Assembly: GCA_945861435.1 (NCBI GenBank)
Contig: CAMAUX010000016.1
Coordinates: 1-64,000 of the forward strand
From: Chthoniobacter flavus
GTDB taxonomy: Bacteria; Verrucomicrobiota; Verrucomicrobiia; Chthoniobacterales; Chthoniobacteraceae
Direction: 5' to 3'
DNA length: 64,000 nucleotides
Within the stretch, counting starts at the first letter, position 1. Each line of letters starts with the position of its first letter. This document shows, piece after piece, positions 1 through 64,000 of this stretch. The position numbers and the translations under genes are program-made. The notes beneath the pieces are model-generated. The model saw only the letters and a program-made list of their open reading frames with translations, had not been told where the DNA came from and made no database searches.

Positions 1-116
1 GGGGCGGTGCGTGGGGGCGGTGCGTGGGGGCGGTGCGTGGGGAGTTGTGCGAGGGGAGTTGTGCGAGGGGAGTCGTGCGAGGGGAGTCGTGCGTGGGGAG
101 TCGTGCGTGGGGAGTG
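1..116. repeat. G-rich 13-14 bp tandem repeat
   Basis: Eight consecutive units of the form GTGCGTGGGGGCG (two copies of 13 bp) grading into GTGCGWGGGGAGTY (six copies of 14 bp) run from position 7 to 116, with a partial unit at 1-6. The plus strand has regular G4-G5 runs every 13-14 bases. The repeat continues off the left edge, so the total copy number is unknown. From 117 to 197 the sequence stays G-rich but loses the period. It lies downstream of the 3' end of the minus-strand AraC gene, and I see no convincing gene in it. Confidence 0.8.
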
Positions 117-197
117 GGGGCTTTGTGTTTGTGATGCGGATCTGAGGCGAATGGGGTGGGGGCTTCGTATTTCCCGCATGGGGCAGGGCGGGGAGGT

Positions 198-1112
198 TTA
201 TGGATGCTGGTGCGGGGGGCGGGGCGGAGTGGTGCGCGGGTGCGGTGGGGAGGCGGGGGCGAGGCGCTTGCGGTAGAGGGTGGGGGTCAGGCCGACGCGT
301 TTGCGGAAGTGGTGGGCGAATGCGCTGGGGTCTGTGAAGCCGCATGCCTGCGCGATCTCGGCGGCACCCATGCGGGTTTCCTCGAGCATTCTGCAGGCTT
401 CGCGCAGTCGGGTGCGCAGAAGGATTTCCTGCGGCGGGGCGGCGAAGGCGGCGTGGAAGTGGCGCTGGAGCTGGCGCAGGGACTGGCCGCAGGCGCGGGC
501 GACGGCGCTCATGTGCAGGGGGGAGGCGAAGTTGGTGCGCATGATCTGCACGGCTTTTGCGACTGTCTGGAAAAGGGGGAGCTGGCGTTCGGTGTCGGAG
601 GCGCGGCGCAGGATGCCCATGACGCCCTCTGGCCTGCGGCCGGCGCCATGGAGTGGCAGTTTGGTGACCATGAACCAGTCGGGCATGCCGAGCCTGTCGA
701 ACCAGAGCTCGATGCGCTCGAGTTTTTTGGCTGAGCCGGAGAGGAGGAGGGTGTCGTCGCGCACGGCGTTCTCAGCCATGAAGGGCGGGTTGAGGTCGTG
801 GTCGGTGAGGCCGAGCATCTCCGACTCGTCGTGCATCTGATAGAGATCGAGGATGCCGCGGCTGACGTACATGGTGCGTCCGGCTCTGTCCTTGGCGAAG
901 AAGAACACGCCGGGGATGTGGTCGAAGAGCTTGTGGAAAAGGTGGTCCGGATGGAGGCCGGCCATCCATTGGGCGCGTTCCTTGCGCAGCTTCTTCAGTT
1001 CTGCTGCGGTGCGCGTGTGGCGGGTGGTGCCGGGCAGAAGAGGTGACGCTTTTCGCATAGTCATTGGCGTACCATTGGAGGGAGGGGTTGTGCTAGGGTG
1101 TTTGTCCGCCAT
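198..1112 (-). CDS. PAS-like sensor domain / AraC-family transcriptional regulator
   Basis: Likely cytoplasmic DNA-binding activator of about 304 residues. Residues about 55-170 look like a PAS fold (FDHIPGVFFFAKDRAGRTMY, then DLYQMHDESEMLGLTDHDL). Residues about 185-285 form the AraC double helix-turn-helix, with LRQLQRHFHAAF in the first half and the family hallmark IAQACGFTDPSAFAHHFRKR in the second. The tail is Pro/His-rich and low complexity. The start chosen (MADKHP) shares a CATG with the divergent ROK kinase start; MTMRKAS at 1063 is an alternative. PAS-AraC proteins of this type are common in Verrucomicrobiota beside carbohydrate genes, so control of the divergent ROK/SIS genes is a reasonable inference. 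The ligand is unknown. Confidence 0.85.
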   Translation of the reverse strand: MADKHPSTTPPSNGTPMTMRKASPLLPGTTRHTRTAAELKKLRKERAQWMAGLHPDHLFHKLFDHIPGVFFFAKDRAGRTMYVSRGILDLYQMHDESEMLGLTDHDLNPPFMAENAVRDDTLLLSGSAKKLERIELWFDRLGMPDWFMVTKLPLHGAGRRPEGVMGILRRASDTERQLPLFQTVAKAVQIMRTNFASPLHMSAVARACGQSLRQLQRHFHAAFAAPPQEILLRTRLREACRMLEETRMGAAEIAQACGFTDPSAFAHHFRKRVGLTPTLYRKRLAPASPPHPRTTPPRPPHQHP

Positions 1113-2070
1113 GGTTTCCAACGTCCCCCAGATCGACCATCCGTTTCTCGGCATCGAGATCGGAGGCACGAAGCTTCAGATGGTCGTTGGCCGTCACGAC
1201 ACGGGGATCGTGCATCGCAGGCGGTTCAGCGTGGAGGCGGGTCGCGGAGCGCAGAGCATTCGTGAGAATATCGTGGGGGCGCTGCCCGGGATTCTTTCGG
1301 AGTGGGCGCCGGCGGCCGTGGGCGTGGGGTATGGCGGGCCGGTGAACTGGCGCACGGGACAGATCGTGAAGTCTTATCACGTCCCGGGCTGGCATGAGTT
1401 TCCTTTGGGAGACTGGCTTTCCGGGTTGGCGGGGATTCCTGTGTTTGTGGAGAACGACGGGAACACGGCTGCGTATGGGGAGGCTGTGGCGGGTGCGGGG
1501 CGCGGTGCGGATCCGGTGTTTTACACGACGATTGGGAGTGGGGTGGGTGGAGGGTTGGTGCACGCGGGGGCGATCTACCACGGGTACACCGGGGGCGAGG
1601 CGGAGGTGGGGCATCTGCGGTTCGGGACGGGGGGGCAGATCACGGAGAGCTTTTGTTCGGGATGGAGTATTGACCGGCGTATTCGCGAGGCGGTGGAGGC
1701 GGGGGGGCGCGGGGTGCTTGCGGAGTTGGTGGCGGGGGATCCGGGGAATGAGGCGCGGCATCTGGGGGCGGCGCTGGCGGTGGGGGATGCGTTTGCGGTG
1801 CAGGTGTTGGAGGAGGCTGCGGGGCAGTTGGCGGTGGCGCTTTCGCATGTGGTGCATCTTTTTCATCCGGAGGTGCTGATTCTCGGGGGCGGCGTGTCGC
1901 TGATTGGCGAGCCGTGGCTGAGCGCGGTGGAGCGGCACCTGGGGGTGCTTGTGATGGATGCGTTCCTGCCGGCTCCGCGGTTGGTGCTTTCTGCATTGCG
2001 CGAGGATGCGGTGCCGGTGGGGGCTCTCGCGCTTGCGGCACAGCGCAGCGGGTGTGTTTCTCCCAACTAA
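1111..2070 (+). CDS. ROK-family sugar kinase/regulator-like protein
   Basis: About 319 residues of the ROK (repressor, ORF, kinase) sugar-kinase fold. The N-terminal phosphate-binding motif GIEIGGTKLQ is present, as are GVGYGGPVNW and FVENDGNTAAYGEA, which carries the catalytic-type Asp. There is no N-terminal winged helix, so it resembles a kinase rather than a NagC-type repressor. The usual ROK zinc site (a CxCGxxGCxE-like run) is absent: the region reads GHLRFGTGGQITESFCSGW. An in-frame GTG at 1090 lies closer to the GGAGGGAGG at 1077-1085 and could be the true start. It is followed after 30 bp by a SIS isomerase, suggesting a two-gene sugar-phosphate unit. Substrate not determinable. Confidence 0.85.
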   Translation: MVSNVPQIDHPFLGIEIGGTKLQMVVGRHDTGIVHRRRFSVEAGRGAQSIRENIVGALPGILSEWAPAAVGVGYGGPVNWRTGQIVKSYHVPGWHEFPLGDWLSGLAGIPVFVENDGNTAAYGEAVAGAGRGADPVFYTTIGSGVGGGLVHAGAIYHGYTGGEAEVGHLRFGTGGQITESFCSGWSIDRRIREAVEAGGRGVLAELVAGDPGNEARHLGAALAVGDAFAVQVLEEAAGQLAVALSHVVHLFHPEVLILGGGVSLIGEPWLSAVERHLGVLVMDAFLPAPRLVLSALREDAVPVGALALAAQRSGCVSPN

Positions 2071-2100
2071 CTTTCCGAAAAAACCAACGAGGATTATCTC

Positions 2101-2670
2101 ATGCAAAACTGGCTCAAAAACTACGTGGAGGCGCAGCATCGCGCCCTGGACTCCGTGCCGCTGGACGCTGTGGAGCGCCTTGCCGAATCGCTGCGGGAAG
2201 TGTGGAGGCGGGACGGGCAGGTGTTTGCGATTGGGAACGGGGGCAGCGCGTCGAATGCCTCGCACTTTTCGACGGATCTCGGCAAGGGATCGTCGGACGC
2301 GTTGTCGCGGCGGTTCCGTGTGCTGTCGCTGACGGACAACGTGGCGTGGATCACAGCGCTGGGGAACGACTACAGTTACGAGGACTGTTTCCGGCGGCAG
2401 TTGGAGAATTATGCGCGGCCGGGCGACCTGCTGATTGCGGCGAGCGTGAGTGGTAATTCGCCGAACCTTGTGCGTGCGTTTGAATGGGCGCAGGAGAAGG
2501 GGCTGGAGACTGCGGCGCTGGTGGGTGCGAAGCGCGGCCGACTCGCGGAGGTGGCTTCGCAGTGCATTGTGGTGGAGGACACCCATTACGGGCGTGTCGA
2601 GGACGTGCAGATGCACATTCTGCACATGCTCTGCTACGGGTTCATGGAGGTGCCGGAGTTCGCGCAGTAG
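2101..2670 (+). CDS. SIS-domain phosphoheptose isomerase-like protein (GmhA family)
   Basis: A 189-residue single SIS-domain protein, the usual GmhA length. The sugar-phosphate loop AIGNGGSASNASHFSTDL matches the GmhA pattern GNGGSAxxAxHF, and ASVSGNSPNLVRAFEWA is the second SIS phosphate-binding segment. GmhA enzymes convert sedoheptulose 7-phosphate to D-glycero-heptose 7-phosphate for LPS heptose; related SIS proteins act on other ketose phosphates. Pairing with a ROK kinase rather than hldE/gmhB leaves the substrate open. It starts 30 bp after the ROK gene and probably shares its transcript. No catalytic truncation is visible. Confidence 0.85.
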   Translation: MQNWLKNYVEAQHRALDSVPLDAVERLAESLREVWRRDGQVFAIGNGGSASNASHFSTDLGKGSSDALSRRFRVLSLTDNVAWITALGNDYSYEDCFRRQLENYARPGDLLIAASVSGNSPNLVRAFEWAQEKGLETAALVGAKRGRLAEVASQCIVVEDTHYGRVEDVQMHILHMLCYGFMEVPEFAQ

Positions 2671-2698
2671 CCCGGAGTGGGTTTCTTTTCCTGATTCC

Positions 2699-4420
2699 AT
2701 GAGGCTTCCCGTCGCAGTGTGTGCGGTCGCGCTTTGGATTTTCGGTGCAGCAACCGGGATCTCGGCGCAATTCGATCTCGCGCAGTTTCATCCGGAGCAG
2801 GATGCGGATGCGGCGCTGCATGCCTGTTTTGAAGCGGTTTCCAAGGCGGGCGGCGGCAGCGTGACAATTGCGCCGGGGGACTATCATTTGAAGGGGGAGA
2901 GGCCGGTGCCGTTGTGTTCACGGACCACGGTGAACGCGCATGCTGCGCGGTTTCATCTGCCGGAGACGCTGGGGGACAGGGCGCGGATCGTGGTGTTTGA
3001 AGGGACGGACGTGAGTGACTTTGTGTGGAGCGGCGGGCATTTCATCGGGCACTGCTTTGATCACCGGCGCGCGCCCACCACGCCCAACACATGGGAGCCC
3101 AACGTGAACACGCGGATCCTGGTGGTGCATACGAGCCAGGGTGGGGTGACGGAGCGGTTGCGTTTTGAGGGGATCTCATCCGAGCGCGTGGCGGGTGCGG
3201 TGATTCATGTGGAGGGCTTGGCGAAGCCGGGCTCGGAATCGGAGGTGGCGACGTATGCGCGGGGTGTGACGGTGCGGGATTGCACGCTGGTGGACAGCGG
3301 GAAGTTCATGTGGGACTACGGGCTGTTGTGGCAGATTTTGGTTTGGCCCGAGGAGTATCAGCCAGCCGATGTGGCGATGGCGCAGCGTTATTTCCGCAAC
3401 GAGGTGATTCGGGGGCCGGTGGGGATGAGCGACGGGGATGATCGAGTGGTTTTCGATAACAGCCGCAGCCCCGTGGCGGTGTCGGGTATTCCTGCAAATG
3501 CGACGGATGCGGCCCGCAAGTCGCTATGCTTTTATGGAGACGCGCTGCCGGAGAACGTGGTGCGCGGGCGGCGTTATTTTGTGGTGGAGTCGACGCCCGG
3601 GTTTATCCGGGTGAGCGAGCAACCGGGCGGTGAGCCGCTGCGTTTCCGCGGGAGCGCGGGGCCCGGGGCGAGGATGATGGTGAATCTGCAGGCGGCGTTT
3701 TTCGAGTTGTACGCTCCGACGGGTGCGGGGCCGGGGAAGGGAGGGGTGGACATTGTGTGTGCGAAGCAGGTGCATGTGAGCGGATGCAATCTGAGCGCGT
3801 TGGGGGACACGATGCATGTGCAGCGGTGCGAGGATGTGGTGTTTGCGAACAACCACATCACGGGCTCGCGGATGGGGGCGTTCTTTCTGGCGGAGTACTG
3901 CCGCAATGCGGTGATCACGGGCAACATCGTGGATGGGACCAACGGGTCGCGGGTGATCAGTCTGGAGAAGTCTTCGGAGAACGTGACGATGACGGGGAAC
4001 ACGTTTCGCAACGGGGGGCGCGGTGCGTGGATCAACCAGCCTCGGAATCTTGTGATGGTGGGGAATGTGTTTTTGAACAACACCACCAAGTGCGAGCCGG
4101 ATCCGTGGCGCGGTCGGCGGACCTTTCGCACGGGGGATTGGGAGAGCTATCCCGAGATGTACTTCACCCTGCACCAGGCGAACGGGAAATACGGGCCGGT
4201 GATCGTGCGCGACAATCTCTTCGTGCTCGGGCCGCACGGGTCGTCCGAGGTGGTGACTTTCGCGCCGGGTGGGAGCGGGATCCAGTTTACGGGGAATACA
4301 TTCGTTGGCCGGCCCGGGGTGATCAGCGTGGATCCGGAATGCGCGGATGCAGTGGTGAGGGATAATGCCGGGGTGACCTTGCGCACAGAGTCCGCCAAGG
4401 CGCAGAGCGGCAACTGGTGA
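2699..4420 (+). CDS. Secreted right-handed parallel beta-helix protein (pectate-lyase-like fold)
   Basis: About 573 residues with a signal peptide (MRLPVAVCAVALWIFGAATG, cleavage near ISAQ). It opens with a pectate-lyase superfamily start (aa about 25-70: a DADAALHACFEAVSKAGGGS region, then PGDYHLKG). Residues about 350-520 show coil repeats such as FANNHITGSRMGAFFLAEYC and NVTMTGNTFRNGG, the asparagine-ladder pattern of parallel beta-helices. Such proteins are usually polysaccharide lyases or hydrolases, or adhesins; no specific catalytic set is recognisable here. The start is 28 bp after the SIS gene. Context with an AraC regulator, sugar kinase and sulfatase suggests extracellular or periplasmic glycan processing. 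Confidence 0.75.
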   Translation: MRLPVAVCAVALWIFGAATGISAQFDLAQFHPEQDADAALHACFEAVSKAGGGSVTIAPGDYHLKGERPVPLCSRTTVNAHAARFHLPETLGDRARIVVFEGTDVSDFVWSGGHFIGHCFDHRRAPTTPNTWEPNVNTRILVVHTSQGGVTERLRFEGISSERVAGAVIHVEGLAKPGSESEVATYARGVTVRDCTLVDSGKFMWDYGLLWQILVWPEEYQPADVAMAQRYFRNEVIRGPVGMSDGDDRVVFDNSRSPVAVSGIPANATDAARKSLCFYGDALPENVVRGRRYFVVESTPGFIRVSEQPGGEPLRFRGSAGPGARMMVNLQAAFFELYAPTGAGPGKGGVDIVCAKQVHVSGCNLSALGDTMHVQRCEDVVFANNHITGSRMGAFFLAEYCRNAVITGNIVDGTNGSRVISLEKSSENVTMTGNTFRNGGRGAWINQPRNLVMVGNVFLNNTTKCEPDPWRGRRTFRTGDWESYPEMYFTLHQANGKYGPVIVRDNLFVLGPHGSSEVVTFAPGGSGIQFTGNTFVGRPGVISVDPECADAVVRDNAGVTLRTESAKAQSGNW

Positions 4421-4444
4421 GGAGGGGGGCGTCGGCGCGCTCAC

Positions 4445-4585
4445 ACTCTTACTTTTACTCTTACTCTTACTTTTACTCGTACTTGTACTCCCTCCTCGGA
4501 TGGCTCGGCTGCAGGGTGAGTAAAAGTACGAGTACGAGTAGGAGTAAAAGTACGAGTAGGAGTAGGAGTAGGAGTAAGAGCAGGA
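4445..4585. repeat. Inverted arrays of a hexanucleotide repeat forming a long hairpin
   Basis: The left arm (about 4445-4492) is eight units of the type TACTYT/TACTCG. The right arm (about 4518-4585) is eleven units of the complementary type GAGTAA, AAGTAC and GAGTAG. They are separated by about 25 bp containing a short GC-rich segment. The arms are complementary in register, so DNA or RNA could fold into an imperfect stem of about 45 bp. It sits between the beta-helix stop and the sulfatase start. It may terminate, process or stabilise the transcript, or be a slippage-prone repeat; no T-run follows. Confidence 0.85.
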
Positions 4586-4656
4586 AGGCGCGGGGGAAGT
4601 CCTGTCTCGCTTGAGAAGGCGTGGTCTGTCAGAAAAAGGAAATCTTCCCACCCCCC

Positions 4657-6183
4657 ATGAAACACGGAATCCCCCTCCTCGGTGCGCTCCTTCTTGCGCT
4701 GTTCCTTCCCGTTCACGACGGCCTGCACGCCGCCGCGCCCCGCCAGCCGAACATCATCCTCGTGATGCCGGACGATGTGGGATACGGCGATTACGCCTGT
4801 CTGGGGAGCCCCGTGATGCGCACGCCCTCGGTGGATGCATTCAAGAAGCAGAGCCTTCTTTTCACCCAGTTTCATGTGAGCCCGACGTGCTCGCCGTGCC
4901 GGTCGGCGCTGATGAGCGGGCGGCATGAGTTCAAGAACGGGGTGACGCACACGATCCTTGAGCGGGAGCGGATGAGCCTCCACACCTTCACGCTCGCGCA
5001 GATGCTGCGAAGCGTCGGCTACACATCCGGGATCTTTGGTAAATGGCATCTGGGGGACGAGGACGCGTACCGTCCTGAGAGCCGCGGGTTTGACGAGGTG
5101 TACATTCATGGCGGAGGCGGCATCGGCCAGATTTATCCGGGTTCCTGCGGGGATGCGCCCGGGAACACGAACATCAACCCGGCGCTCTGGCACAACGGGC
5201 GTTTTGAGAAGACGACGGGTTACTGCACGGACCTGTTCTTTGCCCAAGCGATTCGCTGGATGGAGGCCAAGCGCGGGGCGGGTCAGCCCTTCTTTGCGTA
5301 CATCCCTCTCAATGCGGCGCACGGGCCGCACGTGGTTCCGCGTGAATACTACGAGCAGTATCTGGGGAAGCCGGATGTGGACGAGGACACCGCCAAGTTT
5401 TTCGGGATGCTGGAGAACGTGGACACGAACTTTGGCAAACTGCTCGCGAAGCTTGGAGAATGGGGCATCGCAGACGAGACCTTGGTCCTCTACATCGCCT
5501 CCGACAATGGCGGCACCGCGGGGGTGAAGTTTTTCAATGCGGGCATGCGGGGAACGAAGGGGACTCCGTTTCAGGGGGGCACCCGTGTCCCGTGTTTTGT
5601 GCGGTGGCCCGCGGGTGGTGTGCCTGCGGGGGTTGAATGCGACGCGCTGAGCGCTCATCTCGACCTTTTCCCGACTCTTGCGGAACTCACGGGTGCGGTC
5701 CTTTCCGATGATGTGAAGAAGCAGGTGGAAGGCCGCAGCCTTCTGCCGCTCTTCAACAATCCGAAGGCGGACTGGGGCGCGCGGACGCTGGTCCATCACG
5801 TGGGTCGCTGGCCGAAGGGCGGGGTGGCGGATGGGAAGTTCAGCAACTGCGCGATTCAAGACGCGCGGTTTTCGCTGGTGAACAACAAGTTCCTTTATGA
5901 TCTGAAGGCTGATCCGGGCGAGACGACGGACGTGCTCGCGCAGCACCCGGATGTGGCTGTGACGCTGCGTGCGGCGTATGAGCGGTGGTGGGGGGAAGTG
6001 CAGCCTCTGCTGGTGAATGAGGACGTGACGCCGCCCTCCATCAACCCCTTCCAGGCGCTCTATTATCAGCAGTTTGGCGGAAGCCCCACGCCTGCGGATC
6101 TTCGGCGTATGGATCCGAACAGAGCCGATGGTGAAGGCGGAGCGCCGGGAGCGAAGAAGCGCAGGGGCAAGGCAGCGAACTGA
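4657..6183 (+). CDS. Secreted arylsulfatase-family sulfatase (Cys type)
   Basis: About 508 residues with a signal peptide (MKHGIPLLGALLLALFLPV...LHAAA). The metal site PNIILVMPDDVGYGDYAC is followed by the active-site motif at Cys78, in C-S-P-C-R-S-A-L-M-S-G. This matches the CxPxR sulfatase signature, in which the Cys becomes formylglycine. GKWHLGDE and the later YIASDNGGT and GTRVPCFVRWPAG complete the alkaline-phosphatase-like fold. It hydrolyses sulfate esters, here probably on sugars or polysaccharides in the periplasm. It needs a formylglycine-generating enzyme or anSME, which is not in the window. A GTG at 4621 is a less likely start because the signal peptide would be buried. It follows the hairpin array downstream of the beta-helix gene. 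Confidence 0.9.
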   Translation: MKHGIPLLGALLLALFLPVHDGLHAAAPRQPNIILVMPDDVGYGDYACLGSPVMRTPSVDAFKKQSLLFTQFHVSPTCSPCRSALMSGRHEFKNGVTHTILERERMSLHTFTLAQMLRSVGYTSGIFGKWHLGDEDAYRPESRGFDEVYIHGGGGIGQIYPGSCGDAPGNTNINPALWHNGRFEKTTGYCTDLFFAQAIRWMEAKRGAGQPFFAYIPLNAAHGPHVVPREYYEQYLGKPDVDEDTAKFFGMLENVDTNFGKLLAKLGEWGIADETLVLYIASDNGGTAGVKFFNAGMRGTKGTPFQGGTRVPCFVRWPAGGVPAGVECDALSAHLDLFPTLAELTGAVLSDDVKKQVEGRSLLPLFNNPKADWGARTLVHHVGRWPKGGVADGKFSNCAIQDARFSLVNNKFLYDLKADPGETTDVLAQHPDVAVTLRAAYERWWGEVQPLLVNEDVTPPSINPFQALYYQQFGGSPTPADLRRMDPNRADGEGGAPGAKKRRGKAAN

Positions 6184-6228
6184 GGCGGGAGCGTCGCAGG
6201 GAGGCGCCGCGGTTTTCCCTGTGTGCTG

Positions 6229-7149
6229 TTACTTTCTCTGGCGTGGGTCGAGAGCGTCGCGCAGGCCGTCGCCGAGGAAGTTGAGGGCGAGGAGTGTGGC
6301 GGACATGAGCAGGGCTGGGAAAGCGAGGAGCCACCAGTAGCTGCGGACGGGGTTGATGACTTGGGCGCCGTCGGCGAGGAGGCTGCCCCAGCTGGCCTGG
6401 GGGGCTTGGATGCCGAGGCCGAGGAAGGAGAGGAAGGATTCGTCGAGGACGACTGCGGGGATGGTGAGGGTGAGGTAGACGACGACGACGCCCATGAGGT
6501 TGGGGAGGAGGTGGCGTGTGATGATGCGCAGATGGCTCTGGCCGAGGCTGCGTGCGGCGAGGACGAACTGCTGGTTCTTGAGGGCAAGGACCTGGCCGCG
6601 GACGATGCGGGCCATGGTGAGCCATTCGATGAGGCCGAGGGAGAGGATGAGGATGAGGATTTTTGAATAGCCCACGAGTTGGCCATCCCAGAATCCGGCG
6701 AGGTACGTCTTGAGGAGGGGATCGAAGACGAAGGAGGCGATGAGGATGAGGATGAGGCGGGGGATGGCGTAGAGGACCTCGACGGTGCGCATCATGAAGC
6801 CGTCGACGCGACCGCCGATGTAGCCGGACACGACGCCGTAGGTGGTGCCGATGAGGAAGCTGACGAGGGCGCCGCTGAGGCCGACGAGGAGGGAGATGCG
6901 TGCGCCTTCGAGTACGCGGCTGAAGACATCGCGTCCATTGAGATCGGTGCCGAAGGGATGGGCGCTGGAGGGCGGGGCGAACTGGAGGCTGGAAGTGCCG
7001 TGGGGATCGGTGTGGAAGAGAGCGGGGCCTGCCGCGGCGAGAAGGGCGATGAGGCCGAGCACGGCCATCGATGCGACGGCGGTGCGGTTGCGGATGAGCC
7101 TGCGCCATGCGCCGGGGGGCGTGGCCGGGGTGTTGGCGGGTTTACTCAT
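6229..7149 (-). CDS. Peptide/oligopeptide-type ABC transporter permease (OppC/DppC-like)
   Basis: Inner-membrane permease of 306 residues. It has the OppC N-terminal helix (VASMAVLGLIALLAAAGPAL), the FGTDLNGRDVFSRVLEGAR segment typical of OppC/DppC, about six membrane helices, and the EAA-type cytoplasmic loop (AARSLGQSHLRIITRHLLPN) that docks on the ATPase. The ATG chosen overlaps the last 8 bp of the upstream oppB-like gene, so the two are translationally coupled. No substrate-binding protein or ATPases lie beside it, and the downstream neighbour is the convergent sulfatase. Substrate unknown; the family carries peptides, nickel or oligosaccharides. Confidence 0.9.
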   Translation of the reverse strand: MSKPANTPATPPGAWRRLIRNRTAVASMAVLGLIALLAAAGPALFHTDPHGTSSLQFAPPSSAHPFGTDLNGRDVFSRVLEGARISLLVGLSGALVSFLIGTTYGVVSGYIGGRVDGFMMRTVEVLYAIPRLILILIASFVFDPLLKTYLAGFWDGQLVGYSKILILILSLGLIEWLTMARIVRGQVLALKNQQFVLAARSLGQSHLRIITRHLLPNLMGVVVVYLTLTIPAVVLDESFLSFLGLGIQAPQASWGSLLADGAQVINPVRSYWWLLAFPALLMSATLLALNFLGDGLRDALDPRQRK

Positions 7150-8062
7150 AGACCTGGATGCGGCGGTCGAGGAGGGTGTAGCTGAGGTCGACGAGGAGGT
7201 TGAGGCCAACGAGGAGGGTGCAGTAGACGATCACGACGCCGCTGAGGAGGAACACGTCGCGGTTGAGGATGGAGTTCACGAAGTAGCCGCCCATGCCGGG
7301 GATGTTGAAGATGCTTTCGACGACGATGGAGCCGGTGAGCAGGTTGGCGGCCAGGGGTCCGAGGAAGCTGACGACTGGGAGGAGGGCGATTTTGAGTGCG
7401 TGACGTGTGGCGACGGCTGTTTCTGTGAGGCCCTTCGCGCGTGCGGTGCGGATGAAGTCCTGACTGAGCACTTCGAGCATGCTGGAGCGGGTGAGTCGGG
7501 CGATGTAGGCGGTGTAAGGTCCGGCAAGAGTGAGAGCGGGCAGGATCACGCTCGCGGGGGAGTTCCATCCGCCCACGGGCAGCCACGGGAGACGGAGGGC
7601 GAAGACGAGCACGAGCAGCGGACCGATGACGAAGGAGGGGACGCTGATGAGGGTGAGTGCGCCGAGCATGGAGGCCCGGTCGAGGAAGGAATGCTGGCGC
7701 CATGCGGCGGCGCAGCCCAGAGCGATGCCGGAGCCTGTGGCGATGAGGAATGCTGTGAAACCGAGCAGTCCTGAGACCGGGAGGCCGTCGGCGATGAGTT
7801 CGTTGACTGAGCGGTCGCGGTACTTGGTGGAGAGGCGGAGGTCGCCCTTGAGGAGGTCGCCGAGGTAGTCGGTGTACTGTTGCCAGAGAGTGCCGTCGAG
7901 TTTGTAGCGGGCGAGCAGCTGCTTTTCGATGGCCGGGGGGATCTTGCGTTCTCGGGAGAACGGGCCGCCCGGTGCGAGGCGGACGAGGAAGAACGTGAGC
8001 GTGATGACGCACCAGAGCACCACGAGCAGGCCTGTGAGGCGGCGGACGAGGAAGGCGAGCAT
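7142..8062 (-). CDS. Peptide/oligopeptide-type ABC transporter permease (OppB/DppB-like)
   Basis: A 306-residue inner-membrane permease. The start MLAFLVRRLTGLLVVLWCVI is the standard OppB first helix, followed by TFFLVRLAPGGPFSRER (family TFxLxxLxPGDP) and the EAA loop (RTARAKGLTETAVATRHALK). The C-terminal segment has the usual ESIFNIPGMGGYFVNSI and DLSYTLLDRRI. It is the first gene of a two-gene operon with the OppC-like permease and is divergent from dnaJ across 174 bp. In-frame sequence upstream of 8062 is Pro/Ala-rich and not family-like, so the internal ATG was preferred. Confidence 0.9.
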   Translation of the reverse strand: MLAFLVRRLTGLLVVLWCVITLTFFLVRLAPGGPFSRERKIPPAIEKQLLARYKLDGTLWQQYTDYLGDLLKGDLRLSTKYRDRSVNELIADGLPVSGLLGFTAFLIATGSGIALGCAAAWRQHSFLDRASMLGALTLISVPSFVIGPLLVLVFALRLPWLPVGGWNSPASVILPALTLAGPYTAYIARLTRSSMLEVLSQDFIRTARAKGLTETAVATRHALKIALLPVVSFLGPLAANLLTGSIVVESIFNIPGMGGYFVNSILNRDVFLLSGVVIVYCTLLVGLNLLVDLSYTLLDRRIQVYE

Positions 8063-8236
8063 GGGGTTTGGGGTGGGCGCGGCGGCGGGTGCTGCGGCCG
8101 GGAGCGCGTCTGGGATGATTTCCCGAAGTGGCACGCAACTCCACGGGAAAATGCAGTGGCGGAATCGGTTTGGGAGCTGCTTGGATCCACGCCCTTGGCA
8201 GGTGGCGGTCGGTGGCTTAGGGTGGGTGGCAGGATT

Positions 8237-9187
8237 ATGTCGGTGGAGTTTAAAGATTACTATCAAACGCTGGGGGTGTCCAAGACGGCCACTCGTGAGG
8301 AAGTGCGGACCGCGTTCCGCAAGCTTGCGCGGACGCATCATCCGGACGTGGCGAAGGACAAGAAGACTGCGGAGGCGAAGTTCAAGGAAATCAACGAGGC
8401 CTACGAGGTGCTCGGAGATCCGGAGAAGCGGCGGAAATACGACTCGCTGGGTGCCGGGTGGGATAAGGGGCCTGCTCCGGGGCAGGGGCAGGATTGGAGG
8501 GGAGGCACGGCTGCGCAGGGAGGCGGGCCGATGCCGGAATTCTTCGGGGGAGCGGGTTTCAGCGACTTTTTCGAGCGGTTCTTTGCCGGTGGCGGACGGG
8601 GGGGCGTTGGTCGTGGTGGTGGTGGTGGTGGTGGGTTTGGAGGCTTCAATGGCGAGCAGCGGGGGGGGGACGCTGAAGTGGATTTCCTCGTGACTATTGA
8701 GGAGGCCCTGCAGGGGGCGCGGAAAAACTTTTCGCTGCGTCGCGGTGGAAGCAACACGCCGGAGAATTACGAGGTGAAGGTGCCCGCGGGAGTGCGTGAG
8801 GGGCAGCGGATCCGACTGGCCGGGCGTGGCAGGCCCGGTGAACGAGGGGGGGCGGCGGGCGATCTTTATTTACGGGTGCGCCTGGCGCAGCATCCCGACT
8901 ACACGCTGGAAGGGGCGGACATCGTGCGCGAGGTGGAGATAGCGTCGTGGCGGGCGGTGCTCGGGACGGAGGCGGAGGTGACCACGCCCGAGGGGCCTGT
9001 GCGCTTGCGCATTCCCAGCGGATCGCAGCCGGGGCGCAAGTTCCGGATCAAGGGGCGCGGGATGCCGATGGCCGATGGGCAGCGTGGCGACTTTTATGTG
9101 CAGCTGCAGGTGTCGCTTCCCGAAACTCTGGGAGTGGCGGAACGGGAAGCTTGGGAAGCGTTGGCTCGGGTGAGCGGGGAGCGTTGA
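8237..9187 (+). CDS. DnaJ-like co-chaperone (CbpA type, no zinc finger)
   Basis: About 316 residues. The N-terminal J domain (DYYQTLGVSKTATREEVRTA, with HPD in RTHHPDVAKDK) stimulates DnaK ATPase. A Gly-rich linker follows, encoded partly by a GGT trinucleotide run near 8611-8635. Two C-terminal substrate-binding beta domains then occur (aa about 150-310: VDFLVTIEEALQGARKNF, GVREGQRIRLAGRG, FRIKGRGMPM). The CxxCxGxG zinc-finger repeats of full-length DnaJ are absent, which fits the CbpA/type II class. AGGA lies 5 nt before the ATG. It is divergent from the Opp-type permease operon, and no dnaK or grpE is in the window. Confidence 0.9.
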   Translation: MSVEFKDYYQTLGVSKTATREEVRTAFRKLARTHHPDVAKDKKTAEAKFKEINEAYEVLGDPEKRRKYDSLGAGWDKGPAPGQGQDWRGGTAAQGGGPMPEFFGGAGFSDFFERFFAGGGRGGVGRGGGGGGGFGGFNGEQRGGDAEVDFLVTIEEALQGARKNFSLRRGGSNTPENYEVKVPAGVREGQRIRLAGRGRPGERGGAAGDLYLRVRLAQHPDYTLEGADIVREVEIASWRAVLGTEAEVTTPEGPVRLRIPSGSQPGRKFRIKGRGMPMADGQRGDFYVQLQVSLPETLGVAEREAWEALARVSGER

Positions 9188-9355
9188 GCCTGCGAGGCGC
9201 GCGAGCGCGGATACGGGGTTGGCGGAGGGGGGAGTACGCCGACCCGTGTCGCTGCGGCTACCCTTGGCTTCAGGCGCACCCGCCGAGTTTTGCGGCTCCG
9301 ATGGGGATCAAGCTATCCTCTTCTTCGCGTGCCCTTGTTTGCGGGCGCTGCGGGG

Positions 9356-9886
9356 TTAGTACTTGAGGAAGCTGTGGACTGGATGGGGGGCGAGTCTTTG
9401 CGCTCCGCCTAGGTCGCTGAGTTCGATGAGGAAGAGGTTTTCGAGGAGATGTCCACCCATGGTGTGGATGAGCTTGCAGGCGGCGGCGGCGGTGCCTCCG
9501 GTGGCGAGGAGGTCGTCGATGAGGACGACGGGTTCGTCTTTCTCGAGTGCGTCGACATGCATCTCGACCACGGACTCGCCGTATTCGAGGGAGTAGGCGG
9601 CGGATTGGGTTTGGAAAGGCAGTTTGCCCTTTTTGCGGACGGGGACGAAGCCGATGCCGAGTTCGTAGGCGACGGCAGCTCCGAAGAGGAAGCCCCGGGC
9701 GTCGATCCCCACCACCTTGCTCGGCTTCAGGGGGCGCACGCGTTCTAGAAAACACGCGATGGAAAGCCGGAACAGGGAGCCGCTGGCGAGGATGGGTGTG
9801 ATGTCCCGGAAGAGGATGCCTGGTTTTGGGAAGTCTTGGATCTCGCGGATGGCTTCACGGAGTTTGGCGGTCTGGGCGGCTTCCAT
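9356..9886 (-). CDS. apt: Adenine phosphoribosyltransferase
   Basis: A 176-residue enzyme converting adenine and PRPP to AMP (purine salvage, cytosol). The family N-terminus IQDFPKPGILFRDITPIL is present, as are GIDARGFLFGAAVAYELG and the PRPP-binding loop VVLIDDLLATGGTAAAACKL. A TTG seven codons upstream is possible, but MEAAQTAKLREAIREI is the better family start. It is a single gene, divergent from the pilus operon. A 168-bp noncoding, GC-rich stretch separates its 3' end from that of dnaJ. Confidence 0.93.
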   Translation of the reverse strand: MEAAQTAKLREAIREIQDFPKPGILFRDITPILASGSLFRLSIACFLERVRPLKPSKVVGIDARGFLFGAAVAYELGIGFVPVRKKGKLPFQTQSAAYSLEYGESVVEMHVDALEKDEPVVLIDDLLATGGTAAAACKLIHTMGGHLLENLFLIELSDLGGAQRLAPHPVHSFLKY

Positions 9887-10010
9887 AGGTGGCCGATTGA
9901 TTCGCAAACCCAGTGGCCCGATGCAAGCTGGAGTGCGGTTGGGCGTTTTGTTTGCGGAGTGAGGTAGTGGGCATGCGGGGGCGTTGGGTAGATTTGTCTT
10001 GGGTTGGATT

Positions 10011-10040
10011 TTGACATGGAGAGAGACGTCCTTTTAATTA
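10011..10040 (+). promoter_or_regulatory. Sigma-70-like promoter of the pilus operon
   Basis: A consensus -35 hexamer TTGACA at 10011-10016 is followed after 17-18 bp by TTAATTA (10034-10040), in the otherwise GC-rich 273-bp gap between divergent apt and the first pilB-like gene. Transcription would begin near 10047, leaving a leader of about 135 nt before the chosen GTG start. The promoter lies inside the longest possible reading frame (which opens at 10004), and this argues against that longer start. Confidence 0.55.
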
Positions 10041-10180
10041 GAAATCTTGAGTGGCCTGGGAGGTCCCGGGGGCGCGTTCTGTCCTTTGTGGCGGGTGGTT
10101 CCCTCGTAAGCGGCGAAAGCCTAGTGTCGGTTGCGGTGATTTCTCCCTTGCGACCTTTGCACCCCTCCTTCCCGAACCCC

Positions 10181-11854
10181 GTGCCCGCCAACGAAGACTA
10201 TCTGCTGGAGATCCTCCTTGAGACGGGTTTGGTGACCCGTTCGCAAGTGGAGCATGGGCGCGCGGCACGGACGGCAGACGAGACGGTGAGCCGGGTGTTG
10301 GTGCGTGAGGGGGTGGTGACGCAGGAGGATATTGCGCGGACGCTGGCCTCGCATGCGGCGATGGATTTTGTGGATCTGGCCCACATCGAGGTGGATTCCG
10401 CTCTGCTGGGATTGATCCCCAAGGAGACGGCGCGCCGTTACAGGGTGGTGCCGATTGCAGCGACCGATAGTGAGATGGTGCTCGCGGTGGAAGACCCGCT
10501 CAACTTCGACACCTTTGATGCGCTGCGTCACTCCATTAAAAGGGATATTGAGTTCGTGTGTGCGACGCCTGATGCGATCCAGGCGGCGTTGCACAAGTAC
10601 TACGACGCGGCGGACTCGCTGGCGTCTGCGCTGGGCGCCTCGGAGGAGGGCGGGGGTGATGGGGCGGTGGAGGAGGGGGATGCCCCCATCATCAAGATGG
10701 TTTCGATGATGCTGCTGGAGGCGTACAACATGCGCGCCAGCGACATTCACCTTGAGCCTCTGGAGAAGCGGTTTCGCGTGCGGTTTCGGATCGACGGCGT
10801 GCTGCACGAGATGAACAACCCGCCCAAGAAGCTTCAGAGCGCCATCATTTCGCGTCTGAAGATCATGAGCGGGACGATGTCGATCGCTGAGAAGCGGCTT
10901 CCGCAGGACGGGCGTATCCAGGTGCGCATTGGGAAGGATCGGCAGATCGATCTGCGTGTATCCACCGTGCCCACCAGTCATGGCGAGTCGATCGTCATGC
11001 GTATTCTGGACAAGACATCGCTGTCCCTCGGGTTGCCGGAACTCGGGTTTCTTTCCGACGATCAGGAGCTGTTTGAGCGTTTGCTGAAGCTGCCGGATGG
11101 GATTCTGCTGGTGACCGGGCCGACGGGTTCGGGGAAGACCACCACGCTTTACGGGTGCCTGAATTTCATCAATCGGCCGGACAAGAAGCTCATCACGGTG
11201 GAGGACCCTGTGGAATACCAGATGGGGGGGATCAACCAGGTGCAGGTCAACGCGGAGATCGGGATGACGTTTCCTGCGGCGCTGCGCTCGATTCTGCGGC
11301 AGGCGCCCAACATCATCATGATTGGTGAGATTCGTGATGCGGAGACGGCCAACATTGCGATCAACGCGTCGCTCACCGGGCATCTGGTGTTCTCGACTCT
11401 GCACACCAACGACGCGCCGAGTGCGGTGGCCCGTCTGGTGGACATTGGCGTTCAGCCTTTCCTCGTCTCCTCAGCCGTGCGTGCGATTCTTGCGCAGCGC
11501 CTTGTGAGAAGGCTCTGCCCGAAGTGCAAGGAGCCCCATGAGCTTTCCGAGTCGGAAATCCAGTCGCTTGGGCTTGATCGTTCGCAGTTGGCCGGAGCCT
11601 CGGTGATGAAGGGGATTGGCTGCGGCGCCTGCAAGAACCTTGGTTATAAGGGGCGCATGGGTATTTTCGAGATCTTCATCATCGACGATGAGGTCCGGCA
11701 CATGGTGAATAACAAGGCGTCCACCGTTGAGTTGCGCAAACGTGCCCGCGAGATGGGAATGCGCACCCTGCGCGAGGACGGGATCCGGAAGGTGCTCGCC
11801 GGGCTGACTACGGCCGAGGAAGTCATCAGCGTGACGATGAGCGACGCCAGTTGA
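10181..11854 (+). CDS. Type IV pilus assembly / type II secretion ATPase, first copy (PilB/GspE)
   Basis: About 557 residues. An N-terminal MshEN-like domain (EDYLLEILLETGLVTRSQVE onward) precedes the secretion ATPase core. The core has Walker A GPTGSGKTTTLYG, an Asp-box region (HLEPLEKRFRVRFRIDGVLH), Walker B IIMIGEIRDAETA and the His box STLHTNDAPSA. A tetracysteine zinc motif follows (CPKC then CGAC). It powers pilin polymerisation or pseudopilus extension at the inner membrane. A GTG start at 10181 gives nearly the same length as the second PilB (558 aa), begins at the MshEN domain and lies downstream of the promoter at 10011. There is no clear Shine-Dalgarno. It is the first gene of the pilB-pilT-pilB-pilC cluster. 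Confidence 0.9.
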   Translation: MPANEDYLLEILLETGLVTRSQVEHGRAARTADETVSRVLVREGVVTQEDIARTLASHAAMDFVDLAHIEVDSALLGLIPKETARRYRVVPIAATDSEMVLAVEDPLNFDTFDALRHSIKRDIEFVCATPDAIQAALHKYYDAADSLASALGASEEGGGDGAVEEGDAPIIKMVSMMLLEAYNMRASDIHLEPLEKRFRVRFRIDGVLHEMNNPPKKLQSAIISRLKIMSGTMSIAEKRLPQDGRIQVRIGKDRQIDLRVSTVPTSHGESIVMRILDKTSLSLGLPELGFLSDDQELFERLLKLPDGILLVTGPTGSGKTTTLYGCLNFINRPDKKLITVEDPVEYQMGGINQVQVNAEIGMTFPAALRSILRQAPNIIMIGEIRDAETANIAINASLTGHLVFSTLHTNDAPSAVARLVDIGVQPFLVSSAVRAILAQRLVRRLCPKCKEPHELSESEIQSLGLDRSQLAGASVMKGIGCGACKNLGYKGRMGIFEIFIIDDEVRHMVNNKASTVELRKRAREMGMRTLREDGIRKVLAGLTTAEEVISVTMSDAS

Positions 11855-11903
11855 GCGTCGGCGCCCGCGCCGCCACCCCCACCCGTTCTCCCCCCACTAC
11901 GCG

Positions 11904-12995
11904 ATGACCCCGATGGAAGATCTGTTGCGTGTGGTGATTGATGAAGGCGCTTCCGATCTTCATCTCACTGTGGATTCGCCGCCTGTGGTCCGGCTTGGTG
12001 GCGCTCTTGTGAAGCTCCAGGTCCCGGTGCTTTCCGCCGGGGACTGCGAGGCCCTTGTGCGTTCGGTGGCGAGCGAGACCGTCCTTCAGCGGGTTGCGGA
12101 GGTGGGCAGCGCAGACTTCGGCTTCAGTTATCAGCAGGACCGCTTCCGGGTGAGCGTGTTTCGGCAGCGCGGCCAGCTTGGGATGGTGCTGCGACTTGTT
12201 CCAAAGCGGCTTCTCACGTTGGAGGAGATCGGATTTCCCCCGGCGGTGCGCGATCTGCTCGCGCTGCCGCGTGGGTTGGTTCTGGTGACGGGGCCCACGG
12301 GTTCGGGGAAGAGCACGACGCTGGCGTCGATGCTGGACACGATCAACGCCACCATGCCGAGTCACATCATGACGGTGGAGGATCCCATTGAGTACTTCCA
12401 TCCGCACAAGATGGGGTTGGTGAACCAGCGTGAGGTGGGGGTGGACGTGCCTGGGTTTGCGGAGGGATTGCGCAGGGCGCTTCGGCAGGATCCCGACGTC
12501 ATCTTGGTGGGAGAGATGCGGGATTTGGAGACGATGGAGACTGCGGTGACGGCTGCCGAAACGGGGCATCTCGTCTTTTCCACGCTGCACACCACGGGGG
12601 CGGCGCGCACGGTGGATCGGATTGTGGACGCCTTTGGGGCTGGGCAGCAGGAGATGATTCGTACGCAGTTGGCGGTCAACCTGAAGGCGGTGATCTCGCA
12701 GTTGCTGCTGCCGCGGCTGGATGGGCTTGGGCGGGTGGCGGCGTTTGAGATCATGGTCAACACGCCCTCCATCGCGGCGCTGATTCGGGAGAACAAAAGC
12801 TTCCGGATCTCCAATGACATTCTTACTGGGGCGAAGCACGGGATGGTGACGCTGGAGGCGTCGCTGGCGGATCTCTACCTGCGCGGGCTCATTAGCTACG
12901 AGCAGGTTGTAACCAAAGCTCAGGATCCGCAGTCCGCTTTGCAGTTGATCGGCAGCCAGCGCCCGCGCAACGTGGGTCGCGGGTCGTCCTCCTGA
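11904..12995 (+). CDS. pilT: Type IV pilus retraction ATPase-like protein (PilT)
   Basis: A 363-residue hexameric-type ATPase. It has a PilT N-terminal PAS-like segment (VVIDEGASDLHLTVDSPPVV), Walker A GPTGSGKSTTLASML, Walker B VILVGEMRDLETMETA and a His box STLHTTGAARTVDRIVD. The C-terminal AIRNLIRE-type motif of PilT appears as the variant SIAALIRENK. Gly/Ser replaces the CxxC pair seen in PilB, as expected for PilT. It drives pilus depolymerisation and twitching. It lies 49 bp after the first pilB and 9 bp before the second, so the three motors are co-transcribed. PilU-like function is possible. Confidence 0.9.
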   Translation: MTPMEDLLRVVIDEGASDLHLTVDSPPVVRLGGALVKLQVPVLSAGDCEALVRSVASETVLQRVAEVGSADFGFSYQQDRFRVSVFRQRGQLGMVLRLVPKRLLTLEEIGFPPAVRDLLALPRGLVLVTGPTGSGKSTTLASMLDTINATMPSHIMTVEDPIEYFHPHKMGLVNQREVGVDVPGFAEGLRRALRQDPDVILVGEMRDLETMETAVTAAETGHLVFSTLHTTGAARTVDRIVDAFGAGQQEMIRTQLAVNLKAVISQLLLPRLDGLGRVAAFEIMVNTPSIAALIRENKSFRISNDILTGAKHGMVTLEASLADLYLRGLISYEQVVTKAQDPQSALQLIGSQRPRNVGRGSSS

Positions 12996-13004
12996 TTCCC
13001 TCCC

Positions 13005-14681
13005 ATGAATCCCAAGCAAGTTCTTGATATGCTCTGCGAGCAGGGCCTGATTGCCAGTGAGGAGACTGACGATTTTCTCGAGTCGCTTTCTGTATCGGGC
13101 AAGGGCATCTGCGAGGCGCTCGTGGATTTTGGTATTCCGAAGGATCAGTTTTACCAGGCCATTGCGGATTCCCTTGGCACCGATGCAGTGAGTTTGGAGG
13201 GGTTTGAGCCTCCGAGTGAGTTATTGAAGTGCATTCCGGCGGGGCTGGCGGTGTTGCACAAGGCCCTGCCCGTGGGTGCTTCCGGTCAGACGCTCCAAGT
13301 GGTGCTGGTCGACCCGTTTAATTTACAGACTGCGGAGGACCTGCGCTTCTCGCTGGGCAGGGATGTGCAGGTGCTCGTGGCGCCCACCGAGCAGGTGGAG
13401 TCGCTGGTGCGAAAGCATTACGGCAGCGAGGCGGGCAGCATGGACGACATCCTTGCGCAGCTGGGGGTGGAGATCAGTAGTCCGGACGGTCCCATGGATG
13501 CGGCGGCCCTTGAGGCTGAGGCTAATGCCGCCCCGATCATCCGTTACGTGGATCTCGTGCTGCATCAGGCGATTTCGGACCGGGCATCCGACGTCCATTT
13601 CGAGCCTTTTGAAAACGAGTTCAAGATTCGCTACAGGGTGGACGGTGCCCTTTACGAAATGTCGCCTCCGCCGCGCAACCTGGCACTACCGGTAATTTCC
13701 CGGGTGAAGGTGATGGCGAACTTGAACATCGCGGAGCGTCGGCTTCCGCAGGATGGCCGCATTCAGAAGATGATCGGCGGAAAACCCGTCGATCTTCGGG
13801 TTTCCACTTTGCCCACCCAGTTTGGGGAAAGCGTGGTGATGCGGGTGCTCGACCGGAGCGCCGTCAATCTGGACTTGAAGACCCTCGGCATGCCGCCGGC
13901 GATCCACAACTACATCCTCAACACGATCCAGAAACCCAATGGCATCTTCATTGTCACGGGGCCCACTGGATCGGGCAAGACGACGACGCTTTACGCGGCC
14001 CTCAACGAGATCAACACGGTCGATTCCAAGGTGCTGACTGCCGAGGATCCGGTCGAGTATGACATCGAGGGGATCATCCAGGTGCCTATCAACGACACCA
14101 TCGGCCTGAACTTTGCGCGCGTGCTGCGAGCCTTTCTTCGTCAGGATCCGGACCGGATCATGGTGGGGGAGACGCGCGACATCGAGACCGCGCAGATCGC
14201 CATCCAAGCGGCGCTGACCGGGCATTTGGTCTTCACCACACTTCACACGAACGATGCGCCGGGGGCGGTGACGCGGCTCATGGACATGGGGGTGGAGCCG
14301 TTTCTTATTTCCGCCGCCCTCGAAGGCGTCCTTGGCCAGCGCCTGATCCGGAAGATCTGCGTGAACTGCAGGGTGCCCTACGAGCCTTCTGAATCGGTGC
14401 TGGCGCAGTTGGGTCTTTCGCCGCACGAGATTGGCGACAAGAATTTTTATTACGGGCGCGGTTGCGAGGTGTGCAACAACACCGGGTACAAGGGGCGCAA
14501 GGGTATCTATGAACTCTTGGACGTTAGCGACCCTATCCGCCAGATGATCAACGAGCGCGCGCCCGGTGTGGTGCTCAAGCAGAAGGCCATTGAACTGGGG
14601 ATGACCACTTTGCGGATGGACGGGCTGCGCAGCATTTACGAGGGGGAGACGACCATCGAGGAGGTACTCAAGTACACCTGA
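13005..14681 (+). CDS. Type IV pilus assembly / type II secretion ATPase, second copy (PilB/GspE)
   Basis: A 558-residue paralogue of the gene at 10181. An MshEN-like N-terminal domain (MNPKQVLDMLCEQGLIASEE; second half near FYQAIADSLGTDAVSLEGF) is joined to an ATPase core with Walker A GPTGSGKTTTLYAAL, Walker B IMVGETRDIETAQIA and FTTLHTNDAPGAVTR. A tetracysteine site (CVNC/CEVC) follows. It starts 9 bp after pilT. Two distinct assembly ATPases in one operon suggest either two machines (T4P and T2SS) or one machine with alternative motors. This copy has the more canonical GETRD Walker B and lies next to pilC. Confidence 0.92.
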   Translation: MNPKQVLDMLCEQGLIASEETDDFLESLSVSGKGICEALVDFGIPKDQFYQAIADSLGTDAVSLEGFEPPSELLKCIPAGLAVLHKALPVGASGQTLQVVLVDPFNLQTAEDLRFSLGRDVQVLVAPTEQVESLVRKHYGSEAGSMDDILAQLGVEISSPDGPMDAAALEAEANAAPIIRYVDLVLHQAISDRASDVHFEPFENEFKIRYRVDGALYEMSPPPRNLALPVISRVKVMANLNIAERRLPQDGRIQKMIGGKPVDLRVSTLPTQFGESVVMRVLDRSAVNLDLKTLGMPPAIHNYILNTIQKPNGIFIVTGPTGSGKTTTLYAALNEINTVDSKVLTAEDPVEYDIEGIIQVPINDTIGLNFARVLRAFLRQDPDRIMVGETRDIETAQIAIQAALTGHLVFTTLHTNDAPGAVTRLMDMGVEPFLISAALEGVLGQRLIRKICVNCRVPYEPSESVLAQLGLSPHEIGDKNFYYGRGCEVCNNTGYKGRKGIYELLDVSDPIRQMINERAPGVVLKQKAIELGMTTLRMDGLRSIYEGETTIEEVLKYT

Positions 14682-14787
14682 GGCGGCGACCTTTGCTGAG
14701 TGCGCCTTTTTCCTCGAAAGCGGTAGACAACCCCCGGCGGGAATCCTAACAGTTTGGGGACGGCGATGGCCCTCCCCCCCTTCTCCT

Positions 14788-16074
14788 ATGCCTAACTTTG
14801 AATTTACTGCGCTCGACTCACGCGGCCAGGAATCGCAGGGCGTGATGGATGCTGGTTCCGCCAACGACGTTGTCGCCCAGCTTCGTCAGGCGGGTTATTT
14901 TCCCACGAGTGTCGTGGAGGCGGGCAAGAGCGGCGGGCGTGCGGCTTCTAAGGCGGCGACGACGAAGGCGGTGAAAGCTGCATCGGCGCCCCGGGCGAAG
15001 AAGGGGATCGTACTTTTTCAGCGCAAGACGATCAGCAGCAAGTTGCTGATGATTTTCACCCGGCAGCTTGCCACGCTCATCGATGCTGGGCTTCCGCTCC
15101 TGCGGGGGCTCACCGTTCTGTCGAAGCAGGAGAAGGATCCGGTGCTTCGCAGCACGATCAACGCGCTGGCGGATGCCGTGCAGGGGGGGAGCACATTTTC
15201 GGAATCCATGGCCCAGCACCCGCGGATTTTCAACAAGCTCTACATCAACATGGTGAAGGCCGGCGAGGTGGGCGGTGTGCTGGAGTTGGTGCTTCAGCGG
15301 CTCGCGGAGTTCCAGGAGAAGGCGCAGAAGATTAAGAACAAGATCGTCTCGGCCATGGCCTATCCGGTGATTGTTCTCTTCATCGCGATGGCCATCATGC
15401 TCTTCCTGCTGGCGTTCATCGTCCCGAAGTTTGAGCAGATCTTCAATGACATGCTCAATGGCAAACCCCTTCCGGAGCTCACCCAGATTGTGATCGCAGC
15501 CAGCAACTTCATTAAGAACCAGTGGTATTTACTGGGTGGCGCAGTCGTGGGGATCGTGATGGTCGCCCGCATGGTGGCTGCCAACCCTGCGGGTCGTCAG
15601 TTCCTCGACCGGGTTGCCCTGAAAATCCCGCTCTTTGGCGACCTTTCACGCAAGGGGGCGATCTCGCGTTTCAGCCGCACGCTGGGCACCTTGGTGACAA
15701 GCGGCGTGCCCATTCTTCAGGCGCTGAACATCACGCGCGACACGGCGGGGAACTCCGTGGTGGCCGATGCGGTGACGAAGGTCCACGACGCGGTCAAGGA
15801 GGGTGAGTCGATTGTCCATCCCTTGGAGGCCAGTGGCGTGTTTCCTCCGATGGTGATTTCGATGGTCGACGTGGGCGAGGAAACCGGCCAGTTGCCCGAA
15901 ATGCTTCTGAAGGTGGCGGAGGTTTACGACGACGAGGTGGATAATGCGGTGGAGGGTCTCACTTCGCTGCTGGAACCGATTATGATCGTGATGCTGGCGC
16001 TCGTTGTTGGGACGATTGTGATCGCGCTGTTCATGCCGCTGATCAGCATTATCCAAGGCATGCAGGGGGGGTAG
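14788..16074 (+). CDS. pilC: Type IV pilus / type II secretion inner-membrane platform protein (PilC/GspF)
   Basis: A 428-residue polytopic protein with two GspF domains (first about aa 90-210 from FTRQLATLIDAGLPLLRGL; second about 290-410 from FSRTLGTLVTSGVPILQAL) and three membrane helices. The latter include VIVLFIAMAIMLFLLAFIV and the C-terminal IMIVMLALVVGTIVIALF. Residues 45-75 are an Ala/Lys-rich insert (KAATTKAVKAASAPRAKK). It is the inner-membrane platform on which the PilB/PilT motors act. A possible own promoter (TAGACA at 14724, TAACAG at 14747, 17-bp spacer) lies in the 106-bp gap after pilB. Confidence 0.93.
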   Translation: MPNFEFTALDSRGQESQGVMDAGSANDVVAQLRQAGYFPTSVVEAGKSGGRAASKAATTKAVKAASAPRAKKGIVLFQRKTISSKLLMIFTRQLATLIDAGLPLLRGLTVLSKQEKDPVLRSTINALADAVQGGSTFSESMAQHPRIFNKLYINMVKAGEVGGVLELVLQRLAEFQEKAQKIKNKIVSAMAYPVIVLFIAMAIMLFLLAFIVPKFEQIFNDMLNGKPLPELTQIVIAASNFIKNQWYLLGGAVVGIVMVARMVAANPAGRQFLDRVALKIPLFGDLSRKGAISRFSRTLGTLVTSGVPILQALNITRDTAGNSVVADAVTKVHDAVKEGESIVHPLEASGVFPPMVISMVDVGEETGQLPEMLLKVAEVYDDEVDNAVEGLTSLLEPIMIVMLALVVGTIVIALFMPLISIIQGMQGG

Positions 16075-16113
16075 GCGGCCCTTCCTCCTTATTTCCTCCG
16101 AGAGCCGAAGCTT

Positions 16114-16764
16114 ATGTTGCACACTTCCATCCGCCGCGGACCCCGGGCTGCTTTCACCCTGATCGAGATGCTGACGGTGGTTGCTGTCATCGTACTGCTC
16201 GTTGGGTTGGTTCTTGGTGCGAACTCCGGCATCCAGACCAAGGCTGCCCGGGTACGGTCGGAAGGAGAGATCAGTGGACTGTCTCTGGCCTGTGAAAACT
16301 ACAAGGTGGACAACGGTGGGTATCCGCGTGACGAGATATTTACGGACAAGCTTGATCCGCGCATGGAAACGACACCGTCGAAGTACTTGTCGTCGATCCA
16401 GATCCTGTATGCCGCGCTAAGCGGGGACTTGGACCGCAACGGAGTAAAAGACCCTGATTCTCCAAGATCTTACTTTGAGTTCAAACCGGACATGCTCGGT
16501 GGTGAGAGAAAGAGCGGGCAGCTCGTCAGGGCAGTCGGCGCTGTACGGTTTATTCAGGACCCATGGGGGAACAGCTATGGCTATTCGACTGCGAGACTCA
16601 AACAGGACGAGGATTTGCAGGTGGCGCGGAATACTGGCGCGGCACCCATGACGCCCGGTGCTGCCGCCGCGAGTAAGGGGTACAACTCCACTTTCGATAT
16701 CTGGTCCACAGGTGGGAGTGGTGGTGGCGCGTCTTCGACCGGCAAATGGGTCAAGAATTGGTAG
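16114..16764 (+). CDS. Type II secretion / type IV prepilin-like protein (GspG-like)
   Basis: A 216-residue pseudopilin. A short basic leader (MLHTSIRRGPRAA) is followed by the type III signal FTLIEMLTVVAVIVLLVGLV, with Glu at +5 of the mature protein; the -1 residue is Ala rather than the commoner Gly. The body has DNGGYPRDE and DPWGNSYGYSTARL, the GspG-type Ca-binding/C-terminal pattern, with an inserted DLDRNGVKD that resembles an EF-like loop. A prepilin peptidase is required but absent here. It is 39 bp after pilC and is the only pseudopilin in the window; minor pilins and secretin must be elsewhere. Confidence 0.85.
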   Translation: MLHTSIRRGPRAAFTLIEMLTVVAVIVLLVGLVLGANSGIQTKAARVRSEGEISGLSLACENYKVDNGGYPRDEIFTDKLDPRMETTPSKYLSSIQILYAALSGDLDRNGVKDPDSPRSYFEFKPDMLGGERKSGQLVRAVGAVRFIQDPWGNSYGYSTARLKQDEDLQVARNTGAAPMTPGAAAASKGYNSTFDIWSTGGSGGGASSTGKWVKNW

Positions 16765-16832
16765 CGCCTGGTTTGGCGCGGGCCGTTTCTCGCGCATGAC
16801 AAACCTACGTGGCGCGGTTTAGGGTGTTCGGC

Positions 16833-19751
16833 ATGACGCTTCGTTTCCTCTCCCTAACCTCATGCGTTGTTGCACTTCTTACAGAGTGGGCGGTATCCGT
16901 CTCTGCACAGGAGCCGAACGCGGAGACCACATTTCTTTCGAACCCGCGGCAGCTCATCTACGAAGGGCGCCGCAGTGGCGAAGGGTACTTCCATCCTGAT
17001 GGGAACCTGATGGTTTTTCAGAGTGAGCGCGAGGAGGGTAACCCGTTTTACCAGATTTACCAGCTGGACCTACTTTCGGGGGAGAGTAACCGCATTTCCA
17101 CAGGTGATGGTAAAACAACTTGCGCGTTTTTCCAGCCGGGCACGTCACGGTTGCTCTTTAGTTCCACGCATCTGGATCCAGAGGCCGTGGCGAAGCAGAA
17201 GGCGGAGATCGAGTTCCGTGCCTCAGGGCGCCAGCGCCGTTACGCATGGGACTATGATCCGGCGATGGAGATCTTCTCCTGCCAGCAGGATGGCACTCAG
17301 GTTCGGAGGCTCACAGATTCGCCAGGGTATGATGCGGAGGCGTCCTTTTCGCCTGACGGGACCAAGGTGGTTTTTTGCTCGCTGCGCTCCGCGTATCCCG
17401 TGGAGGGGCTTTCAGCGGAGGATCAGGCCCGTTTTCAGAAAGACCCGGCGTACTTTGGTGAAATTTACATCATGAACGCCGATGGCACCGGGGTGCGTCG
17501 GCTCACGAACATGCCGGGCTACGATGGGGGGCCGTTCTTCTCTCCGGACGGTGAGCGTATCCTCTGGCGGCGGTTTGATGCGCAGGGGATGAATGCCGAC
17601 GTTTTCAGTATGCGGACGGATGGCTCCGATGTGCGTCGGGTCACGGACTTCAAGTCAATGTCCTGGGCGCCTTATCCACATCCTTCCGGCAGCTACGTCA
17701 TCTTCACCTCAAACAAACTGGGCTTTGAAAACTTCGAGCTTTTCCTTGTCGACAAGGAGGGGAAGCGCGAGCCAGTGCGTGTCACCTATACGCCGGGGTT
17801 CGATGGACTGCCGGTCTTCTCGCCCGATGGGAAGCGGTTGAGTTGGACTTCGGGGCGCACCGCTGATCAGAAGTCCCAGATCTTTCTCGCAGACTGGAAT
17901 CATCAGGCTGCGTTGGCTGCGCTGGCTGCGGCGCCCTTGCGGCAGGGCGTGGAGGGAGTTTCTTCATTCAAGGCGGAGATCTCGGAGGATGACCTGCGGC
18001 AGCAGGTGGCATGGCTTGCAGATCCCGCCAGAGAAGGGCGGTTGACCGGCGGGCGAGGGGTGCGTGAGAGCGCGGCCTATATTGCTCGTTATTTGGAGCA
18101 GAATTCCTTGCAGCAGATGGGGGGAGGATATCTTCATCCGTTTTCCTTCGATGCGGGTGTGCGTCTCATGGAGGCGGGCAATGCTCTGGAGATCGATCAT
18201 GCTCCATCTCCGGCGCTCCCGCCATCGGAAGCCGGTGCGCCTGTCCTCAAGCGCGACTTCCTGCCGCTCTCCTTCAGCGATAGCGGAACTGCGGAAGGCG
18301 AGGTGGTTTTCGCTGGGTACGGCCTTTCAGTCCCGGAGGGCAACGGAGGTCGGTACAACTCGTACGAAGGACTGGATGTGAAGGACAAGGTGGTGCTGAT
18401 CCTTCGCTATGTGCCGGAAGCTGTCGACGCGCCCAGACGCGCTCAACTCAACCGCTACGCTGGCTTGCGCTACAAAGCGATGTTGGCGCGCGAACGCGGC
18501 GCTCGTGCGGTGCTTTTTGTTTCAGGTCCCAACTCCCCTCAAGCTGGAGAGTTGCTGCCGATGGACGGGGACGGCGCGCTCGCGGGCTCGGGTATCCTTG
18601 CGCAGAGCATCACTGGTTCCATGGCCGACCGTCTTCTTGCGGGTTCCGGGCGCAGCCTCAAGGTGCTGCAAGGGGCTTTGGACTCGGAGAATCCTCATGC
18701 GGAAGGTGGCTTTGTAATTCCCAGTGTGCGAGTGCGTATAGGGGTCGCCGTGGAGCATCTCAAGCAGGAGGACCACAACGTGGTGGCGGTCGTGCCGCCG
18801 ACGCAGGGGGACGAGTACGTGCTGGTTGGCGCTCATTATGATCATCTCGGCATGGGTAAGGCTGGATCTTCCATGGCCCGCTCGGGTGAGGAGGGCCGCG
18901 TGCATCCGGGTGCAGATGACAATGCCTCAGGCACGGCAGTGGTGATGGAGTTGGCTGCAGCTTTCGCCGCTGAGCGCGCCCAGCAGCCTGGCAAGTTTCG
19001 GAGGGGCGTGATTTTTGCCCTCTGGTCCGGCGAGGAGATCGGGCTCATCGGATCGAGTCGGTTTACGGAGCAGCCCCCGGTCGAACTCAGCAAGGTGGCG
19101 GCGTATTTCAACTTCGACATGGTGGGGCGCCTGAGGGACAACAAACTCACCCTGCAGGGGGTCGGTTCTTCCAAGGTGTGGCGCAGGTTGGCGGAAAAGC
19201 GCAATGTTGCCGCCGGGTTCAGCCTTCTTCTTCAGGACGACCCGTATCTTCCTACTGACACGACCAACTTCTATCCCAAACGGATTCCGGTACTGAATTT
19301 CTTTACCGGCGCCCATGAGGACTACCACCGCCCTTCTGACACGCCTGATAAGATCAACGTGGAGGGGGTAGCAAGGATCGCCCGTTTCGCCTACCAGATC
19401 ATTTCCGATGTGGCTTCCACCGTAGAGCGTCCGGATTTCGCACGTGTTGAGCGTCAGGATCAGGGCGGGGGCTCGCGTGAAACCTTGAGAGCCTATCTGG
19501 GCACGATTCCTGACTACACCACCGAGATCAAGGGGGTGAAGATCAGCGGTGTGCGCGGGGGGAGTCCTGCGGAGAAGGCAGGATTGCAGGGTGGAGACGT
19601 ACTGGTGGAGTTTGCCGGCCAGAAGATCACCAACATCTACGACTACACCTACGCGCTTGATGCCGTGAAGATTGGCAAAAAGGTGTCTGTGGTCGTTGAG
19701 CGCGAGGGGCATCGGGTGGAGTTGAGCGTGACACCGGAGGCCCGGAGGTAG
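16833..19751 (+). CDS. Secreted TolB-like propeller / PA / M28 metallopeptidase / PDZ fusion
   Basis: About 972 residues with a signal peptide (MTLRFLSLTSCVVALLTEWA...SVSAQ). Residues about 30-370 hold TolB/WD40-like PD40 blades (SPDGTKVVFCSLRS, FSPDGERILWRRFD, FSPDGKRLSWTSG). A PA-like insert lies near 540-620. The M28 zinc aminopeptidase core follows: GAHYDHLG (about 665), ADDNASG (about 693), SGEEIGLIG (about 731), FDMVGR (about 760) and the late His in HEDYHRPSDTP (about 830). A C-terminal PDZ domain (about 880-970) has GSPAEKAGLQGGDVLVEFAG. It probably cleaves peptides in the periplasm or outside the cell. A GTG at 16809 would only lengthen the n-region. It is 68 bp downstream of the pseudopilin but is probably a separate function. 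Confidence 0.9.
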   Translation: MTLRFLSLTSCVVALLTEWAVSVSAQEPNAETTFLSNPRQLIYEGRRSGEGYFHPDGNLMVFQSEREEGNPFYQIYQLDLLSGESNRISTGDGKTTCAFFQPGTSRLLFSSTHLDPEAVAKQKAEIEFRASGRQRRYAWDYDPAMEIFSCQQDGTQVRRLTDSPGYDAEASFSPDGTKVVFCSLRSAYPVEGLSAEDQARFQKDPAYFGEIYIMNADGTGVRRLTNMPGYDGGPFFSPDGERILWRRFDAQGMNADVFSMRTDGSDVRRVTDFKSMSWAPYPHPSGSYVIFTSNKLGFENFELFLVDKEGKREPVRVTYTPGFDGLPVFSPDGKRLSWTSGRTADQKSQIFLADWNHQAALAALAAAPLRQGVEGVSSFKAEISEDDLRQQVAWLADPAREGRLTGGRGVRESAAYIARYLEQNSLQQMGGGYLHPFSFDAGVRLMEAGNALEIDHAPSPALPPSEAGAPVLKRDFLPLSFSDSGTAEGEVVFAGYGLSVPEGNGGRYNSYEGLDVKDKVVLILRYVPEAVDAPRRAQLNRYAGLRYKAMLARERGARAVLFVSGPNSPQAGELLPMDGDGALAGSGILAQSITGSMADRLLAGSGRSLKVLQGALDSENPHAEGGFVIPSVRVRIGVAVEHLKQEDHNVVAVVPPTQGDEYVLVGAHYDHLGMGKAGSSMARSGEEGRVHPGADDNASGTAVVMELAAAFAAERAQQPGKFRRGVIFALWSGEEIGLIGSSRFTEQPPVELSKVAAYFNFDMVGRLRDNKLTLQGVGSSKVWRRLAEKRNVAAGFSLLLQDDPYLPTDTTNFYPKRIPVLNFFTGAHEDYHRPSDTPDKINVEGVARIARFAYQIISDVASTVERPDFARVERQDQGGGSRETLRAYLGTIPDYTTEIKGVKISGVRGGSPAEKAGLQGGDVLVEFAGQKITNIYDYTYALDAVKIGKKVSVVVEREGHRVELSVTPEARR

Positions 19752-20157
19752 GCATTTTTGGGTGCATGGCCCCGCTGTGGCCGTGGAGATTTCCACGCGT
19801 TGCAAGTGGGTGACTTAGCCTTAACGCGGCGATGAAAACTCGTCGGATCTGATGTGAGTTTCTTTTAGCGATCTTCAAAGTCAGTAACGACATGGCTGTT
19901 ACCCTCAAGTACCCGGGCACCGATAGGACTCAGCAGTCGCCTGAACCCGGAGAGTCACCAATGGCCCACGGAACGCACTGAATGCAAGGAGCACGCAACA
20001 GACTCTCAGCCCCCTCATTCCCCTCAATTCCCCCCCTCCCTTCCGTGCGGTCCGTGGATTCCGTGGGCCGTCCATTCACGTTTTTAGGCTTAGCTGTTGC
20101 CTGAAAGGGTAAAGTGCATAGACTCCGCCGCTTTCCTCAAACGCCCCACAGACATTT
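19752..20157. other. 406-bp noncoding stretch upstream of the pyrophosphatase
   Basis: No supported gene. It holds a perfect 6-bp hairpin (CGTGGAGATTTCCACG, 19782-19797) without a T-run, a C-rich stretch at 20011-20042, and repeated CCGTG words (20042-20080). The last 100 bases presumably carry the hppA promoter, but no hexamer pair is convincing. I found no tRNA-like or rRNA-like fold by eye. Confidence 0.5.
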
Positions 20158-22242
20158 ATGCATCCACTTGCAGTCATGCTCTCTGAGAACGCCGGTATCC
20201 AGCTTTCGATCGGATGTGCGGTTGTCGCACTTCTTTTTGCCATCGGACTGATCCGCTCCATCGCATCCGCATCCGCGGGCAACGAGCGGATGCGCGAGAT
20301 TGCCGGCGCCATCGAAGAGGGGGCCCGCGCGTATCTTAGTCGGCAGATCTTCTCCATCAGCAAGATTGCGGTCGTGCTTTTCATTGTGCTTGGCTTTGCG
20401 AAGGACTGGGTGACTGCTGGGGGCTTCGTGCTCGGCGCGGTCTGCTCGATGGCCGCTGGGTTCATTGGAATGCGCATTGCCGTGATGGCCAACGTCCGCA
20501 CCGCACAGGGCGCCACTGTGGGGCGTCAGCAGGCGATGCGGGCGGCTTTCAACGGGGGGGCTGTGACCGGACTGCTCGTGGTGGGGCTCGCCCTTCTGGC
20601 GATTGCGTTGTTTTACCTCGGGGTTGGGCGGTGGTTTGCCGACAGGCAGATCAGTAGTTTGGTGGGTGTGGCCCTTGGGGCCTCGCTGATCAGCGTATTC
20701 GCCCGCCTCGGTGGCGGTATCTACACCAAGGCGGCAGACGTGGGTGCGGACCTTGTGGGTAAGATTGAGAGTAATCTCGACGAAGATGACCCGCGTAATC
20801 CGGCGACGATCGCCGACAATGTCGGTGACAACGTTGGCGACTGCGCCGGAATGGCGGCGGACGTGTTCGAGACCTATGCTGTGAGCCTTATTGGTGCAGT
20901 GCTTGTGGGCTCGCTTCTTCTGAAGGGACAAGCCAGCGCTGTGACTTACCCGTTCATGCTCGGGGCGGTGTCCGTCCTCACCTCCATCGTTGGCGTTATC
21001 TATGTGAACTTCTCCAAAGCAAAGCCGGGCACCGCGCTGATGGCGGGCGTCGGCGTCAGCAGCGCCCTCTCCGCTGTGGGCTTCTATTTCGTGACCCAGA
21101 TGCTCTTCCCTCAGTCCATTGCGGTCGATGGCAGGGAGATTACTCCAAGTGGCCTGTATATTTCCGCACTGATCGGTCTGGTGATGACTGCGGTGGTGGT
21201 GCTGATTACCAATTACTACACTTCCACGGCCTACTCGCCGGTGCGCAAGATCGCCAAGGCTTCTGAAACTGGTCATGCGACCAACATCATTGCGGGCCTG
21301 GCGATCGGTCAGCATGCCACTGCGCTGCCTGTGCTTTTCATCTGTGCCGCCATCTGGGGCAGTTTCCACTTCGCTGGACTTTATGGCGTTGCGGTGGCGG
21401 TCATGAGCATGCTTTCCATGGCCGGCATCATCGTTTCCTTGGATGCATTCGGCCCCATTACCGACAACGCGGGCGGCATCGCCGTCATGAGCGGCCTGCC
21501 CAAGGAGGTCCGCGCCATCACGGACGACCTCGACGCGGTGGGCAACACAATGAAAGCGGTCACCAAGGGCTATGCAGTAGCTTCCGCTGGGTTGGCAGCA
21601 ATCGTGCTTTTCGGCTCTTATTCTACAGAGCTCAGGGATCACCTCTTGAACGTCCGCAAGCTTGAGGAAAGCAGCGTTCCGAACTTCTCCCTGAATGACC
21701 CGCACGTGCTCATCGGCTTGTTTATCGGCGGGCTGCTACCATTTCTTTTTGCCGCGTTCAGCATGGATGCGGTGGGTAAGGCTGCGGGTGCAGTTGTCAA
21801 CGAGGTGCGCCGCCAGCTCAAGCTCAAGCCGGGCATTCTCAGCGGGCAGGAAAAGCCTGATTACGGTGTGTGCGTGGACATCGTCACGCAGGCGGCCCTG
21901 CGCGAGATGATCCTTCCGGCTTTGCTGCCGATCCTTGTGGTGATCGGCGTCGCCGCGCTTCCTGGGTTGGGTAAGGTGGTGTTGGGCGGCGTGCTTGTCG
22001 GCACGATTGTCACCGGGCTTTTCGTGGCTATTTCCATGACCTCGAGTGGCGGTGCTTGGGACAACGCGAAGAAGTACATTGAGGAGGGCAACCATGGTGG
22101 CAAGGGGTCCCCGTCTCATCAGGCAGCGGTCACCGGCGACACTGTGGGCGACCCGTACAAGGACACTTCCGGCCCGGCCATCAATCCCATGATCAAGGTG
22201 GTCAACATCGTCGCCATCCTGGTCATTCCGCTGTTTTTCTAA
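20158..22242 (+). CDS. hppA: Membrane-bound proton-translocating pyrophosphatase
   Basis: A 694-residue, roughly 16-helix inner-membrane pump coupling PPi hydrolysis to ion export. The catalytic block [20 protein letters not shown] is followed by [20 protein letters not shown], carrying the Asp residues that bind Mg-PPi. A second acidic site is [19 protein letters not shown]. Residues 462-471 read [10 protein letters not shown]. Lys466 with Thr469 is the pair that marks potassium-independent H+-PPases, whereas K+-dependent and Na+-pumping forms have Ala there. It could set up a proton gradient usable by the ATP synthase 3 kb downstream. Confidence 0.95.
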
Positions 22243-22363
22243 CCTCCGGCTGTCAGCGTTTTCTCGGGGAATCCCTGCGCATAGGGGAGGGGGGCAGAGA
22301 GGAGAGTGCCCGCTGTATTGGCATTGCTGCGTGGCTGGGCCTCGGGTTACCTGAGCGGTTTCC

Positions 22364-23581
22364 ATGAAAACCCTGCTGCTCACCAATGAATACCCGCCCA
22401 CGATCTATGGCGGTGCGGGTGTCCACGTCGACTACCTCAGCCGCGAGCTTGCCAAGCTCATGGAAGTGGAGGTGCGCTGTTACGGTTCTGCGATGAGGGA
22501 GCCGAGGCTCGACCTCGCAAGCTTGAAGGCCACGGGGTTCGGGCTGGAGAGCTCCGGTTACACGGCGCCGAAGCAGTTGCATTCCGTGTTCGGCGCACTG
22601 CAGCGTTGCTTGGACTGGAACACCGAGGCGGTGGATGCCGATCTTGTGCACCTGCACACATGGTACACCCATCTGGGTGGGATTGTGGCCAAGCTTAATT
22701 ACGGCATCCCGCTGGTGCTTACTGTGCACTCTTTGGAGCCGCTGCGACCTTGGAAGCGGGAGCAGTTGGGCGGGGGGTACGACTTCTCTTGCTGGGTGGA
22801 GAAGACGGCTATTGAGATGGCGGATGCGGTAATCGCGGTATCGAGCGAGACCAGGCGTGATGTGCTGCGCCTTTTCAACGTGAGCGAGGAGAAGGTGCAC
22901 GTGATCTACAACGGGATCGATCTTCAGGAGTATCAACCTGTGAAGACCACCGAGGCGCTGCGTCGGCACGGGATCGACCCATCGGTGCCGTATGTCCTTT
23001 TCGTGGGGCGCATCACACGTCAAAAAGGGATCATCCATCTTGTGAACGCCATCCGGCATTTTGACCCGGGCTTTCAGGTGGTTCTGTGCGCGGGTGCGCC
23101 AGACACGCCTCAGATTGCGGCCGAGATGAAGGCGGCGGTGGAGGCGGTGCAGGAGCAGCGTGCCGGGGTGATCTGGATCGAGACGATGGTGGACAAGGCA
23201 AGTGTGTACGAACTCTACTCGCACGCCGCCGTCTTCTGCTGCCCTTCGATCTACGAGCCCTTCGGGATCATCAATCTGGAGGCCATGGCCTGCGAGACCG
23301 CCGTGGTGGCCAGTGCGGTCGGCGGGATCAAGGAGGTGGTCGTCGATGGCGGGACGGGCTTTCTGGTGCCGTTGGAGCAGATGGACCAAAGCCCATTCGA
23401 GCCCCTGAATCCCGAGCGGTTTTCCGCCGATCTCGCCTTGCGCGTCAATCAACTCATGGGGGACAAGGAACTGCGGTGTGCCATGGGAAGGGCGGGGCGT
23501 CAGCGCGCAGTGGAGAAATTTTCTTGGGGTGCGATTGCCCGCCAGACCCATGAACTTTACAAGGCGCTGGTGAGTCGTTGA
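22364..23581 (+). CDS. GT4 glycosyltransferase, actinobacterial-type glycogen synthase-like
   Basis: A 405-residue GT-B enzyme. The N-terminus LLTNEYPPTIYGGAGVHVDY matches the Corynebacterium/Mycobacterium GlgA (GlgM) family rather than the E. coli GlgA. The donor-site GT4 EX7E motif is EPFGIINLE, after YVLFVGRITRQKGI and before VVASAVGGIKEVV. Family members transfer glucose from ADP-glucose to make glycogen or maltose 1-phosphate. No glgC, glgB or glgE is beside it, so the exact acceptor is uncertain. It is 121 bp downstream of hppA and 96 bp upstream of obgE. Confidence 0.85.
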   Translation: MKTLLLTNEYPPTIYGGAGVHVDYLSRELAKLMEVEVRCYGSAMREPRLDLASLKATGFGLESSGYTAPKQLHSVFGALQRCLDWNTEAVDADLVHLHTWYTHLGGIVAKLNYGIPLVLTVHSLEPLRPWKREQLGGGYDFSCWVEKTAIEMADAVIAVSSETRRDVLRLFNVSEEKVHVIYNGIDLQEYQPVKTTEALRRHGIDPSVPYVLFVGRITRQKGIIHLVNAIRHFDPGFQVVLCAGAPDTPQIAAEMKAAVEAVQEQRAGVIWIETMVDKASVYELYSHAAVFCCPSIYEPFGIINLEAMACETAVVASAVGGIKEVVVDGGTGFLVPLEQMDQSPFEPLNPERFSADLALRVNQLMGDKELRCAMGRAGRQRAVEKFSWGAIARQTHELYKALVSR

Positions 23582-23677
23582 ATTGAGGGGCGGACGCATT
23601 TCACTCTCAGGATCGCGGTCCGGAGCTTGCCACGGGCGTGGTTTAGCCCTTGGATCTCGGCCCCCTTTAGAATTTCC

Positions 23678-24886
23678 ATGTTTGTAGACCACATTAAGAT
23701 TCGAGCTAAAGCGGGGGACGGCGGCCGTGGCTGCGTGAGCTTCCGACGTGAGTCCTTTGTGCCGAGGGGCGGGCCTGACGGAGGGGATGGAGGGCGAGGG
23801 GGAAGCGTCATCTTCCGCGCCGAGACGCACGTCGACAACCTGACTCCGTTTTTCTACGAGCCGATCGTGAAGGCGCGCAACGGCGAACCCGGGATGGGAA
23901 GGCAATGCTCTGGAAAGTCGGCACCAGACAGAGTGGTGCCGGTGCCTGTGGGGACGGTTGTTTATCGGTTGCCCCAAGACGTCCAGCGTGAGGGGCTGGA
24001 GCCGTCCGTTGCCTATGGCACCGATTCGACTTTCATCGATTTCTCCAAGTCCCCCGAGGACGAAGAGGCATCCGAGGGCGAGGGAGTGAAGGCGTGCGGG
24101 TTCGACCCGGAGGAGCTGGAGCGCATCGCAGACCTGACGGAACCCGGGCAGGAGTTTGTCCTCTGCGCTGGCGGGAAGGGGGGCATTGGTAACGTGCATT
24201 TTAAGAGTTCCCGCAACCAAGTGCCGACGCAATATACTGAGGGGGAGCCTGGTGAGGAGGGCACTTTCTACCTTGAGTTGCGGACCATTGCCGATGTCGG
24301 GCTCGTGGGTTATCCGAACGCCGGAAAATCCACAGTGCTGACCAGAGTTTCGGCTGCCCATCCGAAGGTGGCTCCGTATCCTTTCACCACGCTGACCCCG
24401 CACATCGGTGTGGTGGAGTTGCCGGGTTTCCAGCGTGTGACAGTGGCGGACATCCCGGGTCTAATCGAAGGTGCGCACGAGAACGTCGGGCTGGGTCACG
24501 AGTTCCTGCGTCATATCACTCGTTGCAAGCTGCTGGTATTCGTTTTGGACATGGCGGGCAGCGAAGGGCGCGAGCCCATTGAGGACCTTCAGAAATTGCG
24601 TAAGGAACTTGACCTCTACGACAGCCGCCTGAGCGAGCGTCCGTGGATCGTGATAGCCAACAAGATGGACCTTCCTGATGCGGCTGAAAAGCTTGCCCAG
24701 TTCAAGGCTCGGTACCGGAGGCTGGAGACGGTCGCTATCAGCGCTGAACTCGGGGAGGGGGTCGACGCGTTGAAGAGTCTTTTGGGTGAGTGGGTGGCGC
24801 GCCTGAGTCCTCCTCCAGCGCAGCACGCGGACGAGTTGCCGGTTGCACCCGGGGCTGTGGATTCCACACCGGCGGACGCGTCCTGA
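23678..24886 (+). CDS. obgE: Obg-family GTPase (ribosome assembly)
   Basis: About 402 residues. An Obg glycine-rich fold (aa 1-205: FVDHIKIRAKAGDGGRGCVS, RGGPDGGDGGRGGSVIF) is followed by a G domain with G1 GYPNAGKST, G3 DIPGLIEGAHENVGLGHEFL and G4 NKMD. It acts in late 50S assembly and stress control. The Obg fold carries an unusual insertion between VPVPVGTVVY (about aa 90) and GQEFVLCAGGKGGIGN: about 64 residues, where E. coli Obg has fewer than 20. The insert is acidic (SPEDEEASEGEG). The tail is Pro/Ala-rich. MFVDH was taken as the start because it is the invariant family N-terminus. Confidence 0.95.
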   Translation: MFVDHIKIRAKAGDGGRGCVSFRRESFVPRGGPDGGDGGRGGSVIFRAETHVDNLTPFFYEPIVKARNGEPGMGRQCSGKSAPDRVVPVPVGTVVYRLPQDVQREGLEPSVAYGTDSTFIDFSKSPEDEEASEGEGVKACGFDPEELERIADLTEPGQEFVLCAGGKGGIGNVHFKSSRNQVPTQYTEGEPGEEGTFYLELRTIADVGLVGYPNAGKSTVLTRVSAAHPKVAPYPFTTLTPHIGVVELPGFQRVTVADIPGLIEGAHENVGLGHEFLRHITRCKLLVFVLDMAGSEGREPIEDLQKLRKELDLYDSRLSERPWIVIANKMDLPDAAEKLAQFKARYRRLETVAISAELGEGVDALKSLLGEWVARLSPPPAQHADELPVAPGAVDSTPADAS

Positions 24887-25189
24887 GGCTGCCCTGATGG
24901 GGTTGGCTCTGGTGTCACCGGGGGGTGTCAGTCGGGACTGTTTTGCCCTCCATGGCAGCGGCCTGACAGTTCGTGCTGAACTTCTGGCGTGGTCGATGGG
25001 GGGTGGAGGATTTCCGGGATATTGCGCCCGGGACTGGTTGTGGAAGATGAGGCGCATCCTTGTGAAAAATTTCACAAACTGTGCTTGCCCCGAAATGCAA
25101 TTCCGGCTCTCCTTTCGGTCCTGCCTCCCCGGTTGGGCACCTCCTGTGTCTCCCCACGCTCCGTTCCGTCTCCCTTCGCCGGGGCTGAG
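24887..25189. promoter_or_regulatory. ATP-synthase operon upstream region (303 bp)
   Basis: Noncoding leader between obgE and atpB. There is no atpI or atpZ reading frame of the usual type. The only clear element is the Rex-like palindrome at 25060-25077. No strong -35/-10 pair was found; TTCACA at 25071 with AATGCAAT at 25094 is a weak candidate that would place the operator over the -35 region. Confidence 0.5.
25060..25077. promoter_or_regulatory. Rex-type redox operator upstream of atpB
   Basis: TTGTGAAAAATTTCACAA is a perfect match to the Rex (NADH/NAD+-sensing repressor) operator consensus TTGTGAANNNNTTCACAA. It lies 113 bp before the atpB start in the gap between obgE and the ATP synthase operon. 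Rex is released by NADH in many phyla and commonly controls respiratory and fermentative genes. No rex gene is in the window, so assignment rests on the site alone. Confidence 0.65.
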
Positions 25190-26140
25190 ATGACCAAATT
25201 TTCGGTAATGACTACTCCCAATTCATTTCTTCTACGCCCCCTCAGTCGGGTGCTGCGTTCGGAGGCTCTCCGTATCTTGGTGGCTTTCCTCCTGCTCTCC
25301 GGAGGGGCTGCGGTTGCTTCAGATTCCGGTCATGCGGAGCATGATCTTTCAGCTAAGGCCCTTGAGGTTTTTTCTGTGGGTCCTCTGAAGGTGACGAACT
25401 CCATGCTTGTTACTTGGGTTGTTGCAGCGGCGGTCATTGCTTTCGCTCGTCATGCCACCAAGCAGATCCGAGAGGTTCCGGAGGGGGCCCAGAATCTTTG
25501 GGAGTGGCTTGTGGAGGGGCTTTATGGGTTTCTCGAGGGCGTTGTTGGTCATGATTTGGTGAAGAAGACATTTTGGTTCTTCTCCACTATCTTCCTTTTT
25601 ATTCTGGCGACAAACTGGTTTGGCCTTATCCCTGGGGTAGGTACGATTGGGTGGTCTCATGTGCCGATCGGTACGACCTCATTTAGTCACATCGAGACTC
25701 CCCTGCTGCGCGGGGTGAATGCTGACCTCAACATGACGTTGGCGATGTCGATGATTTTTTTTGTCTGTTGGACTGTCTGGGCCTTGCAGGCCAACGGGCC
25801 GGGCGGGTTCCTTCTGCATATCTTCGGGCCCAAGGGGCAGACTACGGGTGCGCTGAAGGTCTTGATGATCGCGGTTTTCCTCTGTGTGGGCGTTCTTGAG
25901 GTGGTGTCGATTTTGTTCCGTCCCGTTTCTCTTAGCTTCCGGCTTTATGGGAACGTGTTCGCTGGTGAGAACATGCTGGAGTCCATGTCGGCTATTGTGC
26001 CTTCCCTGGCGTGGCTGATTCCCATCCCGTTCTACTTCATGGAATTGTTGGTCGGGTTGGTTCAGGCGCTGGTTTTCATGCTTCTGACAGCCGTGTTCAC
26101 CCTTTTGATATGCACTCATGAGGAGGGCGCCCACCACTAG
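25190..26140 (+). CDS. atpB: ATP synthase Fo subunit a
   Basis: About 316 residues, longer than the usual roughly 270 because of an N-terminal extension. The extension contains a possible signal-like segment (ALRILVAFLLLSGGAAVASD), as in some Planctomycetota/Verrucomicrobiota AtpB. The proton-path helix SLSFRLYGNVFAGENML carries the essential Arg. Other helices include TFWFFSTIFLFILATNWFGL and VQALVFMLLTAVFTLL. It forms the stator half-channels beside the c-ring. It is the first gene of atpBEFHAGDC. ATG at 25208 is an alternative start. Confidence 0.95.
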   Translation: MTKFSVMTTPNSFLLRPLSRVLRSEALRILVAFLLLSGGAAVASDSGHAEHDLSAKALEVFSVGPLKVTNSMLVTWVVAAAVIAFARHATKQIREVPEGAQNLWEWLVEGLYGFLEGVVGHDLVKKTFWFFSTIFLFILATNWFGLIPGVGTIGWSHVPIGTTSFSHIETPLLRGVNADLNMTLAMSMIFFVCWTVWALQANGPGGFLLHIFGPKGQTTGALKVLMIAVFLCVGVLEVVSILFRPVSLSFRLYGNVFAGENMLESMSAIVPSLAWLIPIPFYFMELLVGLVQALVFMLLTAVFTLLICTHEEGAHH

Positions 26141-26227
26141 GGCTGCGCTCCGTCGATAACCCTTTCAATCGCCGGACCGTGGCAAGACTGCGGGGGTGGT
26201 TGGAGCAAACAAAAACTAATAAACATC

Positions 26228-26452
26228 ATGAATATTATTCCTATGGTCGCGGAAGCTGCCGGAATCACCGGAAACCTGCACATCGGTCTCGCTGCGCTCG
26301 GCGCGGCCCTCGGTGTGGGCATCATTGGTATGAAGGCGTCTGAGGCGGTCGGCCGTAATCCCGGCGCAGCCACCCAGATTCTTGTGCAGGCAATCCTGAG
26401 CACCGCCTTCGCTGAGGGCATCGTGTTCTTCGCGATTTTCCTCACGAAATAG
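26228..26452 (+). CDS. atpE: ATP synthase Fo subunit c
   Basis: A 74-residue, two-helix proteolipid of the c-ring. The first helix is LHIGLAALGAALGVGIIG, the polar loop EAVGRNPGA, and the second helix LVQAILSTAFAEGIVFFAIF with ion-binding Glu63. The first helix lacks the Gln, and the residue after Glu63 is Gly rather than Ser/Thr. The Na+-coordinating set of Na+-ATP synthases is therefore missing and proton coupling is inferred. It lies 87 bp after atpB. Confidence 0.95.
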   Translation: MNIIPMVAEAAGITGNLHIGLAALGAALGVGIIGMKASEAVGRNPGAATQILVQAILSTAFAEGIVFFAIFLTK

Positions 26453-26530
26453 TTTTGGCGGGCGCGGGGCCGGCGTTGTCCGGCTCCGCGCCTCTTCCTT
26501 CTTTTTTCCGCCATCAGCCGCATTCACTCC

Positions 26531-27094
26531 ATGACCCTATTCCTCGCTGTGGACAATGGTCCCGCCGCACAGATCGTAGAGGCTTTCGGCCTCAATTGGT
26601 GGGGGTTCATCTCCCAGTGTATCAGCTTTGCGCTGGTGGCGTTCTTGCTGCAGAGGTTTGCGTACAAGCCAATCCTCGTGGTTCTTGAAGAGCGCAGGCT
26701 GAAGATCGCTGAGGGTCTCGAGAACGCCACCCAGATCAGGGCGCAGTTGGCTGACGCGCAGCGGGCGGCCGCTGACCTTTTGGCTAAGGCGGGGGCAGAT
26801 TCGCAGACGATGATCTTTGAGGCGCGCGCTGCGGCGAAGGCCTTGGCTGACCGGCAGGCCCAGCAGGCGATCGCCGAGGCGGAGCAGATTGTTGTGAAAG
26901 CGCGTCAGGCAACTGTGCTCGAGCGCGAGGCCGCCATGACTGATCTCCGCAGGGAAGTTGTTCGTCTGGTGGTTGCAACCACTGCGAAGGTGGTTGGCAA
27001 GGTGCTGACGGCCGAAGACCAGCGCCGCCTCAGTGAGGAGGCGTCCAAGGAGATCGCTTCCGAGTTTGCGTCCTCAAATTCCTTCGCTTCATGA
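26531..27094 (+). CDS. atpF: ATP synthase Fo subunit b
   Basis: A 187-residue peripheral stalk. One N-terminal membrane helix (FISQCISFALVAFLLQRFAY) precedes a long Ala/Gln/Glu-rich coiled coil (aa about 45-160). The KPILVVLEERRLKIAEGLE segment is the conserved hinge. It dimerises to hold F1 against Fo. There is one b gene rather than a b/b' pair. Its stop overlaps the atpH start in ATGA, giving translational coupling. Confidence 0.93.
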   Translation: MTLFLAVDNGPAAQIVEAFGLNWWGFISQCISFALVAFLLQRFAYKPILVVLEERRLKIAEGLENATQIRAQLADAQRAAADLLAKAGADSQTMIFEARAAAKALADRQAQQAIAEAEQIVVKARQATVLEREAAMTDLRREVVRLVVATTAKVVGKVLTAEDQRRLSEEASKEIASEFASSNSFAS

Positions 27095-27486
27095 AGATCG
27101 GTAAAGAAGCGACTAAGCTTTCCAAGGCACTACTTCGTGCCAGCATGGTGGGGGGGAAGTTGGATCTTTCACGGGCCTCCAAGGCCGTTGCTTTCGTAGC
27201 GGAGCGGAAGCCGCGCAATTATCTTGCGGCGCTCAAGCGCTATCAGCGGTTGGTGCGTCTGGAGGTTCAGAAGAGGAGCGCCGTGATTGAGAGTGCTTTC
27301 CCTCTGGATGAAGCGACGAGCAAGGCGATCGAGGCAAGCCTGCGCGCGAAATTTGGTGCGGATCTGGGTGTGGAGTTCTCCGTTGTCTCTGAATTGATTT
27401 CCGGTGTGCGTCTGCGCATCGGAAGCGATGTCTGGGAAAGCTCCGTCCGCAGCCGCTTGAGGGAACTCGCGGTCGGTCTCGCATGA
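27091..27486 (+). CDS. atpH: ATP synthase F1 subunit delta, short form
   Basis: A 131-residue OSCP/delta subunit. The C-terminal stalk-binding motif is clear ([20 protein letters not shown]). The N-terminal alpha-binding helical domain is much reduced compared with the usual 170-185 residues: only about 80 residues precede the C-terminal module. The reading frame is intact, the gene overlaps atpF by 4 bp and no frameshift is visible, so this is a short form rather than a pseudogene. Confidence 0.85.
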
Positions 27487-27529
27487 TTTCAGAACCTATT
27501 TTCCACCTCCTTTTTACACTCCTATTTCC

Positions 27530-29056
27530 ATGAGCAATATTCTTCAGGAACTCGAACAGCAGATCAGCGGTTTTCAGGCCAAGGCCTCTAAGTCTAACGT
27601 CGGTGTCGTGCGAGAGGTTGGCGACGGCGTTGTGAAGATCGAGGGGCTCAGTGACGTGATGCTCAATGAGCTTGTGGAGTTTCCCGGTGGTGTCTTCGGC
27701 ATCGCTTTGAACCTTGAGGAGTCTGAGGTGGGGGCAATTCTGATTGGCGACGACAAGGCCGTGGTCGAGGGCACTGAGGTGAAGACCACGGGGCGGCTTC
27801 TTTCGGTGCCGGTAGGCAAGGAACTTCTCGGTCGTGTGGTGAACACTCTGGGTGAACCGATCGACGGCAAGGGAGCGGTCAAAGCCACCGCCACTTATCC
27901 GATGGAGAAGATCGCGCCCGGGATCATCAAGCGCAAGTCAGTGAGCCAGCCGGTGCAGACTGGGATCATGGCAATTGACGCGATGATTCCAATTGGGCGC
28001 GGTCAGCGTGAGCTGATCATCGGCGACCGTGCGACGGGGAAGACGACGATTGCGATCGATACGATCATCAACCAGGCCCGGATCAACAAGGCCAGCGAGG
28101 GCAAGCCTGGGTTCCGCCCGCTCTATTGCATTTACGTGACGGTGGGGCAGAAGAACGCGAACGTGGCCCGCACAATGGCCGTCCTTGAGGCGGCGGGAGC
28201 CCTTCCTTACACGATCGTTGTCAGCGCTTCGGCTTCGGATCCCGCAAGCAGCCAATACTTTGCACCGTTTGCGGGATGCGCGATGGGCGAGTGGTTCATG
28301 GACAACGGAATGGATGCGTTGATTGTGTACGACGATCTTTCCAAGCATGCGGTGGCATACCGGCAGGTTTCGCTGCTGCTCAAGCGTCCCTCGGGTCGCG
28401 AGGCTTATCCCGGCGACGTTTTTTACCTCCACTCGCGTCTGTTGGAGCGGAGTGCCCGTGTGAACGAGGGGAACGGGAACGGCTCGCTGACGGCTCTGCC
28501 GATCATTGAGACGCAGGCCGGCGATGTTTCAGCCTACATCCCGACCAACGTGATTTCGATCACCGACGGGCAGATCTATCTTGAGACTGACCTGTTCTAC
28601 CAGGGGGTCCGGCCCGCTGTCTCGGTCGGTCTCTCGGTGAGCCGAGTGGGAAGCGCAGCACAGATCAAGGCGATGAAGCAGGTGGCAGGCAGGATCAAGG
28701 GGGACCTCGCTCAGTTCCGCGAACTGGCGGCGTTCGCACAGTTCGGCAGCGACCTTGATGCCAAGACTAAGGGGATGCTGGACCGTGGTGCTCGCATTGT
28801 GGAGCTTTTCAAACAGACCCAGTACCGCCCGCTTCCCGTGGAAGTGCAGGTGGCCACGCTCTGGGCGATGCAGAACGGGTTCCTTGATGACGTGCCAGTG
28901 GACAAGGTTCGCGACTTCCAAGACAAGCTTCAGGATTTTGTCACGACTCGGAAGGATGTGCTTCTTGGACACATTCGGGATAAGGCGGCAATCAACGACG
29001 AGATTGGGGCGGAGTTGAAGGCTGCGGTGACTGAGTTCAAGCAGAGTTACCGCTAG
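27530..29056 (+). CDS. atpA: ATP synthase F1 subunit alpha
   Basis: A 508-residue non-catalytic nucleotide-binding subunit. P-loop [34 protein letters not shown], and the alpha/beta signature near [14 protein letters not shown] with its Arg. It has the normal length. It is 43 bp after atpH and 6 bp before atpG. Confidence 0.97.
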
Positions 29057-29062
29057 GCTGTC

Positions 29063-31397
<2,335 letters not shown>

Positions 31398-31451
31398 GGA
31401 TCTGCGGTCCTCTCGAAATTAATCGCACAGTAACACTGTCACCGCTCCTCC

Positions 31452-31865
31452 ATGGCAACGCTTCGTTTGGAAATCGTCACCCCTGAAGGTCGCGCTTATA
31501 GTGACGACGTAGAGATGGTCGTTCTGCCCGCCGTGGAGGGAGAGATGGGCGTGCTGCCGATGCATGTCCCGTTCATGACCCAGATCAAGCCGGGCGAACT
31601 CGTGGTGCGCAAGGGGGGCGATACGCTTCATCTTGCGGTGGGAGATGGGTTCGTGGAGGTAACCCAAACGCAGGTGAACGTCCTTGCAGACATGGCCATT
31701 GAAGAGAAGGCGATCGACGAGGGGGCGGTGGAGGCTGCGGTCCAGCGTGCACGTGAGGCTCTGGCTCGCAAAGACCTTGGCAGTGAGGAGTCGGCGGCGG
31801 TGGAAGCTTCCCTTGCAAGGTCGCTGGTTCAACTGCAGTTGAAGCGGCGCCGCAAGCACGGCTAG
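31452..31865 (+). CDS. atpC: ATP synthase F1 subunit epsilon
   Basis: A 137-residue subunit: an N-terminal beta-sandwich (LRLEIVTPEGRAYSDDVEMV, with GEMGVLPMHVPFMT) and a C-terminal helical hairpin (about aa 88-137: AVEAAVQRAREALARKDLGS). It links gamma to the c-ring and can inhibit ATP hydrolysis. It is the last gene of the operon. A 159-bp gap without a clear terminator follows. Confidence 0.95.
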   Translation: MATLRLEIVTPEGRAYSDDVEMVVLPAVEGEMGVLPMHVPFMTQIKPGELVVRKGGDTLHLAVGDGFVEVTQTQVNVLADMAIEEKAIDEGAVEAAVQRAREALARKDLGSEESAAVEASLARSLVQLQLKRRRKHG

Positions 31866-32024
31866 TGGGCGTTGTATCGTGGGTGATGGTAGTTTGCGCC
31901 TTTGACGGAACTTCGTACGTTTGGGCGGAACTCGCTCAATGGGTGCTTCGTTTTTGGCGGGGGGTATGAGGGTTTGGGATTCCATGGTTGTCAGCTTCGA
32001 CAATCGGCATAGCGTGGGCGGAGA

Positions 32025-33857
32025 GTGAGTTGGATTGTTCCACTGCTGGTGAGTGCGGCGATCGTCCTGATCGAGACCCTGATCGGCGGTACGCGTTTGG
32101 TGTTCAGCTTGCCTGCGTACGCGGTGCTTGCGGCCGCGGGCTTCGCTGCAGCCTTTGACGGGCGAGTGACTCAGAGGCCATCCCGGATTTGCTTTGTCAC
32201 AACGGTTGCTGTTTTTGCTTACCTCCTAGTGCGGGCTTGGAGTTCGCCGGTGGCGCATCTTGCGCGTGCGGACGTTTACTCGATGCTTGCGTGCATCTTG
32301 GGGTATGCGTTGGCCTCCTTCCGGCTATGTGAGCCTCGTGCGCGCGGGGTGGTTCTTTGGGCAATTTTCGCGCTCGCCGTGGCGGAGGTGCTCATTGGTT
32401 TGCGACAGTTCAGCGTGGGAGACAACTGGATGCCGTTCGGATTTATTCGGGCGGACTACCAGCGCAGGGCGAGTGGTACGCTCATCAGTTCCATCCATCT
32501 TGCCGGGTATCTGGAGGTGGTGGGTTTGTTTGCGCTTTCGATGGCGTTCTGGAGTCGATGGAGGCTCTGGACGCGTTGGGCTGCGGGTTATGTGAGCGTC
32601 CTGTGCTATTTGGGGGTGGTTATTACTGGGAGTCGCGGAGGCTACGTGAGCGCGCTTGTGGGGCTTGCGGCGCTTGCGGTGATGGGGTTGTGGGTTTTGG
32701 GGAGGACGCAGCCGGAGTTTCTCTGGCGGCGGGCTGTCTTTGGGCTGGCTCTAGTGGTTGCTGCTGCTGCGCTGGTTTGGACGTTCATGCGTGGCAGCCC
32801 GATGCTGCGCGAGCGGGTGGCTTTGCTCAGCGCCCAGTTCGAGCCCGACAAGCTCGATGTGCGCGTGTACAACTGGCAGGCCGCATTGGATCAGGCGCGT
32901 CTCTCGCCATGGACCGGTACTGGGGCGGGGACGCACCTTTACTTTGGGAGATACTTTCGGCGCGCTCCTCTGCAGCACGACCCAGAGCACGCGCACAGCG
33001 ACTTTTTGGAATTGCTGGCTGAGTACGGCTGCATTGGATTGGCCGGGATGCTGCTCTTGGTGATTGTGCATCTTGCGCGCGGGCTGGAGACCGTGAGTAA
33101 GATCGTTGCGGAGACGAGAGGGGCGTCTGGTATCCGGAGCGACACACTGGCGGTGACCGTGGGGGCGCTTGCTGCGATGGCTGCATATGCGGCGCACTCC
33201 CTAGTGGACTTCAACCTGCACATACCTGGGCACGCCTTGCTTTTTTCGGTCATTTTCGGATGGCTCGCTGGCGGGCGTTGCTCTGAGGTCGACGGGCGCC
33301 GGTTTTGGTTTGGGGGCGTAGAGAGTTTGGGGCGTTGGATTCCCGCCGTGTGTGCGCTGGCGGTTGTTGTTGTGGTTCTTCCGAGATGGCTCGAAGCGTA
33401 TTGGGCTGAGAAAGCCCGCGTGGCATTGAGGAACCGAGAGTTTGCCAGAACGGTGGAGATGGGAAGGCGTGCTCTGGAGTGGGGGCCCCTGAATCCGGAC
33501 GTGCATTTTTACCTCGGGGAGGCGTGCCGAGCACAGGCGGGTGGGACGGCCCTTGTTGCTTTGAGGAGCCAACTTTTTGGGCAGTCTGTGGAGGCTTATC
33601 AGAAGTCGCTTGCCGAGTTCGTTCAAAACGAGAATGCGTGGGCGCGCTTGGGTCAGGCTCTGGACGGGCTGGGACGCTTTGAGGACGCGGATGGTGCATA
33701 TCGGCGTGCTCTGGAGTTGGATCCCCTGCTGGGGGTCCTGCACTTGTACTATTCGAAACATCTGGAAGCGCGCGGGAACGTGGAGGATGCGCTGAGGGTC
33801 AGGGAGAGGGGGTTGCGGTTGAAGGCGGGTGGCGAGGGTATGGGCGGTGTCGAATAA
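32025..33857 (+). CDS. O-antigen ligase/polymerase-like membrane protein with C-terminal TPRs
   Basis: A 610-residue protein. Around ten membrane helices (aa 1-430) are followed by about 180 soluble residues with TPR-like repeats (NPDVHFYLGEACRAQAG; NAWARLGQALDGLGRFEDAD; HLYYSKHLEARGNVEDAL). The Wzy_C-type periplasmic loop has a conserved-looking SRGGYVSALVG and EHAHSDFLELLAEYGCIGL. The latter's His is typical of WaaL/PglL glycan ligases. It may join polysaccharide to lipid A or protein. GTG start, with GGCGGAGA about 5 nt upstream. No other polysaccharide genes are next to it; the downstream neighbour is a secreted protein of unknown function. Confidence 0.8.
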   Translation: MSWIVPLLVSAAIVLIETLIGGTRLVFSLPAYAVLAAAGFAAAFDGRVTQRPSRICFVTTVAVFAYLLVRAWSSPVAHLARADVYSMLACILGYALASFRLCEPRARGVVLWAIFALAVAEVLIGLRQFSVGDNWMPFGFIRADYQRRASGTLISSIHLAGYLEVVGLFALSMAFWSRWRLWTRWAAGYVSVLCYLGVVITGSRGGYVSALVGLAALAVMGLWVLGRTQPEFLWRRAVFGLALVVAAAALVWTFMRGSPMLRERVALLSAQFEPDKLDVRVYNWQAALDQARLSPWTGTGAGTHLYFGRYFRRAPLQHDPEHAHSDFLELLAEYGCIGLAGMLLLVIVHLARGLETVSKIVAETRGASGIRSDTLAVTVGALAAMAAYAAHSLVDFNLHIPGHALLFSVIFGWLAGGRCSEVDGRRFWFGGVESLGRWIPAVCALAVVVVVLPRWLEAYWAEKARVALRNREFARTVEMGRRALEWGPLNPDVHFYLGEACRAQAGGTALVALRSQLFGQSVEAYQKSLAEFVQNENAWARLGQALDGLGRFEDADGAYRRALELDPLLGVLHLYYSKHLEARGNVEDALRVRERGLRLKAGGEGMGGVE

Positions 33858-34005
33858 AAACTTCCTCAAAAGCGTTGTTTTAGGGTGGAGTTTGGGGGTA
33901 TTTTTTGGGGGTCACATGGCGCTCTGTGTTTGACGCCAAGGCTGAATTTCCCCCATGAACTGCCGGACGCTTCTTTTTTCGTTTGTGAAAGAACTGTTGT
34001 TGCCC

Positions 34006-36621
34006 ATGCGATGCGCTGCTGCTTGGGCTCTTTGCGCGGTGGTTTTTTTAGCGCCGATGGCTTCCCGTGGTTGGGCGAGTGCTGAAAGTGGCCGTCAGGC
34101 GATCGACCTGCAGTTGAAGGCGTTTGCGGATAAGACGGGAGTCAAGGTGACGACCACGCTTACCGCGACAGCGGCGGACCTCACTGCGGCGATTACCGCA
34201 ATCCTTCTGGCCGGAACGCCTCTCAGCCCTGCAGATCTTGCTGAGGGTGCCCTGTTGTCCGTGAACGGGGCCTATCGCAAAGACAAGGACATTGTGGTGG
34301 CGAGCCTTGTGAAGGCGGCAATTTCGGCATCCTTCCCCGACGATCCGGCGGTGGTTCGTGCGGTGGTGGAGCGAACGACTGCCGTGAATTTTTCGCAGAG
34401 AGATCCGGTGTTTCCTGAGTTTGCGTCGAAAGCTGAGTTGAGTGTGTCGGACGGGAAGCCCAACGCAATCGCCGCGGCGCTTGCTGTCGCCGGACCTGGG
34501 GTTGGTGCGGAGATTGCGGCTGGATCGTTCAATGCGATTCTCGGGCCGGGCGTGCAGGGGGTGTCTGCATCGATTGGAAAGACGGCCCCCAACCGTGGCC
34601 GTCTTCTTGAGTTTGCGAAGAGTTCGATTAAGTCCGTTGGTATCGGTACTCAGAATGTGAAGGGGTTTATCAGCGGCGTTTTCGTCACGAGCGACACTCT
34701 GGCCCTTCAGGGTGGGGGGGCTTTGGCATCCCGTTCGGACAAGGAGAGTTTCGGTTTGGAATTGGCAGAACTTGTGAGTGCCAACCCGGTTGCCGCGGGT
34801 GAGGTGGTGGGTGGTTTAGCTTCGATGCTGGCCGATACGGAGATCGGACCAACGCTCTATAACGCGATCAACAACAGGCCCAAACTTCAGCCGGCTGTGG
34901 CGTACATGGTGGCGGCATCTGCAAGCGAGTATGGCGGAGGAAAGTTTGCGCTCGCGAAAGAGATTGCCGGGAGGATTGGAATCACGCCGACGCGGATCGC
35001 TACTCTTGGTTCGGTGGCCGCCGGAATGATTCGGACTTTGCCGAGCGATAGCGGTGCCGTGGTGGACGTACTTGGGGAGATTTATGCGGCGGCTGCGACG
35101 CCGAATTCTTCCGGCATCCCGGTTGAATTGACTGAGTTGCAGCTTCAGGAATTTGCGAGGGCTGCGATGACTGGGAATGGGGTGAACGCGGCTGATGCAG
35201 AAGGGGAGGCAGCGAAAGCGGGATATGTGGCGTCGTTTGTGGGGAACAAGGTGTTGAATCTTCCGGCGACTCCGAAGTCCACCGATTTGACCCGCATGAC
35301 TGACCTTGGAAAGGTGATGATGACGGCAGTGCTGGCGAGCAACCCGGAGGGTTCGGGGCAGATTGCCAAGGGGATTGCTACGTTGTTGCGTTCCTCGTCC
35401 AAGCTGAACGATGCGACGGCGGTGCTGAATCTGTCGAAGGGATTGGTGGCGACGGTGTCTGCCGACCAACTGGCGGTTGGGTCGATCAGTGCGGAGATGG
35501 CAGCACTGTTGCCGGTGCCGAGGATTGCGGCTCCGACTGATGTGGACCCGACTGCCACGGTTGAGGATGCGGCCGCGAAACTGGAGGGAATTTTGAGTTT
35601 TTCAACGGAGATTGCGAAATCGGCACCCAAAGCGGTGACGGGATTGGCCTTTAAAATGGCTGGCTTGGCGGATGTGCCGGAGACGTTTGCCGCATCGCTG
35701 GCATTGAGACTCTCGGCTCAGGTTGGTGCGGTCGCTGTGGGTTCTGCACTAGCCAACCCGGATCTTTCCGGGGAGGTGGTGCGGCGGGTCATTGGGGCGG
35801 TGGGCTCGGATGGAAAGAGTCCCTTTGCTGTACAGGCCACGACTATCGCCTCTTCGGTCGCGAAGGCGGTGTCGATTGAGGAGACAGCGGATATTGCGGC
35901 GTCGGTGGGTTCGCTATTGTCGGTAAGTGGGGCGGTGAATCTAAGTCAGGCGGTTCCCCTTGCGACGGCGCTTGCGCAGAGCATCAATACGAAGCTCATA
36001 CCGGTCGCCTTGCAGGTGCGTTCCTGGCAGGATCAAACATGGAATCGTGCTGATGAGTTGGGTGAGTTGGCTGCGGTGATGGTTAATGCGGTGCTGAATA
36101 AGTCGGTGCGGGGATCGGACGGGCTCTCGCCGACGGAGAGGGATTTAATCATCGGGATTGGCAAGGCGATCATTGGAGTGCTGTCTGTGAAGCAGGGCAT
36201 TCCGGGATTGACGGAGTTGGCCGATCACAGTTCACCGACGGCGGCGTCTGGGACTTCTGTCGCCACGCCTGCGGTCGCGTACATCGTGGGATCCATCGCT
36301 CAGACCATCAGTTACAGCAGCGTGCTGACCACCGCGCAGAAGAGTTTTCTTCTTTCGAATTCGGCTGTGGTCTCCGGGGTGACGGTGGAGAAGGCGCTTG
36401 CGGATTTTGTGGCGGGTAGATTTTCGGGGGCCGTTGCGGTGAGCTATCGGAAGATGGTTGCTGATGCTTTTGCTGATGTGCGTGCTGCGGGGCTTGGCAA
36501 TTTGGTGGCAGGGGATCGCAAGATCGGAGCGGGCGGGGTGAAGGAGGCCGATTCGGTGCTCACGGGCAAGTACGAGGTGGGATCGGTTAACGATCCGGAA
36601 ACGCAGTACACGAACCGCTAA
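34006..36621 (+). CDS. Large secreted Ala/Val/Gly/Ser-rich protein of unknown function
   Basis: Function not recognised. About 871 residues with a signal peptide (MRCAAAWALCAVVFLAPMAS, cleavage near GWASA). The rest is almost entirely short amphipathic stretches such as AADLTAAITAILLAG, AVAYMVAASASEYGGGKFAL and ATTIASSVAKAVSIEETADI. These suggest an alpha-helical repeat or solenoid-like, periplasmic or cell-surface protein. There are no cysteine pairs, zinc sites or further membrane helices. The C-terminus (GSVNDPETQYTNR) lacks an outer-membrane barrel or sorting motif. MNCRTL at 33955 is an alternative start that would push the hydrophobic core inward. It follows the O-antigen-ligase-like gene after 148 bp. 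Confidence 0.75.
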   Translation: MRCAAAWALCAVVFLAPMASRGWASAESGRQAIDLQLKAFADKTGVKVTTTLTATAADLTAAITAILLAGTPLSPADLAEGALLSVNGAYRKDKDIVVASLVKAAISASFPDDPAVVRAVVERTTAVNFSQRDPVFPEFASKAELSVSDGKPNAIAAALAVAGPGVGAEIAAGSFNAILGPGVQGVSASIGKTAPNRGRLLEFAKSSIKSVGIGTQNVKGFISGVFVTSDTLALQGGGALASRSDKESFGLELAELVSANPVAAGEVVGGLASMLADTEIGPTLYNAINNRPKLQPAVAYMVAASASEYGGGKFALAKEIAGRIGITPTRIATLGSVAAGMIRTLPSDSGAVVDVLGEIYAAAATPNSSGIPVELTELQLQEFARAAMTGNGVNAADAEGEAAKAGYVASFVGNKVLNLPATPKSTDLTRMTDLGKVMMTAVLASNPEGSGQIAKGIATLLRSSSKLNDATAVLNLSKGLVATVSADQLAVGSISAEMAALLPVPRIAAPTDVDPTATVEDAAAKLEGILSFSTEIAKSAPKAVTGLAFKMAGLADVPETFAASLALRLSAQVGAVAVGSALANPDLSGEVVRRVIGAVGSDGKSPFAVQATTIASSVAKAVSIEETADIAASVGSLLSVSGAVNLSQAVPLATALAQSINTKLIPVALQVRSWQDQTWNRADELGELAAVMVNAVLNKSVRGSDGLSPTERDLIIGIGKAIIGVLSVKQGIPGLTELADHSSPTAASGTSVATPAVAYIVGSIAQTISYSSVLTTAQKSFLLSNSAVVSGVTVEKALADFVAGRFSGAVAVSYRKMVADAFADVRAAGLGNLVAGDRKIGAGGVKEADSVLTGKYEVGSVNDPETQYTNR

Positions 36622-36697
36622 TCCGACGAGTCTTCTTCGATCGGTGGTTTTGTCTCTTGCTGGGCGAGGTCCGGGTGGGGGAAGGTTGTGTAATCCG

Positions 36698-37849
36698 ATG
36701 AAGACCCGGCTCGAGTTTGAAGATTTAGAGCGGGCCCGGTTGCATCCTTGCGCCCAGTTCTCTGCTGTGTCCGTGGGTCGCCGGTACATGGAGCCGAGAC
36801 ACCCGGTGAGGAGTGAGTACGAGCGGGACAGGGCGAGGGTGATTCACTCGCGCGCGTTCAGGCGGTTGGAGGGTAAGACTCAGGTTTTTCTGAGTGGGAC
36901 AGGGGACCACTTGCGCACACGGCTGACGCACACGATGGAGGTTGCGTCCATCAGCCGGACCATTGCTCGCGGGCTTGGCCTCAATGAGGATCTGACTGAG
37001 GCGATCGCGCTGGCGCATGATCTTGGGCACTCCCCCTTCGGTCATTCTGGGGAGAAGACGCTGGATGAATTGATGAGAGGGCAGGGCGGGTTCGATCACA
37101 ACGTGCAAAGCTTGCGAGTGGTGGAAGTCATCGAGCAGAAGTATCCCCGCTTCCAGGGGCTGAACCTCACATGGGAGGTTCGTGAGGGGCTGCGCAAGCA
37201 TGTGCGCTCGCAGGAGCGACCTGCCTTCCAAGAAACTCCTGCGGAGACATTTGAGTCGGCATCATTGGAAGCGCAGGTGGCCAATCTCGCGGATGAGATC
37301 ACCTATTACAGCCACGATATGGACGATGGGCTGGACTTTGCGCTGATTACTCCGGACCAGCTCGCGAAGCAGGAGGTGTGGATGGAAAGCTTCGAAAAGG
37401 TGAATAGAGACTTTACGAATCTGGATGGGCGCGAGAGGGACAGCTATGTGATTCGGTGCATCATCGACCGTCAGGTGCAGGACGTGATTGCTTCAAGTAA
37501 TGCCGCTATTGAGGCGAAGGGTGTGGGGAGTGCTGACGATGTTCGGCGTCAGCCGCGTGCGCTGATCTGTTACAGCGAGGGGTTGCAGCGCGCGAACCGG
37601 GATCTGCGCAGGTTTTTGTACCAGAATCTGTATTTTCACCCGAAGGTTGCCGGGCGTAATCAGCGGGCTTGTGAGCTGCTACGGCGCGTGTTTGAGGCGT
37701 ATCTGGAGAAGCCGGAGTTGCTGGGTGTTGCGTCAGCGCGTCGGGTGGAGGAGGAGGGGCTGTACCGTACGGTATGCGATTATGTTTCGGGGATGACCGA
37801 CAGGTACCTTGTTGATGAACATGAACGGCTGTGCGCGGGTGCCCGGTGA
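36698..37849 (+). CDS. dgt: Deoxyguanosinetriphosphate triphosphohydrolase-like HD protein
   Basis: About 383 residues. The HD phosphohydrolase metal site is visible: H78 in THTMEVASISRTIA, H107-D108 in LAHDLGHSPFGHSGE, and a later Asp in VANLADEITYYSHDMDD. VIHSRAFRRLEGKTQVF is the substrate-side signature of the dGTPase family. It hydrolyses dNTPs to deoxynucleosides and triphosphate and adjusts dNTP pools. The length fits the shorter type 2 class rather than E. coli Dgt (about 505 aa). The internal ATG is preferred because family similarity begins near HPCAQFS. Confidence 0.9.
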   Translation: MKTRLEFEDLERARLHPCAQFSAVSVGRRYMEPRHPVRSEYERDRARVIHSRAFRRLEGKTQVFLSGTGDHLRTRLTHTMEVASISRTIARGLGLNEDLTEAIALAHDLGHSPFGHSGEKTLDELMRGQGGFDHNVQSLRVVEVIEQKYPRFQGLNLTWEVREGLRKHVRSQERPAFQETPAETFESASLEAQVANLADEITYYSHDMDDGLDFALITPDQLAKQEVWMESFEKVNRDFTNLDGRERDSYVIRCIIDRQVQDVIASSNAAIEAKGVGSADDVRRQPRALICYSEGLQRANRDLRRFLYQNLYFHPKVAGRNQRACELLRRVFEAYLEKPELLGVASARRVEEEGLYRTVCDYVSGMTDRYLVDEHERLCAGAR

Positions 37850-37905
37850 AAAGCTCGCTGACGACGGCGGGCCTTTGGGTGATTTGAGTTGGTGTCTGTG
37901 GGCGT

Positions 37906-38607
37906 TCAGGCGGATTCCGTTTTCAGTAGTCTGAGGAGTAGATTCAGCCGCTGGATTGGATGGGTTTCCTCCAAGATTTGCTGGCGGTGACCCGGGTGTT
38001 GGAGGAGGTGGTGTGCGAGGAAGTCGCCGACAGCCTCCGGCGAAGCGAGTTGTGCGAGTTGATGGTCGAAGTGGTCCGCTACAGGGAAGCCTGCTGCACG
38101 CAACTGGGTGCAGAGGTTGAGGAGCTTGGCGTTGAGTTCCTGAATTTCATCCTCGTTGGCTGGCTGGGAAAGAAGGGTGCGGAGTTCGGCGATACGGAAC
38201 GGGGACTCTTGGGGGAAGCAGGTGAACGAGACGCGTGCGAGGCCTTGAAGGATGAGGTTGGAGGTGCCGTCGTCCATGGTGATGCAGGCTCGGATGACGC
38301 CGAGGCCCGCGGTGTGGAGGAAGTCGTCGGTGGTGCGGGCTTCGTCGAGGCCGGGCTTGATTTGGGCGATGCAGAGGAGTCGGTCACCTTCCAGAGCGTG
38401 GCGCAGCATCTTGCGGTAGCGCGGTTCGAAGATGCGCAGTGGCATGAGTGCGTGGGGCAGCAGGGTGGCGCCCTGCAGTGGCATTACCGGTGCTTGTTGG
38501 AGGGAGTGCAAGGGGTGGTGGAGGAGTTTTTTCAAGCGGTTCCGACGCCATCCTAGCACATGGGTTGTCAGTGCGCGCGTGTGCAGCTTAGGCTGCGGTT
38601 CCTGCAT
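37906..38607 (-). CDS. LON substrate-binding-domain protein
   Basis: About 233 residues. The Lon N-terminal domain begins at MPLQGATLLPHALMPLRIFE, followed by PRYRKMLRHALEGDRLLCIA and GLGVIRACITMDDGTSNLIL. There is no AAA or protease domain, so it is a stand-alone LON-domain protein, a family of poorly defined role in protein quality control. The start is uncertain. ATG at 38607 overlaps the divergent neighbour's start in a shared CATG, while ATG at 38484 or a TTG between would leave only the domain. The 45 upstream residues are basic and unlike the family. Confidence 0.75.
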   Translation of the reverse strand: MQEPQPKLHTRALTTHVLGWRRNRLKKLLHHPLHSLQQAPVMPLQGATLLPHALMPLRIFEPRYRKMLRHALEGDRLLCIAQIKPGLDEARTTDDFLHTAGLGVIRACITMDDGTSNLILQGLARVSFTCFPQESPFRIAELRTLLSQPANEDEIQELNAKLLNLCTQLRAAGFPVADHFDHQLAQLASPEAVGDFLAHHLLQHPGHRQQILEETHPIQRLNLLLRLLKTESA

Positions 38608-39478
38608 GTGCGAGCCTTCGTCGGAGTTTGAACTGGTGGCGTTGAAGAACGGGGGATCCAGCCTGCGCTGGCTTGGCAACGGGGAGACGTTTCATCCCGT
38701 GGTGGGGCCGATGAGCGAGGCCCGAACGCTGCATGTGGATCAGCAGCGCCTTGTGGAGCGGGCCCGTTGCAGATCGGAATCGTTGGTGGTCTGGGATGTC
38801 GGTCTTGGGGCGGCGGCGAATGCGTTGGCGGTGGTGGAAGCTTTTGCGGGTCGTGAAGAGGAGGGGGGCGGGTGGGTGGATTTGCATAGTTTTGATCGGA
38901 GCGCGGCCCCCCTGGGCTTCGCGTTGGAGCACGAGGAGGAGCTGGGATATTTGGGCGGATATCGCGCAGTTCTTGAGGAGTTACTGGAGTCTGCGGGGCC
39001 GTTTCCATCGGCGCGCTTGGTGCATACTGGCAGGGTGCGGTGGTGGTTTCACGTGGGGGACTTTGAGGAGTTGGTGAAGAGTGCTGAACTGCCTGCGCCG
39101 GATGCTGTGCTGTACGATCCGTATTCTGTGGCTGGAAACCGGGGGATGTGGACTTTGGAGCATCTCAGGCGCGTGCGGGCGCAGTTGCGGGAGGACAAGC
39201 CCTGTTTGTTGAGCAATTACACGCGGTCGACGTCGGTTCGGGTGACGCTTCTGCTCGCGGGGTTTTACGTGGGGCTTGGGCAGGGGGTTGGAGAGAAGGA
39301 TCAGACCACGGTGGCGAGCAACGTGCCTGGGTTGCTGGAGCGTCCACTGGGGCGGGAATGGTTGAAGCGAGTGCGTGCTTCGACGCGGGGGGCTCCGCTG
39401 CGCGCGGGCGAGGCGGAGGTGGGGGCGATCGGTGCCTCTGACTGGGAGTCTCTCGAGGCGCATCCGCAGTGGCGGTGA
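38606..39478 (+). CDS. MnmC-like SAM-dependent methyltransferase-domain protein
   Basis: About 290 residues resembling the MnmC N-terminal domain (DUF752). The SAM-binding segment is VVWDVGLGAAANALAVVEAF, where MnmC has ETGFGTG. PDAVLYDPYSVAGNRGMWTL parallels the family's DAxFLDxFxPxxNPxMW, and LLSNYTRSTSVRVTLLLAGF the YTxxxxVRxxLxxAGF strand. MnmC completes mnm5U34 in tRNA, but the FAD oxidase half is absent here, as in many stand-alone MnmC2-like proteins. Exact substrate uncertain. Divergent from the LON-domain gene; a small ACTAG inverted repeat lies between it and ruvB. Confidence 0.75.
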   Translation: MCEPSSEFELVALKNGGSSLRWLGNGETFHPVVGPMSEARTLHVDQQRLVERARCRSESLVVWDVGLGAAANALAVVEAFAGREEEGGGWVDLHSFDRSAAPLGFALEHEEELGYLGGYRAVLEELLESAGPFPSARLVHTGRVRWWFHVGDFEELVKSAELPAPDAVLYDPYSVAGNRGMWTLEHLRRVRAQLREDKPCLLSNYTRSTSVRVTLLLAGFYVGLGQGVGEKDQTTVASNVPGLLERPLGREWLKRVRASTRGAPLRAGEAEVGAIGASDWESLEAHPQWR

Positions 39479-39509
39479 AGCGCTGGAGCCTTCCCTGTGC
39501 TAGTCTTTA

Positions 39510-40529
39510 CTAGGAGAAGAGATCGCCCGGGCGCGTTTTCTCACTGACGCCGAGTTTGCGGTAGGCGGCTGAGAGGGCGACGCGGCCTTGGGGGGTGCGC
39601 TTGAGGTAGCCCTGCATGATGAGGTAGGGCTCGTTGACGTCCTCAAGGGTGCCCGGGTCTTCGCCGAGGGCGACTGCGAGGGAGTTGAGTCCGACGGGGC
39701 CCCCGCTGAATTTGTGGACGAGGGTTTCAAGGATGCGCTTGTCCATTTCGTCGAAGCCGTCGGAATCGATATCGAGCATGGAGAGGGCTGCGTCTGCGAC
39801 GTCGCGTGAGATTTTGTTGTCGGCGCGGACCTGTGCGTAGTCGCGAACCCATCGGAGGAGGTTGTTAGCAATGCGGGGCGTGCCGCGGGAGCGGGCGGCG
39901 ATTTCGAGTGCGCCCGGTGGATCGATGGCGATCTGGAGGAGGGCTGCGCTGCGGAGGAGGATCTTCTGGAGTTCCTCGGCGGTGTAGTAATCGAGGCGCG
40001 ATTGCATGGCGAAGCGGGACCGGAGGGGTGCGCTGATCATGCCTGCTCGGGTGGTGGCGCCGATGAGGGTGAACTTGGGGAGGTTGAGGCGGACGCTGCG
40101 GGCGTTGGGGCCCTGATCGATGATGATGTCGAGTTTGTAGTCCTCCATTGCGGGGTAGAGGTACTCCTCGATGGCGGGCTGGAGGCGGTGGATTTCGTCG
40201 ATGAAAAGGATGTCGCCGCGTTCGAGAGCGGTGAGGAGGCCTGCGAGGTCGCCTGCCTTCTCGATCATGGGGCCGCTGGTGCTCTTGATGGAGACGCCCA
40301 TGGCGTTGGCGAGGATGTAGGCGAGGGAGGTTTTGCCGAGGCCCGGAGGGCCGCTGAGGAGGATGTGGTCGAGGACTTCGGCGCGCTGCTGGGCGGCTTT
40401 GACCATGAGTTCGAGGCGCTCGCAGACCCGCTCCTGGCCAGCGAACTCGCTGAACATGGGAGGGCGCAGTGAGACGTCGAAAGGGGTGTCGGAGCCTTCG
40501 GCGCTTGGGCGTGTGGGAGTTTCGGCCAC
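39510..40529 (-). CDS. ruvB: Holliday junction branch-migration helicase RuvB
   Basis: About 339 residues, GTG start. [18 protein letters not shown] is followed by Walker [21 protein letters not shown], Walker [21 protein letters not shown], sensor 1 [18 protein letters not shown] with its Arg, and the C-terminal winged helix ([37 protein letters not shown]). With RuvA and RuvC it resolves recombination intermediates. The normal length supports GTG at 40529; sequence further upstream is not family-like. ruvA and ruvC are not in the window. Confidence 0.96.
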
Positions 40530-40597
40530 GGGTGTGGAAAGTGTTCGCCGTTTGGTGGAGGAAGGCAAGAGGTTGTCCGGGAGCGGGCGGTGGGGAG

Positions 40598-41584
<987 letters not shown>

Positions 41585-41635
41585 GGTCAGGGCGCAGGGT
41601 GTGGCAGGGCGTGCGCGCGGTGTGCGCGGCTGGTT

Positions 41636-43555
41636 CTACGCGGCGGAGGCCGGTTTTCCCCCGGACTCGGCGCGAGGCTGGAGGCGTGCGAGGATTTTCT
41701 CGACGGCAGCGGCTGCGGTGAGGCCGTGTTTGAGGCGGAGGACGTCGACGGGGCCGTGTTCGATGAACTGGTCCGGCCAGCCGACGCGGACCACCGGGGT
41801 GGGGAGGGCTGCGTCGTTGAGGTGTTCGATGAGTGCGCAGCCGAAGCCGTTGAAGAGGACGTGGTCTTCGATGGTGCAGAGGACGTCCGCGCTGCGAGCG
41901 AAGAACTCGATGGTGCCTGTATCCAGGGGCTTGATCCAGCGGGGGTTGATGACGGCGGTGCTGATGCCTTGTGCTTCGAGAAGGGCGGCGGCTTCCGAGG
42001 CCACGGCGCACATGTTGCCGAGGCCGAAAATGGCGACGCGTGTGCCGTGTTTGACGACCTCCGCCTTGCCGATTTCGAGGATGCGTGGCTGTGCCTTGGG
42101 GCGTGCGCCGGTGCCGACTCCGCGCGGGTAGCGGATGGCGATGGGGCCGGACTGGTGATTGGCCATGGTCCAGAGCATGTCGACGAACTCGTCTTCGTCC
42201 TTGGGCTGCATGTGGACGAGGTTGGGGATGTGACGGAGGTAGCCGATGTCGAAGAGGCCGTGGTGGGTGGGGCCGTCATCGCCGCTGAGGCCGCCGCGGT
42301 CCATGCAGAGGGCGACGTTGAGGTTTTGGAGCGCGATATCGTGAACGATCATGTCGTACGAGCGCTGCATGAAGGTGGAATAGATGGCGAGGAAGGGCTT
42401 GAAGCCTTGGGTGGCGAGGCCAGCGGCGAAGAGGGCTGCGTGCTCTTCGGCGATGCCGACATCGAAGTAGCGGTCGGGATGCGCCTTGGCGAAGTGGACG
42501 AGGCCGGTGCCTGTGGGCATGGCGCCGGTGATGGCGCAGAGCTTGTTGTTGGTTTCGGCGAACTTTGCGAGGGTCTTGCCGAAGAGTTCCGAGTAGGTGG
42601 GACTGCTGGTGGACTGGGTCCTGCCTGTCTGCGGCTCGAACTTGCCCAGACCGTGGAATTTGTCGGGTTGTTCGAGAGCGGGTGCGTATCCCTTGCCCTT
42701 TTGAGTGAGGATGTGGAGGAGGACGGGTTCGTTCTGGGTCTTGAGGAATTCGAACGTGCGCGTGAGGAGGGGGATGTCGTGGCCGTCGATGGGGCCGTAG
42801 TAACGGAGGCCGAGTTCCTCGAAGATGACGCTGGGAACGAGGAGGCTTTTGACGCCGGCTTCGATGCGGTGGGCGAGGTTCTTGGCGATTTTGCCACCGA
42901 CGGCTTCGACGAATTCCGCGGCCTTTTCGTGGAGGTGCGCGTAGGTGGGGTGGGTGGCGATTTTGTTGAAGTAGGTGGCAATGGCGCCGACGTTTTTGGC
43001 GATGGACCACTCGTTGTCGTTGAGCACGACGATGAAGCGCTTGGTTTGTTCGGCGACGTTGTTGAGCGCTTCGTAGCTGACGCCGCAGGTGAAGGCGGCA
43101 TCGCCTGCGACGCAGACGACGTGTTCGTCGGAACCGCGTTTGTCGCGGCCGACGGCCATTCCGAGGGCTGCGCTGAGGGCGGTGCCCGCGTGGCCCGCGC
43201 CGTAGCAGTCGTGCTCGCTCTCAGAGCGGAGGAGGAATCCGTTGAGGCCCTCGTACTGGCGGATGGTGTGGAGGCGGTCGCGGCGGCCGGTGAGCATCTT
43301 GTGGACGTAGCCTTGGTGGCTGACGTCGAAGACGAATTTGTCTTTCGGGGTGCTGAAGACCCTGTGGAGGGCGATGGTCAGTTCCACGACACCGAGGTTG
43401 GGCCCGAGGTGGCCGCCGACGGATGCGGGGTTGTTTTCGGAAAGTGCGTGGATGAGTTCGTTTCGAATCTCCTCTGCGAGCAGTAGGAGGTCGCTTTCTG
43501 GGAGCGCCTTGAGGTCTGCAGGGGAGTTGATCTTGGGAAGGATCGGGCTGGACAT
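41636..43555 (-). CDS. dxs: 1-deoxy-D-xylulose-5-phosphate synthase
   Basis: A 639-residue TPP enzyme making DXP from pyruvate and glyceraldehyde 3-phosphate, the entry step of the MEP isoprenoid pathway. HLGPNLGVVELTIALHRVF and DVSHQGYVHKMLTGRRDRL are the N-terminal domain, and VAGDAAFTCGVSYEALNNVA with a later Asn is the TPP/Mg motif (GDA instead of GDG). YFDVGIAEEHAALFAAGLA holds the catalytic Glu, and DRGGLSGDDGPTHHGLFDI follows. Full length. It lies 36 bp downstream of xseB, an order seen in many genomes, but ispA is not between them. Confidence 0.96.
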   Translation of the reverse strand: MSSPILPKINSPADLKALPESDLLLLAEEIRNELIHALSENNPASVGGHLGPNLGVVELTIALHRVFSTPKDKFVFDVSHQGYVHKMLTGRRDRLHTIRQYEGLNGFLLRSESEHDCYGAGHAGTALSAALGMAVGRDKRGSDEHVVCVAGDAAFTCGVSYEALNNVAEQTKRFIVVLNDNEWSIAKNVGAIATYFNKIATHPTYAHLHEKAAEFVEAVGGKIAKNLAHRIEAGVKSLLVPSVIFEELGLRYYGPIDGHDIPLLTRTFEFLKTQNEPVLLHILTQKGKGYAPALEQPDKFHGLGKFEPQTGRTQSTSSPTYSELFGKTLAKFAETNNKLCAITGAMPTGTGLVHFAKAHPDRYFDVGIAEEHAALFAAGLATQGFKPFLAIYSTFMQRSYDMIVHDIALQNLNVALCMDRGGLSGDDGPTHHGLFDIGYLRHIPNLVHMQPKDEDEFVDMLWTMANHQSGPIAIRYPRGVGTGARPKAQPRILEIGKAEVVKHGTRVAIFGLGNMCAVASEAAALLEAQGISTAVINPRWIKPLDTGTIEFFARSADVLCTIEDHVLFNGFGCALIEHLNDAALPTPVVRVGWPDQFIEHGPVDVLRLKHGLTAAAAVEKILARLQPRAESGGKPASAA

Positions 43556-43591
43556 GGAGAGTGGAGGTCCTGAGGGGGGCGTCCTTGGTTT

Positions 43592-43894
43592 TTAGAAAAG
43601 GCTGGTTTCCTCGTCGTCAGATGGAGGGGCGGGTTTGGCGGACTCGCGGCCCGTGGGCTTGGGGTCGAAGGGGGTGAGTTCGGCCTTGCCGGCTGCACCC
43701 TTGGTGATGAGTTCGATGCGTTTTTCTGCGGACTCGAGTTTTTCCTGGCAGAGTTTCACGAGGCGGGTGCCTTCCTCGTAGCGTTTGAGGAGATCCTCAA
43801 GGGGCAGTTTGTCGGACTCCATGGCCTCGACGATGCTTTCGAGGCGTTCCATCGCGGATTCGAACGTCTGCGAGGGTTCTTTGGATGAAGCCAT
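43592..43894 (-). CDS. xseB: Exodeoxyribonuclease VII small subunit
   Basis: A 100-residue subunit. The family core is FESAMERLESIVEAMESDKL, then PLEDLLKRYEEGTRLVKLC and EKLESAEKRIE, a helical hairpin that binds XseA. A C-terminal Pro/Ser/acidic tail (PAPPSDDEETSLF) is extra. It degrades single-stranded DNA to oligonucleotides when complexed with XseA, whose gene is not here. Probably co-transcribed with dxs. Confidence 0.92.
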   Translation of the reverse strand: MASSKEPSQTFESAMERLESIVEAMESDKLPLEDLLKRYEEGTRLVKLCQEKLESAEKRIELITKGAAGKAELTPFDPKPTGRESAKPAPPSDDEETSLF

Positions 43895-43960
43895 GGTGGG
43901 GTGGAGGAGCGAGGGATGGTAGGGGGTGGGGGGCGCGCCCTCAATCCCTTTTGCGTGGGG

Positions 43961-45727
43961 TCACGGGGTGCTGGTGTTCCAGCGTGGTTTGTCGGCGTAG
44001 AAGACGCATTCGTCGTTCATGGGCATGGCGGTGGAGACGCGCAGGGGGAACGAGCCGACATCGGCTTGGTGGAGGACGAACGGGGCCCACTCGGCGAATT
44101 CGCCCCTGCCGATCTCGCTCCAGAAGGGGCGGTTGCCGGTGAGCGGGGTGAGGTAGAGACCGTTGATGGGGCCGCCGAGGGAGTTGAAGGTGTGGAGGGA
44201 GAGGTATTCGTTGCGGGTGAGCGGTAGCCAGAGGCTGCGGCGGTCGGCGTACCACGCGACGGCCCATGGCATGTCGGAAAGGACGATCTCGTTGGGTTCC
44301 ATCCAGCGGCCGAGAAGGCTGATGTAGGGGGGGACGTAGGGTGGCCAGTGGACGCGCAGGGGTTGTGCCCTGTGAAGTTCGAGGAGTTGGGAAAGGAAAG
44401 GGAGGGCGGAGACGAAGTAGAGAAGGGCGAGGAAGCCCCTGCGAAGGAGTGGGGATGCGAGTTCCAGTCGGGTCCACAGCACGAGGACGAAGGCGAGGCC
44501 GTAGGCGGTCATGACCGGGATGAAGAGCACGTGGAGGTCATTGGCCTTCACGTGCATGGGGTGGATGCCGGGGCGGTGTGGTTCGAGGCCTGCGACGCCC
44601 ATGCCGAGCACGGCGAAGAGCCAGAGGGTGAGGATCCACCATCGCAGAAGCGCGGTCTCAGGGCGGCGGAAAGCGTGGAGGAGTGCGATGAAGAAGGCGG
44701 GCGCGACGAGGATCCCGCCGAGGAGGCCGTAGATGCCGCCGAACTGGGCGATGACTTGGGTGCGGACTTTGAGCAGGAAGGTGCGTGGGGTGATGCCCTC
44801 GAGGGCCTGTTCGAGATGGGAGGAGCGAAGGATCTGGCTTTCGCTGCCGCGGATTTCTGCGAGGGCGGGATGCCAGATGATGCCGAGCGGGTTGCCGCAG
44901 ACCGCGTGGTTGCGTGCGAGCCATGGGGAGAAGACGAGGGCCCATGCTGCGAGCAGGGCGGCGGCGTCGCGTCCCCATGGGCGCAGGAAGGCGAGGGACC
45001 AGAGGAGGGCGCCTATGAAGAGGAAGAGGGCGAGTGGGTGGGTGAGGGAGAGCAGGCCGAAGAGGATGCCGAGCAGGGCGCTCCAGCGCAGGGTGCCGCG
45101 TGCGGCTTGGCGCTCTTCAAGGAGGCGGGTCATGGCGTGGACGGCGAGGCTGAAGAGCAGGAGGAGGAGCATCTGCGGCAGGCCGGCCATGGAGAAGTCC
45201 CAGAAGGTTTCGCAAAGGAGGAGGAGGCCTGAGGCGAGCAGGGCGAGGCGTTCGTCGAAGAGGCGGCGCAGGGTGAAGTAGTTGGTGAGAACGGCGAGCA
45301 GGTAGAAGAGGAGTTGGACGGTGGCGAGGACCTTGTCGCTGAGGTAGACCACGTCGGCAGTGGACATGGTCCAGGTGGAGGAGGTGAGGCGCAGGAACCA
45401 GGAGTTGATCCATGGGTTGAGCGGGACGTGGAAGGTGTCCGGGATCGGGCCTTTCGGAATGGAGCCGAGGTTGGACTGGAACTGTCCGAGGGCTGCAGGG
45501 CGGAGGAACTGGGTGGCGAAGCCGTTGCCGCGCGCGATCTCGCGTGCGATCTGGGCCTGATCCATGGCCTTTTCGTGGCCCAAGCCTCGGAAGCCGCTTT
45601 CCTTGAACATCCAAGCGCTGGCGACGTAGAGGATGGCGGAGGCGAGGAGGATGCGTCGGATCCATACCGCCCAGCCGCCTTCTTCGAGACGGTGGATGAG
45701 GTGCTGGATCTTATTGGCGGTGCTCAT
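43961..45727 (-). CDS. Polytopic membrane protein, possible GT39/GT83-like glycosyltransferase
   Basis: A 588-residue inner-membrane protein with roughly ten to twelve helices (for example IRRILLASAILYVASAWMF, LLFYLLAVLTNYFTLRRLF, FLALLYFVSALPFLSQLLEL). The first loop contains an acidic/aromatic segment (GHEKAMDQAQIAREIARGNG). The pattern QIAREIARGNGFATQFLRP is like the first loop of dolichyl-phosphate-mannose or arabinosyl transferases, with an Asp/Glu pair just upstream. A soluble C-terminal domain of about 90 residues follows. A polyprenyl-phosphate sugar donor is inferred. Its start overlaps the 3' end of the NtrC-type gene by 17 bp, so translation is coupled. Confidence 0.75.
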   Translation of the reverse strand: MSTANKIQHLIHRLEEGGWAVWIRRILLASAILYVASAWMFKESGFRGLGHEKAMDQAQIAREIARGNGFATQFLRPAALGQFQSNLGSIPKGPIPDTFHVPLNPWINSWFLRLTSSTWTMSTADVVYLSDKVLATVQLLFYLLAVLTNYFTLRRLFDERLALLASGLLLLCETFWDFSMAGLPQMLLLLLFSLAVHAMTRLLEERQAARGTLRWSALLGILFGLLSLTHPLALFLFIGALLWSLAFLRPWGRDAAALLAAWALVFSPWLARNHAVCGNPLGIIWHPALAEIRGSESQILRSSHLEQALEGITPRTFLLKVRTQVIAQFGGIYGLLGGILVAPAFFIALLHAFRRPETALLRWWILTLWLFAVLGMGVAGLEPHRPGIHPMHVKANDLHVLFIPVMTAYGLAFVLVLWTRLELASPLLRRGFLALLYFVSALPFLSQLLELHRAQPLRVHWPPYVPPYISLLGRWMEPNEIVLSDMPWAVAWYADRRSLWLPLTRNEYLSLHTFNSLGGPINGLYLTPLTGNRPFWSEIGRGEFAEWAPFVLHQADVGSFPLRVSTAMPMNDECVFYADKPRWNTSTP

Positions 45728-47096
45728 CGGCAGGGGCTTGTTTGAGCTCCTTGAGCCTGCGGTGGAGGGTGCGGCGGCTGATGCCGAGTCGTTGTGCGGC
45801 GAGGGTCACGTTGCCGTCGGTTTCCACGAGGGCCTGCTGGATGAGGTGGTGTTCGTGGGTGTGAAGGTCGAGGCGTTTCTCCTGAGTGACCACGGCGCGT
45901 GGCTGGGAAACGGTTTGGGAGCTGTTCTGGCGGACGGGGAGCGGGAGGTCGCGCAGGGTGATTTTCGGGCCCGTGGCCATGACGACACCGTGTTCGATGG
46001 CGGTGCGTAGTTCGCGCACGTTGCCCGGCCAGTCGTAGCGGATGATGGCCTGCATGGCGTCGCTGGTGAGTTCAGCGACCGGCCGGTTGTTTTCCTCCGA
46101 GAAGGTTTTGAGGAAAGCGCCGACGAGCATGGGGATGTCCTCCCTGCGACTGCGCAGGGGGGGGAGGGTGATGGGGACCACGCTGAGTCGGAAGAAGAGG
46201 TCGTCGCGGAATTTGCCCTCGGAGACGAGCTTCGCGAGGTCCTTGTTGGTGGCGGCGACGAGGCGCACGTCGACCTTGATGGGGTTGTTGCCGCCGACGC
46301 GTTCGAAGGCGCGTTCCTCGCCGAGGACGCGGAGCAGTTTGACCTGGGTGGTCGAGTCGATCTCGCCGATTTCATCCAAGAAAATGGTTCCGCCGCTGGC
46401 CTGTTCAAAGCGGCCGATGCGGCGTTCGATGGCGCCAGTGAAGGCTCCTTTTTCGTGGCCGAAGAGTTCGCTTTCCAAGAGCTGCGGGGAAAGGGCGGCG
46501 CAGTGGACGGCGACGAACTTGGGCTTGGGGCGTCCGCTGAGGGCATGAATGGCTTGGGCGACGAGTTCCTTGCCGGTGCCGCTCTCGCCTTGGATGAGGA
46601 CGGTGGCGCGGGTGGGGGCGACTTGGCGGATGGTGTCGAATACCTCCTGCATCGCGGCGGAATGGCCGATGATGCGCTCGAGCCCGAATCTTTTTTCGAC
46701 GACCTTTTTGAGTTCGACCACTTCCTCCTCGGCCTTGCGGGAGCGCAGGGCGCGGGTGATGAGGATTTCGAGTTGGTCGATGTTGATGGGCTTGGTGACG
46801 AAGTCGTAAGCACCGCGCTTCATGGCTTCGACGGCTGCGTCGACCGATCCGTACGCCGTCATCATGATGACGATGGGCGGATGGGGCATCGCGAGGATGC
46901 GGTCGATGAGTTTCATGCCGTCCTCGCCGCCGAGGCGCAGGTCGGTGAGGACGAGGTCGACATGGTCGGCCTCCAGGACGTTGAGCGCACCCGCTGTATC
47001 CGCGGCGACGTAGACCTCGAAGCTGTCCTCCAGCGACCCGCGCAGTCCTTCGCGGGTGTGCTTTTCGTCGTCGACGATGAGGATGGTCGGGTTCAT
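45711..47096 (-). CDS. Sigma-54-dependent response regulator (NtrC family)
   Basis: A 461-residue protein. Receiver domain (aa 1-115: TILIVDDEKHTREGLRGSLE, phospho-Asp in DLVLTDLRLGGEDG, Lys in DFVTKPINIDQ). AAA+ domain (about 140-375: Walker A GESGTGKELVAQAIH, sigma-54 contact loop EKGAFTGAIERRIGRFEQA, Walker B GTIFLDEIGEID). Fis-type HTH at the C-terminus (VTLAAQRLGISRRTLHRRLK). It activates sigma-54 promoters on phosphorylation. No histidine kinase is adjacent; the nearest gene in the operon is the membrane glycosyltransferase-like protein. Target genes unknown. Confidence 0.93.
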   Translation of the reverse strand: MNPTILIVDDEKHTREGLRGSLEDSFEVYVAADTAGALNVLEADHVDLVLTDLRLGGEDGMKLIDRILAMPHPPIVIMMTAYGSVDAAVEAMKRGAYDFVTKPINIDQLEILITRALRSRKAEEEVVELKKVVEKRFGLERIIGHSAAMQEVFDTIRQVAPTRATVLIQGESGTGKELVAQAIHALSGRPKPKFVAVHCAALSPQLLESELFGHEKGAFTGAIERRIGRFEQASGGTIFLDEIGEIDSTTQVKLLRVLGEERAFERVGGNNPIKVDVRLVAATNKDLAKLVSEGKFRDDLFFRLSVVPITLPPLRSRREDIPMLVGAFLKTFSEENNRPVAELTSDAMQAIIRYDWPGNVRELRTAIEHGVVMATGPKITLRDLPLPVRQNSSQTVSQPRAVVTQEKRLDLHTHEHHLIQQALVETDGNVTLAAQRLGISRRTLHRRLKELKQAPADEHRQ

Positions 47097-47139
47097 GGGG
47101 GTGGAATCACCAGCGGGCGTCCCGCGGCCCGAGGGGGGG

Positions 47140-48708
47140 TTACTCCCACTCGATGGTGGCCGGGGGCTTGCTGCTGATGTCGTAGCAGACGCGGTTGACG
47201 CCCTTGACCTCGTTGATGATGCGGGTGGAGATGCGGGCCAGCAGTTCGTAGGGGAGGCGGACCCAGTCGGCGGTCATGCCGTCCTGACTTTCCACGATAC
47301 GCAGGGCGATGGTGTTTTCGTAAGTGCGTTCATCGCCCATGACGCCGACGCTGCGCACGGGGAGGAGGACTGCGAAGCTCTGCCAGACTTTGTAGTACCA
47401 GCCGGCGGCCTTCATTTCGCCGACGACGATGGCGTCGGCTTCGCGCAGGACGCGGAGGCGTTCGCGGGTGATGTCGCCGAGGATGCGCACGGCGAGGCCC
47501 GGGCCCGGGAAGGGCTGGCGCTGGACGATTTCGTTGGGCAGGCCGAGTTCCGCGCCGACGAGGCGTACCTCGTCCTTGAAGAGTTGGCGCAGGGGTTCGA
47601 CGAGCTTGAAGCGCATGTTCTTCGGGAGGCCGCCGACGTTGTGGTGGCTCTTGATGAGGGCGGCAGGATTGCCTCCGATGGCGACGGACTCAATGACGTC
47701 CGGGTAGAGGGTGCCCTGCGCGAGGAACTTGAACTTGGATTTTTTGCCGCGGGCAAGGGAGGTGGTGGCGTCCTCGAAGACGCGGACGAACTCGTTGCCG
47801 ATGATCTTGCGCTTACGCTCGGGGTCGGTGACGCCCTTGAGCTTTTTGAGGAAGCGGGTGCTGGCGTCGACGTACTTGAGCTTGATCTGGAAGTGGTCTC
47901 CGAAGAGGCGCTGGACGGCTTCGGCTTCCTGGGCGCGCAGGACGCCGTTGTTGACGAAGACGCAGGTGAGTTGGTCGCCGATGGCCTTGTGCAGAAGCGC
48001 GGCCGCGACGCTGGAATCCACGCCGCCGCTGAGCCCGAGGATCACGTGGTCATCGCCGACTTGTGCGCGGATCTCCTCGCAGCTTTGGTCGATGAAGGAG
48101 CCCATGGTCCAGTCCTTGGAGGCGCCGCAGATGCGGAAGACGAAGTTCTGGATGAGCTCTTTGCCGCGCGGGGTGTGGACGACCTCGGGATGGAATTGGA
48201 GGCCGTAGAAGTGTTTCTTGGGCTGTTCGATGGCCGCGAATTCGCTGTTGTCTGTGGTGCCGACTGCATGGAAGCCGCGGGGGAGTTTGGTGAGCTTGTC
48301 TCCGTGGCTGTTCCAGATTTCCATCGAGGCGCCGAGACCGTGGAAGAGTGGGCATTTGCGGTCGGCGACCTTGAGTTTGCCGGAGCCGTATTCGCGGCGC
48401 TCTGAGTGTTCGACTTTGCCGCCGAGGTGATGGCCCATGAGCTGCATCCCGTAGCAGATGCCGAGGACGGGCAGGTTGAGGGAGAAGAGGGCGGGGTCGG
48501 GATGAGGGGCGTGCTTGGAATAAACGCTGGAAGGGCCGCCGCTAAGGATGATGCCGCTGGCGCCCATGGCCGCGATCTCGGCGGCGGGGGTGTCGTAGCG
48601 AACGATCTGGGAGTAGACTTGGCACTCGCGCACGCGGCGGGCGATGACCTGGGTGTACTGCGAGCCGAAGTCGAGGATGACGATTTTTGAAAAAGGTTTT
48701 TCAGCCAT
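47140..48708 (-). CDS. guaA: GMP synthase (glutamine-hydrolysing)
   Basis: A 522-residue enzyme converting XMP to GMP. The class I glutaminase has the nucleophile in [16 protein letters not shown] and the HPEV segment in [14 protein letters not shown]. The PP-loop synthetase has [20 protein letters not shown], followed by the GuaA C-terminal dimerisation domain ending [16 protein letters not shown]. The start [20 protein letters not shown] is the family N-terminus. It is 43 bp upstream of the NtrC-type gene. Confidence 0.97.
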
Positions 48709-48755
48709 GGGGTGGTGCGGATTGTGCGCTTGGTTCGCGCGGCGGAGTGAGTGGT

Positions 48756-48956
48756 TCAGTTGCCGACCCGGGAGGATTCCCGGATGACGGGGCCGTCGGA
48801 GCGGTCGGGTTGGTAGAGGGCGCCGTTGCCGGACAGGGCATTCTGGATCCTGTTGGTGGACTGGCGTGCACGTGGCAGTTCGCTTTCGCATCCGCTCACG
48901 GCGAGCCCGGCCAGAAGGAGGAACCAGAAGGACGCGGCTTTCATGGGCGAGGTCAT
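48756..48956 (-). CDS. Small lipoprotein
   Basis: A 66-residue protein with a lipoprotein signal: [19 protein letters not shown], then a V-S-G-C lipobox with Cys at about position 21. The mature part is about 45 polar residues ([19 protein letters not shown] and onward) without a recognised domain. AAGGAG lies about 6 nt before the ATG, one of the few strong Shine-Dalgarno sequences here, which supports a real gene. It sits between argG and guaA on the same strand. Function unknown. Confidence 0.7.
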
Positions 48957-49036
48957 AATGGGCTCCTTTGGCGGTGGCAAGCGGTGGATCTGATGGGAAG
49001 CGGAGACGGCAGCGGTGTGGGGTTTCCTAGAAGGGT

Positions 49037-50326
49037 TCAGGTGCCGTGGACGCGGGAGGCGACCTTGAGGCGGAGGGCGTTGAGGGCGATGAAACCCGTG
49101 GCGTCGCTCTGATTGTAGGCCTTGGTGGGGTCGGCCTCCATGGTGGCGATGTCCGGATTGTAGAGGCTCAGCGGGCTCTTGCGGCCTGCGGCGATGACGT
49201 TGCCCTTGTACAACTTCACGCGAACGGTGCCCGAAACGTTCTTCTGGGACTCGGTGACGAGGGTTTGGAGGGCGAGCCGTTCGGGAGCGAACCAGAAGCC
49301 GTTGTAGACGAGGCCCGCGTACTTGGGGATGAGCGAGTCGCGCAGATGCATGACTTCGCGGTCCATGGTGATGGATTCCATCTGGCGGTGGCCGAAGTGG
49401 AGGATGGCGCCGCCCGGGGTCTCGTAGACGCCGCGCGACTTCATGCCGACAAACCGATTCTCGACCATGTCGACGCGGCCGATGCCGTGTCTGCCGCCGA
49501 GTTTGTTGAGCACACGCATGACGCCGAGCGGGCTGAGGCGCGCATGGCCATCGGCTGTGAAGGTGACGGAATTGTGGAGGCCGAGTTCGTGGAGGAGGGG
49601 CTCGATCTTCTCCGTGCCGACGGCGACACAGATGCCCTTTTCAAAGACGAGTTCCACGTACTCGGCGTGGTCGGGCGCCTGTTCGGGCGAGACGCTGAGA
49701 ACGTACATGTCCTGAGCTTCGGGGGCGCTGGCGTCGAACCATGGGTCTTCGAGGATGCCGCTCTCGAAGCTGATGTGCAGAAGATTGCGGTCCATCGAAT
49801 AGGGCTTCTTGGCGGAGGCCTGAACGGGGATCTTGTTCTCCTCGGCGTACTTGATCATCTCGGCGCGGCCGGGGAACTGAGCGCGGAAGCGTTCCTGGCG
49901 CCACGGGGCGATGACGTCGAGCTCGGGAGCGAGCGCCGCTGCGGTGAGTTCGAAGCGGACCTGATCGTTGCCCTTGCCTGTGGCGCCGTGAGCGACGGCG
50001 TCGGCCTTTTCGCTGCGGGCGATTTCTACCATGCGCTTGGCGATGAGGGGGCGCGCGATGCTGGTGCCAAGGAAGTACTGGCCTTCGTAGATGGCGCCCG
50101 CCTGGATCATGGGGAAGATGAAATCGGAGGCGAACTCCTCGCGCAGGTCGTCGATGAAGCATTTGCTGGCGCCGGTGCGCAGGGCCTTGGCTTCGAGACC
50201 GTCGAGCTCCTCCTCCTGGCCGACGTCCGCGCAGAAGGCGACGATTTCCGCGCTGTAGGTTTCCTTGAGCCAGGTGAGAAGGACGGAGGTATCCAGACCT
50301 CCCGAGTAAGCGACGACGATTTTCAT
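49037..50326 (-). CDS. argG: Argininosuccinate synthase
   Basis: A 429-residue cytosolic enzyme joining citrulline and aspartate with ATP in arginine biosynthesis. The PP-loop [20 protein letters not shown] is N-terminal. [20 protein letters not shown] and [20 protein letters not shown] are family signatures, as is [20 protein letters not shown]. Slightly longer than the usual 400. argH is not adjacent. A 276-bp divergent gap separates it from the DUF3467 gene. Confidence 0.96.
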
Positions 50327-50602
50327 AAAAGGGTTGCCGTTTTAGCTATGGATCGCTCTGGAGGAAACAGGGATTTTTCGTGGACTGCAGACAACGCTTG
50401 GTGCCGGGCCGTTTGCGGGGAGGATGTCGACTCTGCAGGTGAGGGTGGTGTGGTCCCATCTCGCGCCTCTGTTGGTCGGTGCGGAGAGAAGGGCGCCTCG
50501 GCTTCGACTGCACCCACTGGTATTCTCACCTAGCTAATCGTGTTGTTTTTTTGGGGGCGCTTGGCTGTTGCAATGCGTGCCCGGACTGATAGTAGGGGAG
50601 GC

Positions 50603-50935
50603 ATGTCTCAACCGACCCCTACCCCCCAGACGCAGATCCAGATCCGTTATCAGGACTTCACCGCGCGCTTTTCCAATCACGCGCTGGTGACGGTCGGAGC
50701 GGAAGAGGTTTACATCGACTTCACCTCTGGTCTTGTGCCCGACATGCCCGGCCAGCTGCTGATGCCCATCCACACGCGGATTGCGATGACGCCGTCCGCC
50801 GTGGTGCGCCTCACCCAGTTGCTGGCGCAGACGGTGCAGAACTTCCAGGTGGTGCAGGTGCAGCCGCCCGTGGGCAATGAGCCGCCCGCGCCCGCAGTGC
50901 CGATCAACAGTCCCTCAGACGCGCCCAAGGCGTAA
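50603..50935 (+). CDS. DUF3467 family protein
   Basis: A 110-residue cytosolic protein matching the DUF3467 pattern: IQIRYQDFTARFSNHALVTV, EEVYIDFTSGLVPDMPGQ, then HTRIAMTPSAVVRLTQLLAQ. The C-terminus is Pro-rich (PVGNEPPAPAVPIN). Function unknown; the family is a small beta-rich protein found across bacteria. AGGGGAGG about 4 nt before the ATG is a strong Shine-Dalgarno. It is monocistronic, ending at a rho-independent terminator. Confidence 0.85.
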   Translation: MSQPTPTPQTQIQIRYQDFTARFSNHALVTVGAEEVYIDFTSGLVPDMPGQLLMPIHTRIAMTPSAVVRLTQLLAQTVQNFQVVQVQPPVGNEPPAPAVPINSPSDAPKA

Positions 50936-50970
50936 TCGCCTTCGCGCTGAAGAGTCCAAGCAAGCCTCTC

Positions 50971-51010
50971 AAAACCACGCGTCCGGGAAACCGGGCGCGT
51001 GGTTTTTTTT
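50971..51010 (+). terminator. Rho-independent terminator of the DUF3467 gene
   Basis: A GC-rich stem (CCACGCGTCCGG pairing with CCGGGCGCGTGG, one G-T wobble, loop GAAA-type) is followed by eight T residues at 51003-51010 and preceded by AAAA. It is 36 bp after the DUF3467 stop, between convergent genes, so it may also act weakly on trxB transcripts. Confidence 0.9.
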
Positions 51011-51141
51011 GAGCGGATGCCGTGGCTGCCAGCTCGGGTTTGAACCGACGATCCGCACGGCGCACGGCTTCCGCGCCTGTGAGCGTTGAGGATCAGAAAG
51101 AGGTGGGGAGTGCAGGAGGACCGCGGCGTGCCGGACGGTTG

Positions 51142-52068
51142 TCAGTGGGGTTCGAGATGGGAGAGGTAGCGCTCGGCGTCGAGGGCGGCGGCGCAGCCCT
51201 GACCCGCGGCGGTGATGGCCTGGCGGTAGACGTGGTCTGCGACATCCCCTGCGGCAAAGACGCCGGGGATGTTGGTCTGTGTGCCATTGCGCTGGAGGAG
51301 GTAGCCGTTTTCGTCCATGTCGAGCTGGCCCTTGAAAGGGGCGGTGTTAGGAACGTGGCCGATGGCGACGAAGACGCATTTGACCTCGAGTTCACGGGTG
51401 GCGCCGGACTTGAGGTTGCGCAGCGTGACGGCGCGCATCTCGCCGGAATCGTCCGTGAGGTACTCGGCGAGCTCGGTGTGCCAGATGGGCTCGATCTTTG
51501 GGTTGGCGAGCGCGCGGTCTGCCATGATTTTGGAAGCGCGCAGACCGTCGCGGCGGTGGATGAGGTAGACCTTGGAGGCGAAGCGGGTGAGGAAGGAGGC
51601 TTCTTCGCAGGCGGAGTCGCCGCCGCCGATGACGCAGACGGGGACGTTGCGGTAGAAGGCGCCGTCGCAGGTGGCGCAGGAGGTGAGGCCGTGGCCGACG
51701 AGCTCCTTTTCGCGGGGGAGTCCGAGCCAGCGTGCGGAGGCGCCGCTGGCGACGACGAGCGATTGGGTTTCGACCCACTGGCTGTCGAGTTTGACGCGGA
51801 CATGGCCCGTGGCGGGTTCGAAGGCTTCGACTGTGGCGTACTGGAAGCGGGCGCCGAAGCGTTCGGCCTGAGCCTTCATGTTCATGATGAGCTCGGGGCC
51901 GTCGATGCCTTCCTTAAAGCCGGGGAAATTTTCCACGAGGGTGGTGGTGCTGAGCTGGCCGCCGGGTTCGTGGCCTTCGAGGACGAGGGGTGCGAAGTTG
52001 GCGCGTGCGGCGTAGATGGCTGCAGTGAGGCCGGCGCAACCGGTGCCGACGATGATCATCTTTTCCAT
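51142..52068 (-). CDS. trxB: Thioredoxin reductase
   Basis: A 308-residue FAD/NADPH disulfide reductase. The FAD motif is IIVGTGCAGLTAAIYAARAN, with Cys-Ala where most have Pro-Ala. The redox pair is SCATCDGAFY, the NADPH motif VCVIGGGDSACEEASFLTRF, and the C-terminal FAD motif GVFAAGDVADHVYRQAITAA. It reduces thioredoxin in the cytosol. Monocistronic; divergent from the PhoH gene across 127 bp. Confidence 0.95.
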   Translation of the reverse strand: MEKMIIVGTGCAGLTAAIYAARANFAPLVLEGHEPGGQLSTTTLVENFPGFKEGIDGPELIMNMKAQAERFGARFQYATVEAFEPATGHVRVKLDSQWVETQSLVVASGASARWLGLPREKELVGHGLTSCATCDGAFYRNVPVCVIGGGDSACEEASFLTRFASKVYLIHRRDGLRASKIMADRALANPKIEPIWHTELAEYLTDDSGEMRAVTLRNLKSGATRELEVKCVFVAIGHVPNTAPFKGQLDMDENGYLLQRNGTQTNIPGVFAAGDVADHVYRQAITAAGQGCAAALDAERYLSHLEPH

Positions 52069-52195
52069 AGGTGGGCGGAGAATAAAGCGGAGCGCTTGGG
52101 CCGGGGCAAACGTGGAAAGTGGAAAAACCTGTCAGAGTAGTGCGTGGCGTTTGTGAATTCTTCCCGACGTTGGGGTCGGGGCTTTACGGGGGGCG

Positions 52196-53794
52196 ATGAA
52201 CGTGGCTTTAGTGAATTCGAGCGTGAAATCCACTCCAATTCCTCCGGCGGTTCTTCGCTCGGCGAAGAAGGTTAAAAAGGTGCAAAAGGTGCAAAAGGTG
52301 CATGTGGTCAGGGCTGTGAAGCACTACGTCCTAGACACCAACGTCCTGATCCACGATCCGCAGTCGATGTTCCAGTTCGAGGACAACATCGTCTGGATCC
52401 CGGTGGAGGTGCTCGAGGAACTCGACAATTTCAAGGGGGAGCCGACGACGCGCGGGGCGAATGCGCGGGAGGTGCACCGGCGGTTGAACGCGCGCTTTGA
52501 CTCCACGGAGCAGATGAAGAAGGGGGCGGTGCTGGAGAACGGGGGACGCCTGCACGTGTGCATCAATCCGCACATTCAGTTCAACGACAAGGGATGGGAA
52601 CTGCTCGACGAGTCGCCCCGGTTCCGGATGGTGCGTGCGCTTTTCCCGGACATGGCGGTGAAGGACAATCGGATCCTTGCGAGCGCGGTGTATCTGGCGG
52701 ACACGCAGACGAGCCCGACGATCCTTGTCACCAAGGACATCAACATGCAGCTCAAGGCGCGCACGCTGGGGCTGGAGGCGCAGGATTACCGGACGGATCG
52801 TGTGGAGGACGGGGACATTCGGCGCACGCAGCGGCGCGGGGCGTCGGAGGAGTTCGAGGCGTTCGACATCGCGGGGCACACCCTGCAGGCCTTCGCGAGC
52901 CAGCAGCAGATCGTGATTCCGGAGGCGGCGCACTTTCTGCCAAACCAGTATGTGCTGCTGCGCAATGCGGAGGAGCCAAGCCACGGAGTGCCTGCGTGTC
53001 ATGTGCGCGGCGGGCAGTTTCGGAAGCTGCACACCGACCACGTGAACATCCGCGGCGGGCGCAGCCTGCAGGCCGCGAATCTTGGGCAGCGCTTCTTTTT
53101 GGATGCACTCTACAACCCGCAGATCTCGCTGGTGACGGTGTATGGGAAGGCCGGTACGGGAAAGACGCTGCTAAGCGTGGGCTCGGCACTGGAGCAGGTG
53201 CAGTGTGGGGAGTTTGAAAAAATGCTGATCACGCGGGTGATCATGCCCACGGGGCGCGACATTGGTTTTTTGCCGGGGCGCATGGAGGAGAAGATGCAGC
53301 CGTGGTTGCAGCCGGCGTACGATGCACTGGAGTTGCTGCTGGCACGCCCCCGCAAGCCGGAGCAGTTTGACGGGAAGCGCCAGAGCGCCCGGAAGGCTCC
53401 GCAGCAGACGGCATCGGCACAGGGAGCCGGAAACGGCGGTGGCGGTGCTGGTGGGCCGCGTCCTTACACGGCGCTGATGGAGTCTGGGGTTTTGGAGATC
53501 GAGGCGATCGCGCACATTCGCGGGCGCTCGTTGCCGCGGGCGATTTTCATTGTGGACGAGGCGCAGCAGTTGACGCCGCATGAGGCCAAGACGCTGGTGA
53601 CGCGCATGGGCAAGGGGAGCAAGATTGTGATGATCGGAGACCTTGGGCAGATCGACAATCCGTACGTGGACGCGCACACCAACGGGCTTGTGTACACGCG
53701 CAACCGGCTGCAGGGGCAGCCTTTCGCGGCGCATGTGAACCTCTTCAAGGGCGAGCGCAGCGAGATGGCCGAGGTCGCTGCAAACCTGATGTAG
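52196..53794 (+). CDS. PIN-domain / PhoH-like ATPase fusion
   Basis: A 532-residue protein. An unusual basic N-terminus repeats the unit KVQKV (encoded by a 12-bp repeat near 52271-52302). A PIN nuclease domain follows (about aa 42-190: HYVLDTNVLIHDPQSMFQFE, VEVLEELDNFKG), then a PhoH P-loop domain (about 285-525: VTVYGKAGTGKTLLSVGSAL; Walker B AIFIVDEAQQLTPHEAKTL; GDLGQIDNPYVDAHTNGL). This is the YlaK/PhoH2 architecture, seen as RNase-helicase toxins or RNA-processing enzymes. A Gly/Ala/Gln-rich insert lies at about aa 395-425 inside the ATPase. The SUI1-like gene follows after 2 bp. Confidence 0.92.
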   Translation: MNVALVNSSVKSTPIPPAVLRSAKKVKKVQKVQKVHVVRAVKHYVLDTNVLIHDPQSMFQFEDNIVWIPVEVLEELDNFKGEPTTRGANAREVHRRLNARFDSTEQMKKGAVLENGGRLHVCINPHIQFNDKGWELLDESPRFRMVRALFPDMAVKDNRILASAVYLADTQTSPTILVTKDINMQLKARTLGLEAQDYRTDRVEDGDIRRTQRRGASEEFEAFDIAGHTLQAFASQQQIVIPEAAHFLPNQYVLLRNAEEPSHGVPACHVRGGQFRKLHTDHVNIRGGRSLQAANLGQRFFLDALYNPQISLVTVYGKAGTGKTLLSVGSALEQVQCGEFEKMLITRVIMPTGRDIGFLPGRMEEKMQPWLQPAYDALELLLARPRKPEQFDGKRQSARKAPQQTASAQGAGNGGGGAGGPRPYTALMESGVLEIEAIAHIRGRSLPRAIFIVDEAQQLTPHEAKTLVTRMGKGSKIVMIGDLGQIDNPYVDAHTNGLVYTRNRLQGQPFAAHVNLFKGERSEMAEVAANLM

Positions 53795-53796
53795 CC

Positions 53797-54213
53797 GTGC
53801 GTCCCGAGCCGAAGAAGCGCGTGCCCACGGAGGCCGCCGGAGGAGGGATGGCGGGGTTGAACCAGGCGTTTGACGGGCTGGATTTGGGGCCGTTGAAGGA
53901 GGCGCCGGCGGGTGGGCCGTTCGAGAAATTGCCTGTCCCTAATCAACCCGCCCAGAACCCACTTTGGAAGATGGGGCGCGTGGTGCTGCGCCGCGAGACG
54001 GCCCATCGGGGCGGCAAGGTGGTGGTCGTGGTGGATGACTTCGCAACGCATCTGCCGCTGTCGGTGATTGAGCGGGTGGCCAAAAAGCTGCGGGGTGCCT
54101 GTGGATGTGGCGGCACGGTGCGCGGGCGCAGCGTGGAGTTGCAGGGGGATCATCCTGCCAAGATCCGCGCGTTGCTGGAGGCGGAAGGGTTCACGGTGGC
54201 TGGGGTGCGTTGA
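53797..54213 (+). CDS. SUI1/eIF1-domain protein (YciH-like)
   Basis: A 138-residue protein, GTG start 2 bp after phoH. The C-terminal SUI1 fold (aa about 58-137) contains RRETAHRGGKVVVVVDDF, KKLRGACGCGGTVRGRSVEL and GDHPAKIRALLEAEGF. YciH-type proteins are related to eukaryotic eIF1 and influence start-site selection or ribosome function. The first 55 residues are Pro/Gly-rich and probably disordered. Pairing with a PIN-PhoH ATPase suggests a shared RNA or translation role. Confidence 0.88.
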   Translation: MRPEPKKRVPTEAAGGGMAGLNQAFDGLDLGPLKEAPAGGPFEKLPVPNQPAQNPLWKMGRVVLRRETAHRGGKVVVVVDDFATHLPLSVIERVAKKLRGACGCGGTVRGRSVELQGDHPAKIRALLEAEGFTVAGVR

Positions 54214-54336
54214 GTGCGCGGGGCGGCGGGCCTGGATAAGGCGTGAGTGGATGTCGCAAGCTGCTCACGGCAGAGTGTCATTCGGTAAGGATCCTGACTA
54301 AGGATGGGATCTGGGCAGGGTTTCTTGCCTGTACGA

Positions 54337-56718
54337 ATGCGTCTTCCAAAATTGAGCCATGAGTGTTTGTGTCCGCGCGCGGGCGGGGTTGTGCGTTTTC
54401 TGATGTCTGTGATGGTGGTGCTGCTCGGGATGGGGGCGAGGGGGAACGGTGCGGGTGTGGAGGAGGAGTTCCGCAAGAGCGTGGTGCCGGTGCTGGAGCA
54501 GTACTGCTACGACTGCCATGGCGAGGGATCGAAGAAAGGGGGGCTCGCCTTGGACAAGTTTGGGTCGCTGGGTGAGCATCTGAAGGACACCAAGCACTGG
54601 CTCGCGGTGTGGAAGAACGTGGAAAGCCAGATGATGCCGCCCTCGGAAAAGCCGCAGCTCTCGGCGGAGAAACGCCGGGAGCTGATGGGCTGGATCGAGA
54701 AAGCCGTGTTTCATGTGGACCCGAAGAATCCCGATCCGGGACGCGTGACGGTGCGCCGGCTCAATCGTGAAGAGTACCGCAATTCCGTGCTGGACCTGCT
54801 CGGCGCGCGGTTCAACACGGATGAGGCATTTCCTGCAGACGATACGGGATACGGATTCGACACGATCGGCGATGTGCTCAGCATTTCTCCGCTGCTGATG
54901 GAGAAGTATCTGGAGGCCGCGCAGGAAGTGGTGCGGATTGCGATTGAAGAGAACGGTCCTCGGATTCCTGTGACGACGCTGTATCCGGGAGAGTTTGCGT
55001 CGGCGGCGGGGCAGAAGCATTCGGCGAAGGCGTTCGCGTTCGGCACGGCGGCGCAGTTTACCAAGGAGCGGTGGATCGAGCATCCGGGACGTTATCGTGT
55101 GAGGATGAAGGTGCGGGTGGGCGGGCAGTCTGAGGGTGGAACGCAGACTGCCGTGATGGCGCTCAAGTTGGAGGGGAAGACGCTGGTGCAGGTGGCGATG
55201 GACGGTGGGCCGCGCAGGGAACTTGAGGCGCAGCAGGAAGTGGACTTTTCGAAGGGCAAGATGCCGCTGGTGCTGGAGTTGATCCCGGGCACGGCGCCGG
55301 CCGAGGGTCAGGCCGCACTGTCCGCGGGGATGCTGGTGATCGAGTTCACTGGGCCTTTGGATGGAAGCCTTATGGAGTCCGGTCCGTCGTATAAGAAGGT
55401 GTTCCCCGACGGGGCGGCTACGGCCGATGCGACGGAGCGCGAGGCGTACCGGCGCAAGATCCTCGAGTACGTGGCACCGCGGGCGTTCCGGCGTCCGGTG
55501 GACAAGGGGACGGTGGACCGCCTCATCCAGATTGCGCAGGAGGGGGAGAAGACGGCGGCTGGGCGCTTCGAAGCCGGGATCGGGCAGGCGCTGGTGGCGC
55601 TGCTTGCGTCGCCACGGTTTCTTTTCCGGGCCGAGATCCAGCCGGAGCCGAACAATCCGGCGCGGGTGGTGCCGGTGGATGAGTACGCGCTGGCTTCGAG
55701 GCTTTCCTATTTTCTGTGGAGCTCGCTGCCGGATGACGAGTTGTTGCGGGCGGCGGCTGGTGGAGAATTGCGCAAGAATCTGCCGGCGCAGGTGAGCCGG
55801 ATGTTGGAGGATCCGCGTTCGCAGCGCCTGGTGCGGAACTTTGTGGGCCAGTGGCTGCAGGCGCGCGATGTGGAGACGGCGAATGTGGATGTCGAACGGA
55901 TCCTTGGTGGGAAGGGGGAGGATTTTCGGAAGGCGCGTCCGGCGATGCGCCAAGAGACGGAGATGTTCTTCGCGCATCTGATCAAGGAAGACCGTCCGCT
56001 GCTGGAGCTTTTGGGTGCGGACTATACGTTTCTGAACGAACCGCTGGCCCGGGTTTACGGGGTGGAAGGGGTGAAGGGGCAGGAGATGCGCAAGGTGGCT
56101 TTGCCGGAGGGCAGTCTGCGCCGGGCGGGGATTCTGACGCAGGGGAGCACGCTGTTGGTGACGTCGAATCCCACGCGGACGTCGCCCGTGAAGCGGGGTC
56201 TTTTCATCCTTGAGAACATCCTTGGCACTCCGGCGCCGCCGCCGCCGCCCGACGTGCCGCCTTTGGATGGGAAGAAGAAGGGGAATCTGACGATGCGCGA
56301 GATGATGGAGGTGCATCGAGCGGATGCGCTCTGCGCTTCGTGTCATGCGCGGATGGATCCGCTGGGGCTGGCGCTGGAGAATTTCAATGCGGTGGGGTTG
56401 TTCCGCGAAAAGGACAGCGGCAAGCCGATCGACACGGCGGGCAGGTTGATCACCGGCGAGAAGTTCGCGACCCCGCTGGAACTGGCGGGGGTGATCGCCA
56501 ACCAGCGGCGGGAGGACTTTTATCGATGCCTCACGGAAAAGATGCTTACATACGGGCTTGGCCGGGGTTTGGAATATTATGACACGGTGACCGTGATGGG
56601 CATCGTAGACCGCCTCGGATCCGGACCAGCCAACATGCGTAGTTTCCTCCAGCAGATTGTTGAGAGCGCCCCGTTTCAGATGAGGCGCGGGGACGGCTCG
56701 CGTCTTGGCGCGCAGTAG
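54337..56718 (+). CDS. Secreted DUF1592-type cytochrome (planctomycete-cytochrome multi-domain protein)
   Basis: About 793 residues. Domains by motif: PSCyt1 heme-like CYDCHGEGSKKGG, DUF1587 (VRRLNREEYRNSVLDLLG), DUF1595/DUF1592 (YEAFRRPVDKG-like region; SRLSYFLWSSLPDDELL), DUF1588 (SNPTRTSPVKRGLFILENIL, with a second heme motif CASCHARMDPLGLALEN) and DUF1585 (FYRCLTEKMLTYGLGRGLEY). This order is standard in Planctomycetota/Verrucomicrobiota. The start is uncertain: GTG at 54391 gives a compact signal peptide (RFLMSVMVVLLGMG), ATG at 54337 a longer one. Probably periplasmic and electron-carrying. It pairs with the DUF1552 gene 29 bp downstream. Confidence 0.88.
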   Translation: MRLPKLSHECLCPRAGGVVRFLMSVMVVLLGMGARGNGAGVEEEFRKSVVPVLEQYCYDCHGEGSKKGGLALDKFGSLGEHLKDTKHWLAVWKNVESQMMPPSEKPQLSAEKRRELMGWIEKAVFHVDPKNPDPGRVTVRRLNREEYRNSVLDLLGARFNTDEAFPADDTGYGFDTIGDVLSISPLLMEKYLEAAQEVVRIAIEENGPRIPVTTLYPGEFASAAGQKHSAKAFAFGTAAQFTKERWIEHPGRYRVRMKVRVGGQSEGGTQTAVMALKLEGKTLVQVAMDGGPRRELEAQQEVDFSKGKMPLVLELIPGTAPAEGQAALSAGMLVIEFTGPLDGSLMESGPSYKKVFPDGAATADATEREAYRRKILEYVAPRAFRRPVDKGTVDRLIQIAQEGEKTAAGRFEAGIGQALVALLASPRFLFRAEIQPEPNNPARVVPVDEYALASRLSYFLWSSLPDDELLRAAAGGELRKNLPAQVSRMLEDPRSQRLVRNFVGQWLQARDVETANVDVERILGGKGEDFRKARPAMRQETEMFFAHLIKEDRPLLELLGADYTFLNEPLARVYGVEGVKGQEMRKVALPEGSLRRAGILTQGSTLLVTSNPTRTSPVKRGLFILENILGTPAPPPPPDVPPLDGKKKGNLTMREMMEVHRADALCASCHARMDPLGLALENFNAVGLFREKDSGKPIDTAGRLITGEKFATPLELAGVIANQRREDFYRCLTEKMLTYGLGRGLEYYDTVTVMGIVDRLGSGPANMRSFLQQIVESAPFQMRRGDGSRLGAQ

Positions 56719-56747
56719 ATCTCCCCTCGATTCACCCCTGACTCCTC

Positions 56748-58103
56748 ATGAACCTCGATCGTAGACGCTTTCTGCGCGGACTAGGCGTGAGCCTCGGCCT
56801 GCCCTTTCTGGAATCGGTGGCGCCCCTGCAGAAGGTGCTGGCCGCGGCATCGCCCGCGAAGCTTGCGCTGACGAAGGATGGGCGTCCGATGCGGATGGCG
56901 TTTTTGTACGTTCCCAACGGGGTGAATCTTGCGCGGTGGCGGCCGACGGGCCAGGGGGCGGATTATCAGCTGGGGCCGTCGCTGGAGCCGCTGGCTGGCT
57001 TCAAGAATGAGATGCAGATCCTCTCCGGGCTCGACCAGCAGCATGGGTGGGCGCACGGGGATGGCGGTGGCGACCATGCGCGCGCCAGCGCGACGATCCT
57101 GACCGGGGCGCGTCCGAAGAAGACTTCCGGCGCGGACATTCGGCTGGGGATCTCGGTGGACCAGTTGGCTGCGCGGCATGTTGGCGATCAGACGCGGTTC
57201 AGTTCGCTGGAGCTCTCTTGCGACGGGCCGCGGAAGTCGGGTGGATGCGACTCCGGCTACTCCTGTGCGTATCAATTCAACATTTCGTGGAAGTCGGAAA
57301 ACCTTCCCGTGGCTCCGGAAGCGAACCCGCGTCTGCTTTTCGAGCGGCTCTTTGGAAGCGGCACCGGGGCGGAGCGCGAGAAGAACGCGCAAGCGCGGCG
57401 TGCGCGGCAGAAGTCGCTGCTGGATTTTGTGATGGCGGATGCGGAGGTGCTCAAGCGGCAGCTTGGGCGCAATGACCAGCACAAGCTCGACGAGTACCTC
57501 ACCGGGGTGCGCGAGATTGAGGGGCGCATCCAGCGTGCGGAGAAATTTGGTCCGCTGCCCGAGCCGGGGCGTGTGGCTCCGGTTGGGATTCCGGAGAGCT
57601 ACGAGGAGCACATGAGGTTGATGATGGACCTGCTGGTGCTGGCGTTTCAGACGGACAGCACGCGGATCTCGACGTTCCTGCTCGCGCACGACGGCAGCAA
57701 CCGGAACTTCCCACAGGTGGGCGTGAGCGACGGGCATCACAACCTCTCGCATCATCAGGACAAGGCGGAGACGCTGGAGAAGATCGCGAAGATCGACCAG
57801 TTTTACGCCAGCCAGTTTGCCTACTTTCTCCAGAGAATGCGGGAGACGAAGGATGGCGCGGGGAGCCTGCTGGACAACTCGATGGTGGTGTACTGCAGCG
57901 GGCTTGCCGACGGCAACCGGCACTCGCATGACAACCTGCCTGTGATCCTCGCAGGACGTGCTGGCGGCGCGCTGAAAACCGGGCGTCATGTGCACGTGGG
58001 CGAACACACGCCGATGACGAACCTGTACCTGCGGATGCTCGGGATCATGGGCGTTCCCGCGGAACGTTTCGGAGACTCGAGCGGGGTTCTCGCAGCGGTC
58101 TGA
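56748..58103 (+). CDS. DUF1552 family Tat-exported protein
   Basis: A 451-residue protein. The Tat signal MNLDRRRFLRGLGVSLGLPF marks export of a folded, probably cofactor-bearing protein. The DUF1552 body includes MRMAFLYVPNGVNLARWRPT, HGDGGGDHARASATILTGAR, ELSCDGPRKSGGCDSGYSCA and HDGSNRNFPQVGVSDGHHNL, then YCSGLADGNRHSHDNLPVIL. The fold resembles the alkaline-phosphatase-like DUF1501 group. Function unknown, but it is nearly always coupled to DUF1592/DUF1588 cytochromes, as here. Confidence 0.9.
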   Translation: MNLDRRRFLRGLGVSLGLPFLESVAPLQKVLAAASPAKLALTKDGRPMRMAFLYVPNGVNLARWRPTGQGADYQLGPSLEPLAGFKNEMQILSGLDQQHGWAHGDGGGDHARASATILTGARPKKTSGADIRLGISVDQLAARHVGDQTRFSSLELSCDGPRKSGGCDSGYSCAYQFNISWKSENLPVAPEANPRLLFERLFGSGTGAEREKNAQARRARQKSLLDFVMADAEVLKRQLGRNDQHKLDEYLTGVREIEGRIQRAEKFGPLPEPGRVAPVGIPESYEEHMRLMMDLLVLAFQTDSTRISTFLLAHDGSNRNFPQVGVSDGHHNLSHHQDKAETLEKIAKIDQFYASQFAYFLQRMRETKDGAGSLLDNSMVVYCSGLADGNRHSHDNLPVILAGRAGGALKTGRHVHVGEHTPMTNLYLRMLGIMGVPAERFGDSSGVLAAV

Positions 58104-58158
58104 GTTTGGTTCCTTGATTGACGTGTGCGGTGTGGCGCGGCACAGGGATGCGCCACCG

Positions 58159-59328
58159 ATGAATTCCGCACCCGTCCACATCACCGCTGCAGAGGTGGCG
58201 TGTGCCCTTGGCAATGATCTGGATTCCTGCGTGCAGGAACTGGGCGCAGGAAGAAGTGCGCTGCGTCCTCTTGGGGAGCTTCTGCCTGAGGCGCATCGGT
58301 GGCGGGAACTGCTTGCGGGCTGGGTGCCGGACCGTGCGTTGTTGTTGGGGCGTCGTTACGGCGCTGCGACGAACCTTGCTGTCCATGTCGCGCGCGCTGC
58401 GGTGAGGCGCGCGGGATGGACGACGGAGGAGTTGAGTGGAGCAGCGCTTTTCGTGGGGACGAGCCGGGGGAATTTCGGTGAGTGGGTGGGAGCATGGAAG
58501 GCGCGCCGGCCGGTGGCGCTCTTTCACGCGAGCAATCAGCTTCACAGCGAGATTGCGGCAGCGGTCAGTATTGAGCTCGGGATCCGCGGCCCGTGGCAGG
58601 TGCTTTCCAATGGATGCGCATCCGGTCTGGACGCACTTGGATGGGCTGCGCGGGAATTGCAGGCGGGGGCTTGTCGGCGTGTGCTCGCTGTGGCGGTAGA
58701 GCTGCCGCTGGTGGGGGAACTGTTGGATGCGTTTGGAGACACCGGGGCGTTGAGCCGGAGCAACTGCAATGATCCGTATGCGTCGCAAACCGACGGCTTC
58801 CTTCCGGGCGAGGGCGCGGCTGCGGTGACGCTTGAGGCTGCTCCGGAGCGGGCTTGGTGCGGTGTGGAGGGGTATGCAGTGACGAGCGATGCGTATGACT
58901 CTGTGGCGGTGCCTGCGGATGGCGGGGCGCTTGCGGAGTGCATGCAGCGGAGTGTCGCGGCTTCGGAAGCGGCTGTGGTGGCGGTTTGTCCGCACGCCAA
59001 CGGGACCCGTGCGAATGCGGAGTCGGAGCGTGCGGCACTCGCTTTGTTGGGTGGTGAGGTGGGGGGGGTGGTGTGTCTGAAACCCTTCATGGGGCATGCG
59101 CTTGGTGCGGGCGGGTTGGTGGAGGCGGCGTTGCTTGCGCGCTGTCTGCGCGACGGGATGCTGCCGCCGAATCTCCCCGGCGCGACGAGGGTGGACATGC
59201 CGGGCGATCGCAGCGCGGGGCGTGCGCCTTTGAAGGCGGGGGATGGGGTGCTGAAGGTGAGCACTGCGATGGGCGGACACAACGCGTCGCTGGTGCTGCG
59301 GGCTCTTCGGTCTTCCGTGCCGGATTAG
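58159..59328 (+). CDS. Isolated beta-ketoacyl-ACP synthase-like protein
   Basis: A 389-residue thiolase-fold condensing enzyme. The catalytic triad is intact: Cys153 in LSNGCASGLDALG, His in VCPHANGTRANAES and His in KPFMGHALGAGG. FLPGEGAAAVTLEAA and VSTAMGGHNASLVL support a KAS II-like assignment. It is shorter than housekeeping FabF (about 410) and has no acyl carrier protein, ketoreductase or transferase beside it, so its acyl chain is unknown. The stop codon (TAG) interlocks with the HK stop (TAA on the other strand) in a convergent 4-bp overlap. Confidence 0.88.
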   Translation: MNSAPVHITAAEVACALGNDLDSCVQELGAGRSALRPLGELLPEAHRWRELLAGWVPDRALLLGRRYGAATNLAVHVARAAVRRAGWTTEELSGAALFVGTSRGNFGEWVGAWKARRPVALFHASNQLHSEIAAAVSIELGIRGPWQVLSNGCASGLDALGWAARELQAGACRRVLAVAVELPLVGELLDAFGDTGALSRSNCNDPYASQTDGFLPGEGAAAVTLEAAPERAWCGVEGYAVTSDAYDSVAVPADGGALAECMQRSVAASEAAVVAVCPHANGTRANAESERAALALLGGEVGGVVCLKPFMGHALGAGGLVEAALLARCLRDGMLPPNLPGATRVDMPGDRSAGRAPLKAGDGVLKVSTAMGGHNASLVLRALRSSVPD

Positions 59329-60947
59329 GCCTTGGATCCGGGATCCCCGGGTTGCAGGACGATGGACACCTCGAGTCCACCCCCGGGACGGTTGCGGGCA
59401 TGCACCGTCCCGCCACAGGCTTCCACACAGCTTTTGACGATGGCGAGACCGAGGCCCGTGCCGCCCGTTTCGCGGGTGCGCGCGGCTTCGGGGCGGTAGA
59501 AGGGTTCAAAGAGGCGCGGCAGGCTGGGCTCGGGGACGCCGGGGCCCGAGTCGGTGACGCGGAGGACGAGGATGTTTTTTTCGCGCGTTGCGGAAACGGT
59601 GATGGGGCCTGCGTGACCGGCATAGCGGACGGCATTGCGGACGAGGTTGCCGAGTGCGCGGGCGAGGAGGTCGGTGTCGGCCTGCGCACAGGCGTCCGGG
59701 GCGATCTGAGTGGTGACGACGGCGGGTGGGGGCGCTTCCGTGTGGAGGATGCGCTCGACGAGGTCGGTGAGTAGGACGGGGTGCAGGGTGACTGCGCGCA
59801 GTTCAGCCTTGGTGAAGGAGAGGAGTTCGCCCAGAAGGTTGGACATGTGGCGGACCTCCTCGCGGACGTCCTCGACATAGGAGCGCTGGCGTTCGTCGCC
59901 GCGTTGTTCGAGGACGGCGAGGGCCATCTCCATCCGGGCGAGCGGGGATCCGATCTCGTGGGCGATGTCGCCGAGGAACCGTTTCTGTCCCGTGACGAAT
60001 TCCTGAAGGCGGACGGACATGTGGTTGAGGGAGGCGCTGAGTTGTCCGAGTTCGTCGGAGCGGCTCGTGTCGAGGTGCGTGTTGAATTGGCCCTCCGCGA
60101 TGCGGGTGGCTGCGTTGTTCATCTGCCTCAGCGAACCCGTGATGCCGCGTACAAGCGGGATCCAGAACAGGAGGGAGCATACGAGGACGCCGATGGCGCC
60201 GGCGACCCATGGGGTGAATTCGAAGAGCAGTCCGCCGCTGCCAAGAGAGGGCGCCACCACGAGAAGAGTGGCTGGCATCGGCGGTCTGTTTGGGCCTGCG
60301 GAGACTGGGATGCGCGCGCCAATCCAGTATTCAAGCGGCTCCCCGGCCCTGAGAATGAACTTTTGAAAGTTCCCCGGTGGGATTTGTGGGGGCTGGGTTC
60401 TGGGGCCTGCGGGATCGCGGGGCTCGGCATCTTCGGCGCGTGGTCCATGTGGTGGGCGTTCCTGACGCTCGCGAGGAGGGCGTCCTTGTTCGTCCCGGGG
60501 AGGTGGCGGTTCGCCCTCGGGTCTTGGTCTTGGGCGGTCCGGCTGGCCGTTCGGCCCCGGGTGTGGTCTTTCCGGAGGGCGTCCTTCGCGCAGCTTGGAG
60601 CGAACCTCCTCGGGGAGGTCCGGGATGGAGCCGGCCATGAGGGTGCCGTTGTTTTCGACGAGCGCGACGCGCAGTTGTCCGTTCTGGGTGAAGTGTTCGA
60701 GGGCGGCGTTCCACTGGGAGCGCGGCTGGTTCTGGGTTTGGAGGATGATGAGTTCCGCGATGGACTGGACGCGTTCGCCGGCGCGGCCTGCGAGCAGGGA
60801 GTCGAGGCCGAAACGGAGTTGAACGCGTGCGATGGCGAATGCCACGAGTGCGAGCACCAGCAGGTTGGCGCAGAACCAAAGGAGGATCTTGGCCGAAAGC
60901 GAGAAGCGCACGTGCTGTGCTGTTGGGTGGGCTTTCCCCTCAGGCAT
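59325..60947 (-). CDS. Sensor histidine kinase with Pro/Arg-rich extracytoplasmic domain (CpxA-like)
   Basis: About 540 residues. TM1 about aa 20-40, extracytoplasmic domain 41-245, TM2 about 246-265, HAMP 266-318. DHp: His330 in FLGDIAHEIGSPLARMEMAL. CA domain: N box ALGNLVRNAVRYAG, G1 VTDSGPGVPEP, G2 GGTGLGLAIVKSC. Residues 121-192 (60372-60587) are extraordinarily Pro/Arg/Glu/Gly-rich (EGRPPERPHPGPNGQPDRPR). The start overlaps the response-regulator stop by 8 bp (translational coupling). The layout, kinase downstream of an OmpR-type regulator and divergent from a small secreted protein, is the CpxRA/CpxP arrangement. Confidence 0.9.
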   Translation of the reverse strand: MPEGKAHPTAQHVRFSLSAKILLWFCANLLVLALVAFAIARVQLRFGLDSLLAGRAGERVQSIAELIILQTQNQPRSQWNAALEHFTQNGQLRVALVENNGTLMAGSIPDLPEEVRSKLREGRPPERPHPGPNGQPDRPRPRPEGEPPPPRDEQGRPPRERQERPPHGPRAEDAEPRDPAGPRTQPPQIPPGNFQKFILRAGEPLEYWIGARIPVSAGPNRPPMPATLLVVAPSLGSGGLLFEFTPWVAGAIGVLVCSLLFWIPLVRGITGSLRQMNNAATRIAEGQFNTHLDTSRSDELGQLSASLNHMSVRLQEFVTGQKRFLGDIAHEIGSPLARMEMALAVLEQRGDERQRSYVEDVREEVRHMSNLLGELLSFTKAELRAVTLHPVLLTDLVERILHTEAPPPAVVTTQIAPDACAQADTDLLARALGNLVRNAVRYAGHAGPITVSATREKNILVLRVTDSGPGVPEPSLPRLFEPFYRPEAARTRETGGTGLGLAIVKSCVEACGGTVHARNRPGGGLEVSIVLQPGDPGSKA

Positions 60948-61671
60948 GCTCGGTCTCGGGGTTGATGAGCATGTAGCCGGCGCTACGCACGGTGCGGATG
61001 AAGTGAGGGGTCTTCGCGTCGTCGCCGAGCTTCTTGCGCAGCGCGGAGATGTGCACGTCGATGGAGCGGTCGAACACCTCGTAGTCGCGCTCGCGGATTT
61101 GTTCGAGAAGCTGGTCGCGGGTTTTGATCCTGCCCTTGGCGCGGGCGAGGACAAGGAGGAGGTCGAATTCCACCGGCGTGAGCGTCAGGGGGTGGTCTGC
61201 GAGTGAGGCGACGCGGGCCTCGGGATTGATGCGGAGCTTGCCCACGACGATTTCCGCCTCCGGTGCGTCCTTGGCACCGGCTCGGGTGGAGCGGCGCATC
61301 ACGGCCCGCAGGCGTGCGAGCAGTTCGCGGGTGGAGAAGGTTTTTGGGAGGAAATCATCGGCGCCGAGTTCGAGGCCGACGATGCGGTCCGCCTCATCGC
61401 CGCGCGCGGTGAGCATGAGGACGGGCACGTCGCTTTGGCGGCGGATTTGTTTGAGCACCTCGAAGCCGTCCATCCCAGGCAGCATGAGGTCGAGGATGAG
61501 GGCGTGCCACGTTTCGGCGAGTGCAACCTCGACGCCTTCGCTGCCGCTGTGGACCGCGCGCACATGGTAGCCGAACGGGGCGAGGTAATCGGTGATGAGT
61601 CTGCAGAGTTTACGGTCGTCGTCGATGACGAGCAGGCGCTGGGCGCCGTCGTTGGGGCTGTGCGCGGTCAT
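60940..61671 (-). CDS. OmpR/CpxR-family response regulator
   Basis: A 243-residue protein. Receiver (aa 11-125): acidic pocket VIDDDRK, phospho-Asp61 in ALILDLMLPGMDGFEVL, and Lys110 in ADDFLPKTFSTRELLAR (PKTF, where most have PKPF). Winged-helix DNA-binding domain about 145-240 (LTLTPVEFDLLLVLARAKGR; recognition helix in VFDRSIDVHISALRKKLGDD). Divergent from the repeat protein across 139 bp, where a direct repeat may be its binding site. It precedes the kinase and is coupled to it. Confidence 0.93.
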   Translation of the reverse strand: MTAHSPNDGAQRLLVIDDDRKLCRLITDYLAPFGYHVRAVHSGSEGVEVALAETWHALILDLMLPGMDGFEVLKQIRRQSDVPVLMLTARGDEADRIVGLELGADDFLPKTFSTRELLARLRAVMRRSTRAGAKDAPEAEIVVGKLRINPEARVASLADHPLTLTPVEFDLLLVLARAKGRIKTRDQLLEQIRERDYEVFDRSIDVHISALRKKLGDDAKTPHFIRTVRSAGYMLINPETEHA

Positions 61672-61724
61672 GGCTGATCGGGGAGTCTAAGGGAACGGGG
61701 CGTGCCCTTGTTTTTCTTTACACT

Positions 61725-61765
61725 CTCTTAACAACTTTCGGCGGCATTTCGATGAGCTCTTAACA
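61725..61765. promoter_or_regulatory. Direct repeat CTCTTAACA, candidate response-regulator site
   Basis: CTCTTAACA occurs at 61725-61733 and again at 61757-61765, 32 bp apart (about three helical turns), in the 139-bp gap between the divergent regulator and the repeat-protein gene. The core CTTAA resembles half-sites of OmpR-family regulators such as PmrA/QseB. Operator function is inference from position and repetition. Confidence 0.45.
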
Positions 61766-61810
61766 CGGGTCTCTTTTCATGGCGATCTACAGATCATTCT
61801 TCCATTCATC

Positions 61811-62524
61811 ATGAAGTCCCCCGTCATTTTTTCGTTGTCGCTTCTTTCCAGTGTAGGTTTTGCGCTGTCTACAGATGCCGGTCCTGAGCCGCGGGGCGAG
61901 TGCCCTTCTGAGAAACATGGGCACCATGGCGGGCATGGCAGGCACCACAGGCATAGACACCACGGAGCACCATGGATGCGCGGGCCGCGTGGACCACAGG
62001 GTCCGCAGGAGGGGATGCCGCACGGAACGCCGTGGATGCGCGGGCCACGCGGACCGCAGGGTCCGCAGGAGGGGATGCCGCACGGAGCGCCGTGGATGCG
62101 CGGGCCACGCGGACCGCAGGGTCCGCAGGAGGGGATGCAGCACGGAGCGCCGTGGATGCGGGGACCTCGTGGACCGCAGGGTCCGCAGGAGGGGATGCCG
62201 CACGGGCCCGGTCGTCCGCCTGAAGGTGCGCGTCCTGAAGAGCGCCGTGAGCGGGGTCCGCGCGAGGGAGTAAAGAATGGGCCTGATCGTCCGCCTGAAG
62301 GTGCGCGTCCTGAAGAGCGCCGTGAGCGGGGTCCGCGGGAGGGAGTGCAGAACGGGCCTGATCGTCCGCCTGAAGGTGCGCGTCCTGAAGAGCGCCGTGA
62401 GCGGGGTCCGCGCGAGGGAGTGAAGAATGGGCCTGATCGTCCGCCTGAAGGTGCGCGTCCTGAAGAGCGCCCTTCGGAGCGGGGTGAACGGATTCCGCGC
62501 GAGGGTGAGCCGCGGCCGCTTTGA
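61811..62524 (+). CDS. Secreted His-rich, collagen-like tandem-repeat protein
   Basis: A 237-residue protein with a signal peptide (MKSPVIFSLSLLSSVGFALS, then TDA) and no other known domain. Residues 36-51 are His-rich (HGHHGGHGRHHRHRHH), a likely metal-binding patch. Residues 52-131 are four 20-aa units (GAPWMRGPRGPQGPQEGMPH). Residues 132 to about 231 are 25-aa units (GPDRPPEGARPEERRERGPR plus EGVKN), three full and one degenerate. GPQGPQ is collagen-like. There is one Cys (position 31). Expected periplasmic or extracellular and intrinsically disordered. Divergent from the two-component system, like CpxP or ZraP, though not homologous to them. Confidence 0.8.
   Translation: MKSPVIFSLSLLSSVGFALSTDAGPEPRGECPSEKHGHHGGHGRHHRHRHHGAPWMRGPRGPQGPQEGMPHGTPWMRGPRGPQGPQEGMPHGAPWMRGPRGPQGPQEGMQHGAPWMRGPRGPQGPQEGMPHGPGRPPEGARPEERRERGPREGVKNGPDRPPEGARPEERRERGPREGVQNGPDRPPEGARPEERRERGPREGVKNGPDRPPEGARPEERPSERGERIPREGEPRPL
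61964..62203 (+). repeat. Four in-frame 60-bp coding tandem repeats
   Basis: Units at 61964-62023, 62024-62083, 62084-62143 and 62144-62203, differing at only a few positions (some synonymous), encode the 20-aa collagen-like unit. A length multiple of 3 means gain or loss of units keeps the frame. Confidence 0.95.
62204..62503 (+). repeat. Four in-frame 75-bp coding tandem repeats
   Basis: Units at 62204-62278, 62279-62353, 62354-62428 and a degenerate fourth at 62429-62503 encode the 25-aa Pro/Arg/Glu unit. Near-identity at the nucleotide level indicates recent expansion, independent of the preceding 60-bp array. Confidence 0.93.
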
Positions 62525-62641
62525 TTGGTTCTGATCCCTTCGTGCGCGATTCGATGGGAGGAGACTGCGGTCGCGAAAAAGGTGCCGATGAGGGGACGTT
62601 TGGTCCGGATGAGCGACGAGGTGGCGGATTTCTTCTTCGAA

Positions 62642-63928
62642 CTAATCCGCGGAAGCCTTGAGTTCGTAGGTGCCCGCGTCGAGGGACATCATGTTGGCGA
62701 GTTTCCGTGCCTTGAATTCCTCCACGACGGATCCGTCGCTCTGGTAAATGCGAAGGGTTTTTGGGCCGTCGGAGACCATGACAGCCCACTTGAGGTTGGT
62801 GGATGAGGTGACGCCGCGCAGGGGGAGTCCTTCTGCGTCTAGAAGCAGTGCACCCATGGGATCGATGCCGAGCCGGACATAGCGTTCGTGGACGGCGTCT
62901 TTGAAGAGGGGGTTTGGGAGAAGGCGCACCCGGAACTTCTGTTCTGGTTTAGGGGGTTTCTCGGTGCCGAGGAACGGAACTGCTGCAGCGAAGGTGCCGC
63001 TGGGTCTGATGGTGCGGGAGAAGAAGACCTTCCATTGAGAGGAGCCGTCGGGATTGGGGTCTCCCTCGAGGGCGAGACCGCGCACGGTTTCCGAGGAGGC
63101 ATCGCGTGCGAGTAGGTAGATGGCTTCGCGATCGGAGCACGCGACGATCTGTGTGGGCTGCGGATCTTCAGCAGGGATGGTGAGTCTGCGGAGGAGTTCG
63201 TTTGCGCTGGAGAACTGCTTCACCTCGGTCCCTGCCTTTGTTGCGTCGATGACCCAGACGGTGCGATCGCGTCCACGGAAGGCGGCGATGATTTTTTCGG
63301 TTCCTGGAATCGGCGCCAGAGAGGAGCCGGTGGGTTCACGGAGATTGTTGCCGTCCGCAGTGAGCGGTTCACGCAGACGGATTTCGCCGGGGGCGGATTC
63401 CGGATTCTGAAGGATGGGGATGTTGAGCGGGCGGGTCTCGCCTTCGCGTGTGCAGCGCAGGTCGGCGCTTTCGTTGGTGACGGTGCGTGCGCGAGCGATG
63501 AGGTCGCCCTCTGGGCTGAGGAGGAGGGAGGAGACTTCGCGGATGCGTGGGAAGTCGTCCTCGGAGATCCAGTCGTTGCAGTGGAAGGCGACGCCGTCGA
63601 CTTCGATGTCGCCGACGGTGTAGCCGCGGACGGAGTATTTACCGGGAGGGAGGAGTTGGCCGGCGTCGTTCTTGCCGTCCCATGAGGTGATGAGGCCGTT
63701 GAGTCCGACGACGAAGTCTTTATCGGTGGCTTCGGCGCAGAGGGAGCGGACAAGGGCGCCGGACTTGTCGTAGACGCCGAGGCTGATGGTCCCCTTCATG
63801 GGGGGAGGCAGGAAGGTAATTTTGACCTCCGTGTCGGCTGCGATGAGCGCGGTTGCAGCGTTTGCGCCGGCGAGGGCGATCGCGGCCATGGTGCGCAGGA
63901 GGCGAGGCAGTGCGGGCGGGGTGGGCAC
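62642..63928 (-). CDS. Secreted protein with FlgD-Ig-like N-terminal domain
   Basis: A 428-residue protein with a signal peptide (MPTPPALPRLLRTMAAIALA and onward; cleavage near LIAAD) and a GTG start. Residues about 35-110 match the FlgD Ig-like domain (ISLGVYDKSGALVRSL and SWDGKNDAGQLLPPGKYSVR). The remaining 300 residues look like beta-propeller-type or six-bladed repeats (LLLSPEGDLIARARTV, APIPGTEKIIAAFRGRDR, LGIDPMGALLLDAEGLPLRG). Function unknown; similar FlgD-propeller proteins are common secreted proteins in Verrucomicrobiota. A 117-bp noncoding gap separates it from the convergent repeat protein. An ATG at 63889 is an alternative start. Confidence 0.75.
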   Translation of the reverse strand: MPTPPALPRLLRTMAAIALAGANAATALIAADTEVKITFLPPPMKGTISLGVYDKSGALVRSLCAEATDKDFVVGLNGLITSWDGKNDAGQLLPPGKYSVRGYTVGDIEVDGVAFHCNDWISEDDFPRIREVSSLLLSPEGDLIARARTVTNESADLRCTREGETRPLNIPILQNPESAPGEIRLREPLTADGNNLREPTGSSLAPIPGTEKIIAAFRGRDRTVWVIDATKAGTEVKQFSSANELLRRLTIPAEDPQPTQIVACSDREAIYLLARDASSETVRGLALEGDPNPDGSSQWKVFFSRTIRPSGTFAAAVPFLGTEKPPKPEQKFRVRLLPNPLFKDAVHERYVRLGIDPMGALLLDAEGLPLRGVTSSTNLKWAVMVSDGPKTLRIYQSDGSVVEEFKARKLANMMSLDAGTYELKASAD

Positions 63929-63931
63929 GCC

Positions 63932-63980
63932 GTTACAGATAATGGCGCCAGTTGAGATTTGGAAACAGATTATCGCGCCA
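63932..63980. promoter_or_regulatory. Pair of 19-bp direct repeats upstream of the FlgD-like gene
   Basis: GTTACAGATAATGGCGCCA (63932-63950) and GAAACAGATTATCGCGCCA (63962-63980) are identical at 15 of 19 positions, start to start 30 bp (near three helical turns), just before the GTG start on the minus strand. They suggest tandem binding of a regulator. The upstream end of the promoter region lies beyond the window. Confidence 0.45.
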
Positions 63981-64000
63981 CTCGCAGTTGGCTAGGAAGG

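What the first reader, a model, noticed from the sequence alone, without database searches (positions are those of the whole stretch)
4445..4585. Long inverted hexanucleotide arrays between the beta-helix and sulfatase genes
Two opposite-strand arrays (NNTACT and AGTANN, 8 and 11 units) face each other across about 25 bp, so a single transcript could form a 45-bp-class imperfect stem. Such paired hexamer arrays are not a standard terminator type. They may be a recurring intergenic element, an RNA stability device, or a mutational hot spot.
Basis: seen in the sequence. Interest (0 to 1): 0.55.

Follow-up and report, generated by a model that had tools for sequence, protein, structure and literature searches.

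The report
Widespread hexamer-arm intergenic hairpin repeat
Two facing arrays of a six-base motif between two genes form one copy of a hairpin repeat that recurs between genes in this genome and in many related bacteria; comparison of related species suggests that such hairpins come and go like small mobile DNA, rather than acting as an ordinary stop signal for transcription.

Summary
The pair folds far better than shuffles and is no chance match. It is one copy of a recurring intergenic class. The same genome has 139 four-unit matches (backwards control 0) in about 23 clusters. Across the phylum, 47 of 387 sampled genomes carry GAKTAN arrays, usually as (NTAATC)n-loop-(GATTAN)n. Five hexamer positions are almost fixed and the sixth varies freely. 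The sixth bases of the two arms do not pair beyond chance. The arm order is nearly constant, except in one genus. In relatives, elements share genus-specific cores and sometimes outer flanks, and are present or absent at the same site in sister species, which fits small dispersed (MITE/REP-like) DNA. They are not U-tail terminators, show no sense-strand RNA preference, match no Rfam family, and no sampled Y1/RAYT gene was flanked by such arrays. The window copy has a unique core and flanks, so its own mobility is inferred from relatives. I found no description of this repeat in the held literature. What recognises the pentamer is unknown.

The parts
4444..4490 (-). left arm: array of NNTACT units (AGTANN on the - strand), 7 perfect units at 4450-4489 plus a degenerate one at 4444
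4490..4518 (.). core/loop between the arms (29 nt), unique in this genome
4519..4582 (+). right arm: array of AGTANN units, 10 perfect units at 4519-4576 plus a degenerate end unit
2717..4420 (+). upstream neighbour: Beta_helix protein gene (not part of the element)
4657..6183 (+). downstream neighbour: Sulfatase gene (not part of the element)

Best explanation
The feature is one copy of a dispersed intergenic palindrome found widely in Verrucomicrobiota (and seen in Planctomycetota loci). Its arms are arrays of a degenerate hexamer, a fixed pentamer GAKTA (here AGTA preceded by a purine) plus one free base, facing outward from a core of about 10-60 nt. Shown: recurrence, intergenic placement, pentamer constraint, near-constant arm order, genus-specific cores, and presence/absence at orthologous sites in a related genus. 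Inferred: the elements are small mobile or selfish DNA of the MITE/REP type, copied by machinery acting in trans that recognises the pentamer arrays or the hairpin as DNA; arm lengths then change by slippage. Any effect on the beta-helix/sulfatase transcript would be a by-product.
For: 139 matches in the genome, control 0. 47 of 387 genomes in the phylum. Arm order TAATC-first in 18 of 23 array genomes against the opposite order in 3 of 23, and 14:6 own, 46:0 in five other genomes, 23:1 in genome-contig loci. Pentamer positions deviate in 5 of 400 against 40 of 80 sixth bases in G326. Shared cores and outer flanks among copies. Presence/absence at three orthologous sites of genus g133. 2 of 115 overlap a called gene.
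Against: The window copy's core and flanks are unique in its genome and no orthologous site could be read, so its own movement is not shown. No target duplication beyond about 2 bp. No transposase or recurrent neighbour found: 0 of 29 Y1 loci carry a real array, largest neighbour family 4 of 177 genes. Some own-genome arrays are perfect repeats that simple slippage would explain. One genus has the arms the other way round.
Confidence: 0.55

Rival explanations
1. Locally grown microsatellite: short palindromic seeds expanded by replication slippage and template switching, with no mobility and no function; the shared hexamer reflects a mutational bias of these genomes.
For: Own-genome arrays are often perfect AGTAAG or AGTACGAGTAAA runs, the cores and flanks are mostly unrelated among clusters, and several loci are tandem duplications.
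Against: Five fixed positions with one free position, the same pentamer in many genera with different cores, near-constant arm order, and shared cores and flanks in other genera are not expected of slippage alone.
Confidence: 0.2
2. A non-standard RNA device: a long hairpin that ends transcription in both directions or protects or processes the 3' end of the upstream mRNA.
For: Very stable fold; in the own genome 0 of 18 classified clusters lie between divergent genes against 13 of 64 other spacers; the window copy folds better on the sense strand (-73.0 v -55.5).
Against: No U-tract (12 of 206 arm ends); no general sense-strand advantage (30 of 67); 14 of 84 classified elements in other genomes are between divergent genes, like other spacers (28 of 144); free bases of the arms do not pair beyond chance.
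Confidence: 0.15
3. Fixed binding array for a host protein (nucleoid, replication or gene regulation) that reads the GAKTA pentamer; the inverted arms place two oriented arrays.
For: Pentamer fixed and sixth base free; the same pentamer is used with unrelated cores in many genera.
Against: Patchy distribution (340 of 387 genomes without a 5-unit array; of 4 same-genus genomes including own, 2 have 5-unit arrays) and site presence/absence between sister species.
Confidence: 0.1

Closest known systems
REP / BIME / REPIN repetitive extragenic palindromes with RAYT (Y1) transposases
   Same: Intergenic, palindromic, dispersed, many copies in some genomes; the held literature reports GTAG-type REPs in the verrucomicrobium O. 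terrae (PMC3733652, passages).
   Different: REPs are 20-40 bp with a GTAG or CGTC tag (PMC3733652, passages); these are about 80-170 bp with hexamer-array arms, and sampled Y1 genes are not flanked by them.
MITEs (miniature inverted-repeat elements)
   Same: Small, non-coding, inverted repeats, insertion polymorphism; outer inverted repeat in G151.
   Different: No clear target duplication and no autonomous parent found; the window copy is not part of a copy family.
Intrinsic (U-tail) transcription terminators
   Same: Stable stem-loop between genes.
   Different: Much longer stem, no U-tract, not confined to gene 3' ends in relatives.
Short tandemly repeated repetitive (STRR) heptamer arrays of cyanobacteria (recalled; one paper naming them seen as a listing)
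   Same: Short-unit intergenic arrays.
   Different: As recalled these are direct heptamer arrays; here the unit is 6 and the arrays are paired in inverted order.

Membership tests
REP/RAYT system | 20-40 bp palindrome with a GTAG or CGTC tag at one end | tested here: not met
   Definition from PMC3733652 passages; the elements read are longer and built of hexamer arrays, and I saw no such tag by eye.
REP/RAYT system | RAYT/Y1 transposase gene flanked by the repeat | tested here: not met
   0 of 29 fetched Y1 loci carry an array of 3 or more units; one has a 2-unit match. Only the best loci were fetched, with about 1.5 kb on each side.
MITE | Multiple copies with a common sequence | tested here: inconclusive
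   Met in G214 and G151; not met for the window copy.
MITE | Terminal inverted repeats and target-site duplication | tested here: inconclusive
   Outer inverted repeat in G151; duplication at most about 2 bp or ambiguous at the empty sites.
MITE | Autonomous parent element with a transposase | tested here: inconclusive
   No recurrent neighbour gene among 177 flanking genes; the genomes were not searched for an outer-end parent.
Intrinsic terminator | Stem-loop followed by a U-tract | tested here: not met
   0 in window 4000-5200; T-rich tract after 12 of 206 arm ends.
Known structured RNA (Rfam) | Match at a family's gathering score | tested here: not met
   0 matches in the window and in 14 element loci.
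STRR arrays | Direct heptamer arrays in cyanobacteria | not tested
   Recalled only; the unit length here is 6.

The most novel reading that the evidence does not exclude
A class of DNA hairpin spread over Verrucomicrobiota and at least some Planctomycetota in which outward-facing GAKTAN arrays are the recognition end of an undescribed mobilisation or array-writing machine: one that keeps five positions and leaves the sixth free (for example a polymerase writing GAKTAN repeats on both 3' ends of a core before insertion, or a recombinase counting pentamers).
Probability: 0.18. Interest if true: 0.75.

Novelty: new variant of a known kind. Interest (0 to 1): 0.5.

Why it matters
It points to a hairpin repeat that recurs across a whole phylum, uses nearly the same hexamer arms in distant genera with different cores, and appears undescribed in the literature I could search. 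Such arrays create spurious dipeptide-repeat reading frames (one search lists one here with SYSYSY runs), could serve as markers for comparing strains, and pose a testable question: what reads a GAKTA pentamer every six bases?

Tried and rejected
Orthologous empty site for the window copy: same-genus genomes share the sulfatase at 55-62% identity but no synteny around it, so nothing could be read. N-N' covariation across arms: not above chance in any genome. Arm covariation at position 3 (T/G) is strong overall (371/6/4/64), but most of that is between lineages, so I do not use it; at position 1 in the own genome, one element per locus, p=0.03, weak. Sense-strand RNA preference: rejected overall, although the window copy itself is the strongest case in its favour. 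Common neighbour gene: none beyond 4 members among 177 flanking genes; the largest own-genome group is sulfatases (window, L040 twice, L047), which I treat as chance because sulfatases are abundant (11 to 128 matches per genome in the six relatives searched), but I did not count them in this genome. Presence in viruses: 1 IMG/VR contig for the GATTAN pair pattern, 0 for the GAGTAN pair pattern. Plasmids: no match to window 4380-4660 (low-complexity filter on). An early guess that the host was Opitutaceae was wrong: G002, same genus, has a contig of the same length (60,674) as a Chthoniobacteraceae MAG record whose locus holds the same arrays; the window genome's own name was not shown. A TRAP-like reading (GAG repeats) is recalled and was not tested. 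Literature: 7 searches gave no description of this repeat; passages read in PMC12699852, PMC3733652 and PMC4060949; all other papers seen only as listings.

Full report
Observation. The bottom-strand array has 7 perfect TACT units at 4450-4489 and the top-strand array 10 perfect AGTA units at 4519-4576, 29 nt apart; with degenerate end units these become 8 and 11. All 13 window matches to three AGTANN units lie here; 100 shuffles gave none. The + strand RNA folds at -117.4 kcal/mol, z -7.8, into a nearly continuous stem; the - strand at -93.8, z -6.0; single-stranded DNA z -5.7. No U-tail terminator was found and no Rfam family matches the window. The arrays lie between a Beta_helix protein gene and a Sulfatase gene, both on +.

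The same genome. AGTANNx4 has 139 matches in 5.35 Mb and its backwards control 0; 43 array starts of three or more units were listed. I fetched the clusters and read them. Of 23 clusters, 13 lie between genes in tandem, 5 between convergent genes, 0 between divergent genes, 1 overlaps a called gene and 4 are at stretch ends; other spacers of 60 bp or more in the same loci are 43 tandem, 8 convergent and 13 divergent. Genes were called with my own codon-usage script, so these counts depend on it. With arrays masked, the window core and flanks match no other cluster; several loci are local tandem duplications (L033, L039, L046, L049).

The phylum. A 5-unit GAKTAN pattern matched 47 of 387 genomes drawn from the phylum, and 40 of 198 genera, with controls near zero. 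An AGTANNx5 search of 57 near relatives (own genome included) matched only own and one same-genus genome. Most other genera use GATTAN. In 23 array genomes, inverted pairs of the form TAATC-array, loop of 6-36, GATTA-array occur in 18, with 2 to 128 matches per strand (overlapping registers count several times); the opposite order occurs in 3, of which two (G154 43, G260 58) are of one genus and one has a single match. With one rule on fetched loci, -,+ against +,- was 14:6 in the own genome, 46:0 in five other genomes, and 23:1 in the loci returned by the genome-contig scan. Copies within a genome are not independent, so I give no p-value.

The unit. For units lying between perfect neighbours, positions of the pentamer deviate in 5 of 400 cases (G326), 8 of 300 (G191) and 12 of 392 at positions 2-5 (own, where position 1 is G or A), whereas 40 of 80, 35 of 60 and 50 of 98 sixth bases differ from the commonest base. 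Neutral drift after amplification would not spare five positions. The sixth bases of the two arms do not complement each other beyond chance in any genome. On the sense strand of tandem genes, G.U (21) and A.C (19) are equal, and the sense fold is the better one in 30 of 67 elements. The window copy is the strongest case for a sense-strand advantage (-73.0 v -55.5), but it is one case.

Cores and flanks. In other genera the core is shared among copies: G151, G393, genus g133, G214, and genus g89 (G209 and G070 share one). In G214, 24 aligned copies also share about 40 bp outside each array; in G151 the outer flanks form an inverted repeat. So there the arrays are the internal stem of a longer dispersed element.

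Insertion polymorphism. In genus g133 I could read three of four element sites tried across three species. L172 second element: present in G326, absent in G411, and a different palindrome at that spot in G191. L165 second element: present in G326, absent in G191 and G411. L165 first element: present in G326 and G191, with about 190 extra bases inside the G191 core, absent in G411. Target duplications are at most about 2 bp or ambiguous.

Context in relatives. Of 84 classified elements in other genomes, 14 lie between divergent genes (28 of 144 other spacers), so gene 3' ends are not a rule. Overall 2 of 115 clusters or pairs overlap a called gene. A T-rich tract follows 12 of 206 arm ends (no background was computed for this). 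No Y1/RAYT gene sampled is flanked by a real array (0 of 29; one has a 2-unit match), and Y1 genes occur in 31 of 33 genomes, array-bearing or not. No gene family recurs among 177 flanking genes beyond 4 members. Rfam gave nothing for 14 element loci.

Verdict. Shown: a recurring intergenic hairpin class with a constrained pentamer, a nearly fixed arm order, and presence/absence between sister species in one genus. Inferred: mobility as small DNA of the MITE/REP kind, by an unidentified machine; for the window copy this rests on relatives. It works like a dispersed palindromic repeat, but I do not file it as a REP (tag and RAYT tests not met) nor firmly as a MITE (duplication and parent not shown). 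Seven literature searches found no description.

Noticed in passing
G191 L244 and G326 loci: A second palindromic repeat with arms of the CCCTCACCCCAACCCTCTCCC type sits at the orthologous site of a G326 GATTAN element and shares part of its core (CTCTGGYCTG); its arms also have a rough 6-base period.
   Followed up: partly
G154 and G260 (genus g118): The arms are in the opposite order (GATTA array first, TAATC second), 43 and 58 matches, unlike all other genera sampled except one match in G070.
   Followed up: no
G411 L256, orthologous to L165 first element: A direct heptamer array CCCTGAA (3 units) lies where sister species have the GATTAN hairpin.
   Followed up: no
L034 and L046 (own genome C8, C52): A separate 120-bp repeat, 89% identical, lies next to arrays at both loci; L046 repeats a 504-bp unit.
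   Followed up: no
window 61961-62471: Tandem repeats of 60 bp (4.1 copies) and 75 bp (3.6 copies) lie back to back.
   Followed up: no
window 7-115: Tandem repeat of a 14-base unit, 7.9 copies, 93% matches.
   Followed up: no
L040, L047 and the window: Three own-genome array loci adjoin sulfatase genes; sulfatases are abundant in relatives (11 to 128 matches per genome), so this may be chance.
   Followed up: partly
L311 (IMG/VR contig, 769-835): One contig of the viral collection carries a GATTAN hairpin pair.
   Followed up: no
window 3524-4651 (-): A 375-aa reading frame with SYSYSY runs crosses the arrays; it is a by-product of the hexamers and a likely annotation artefact.
   Followed up: no
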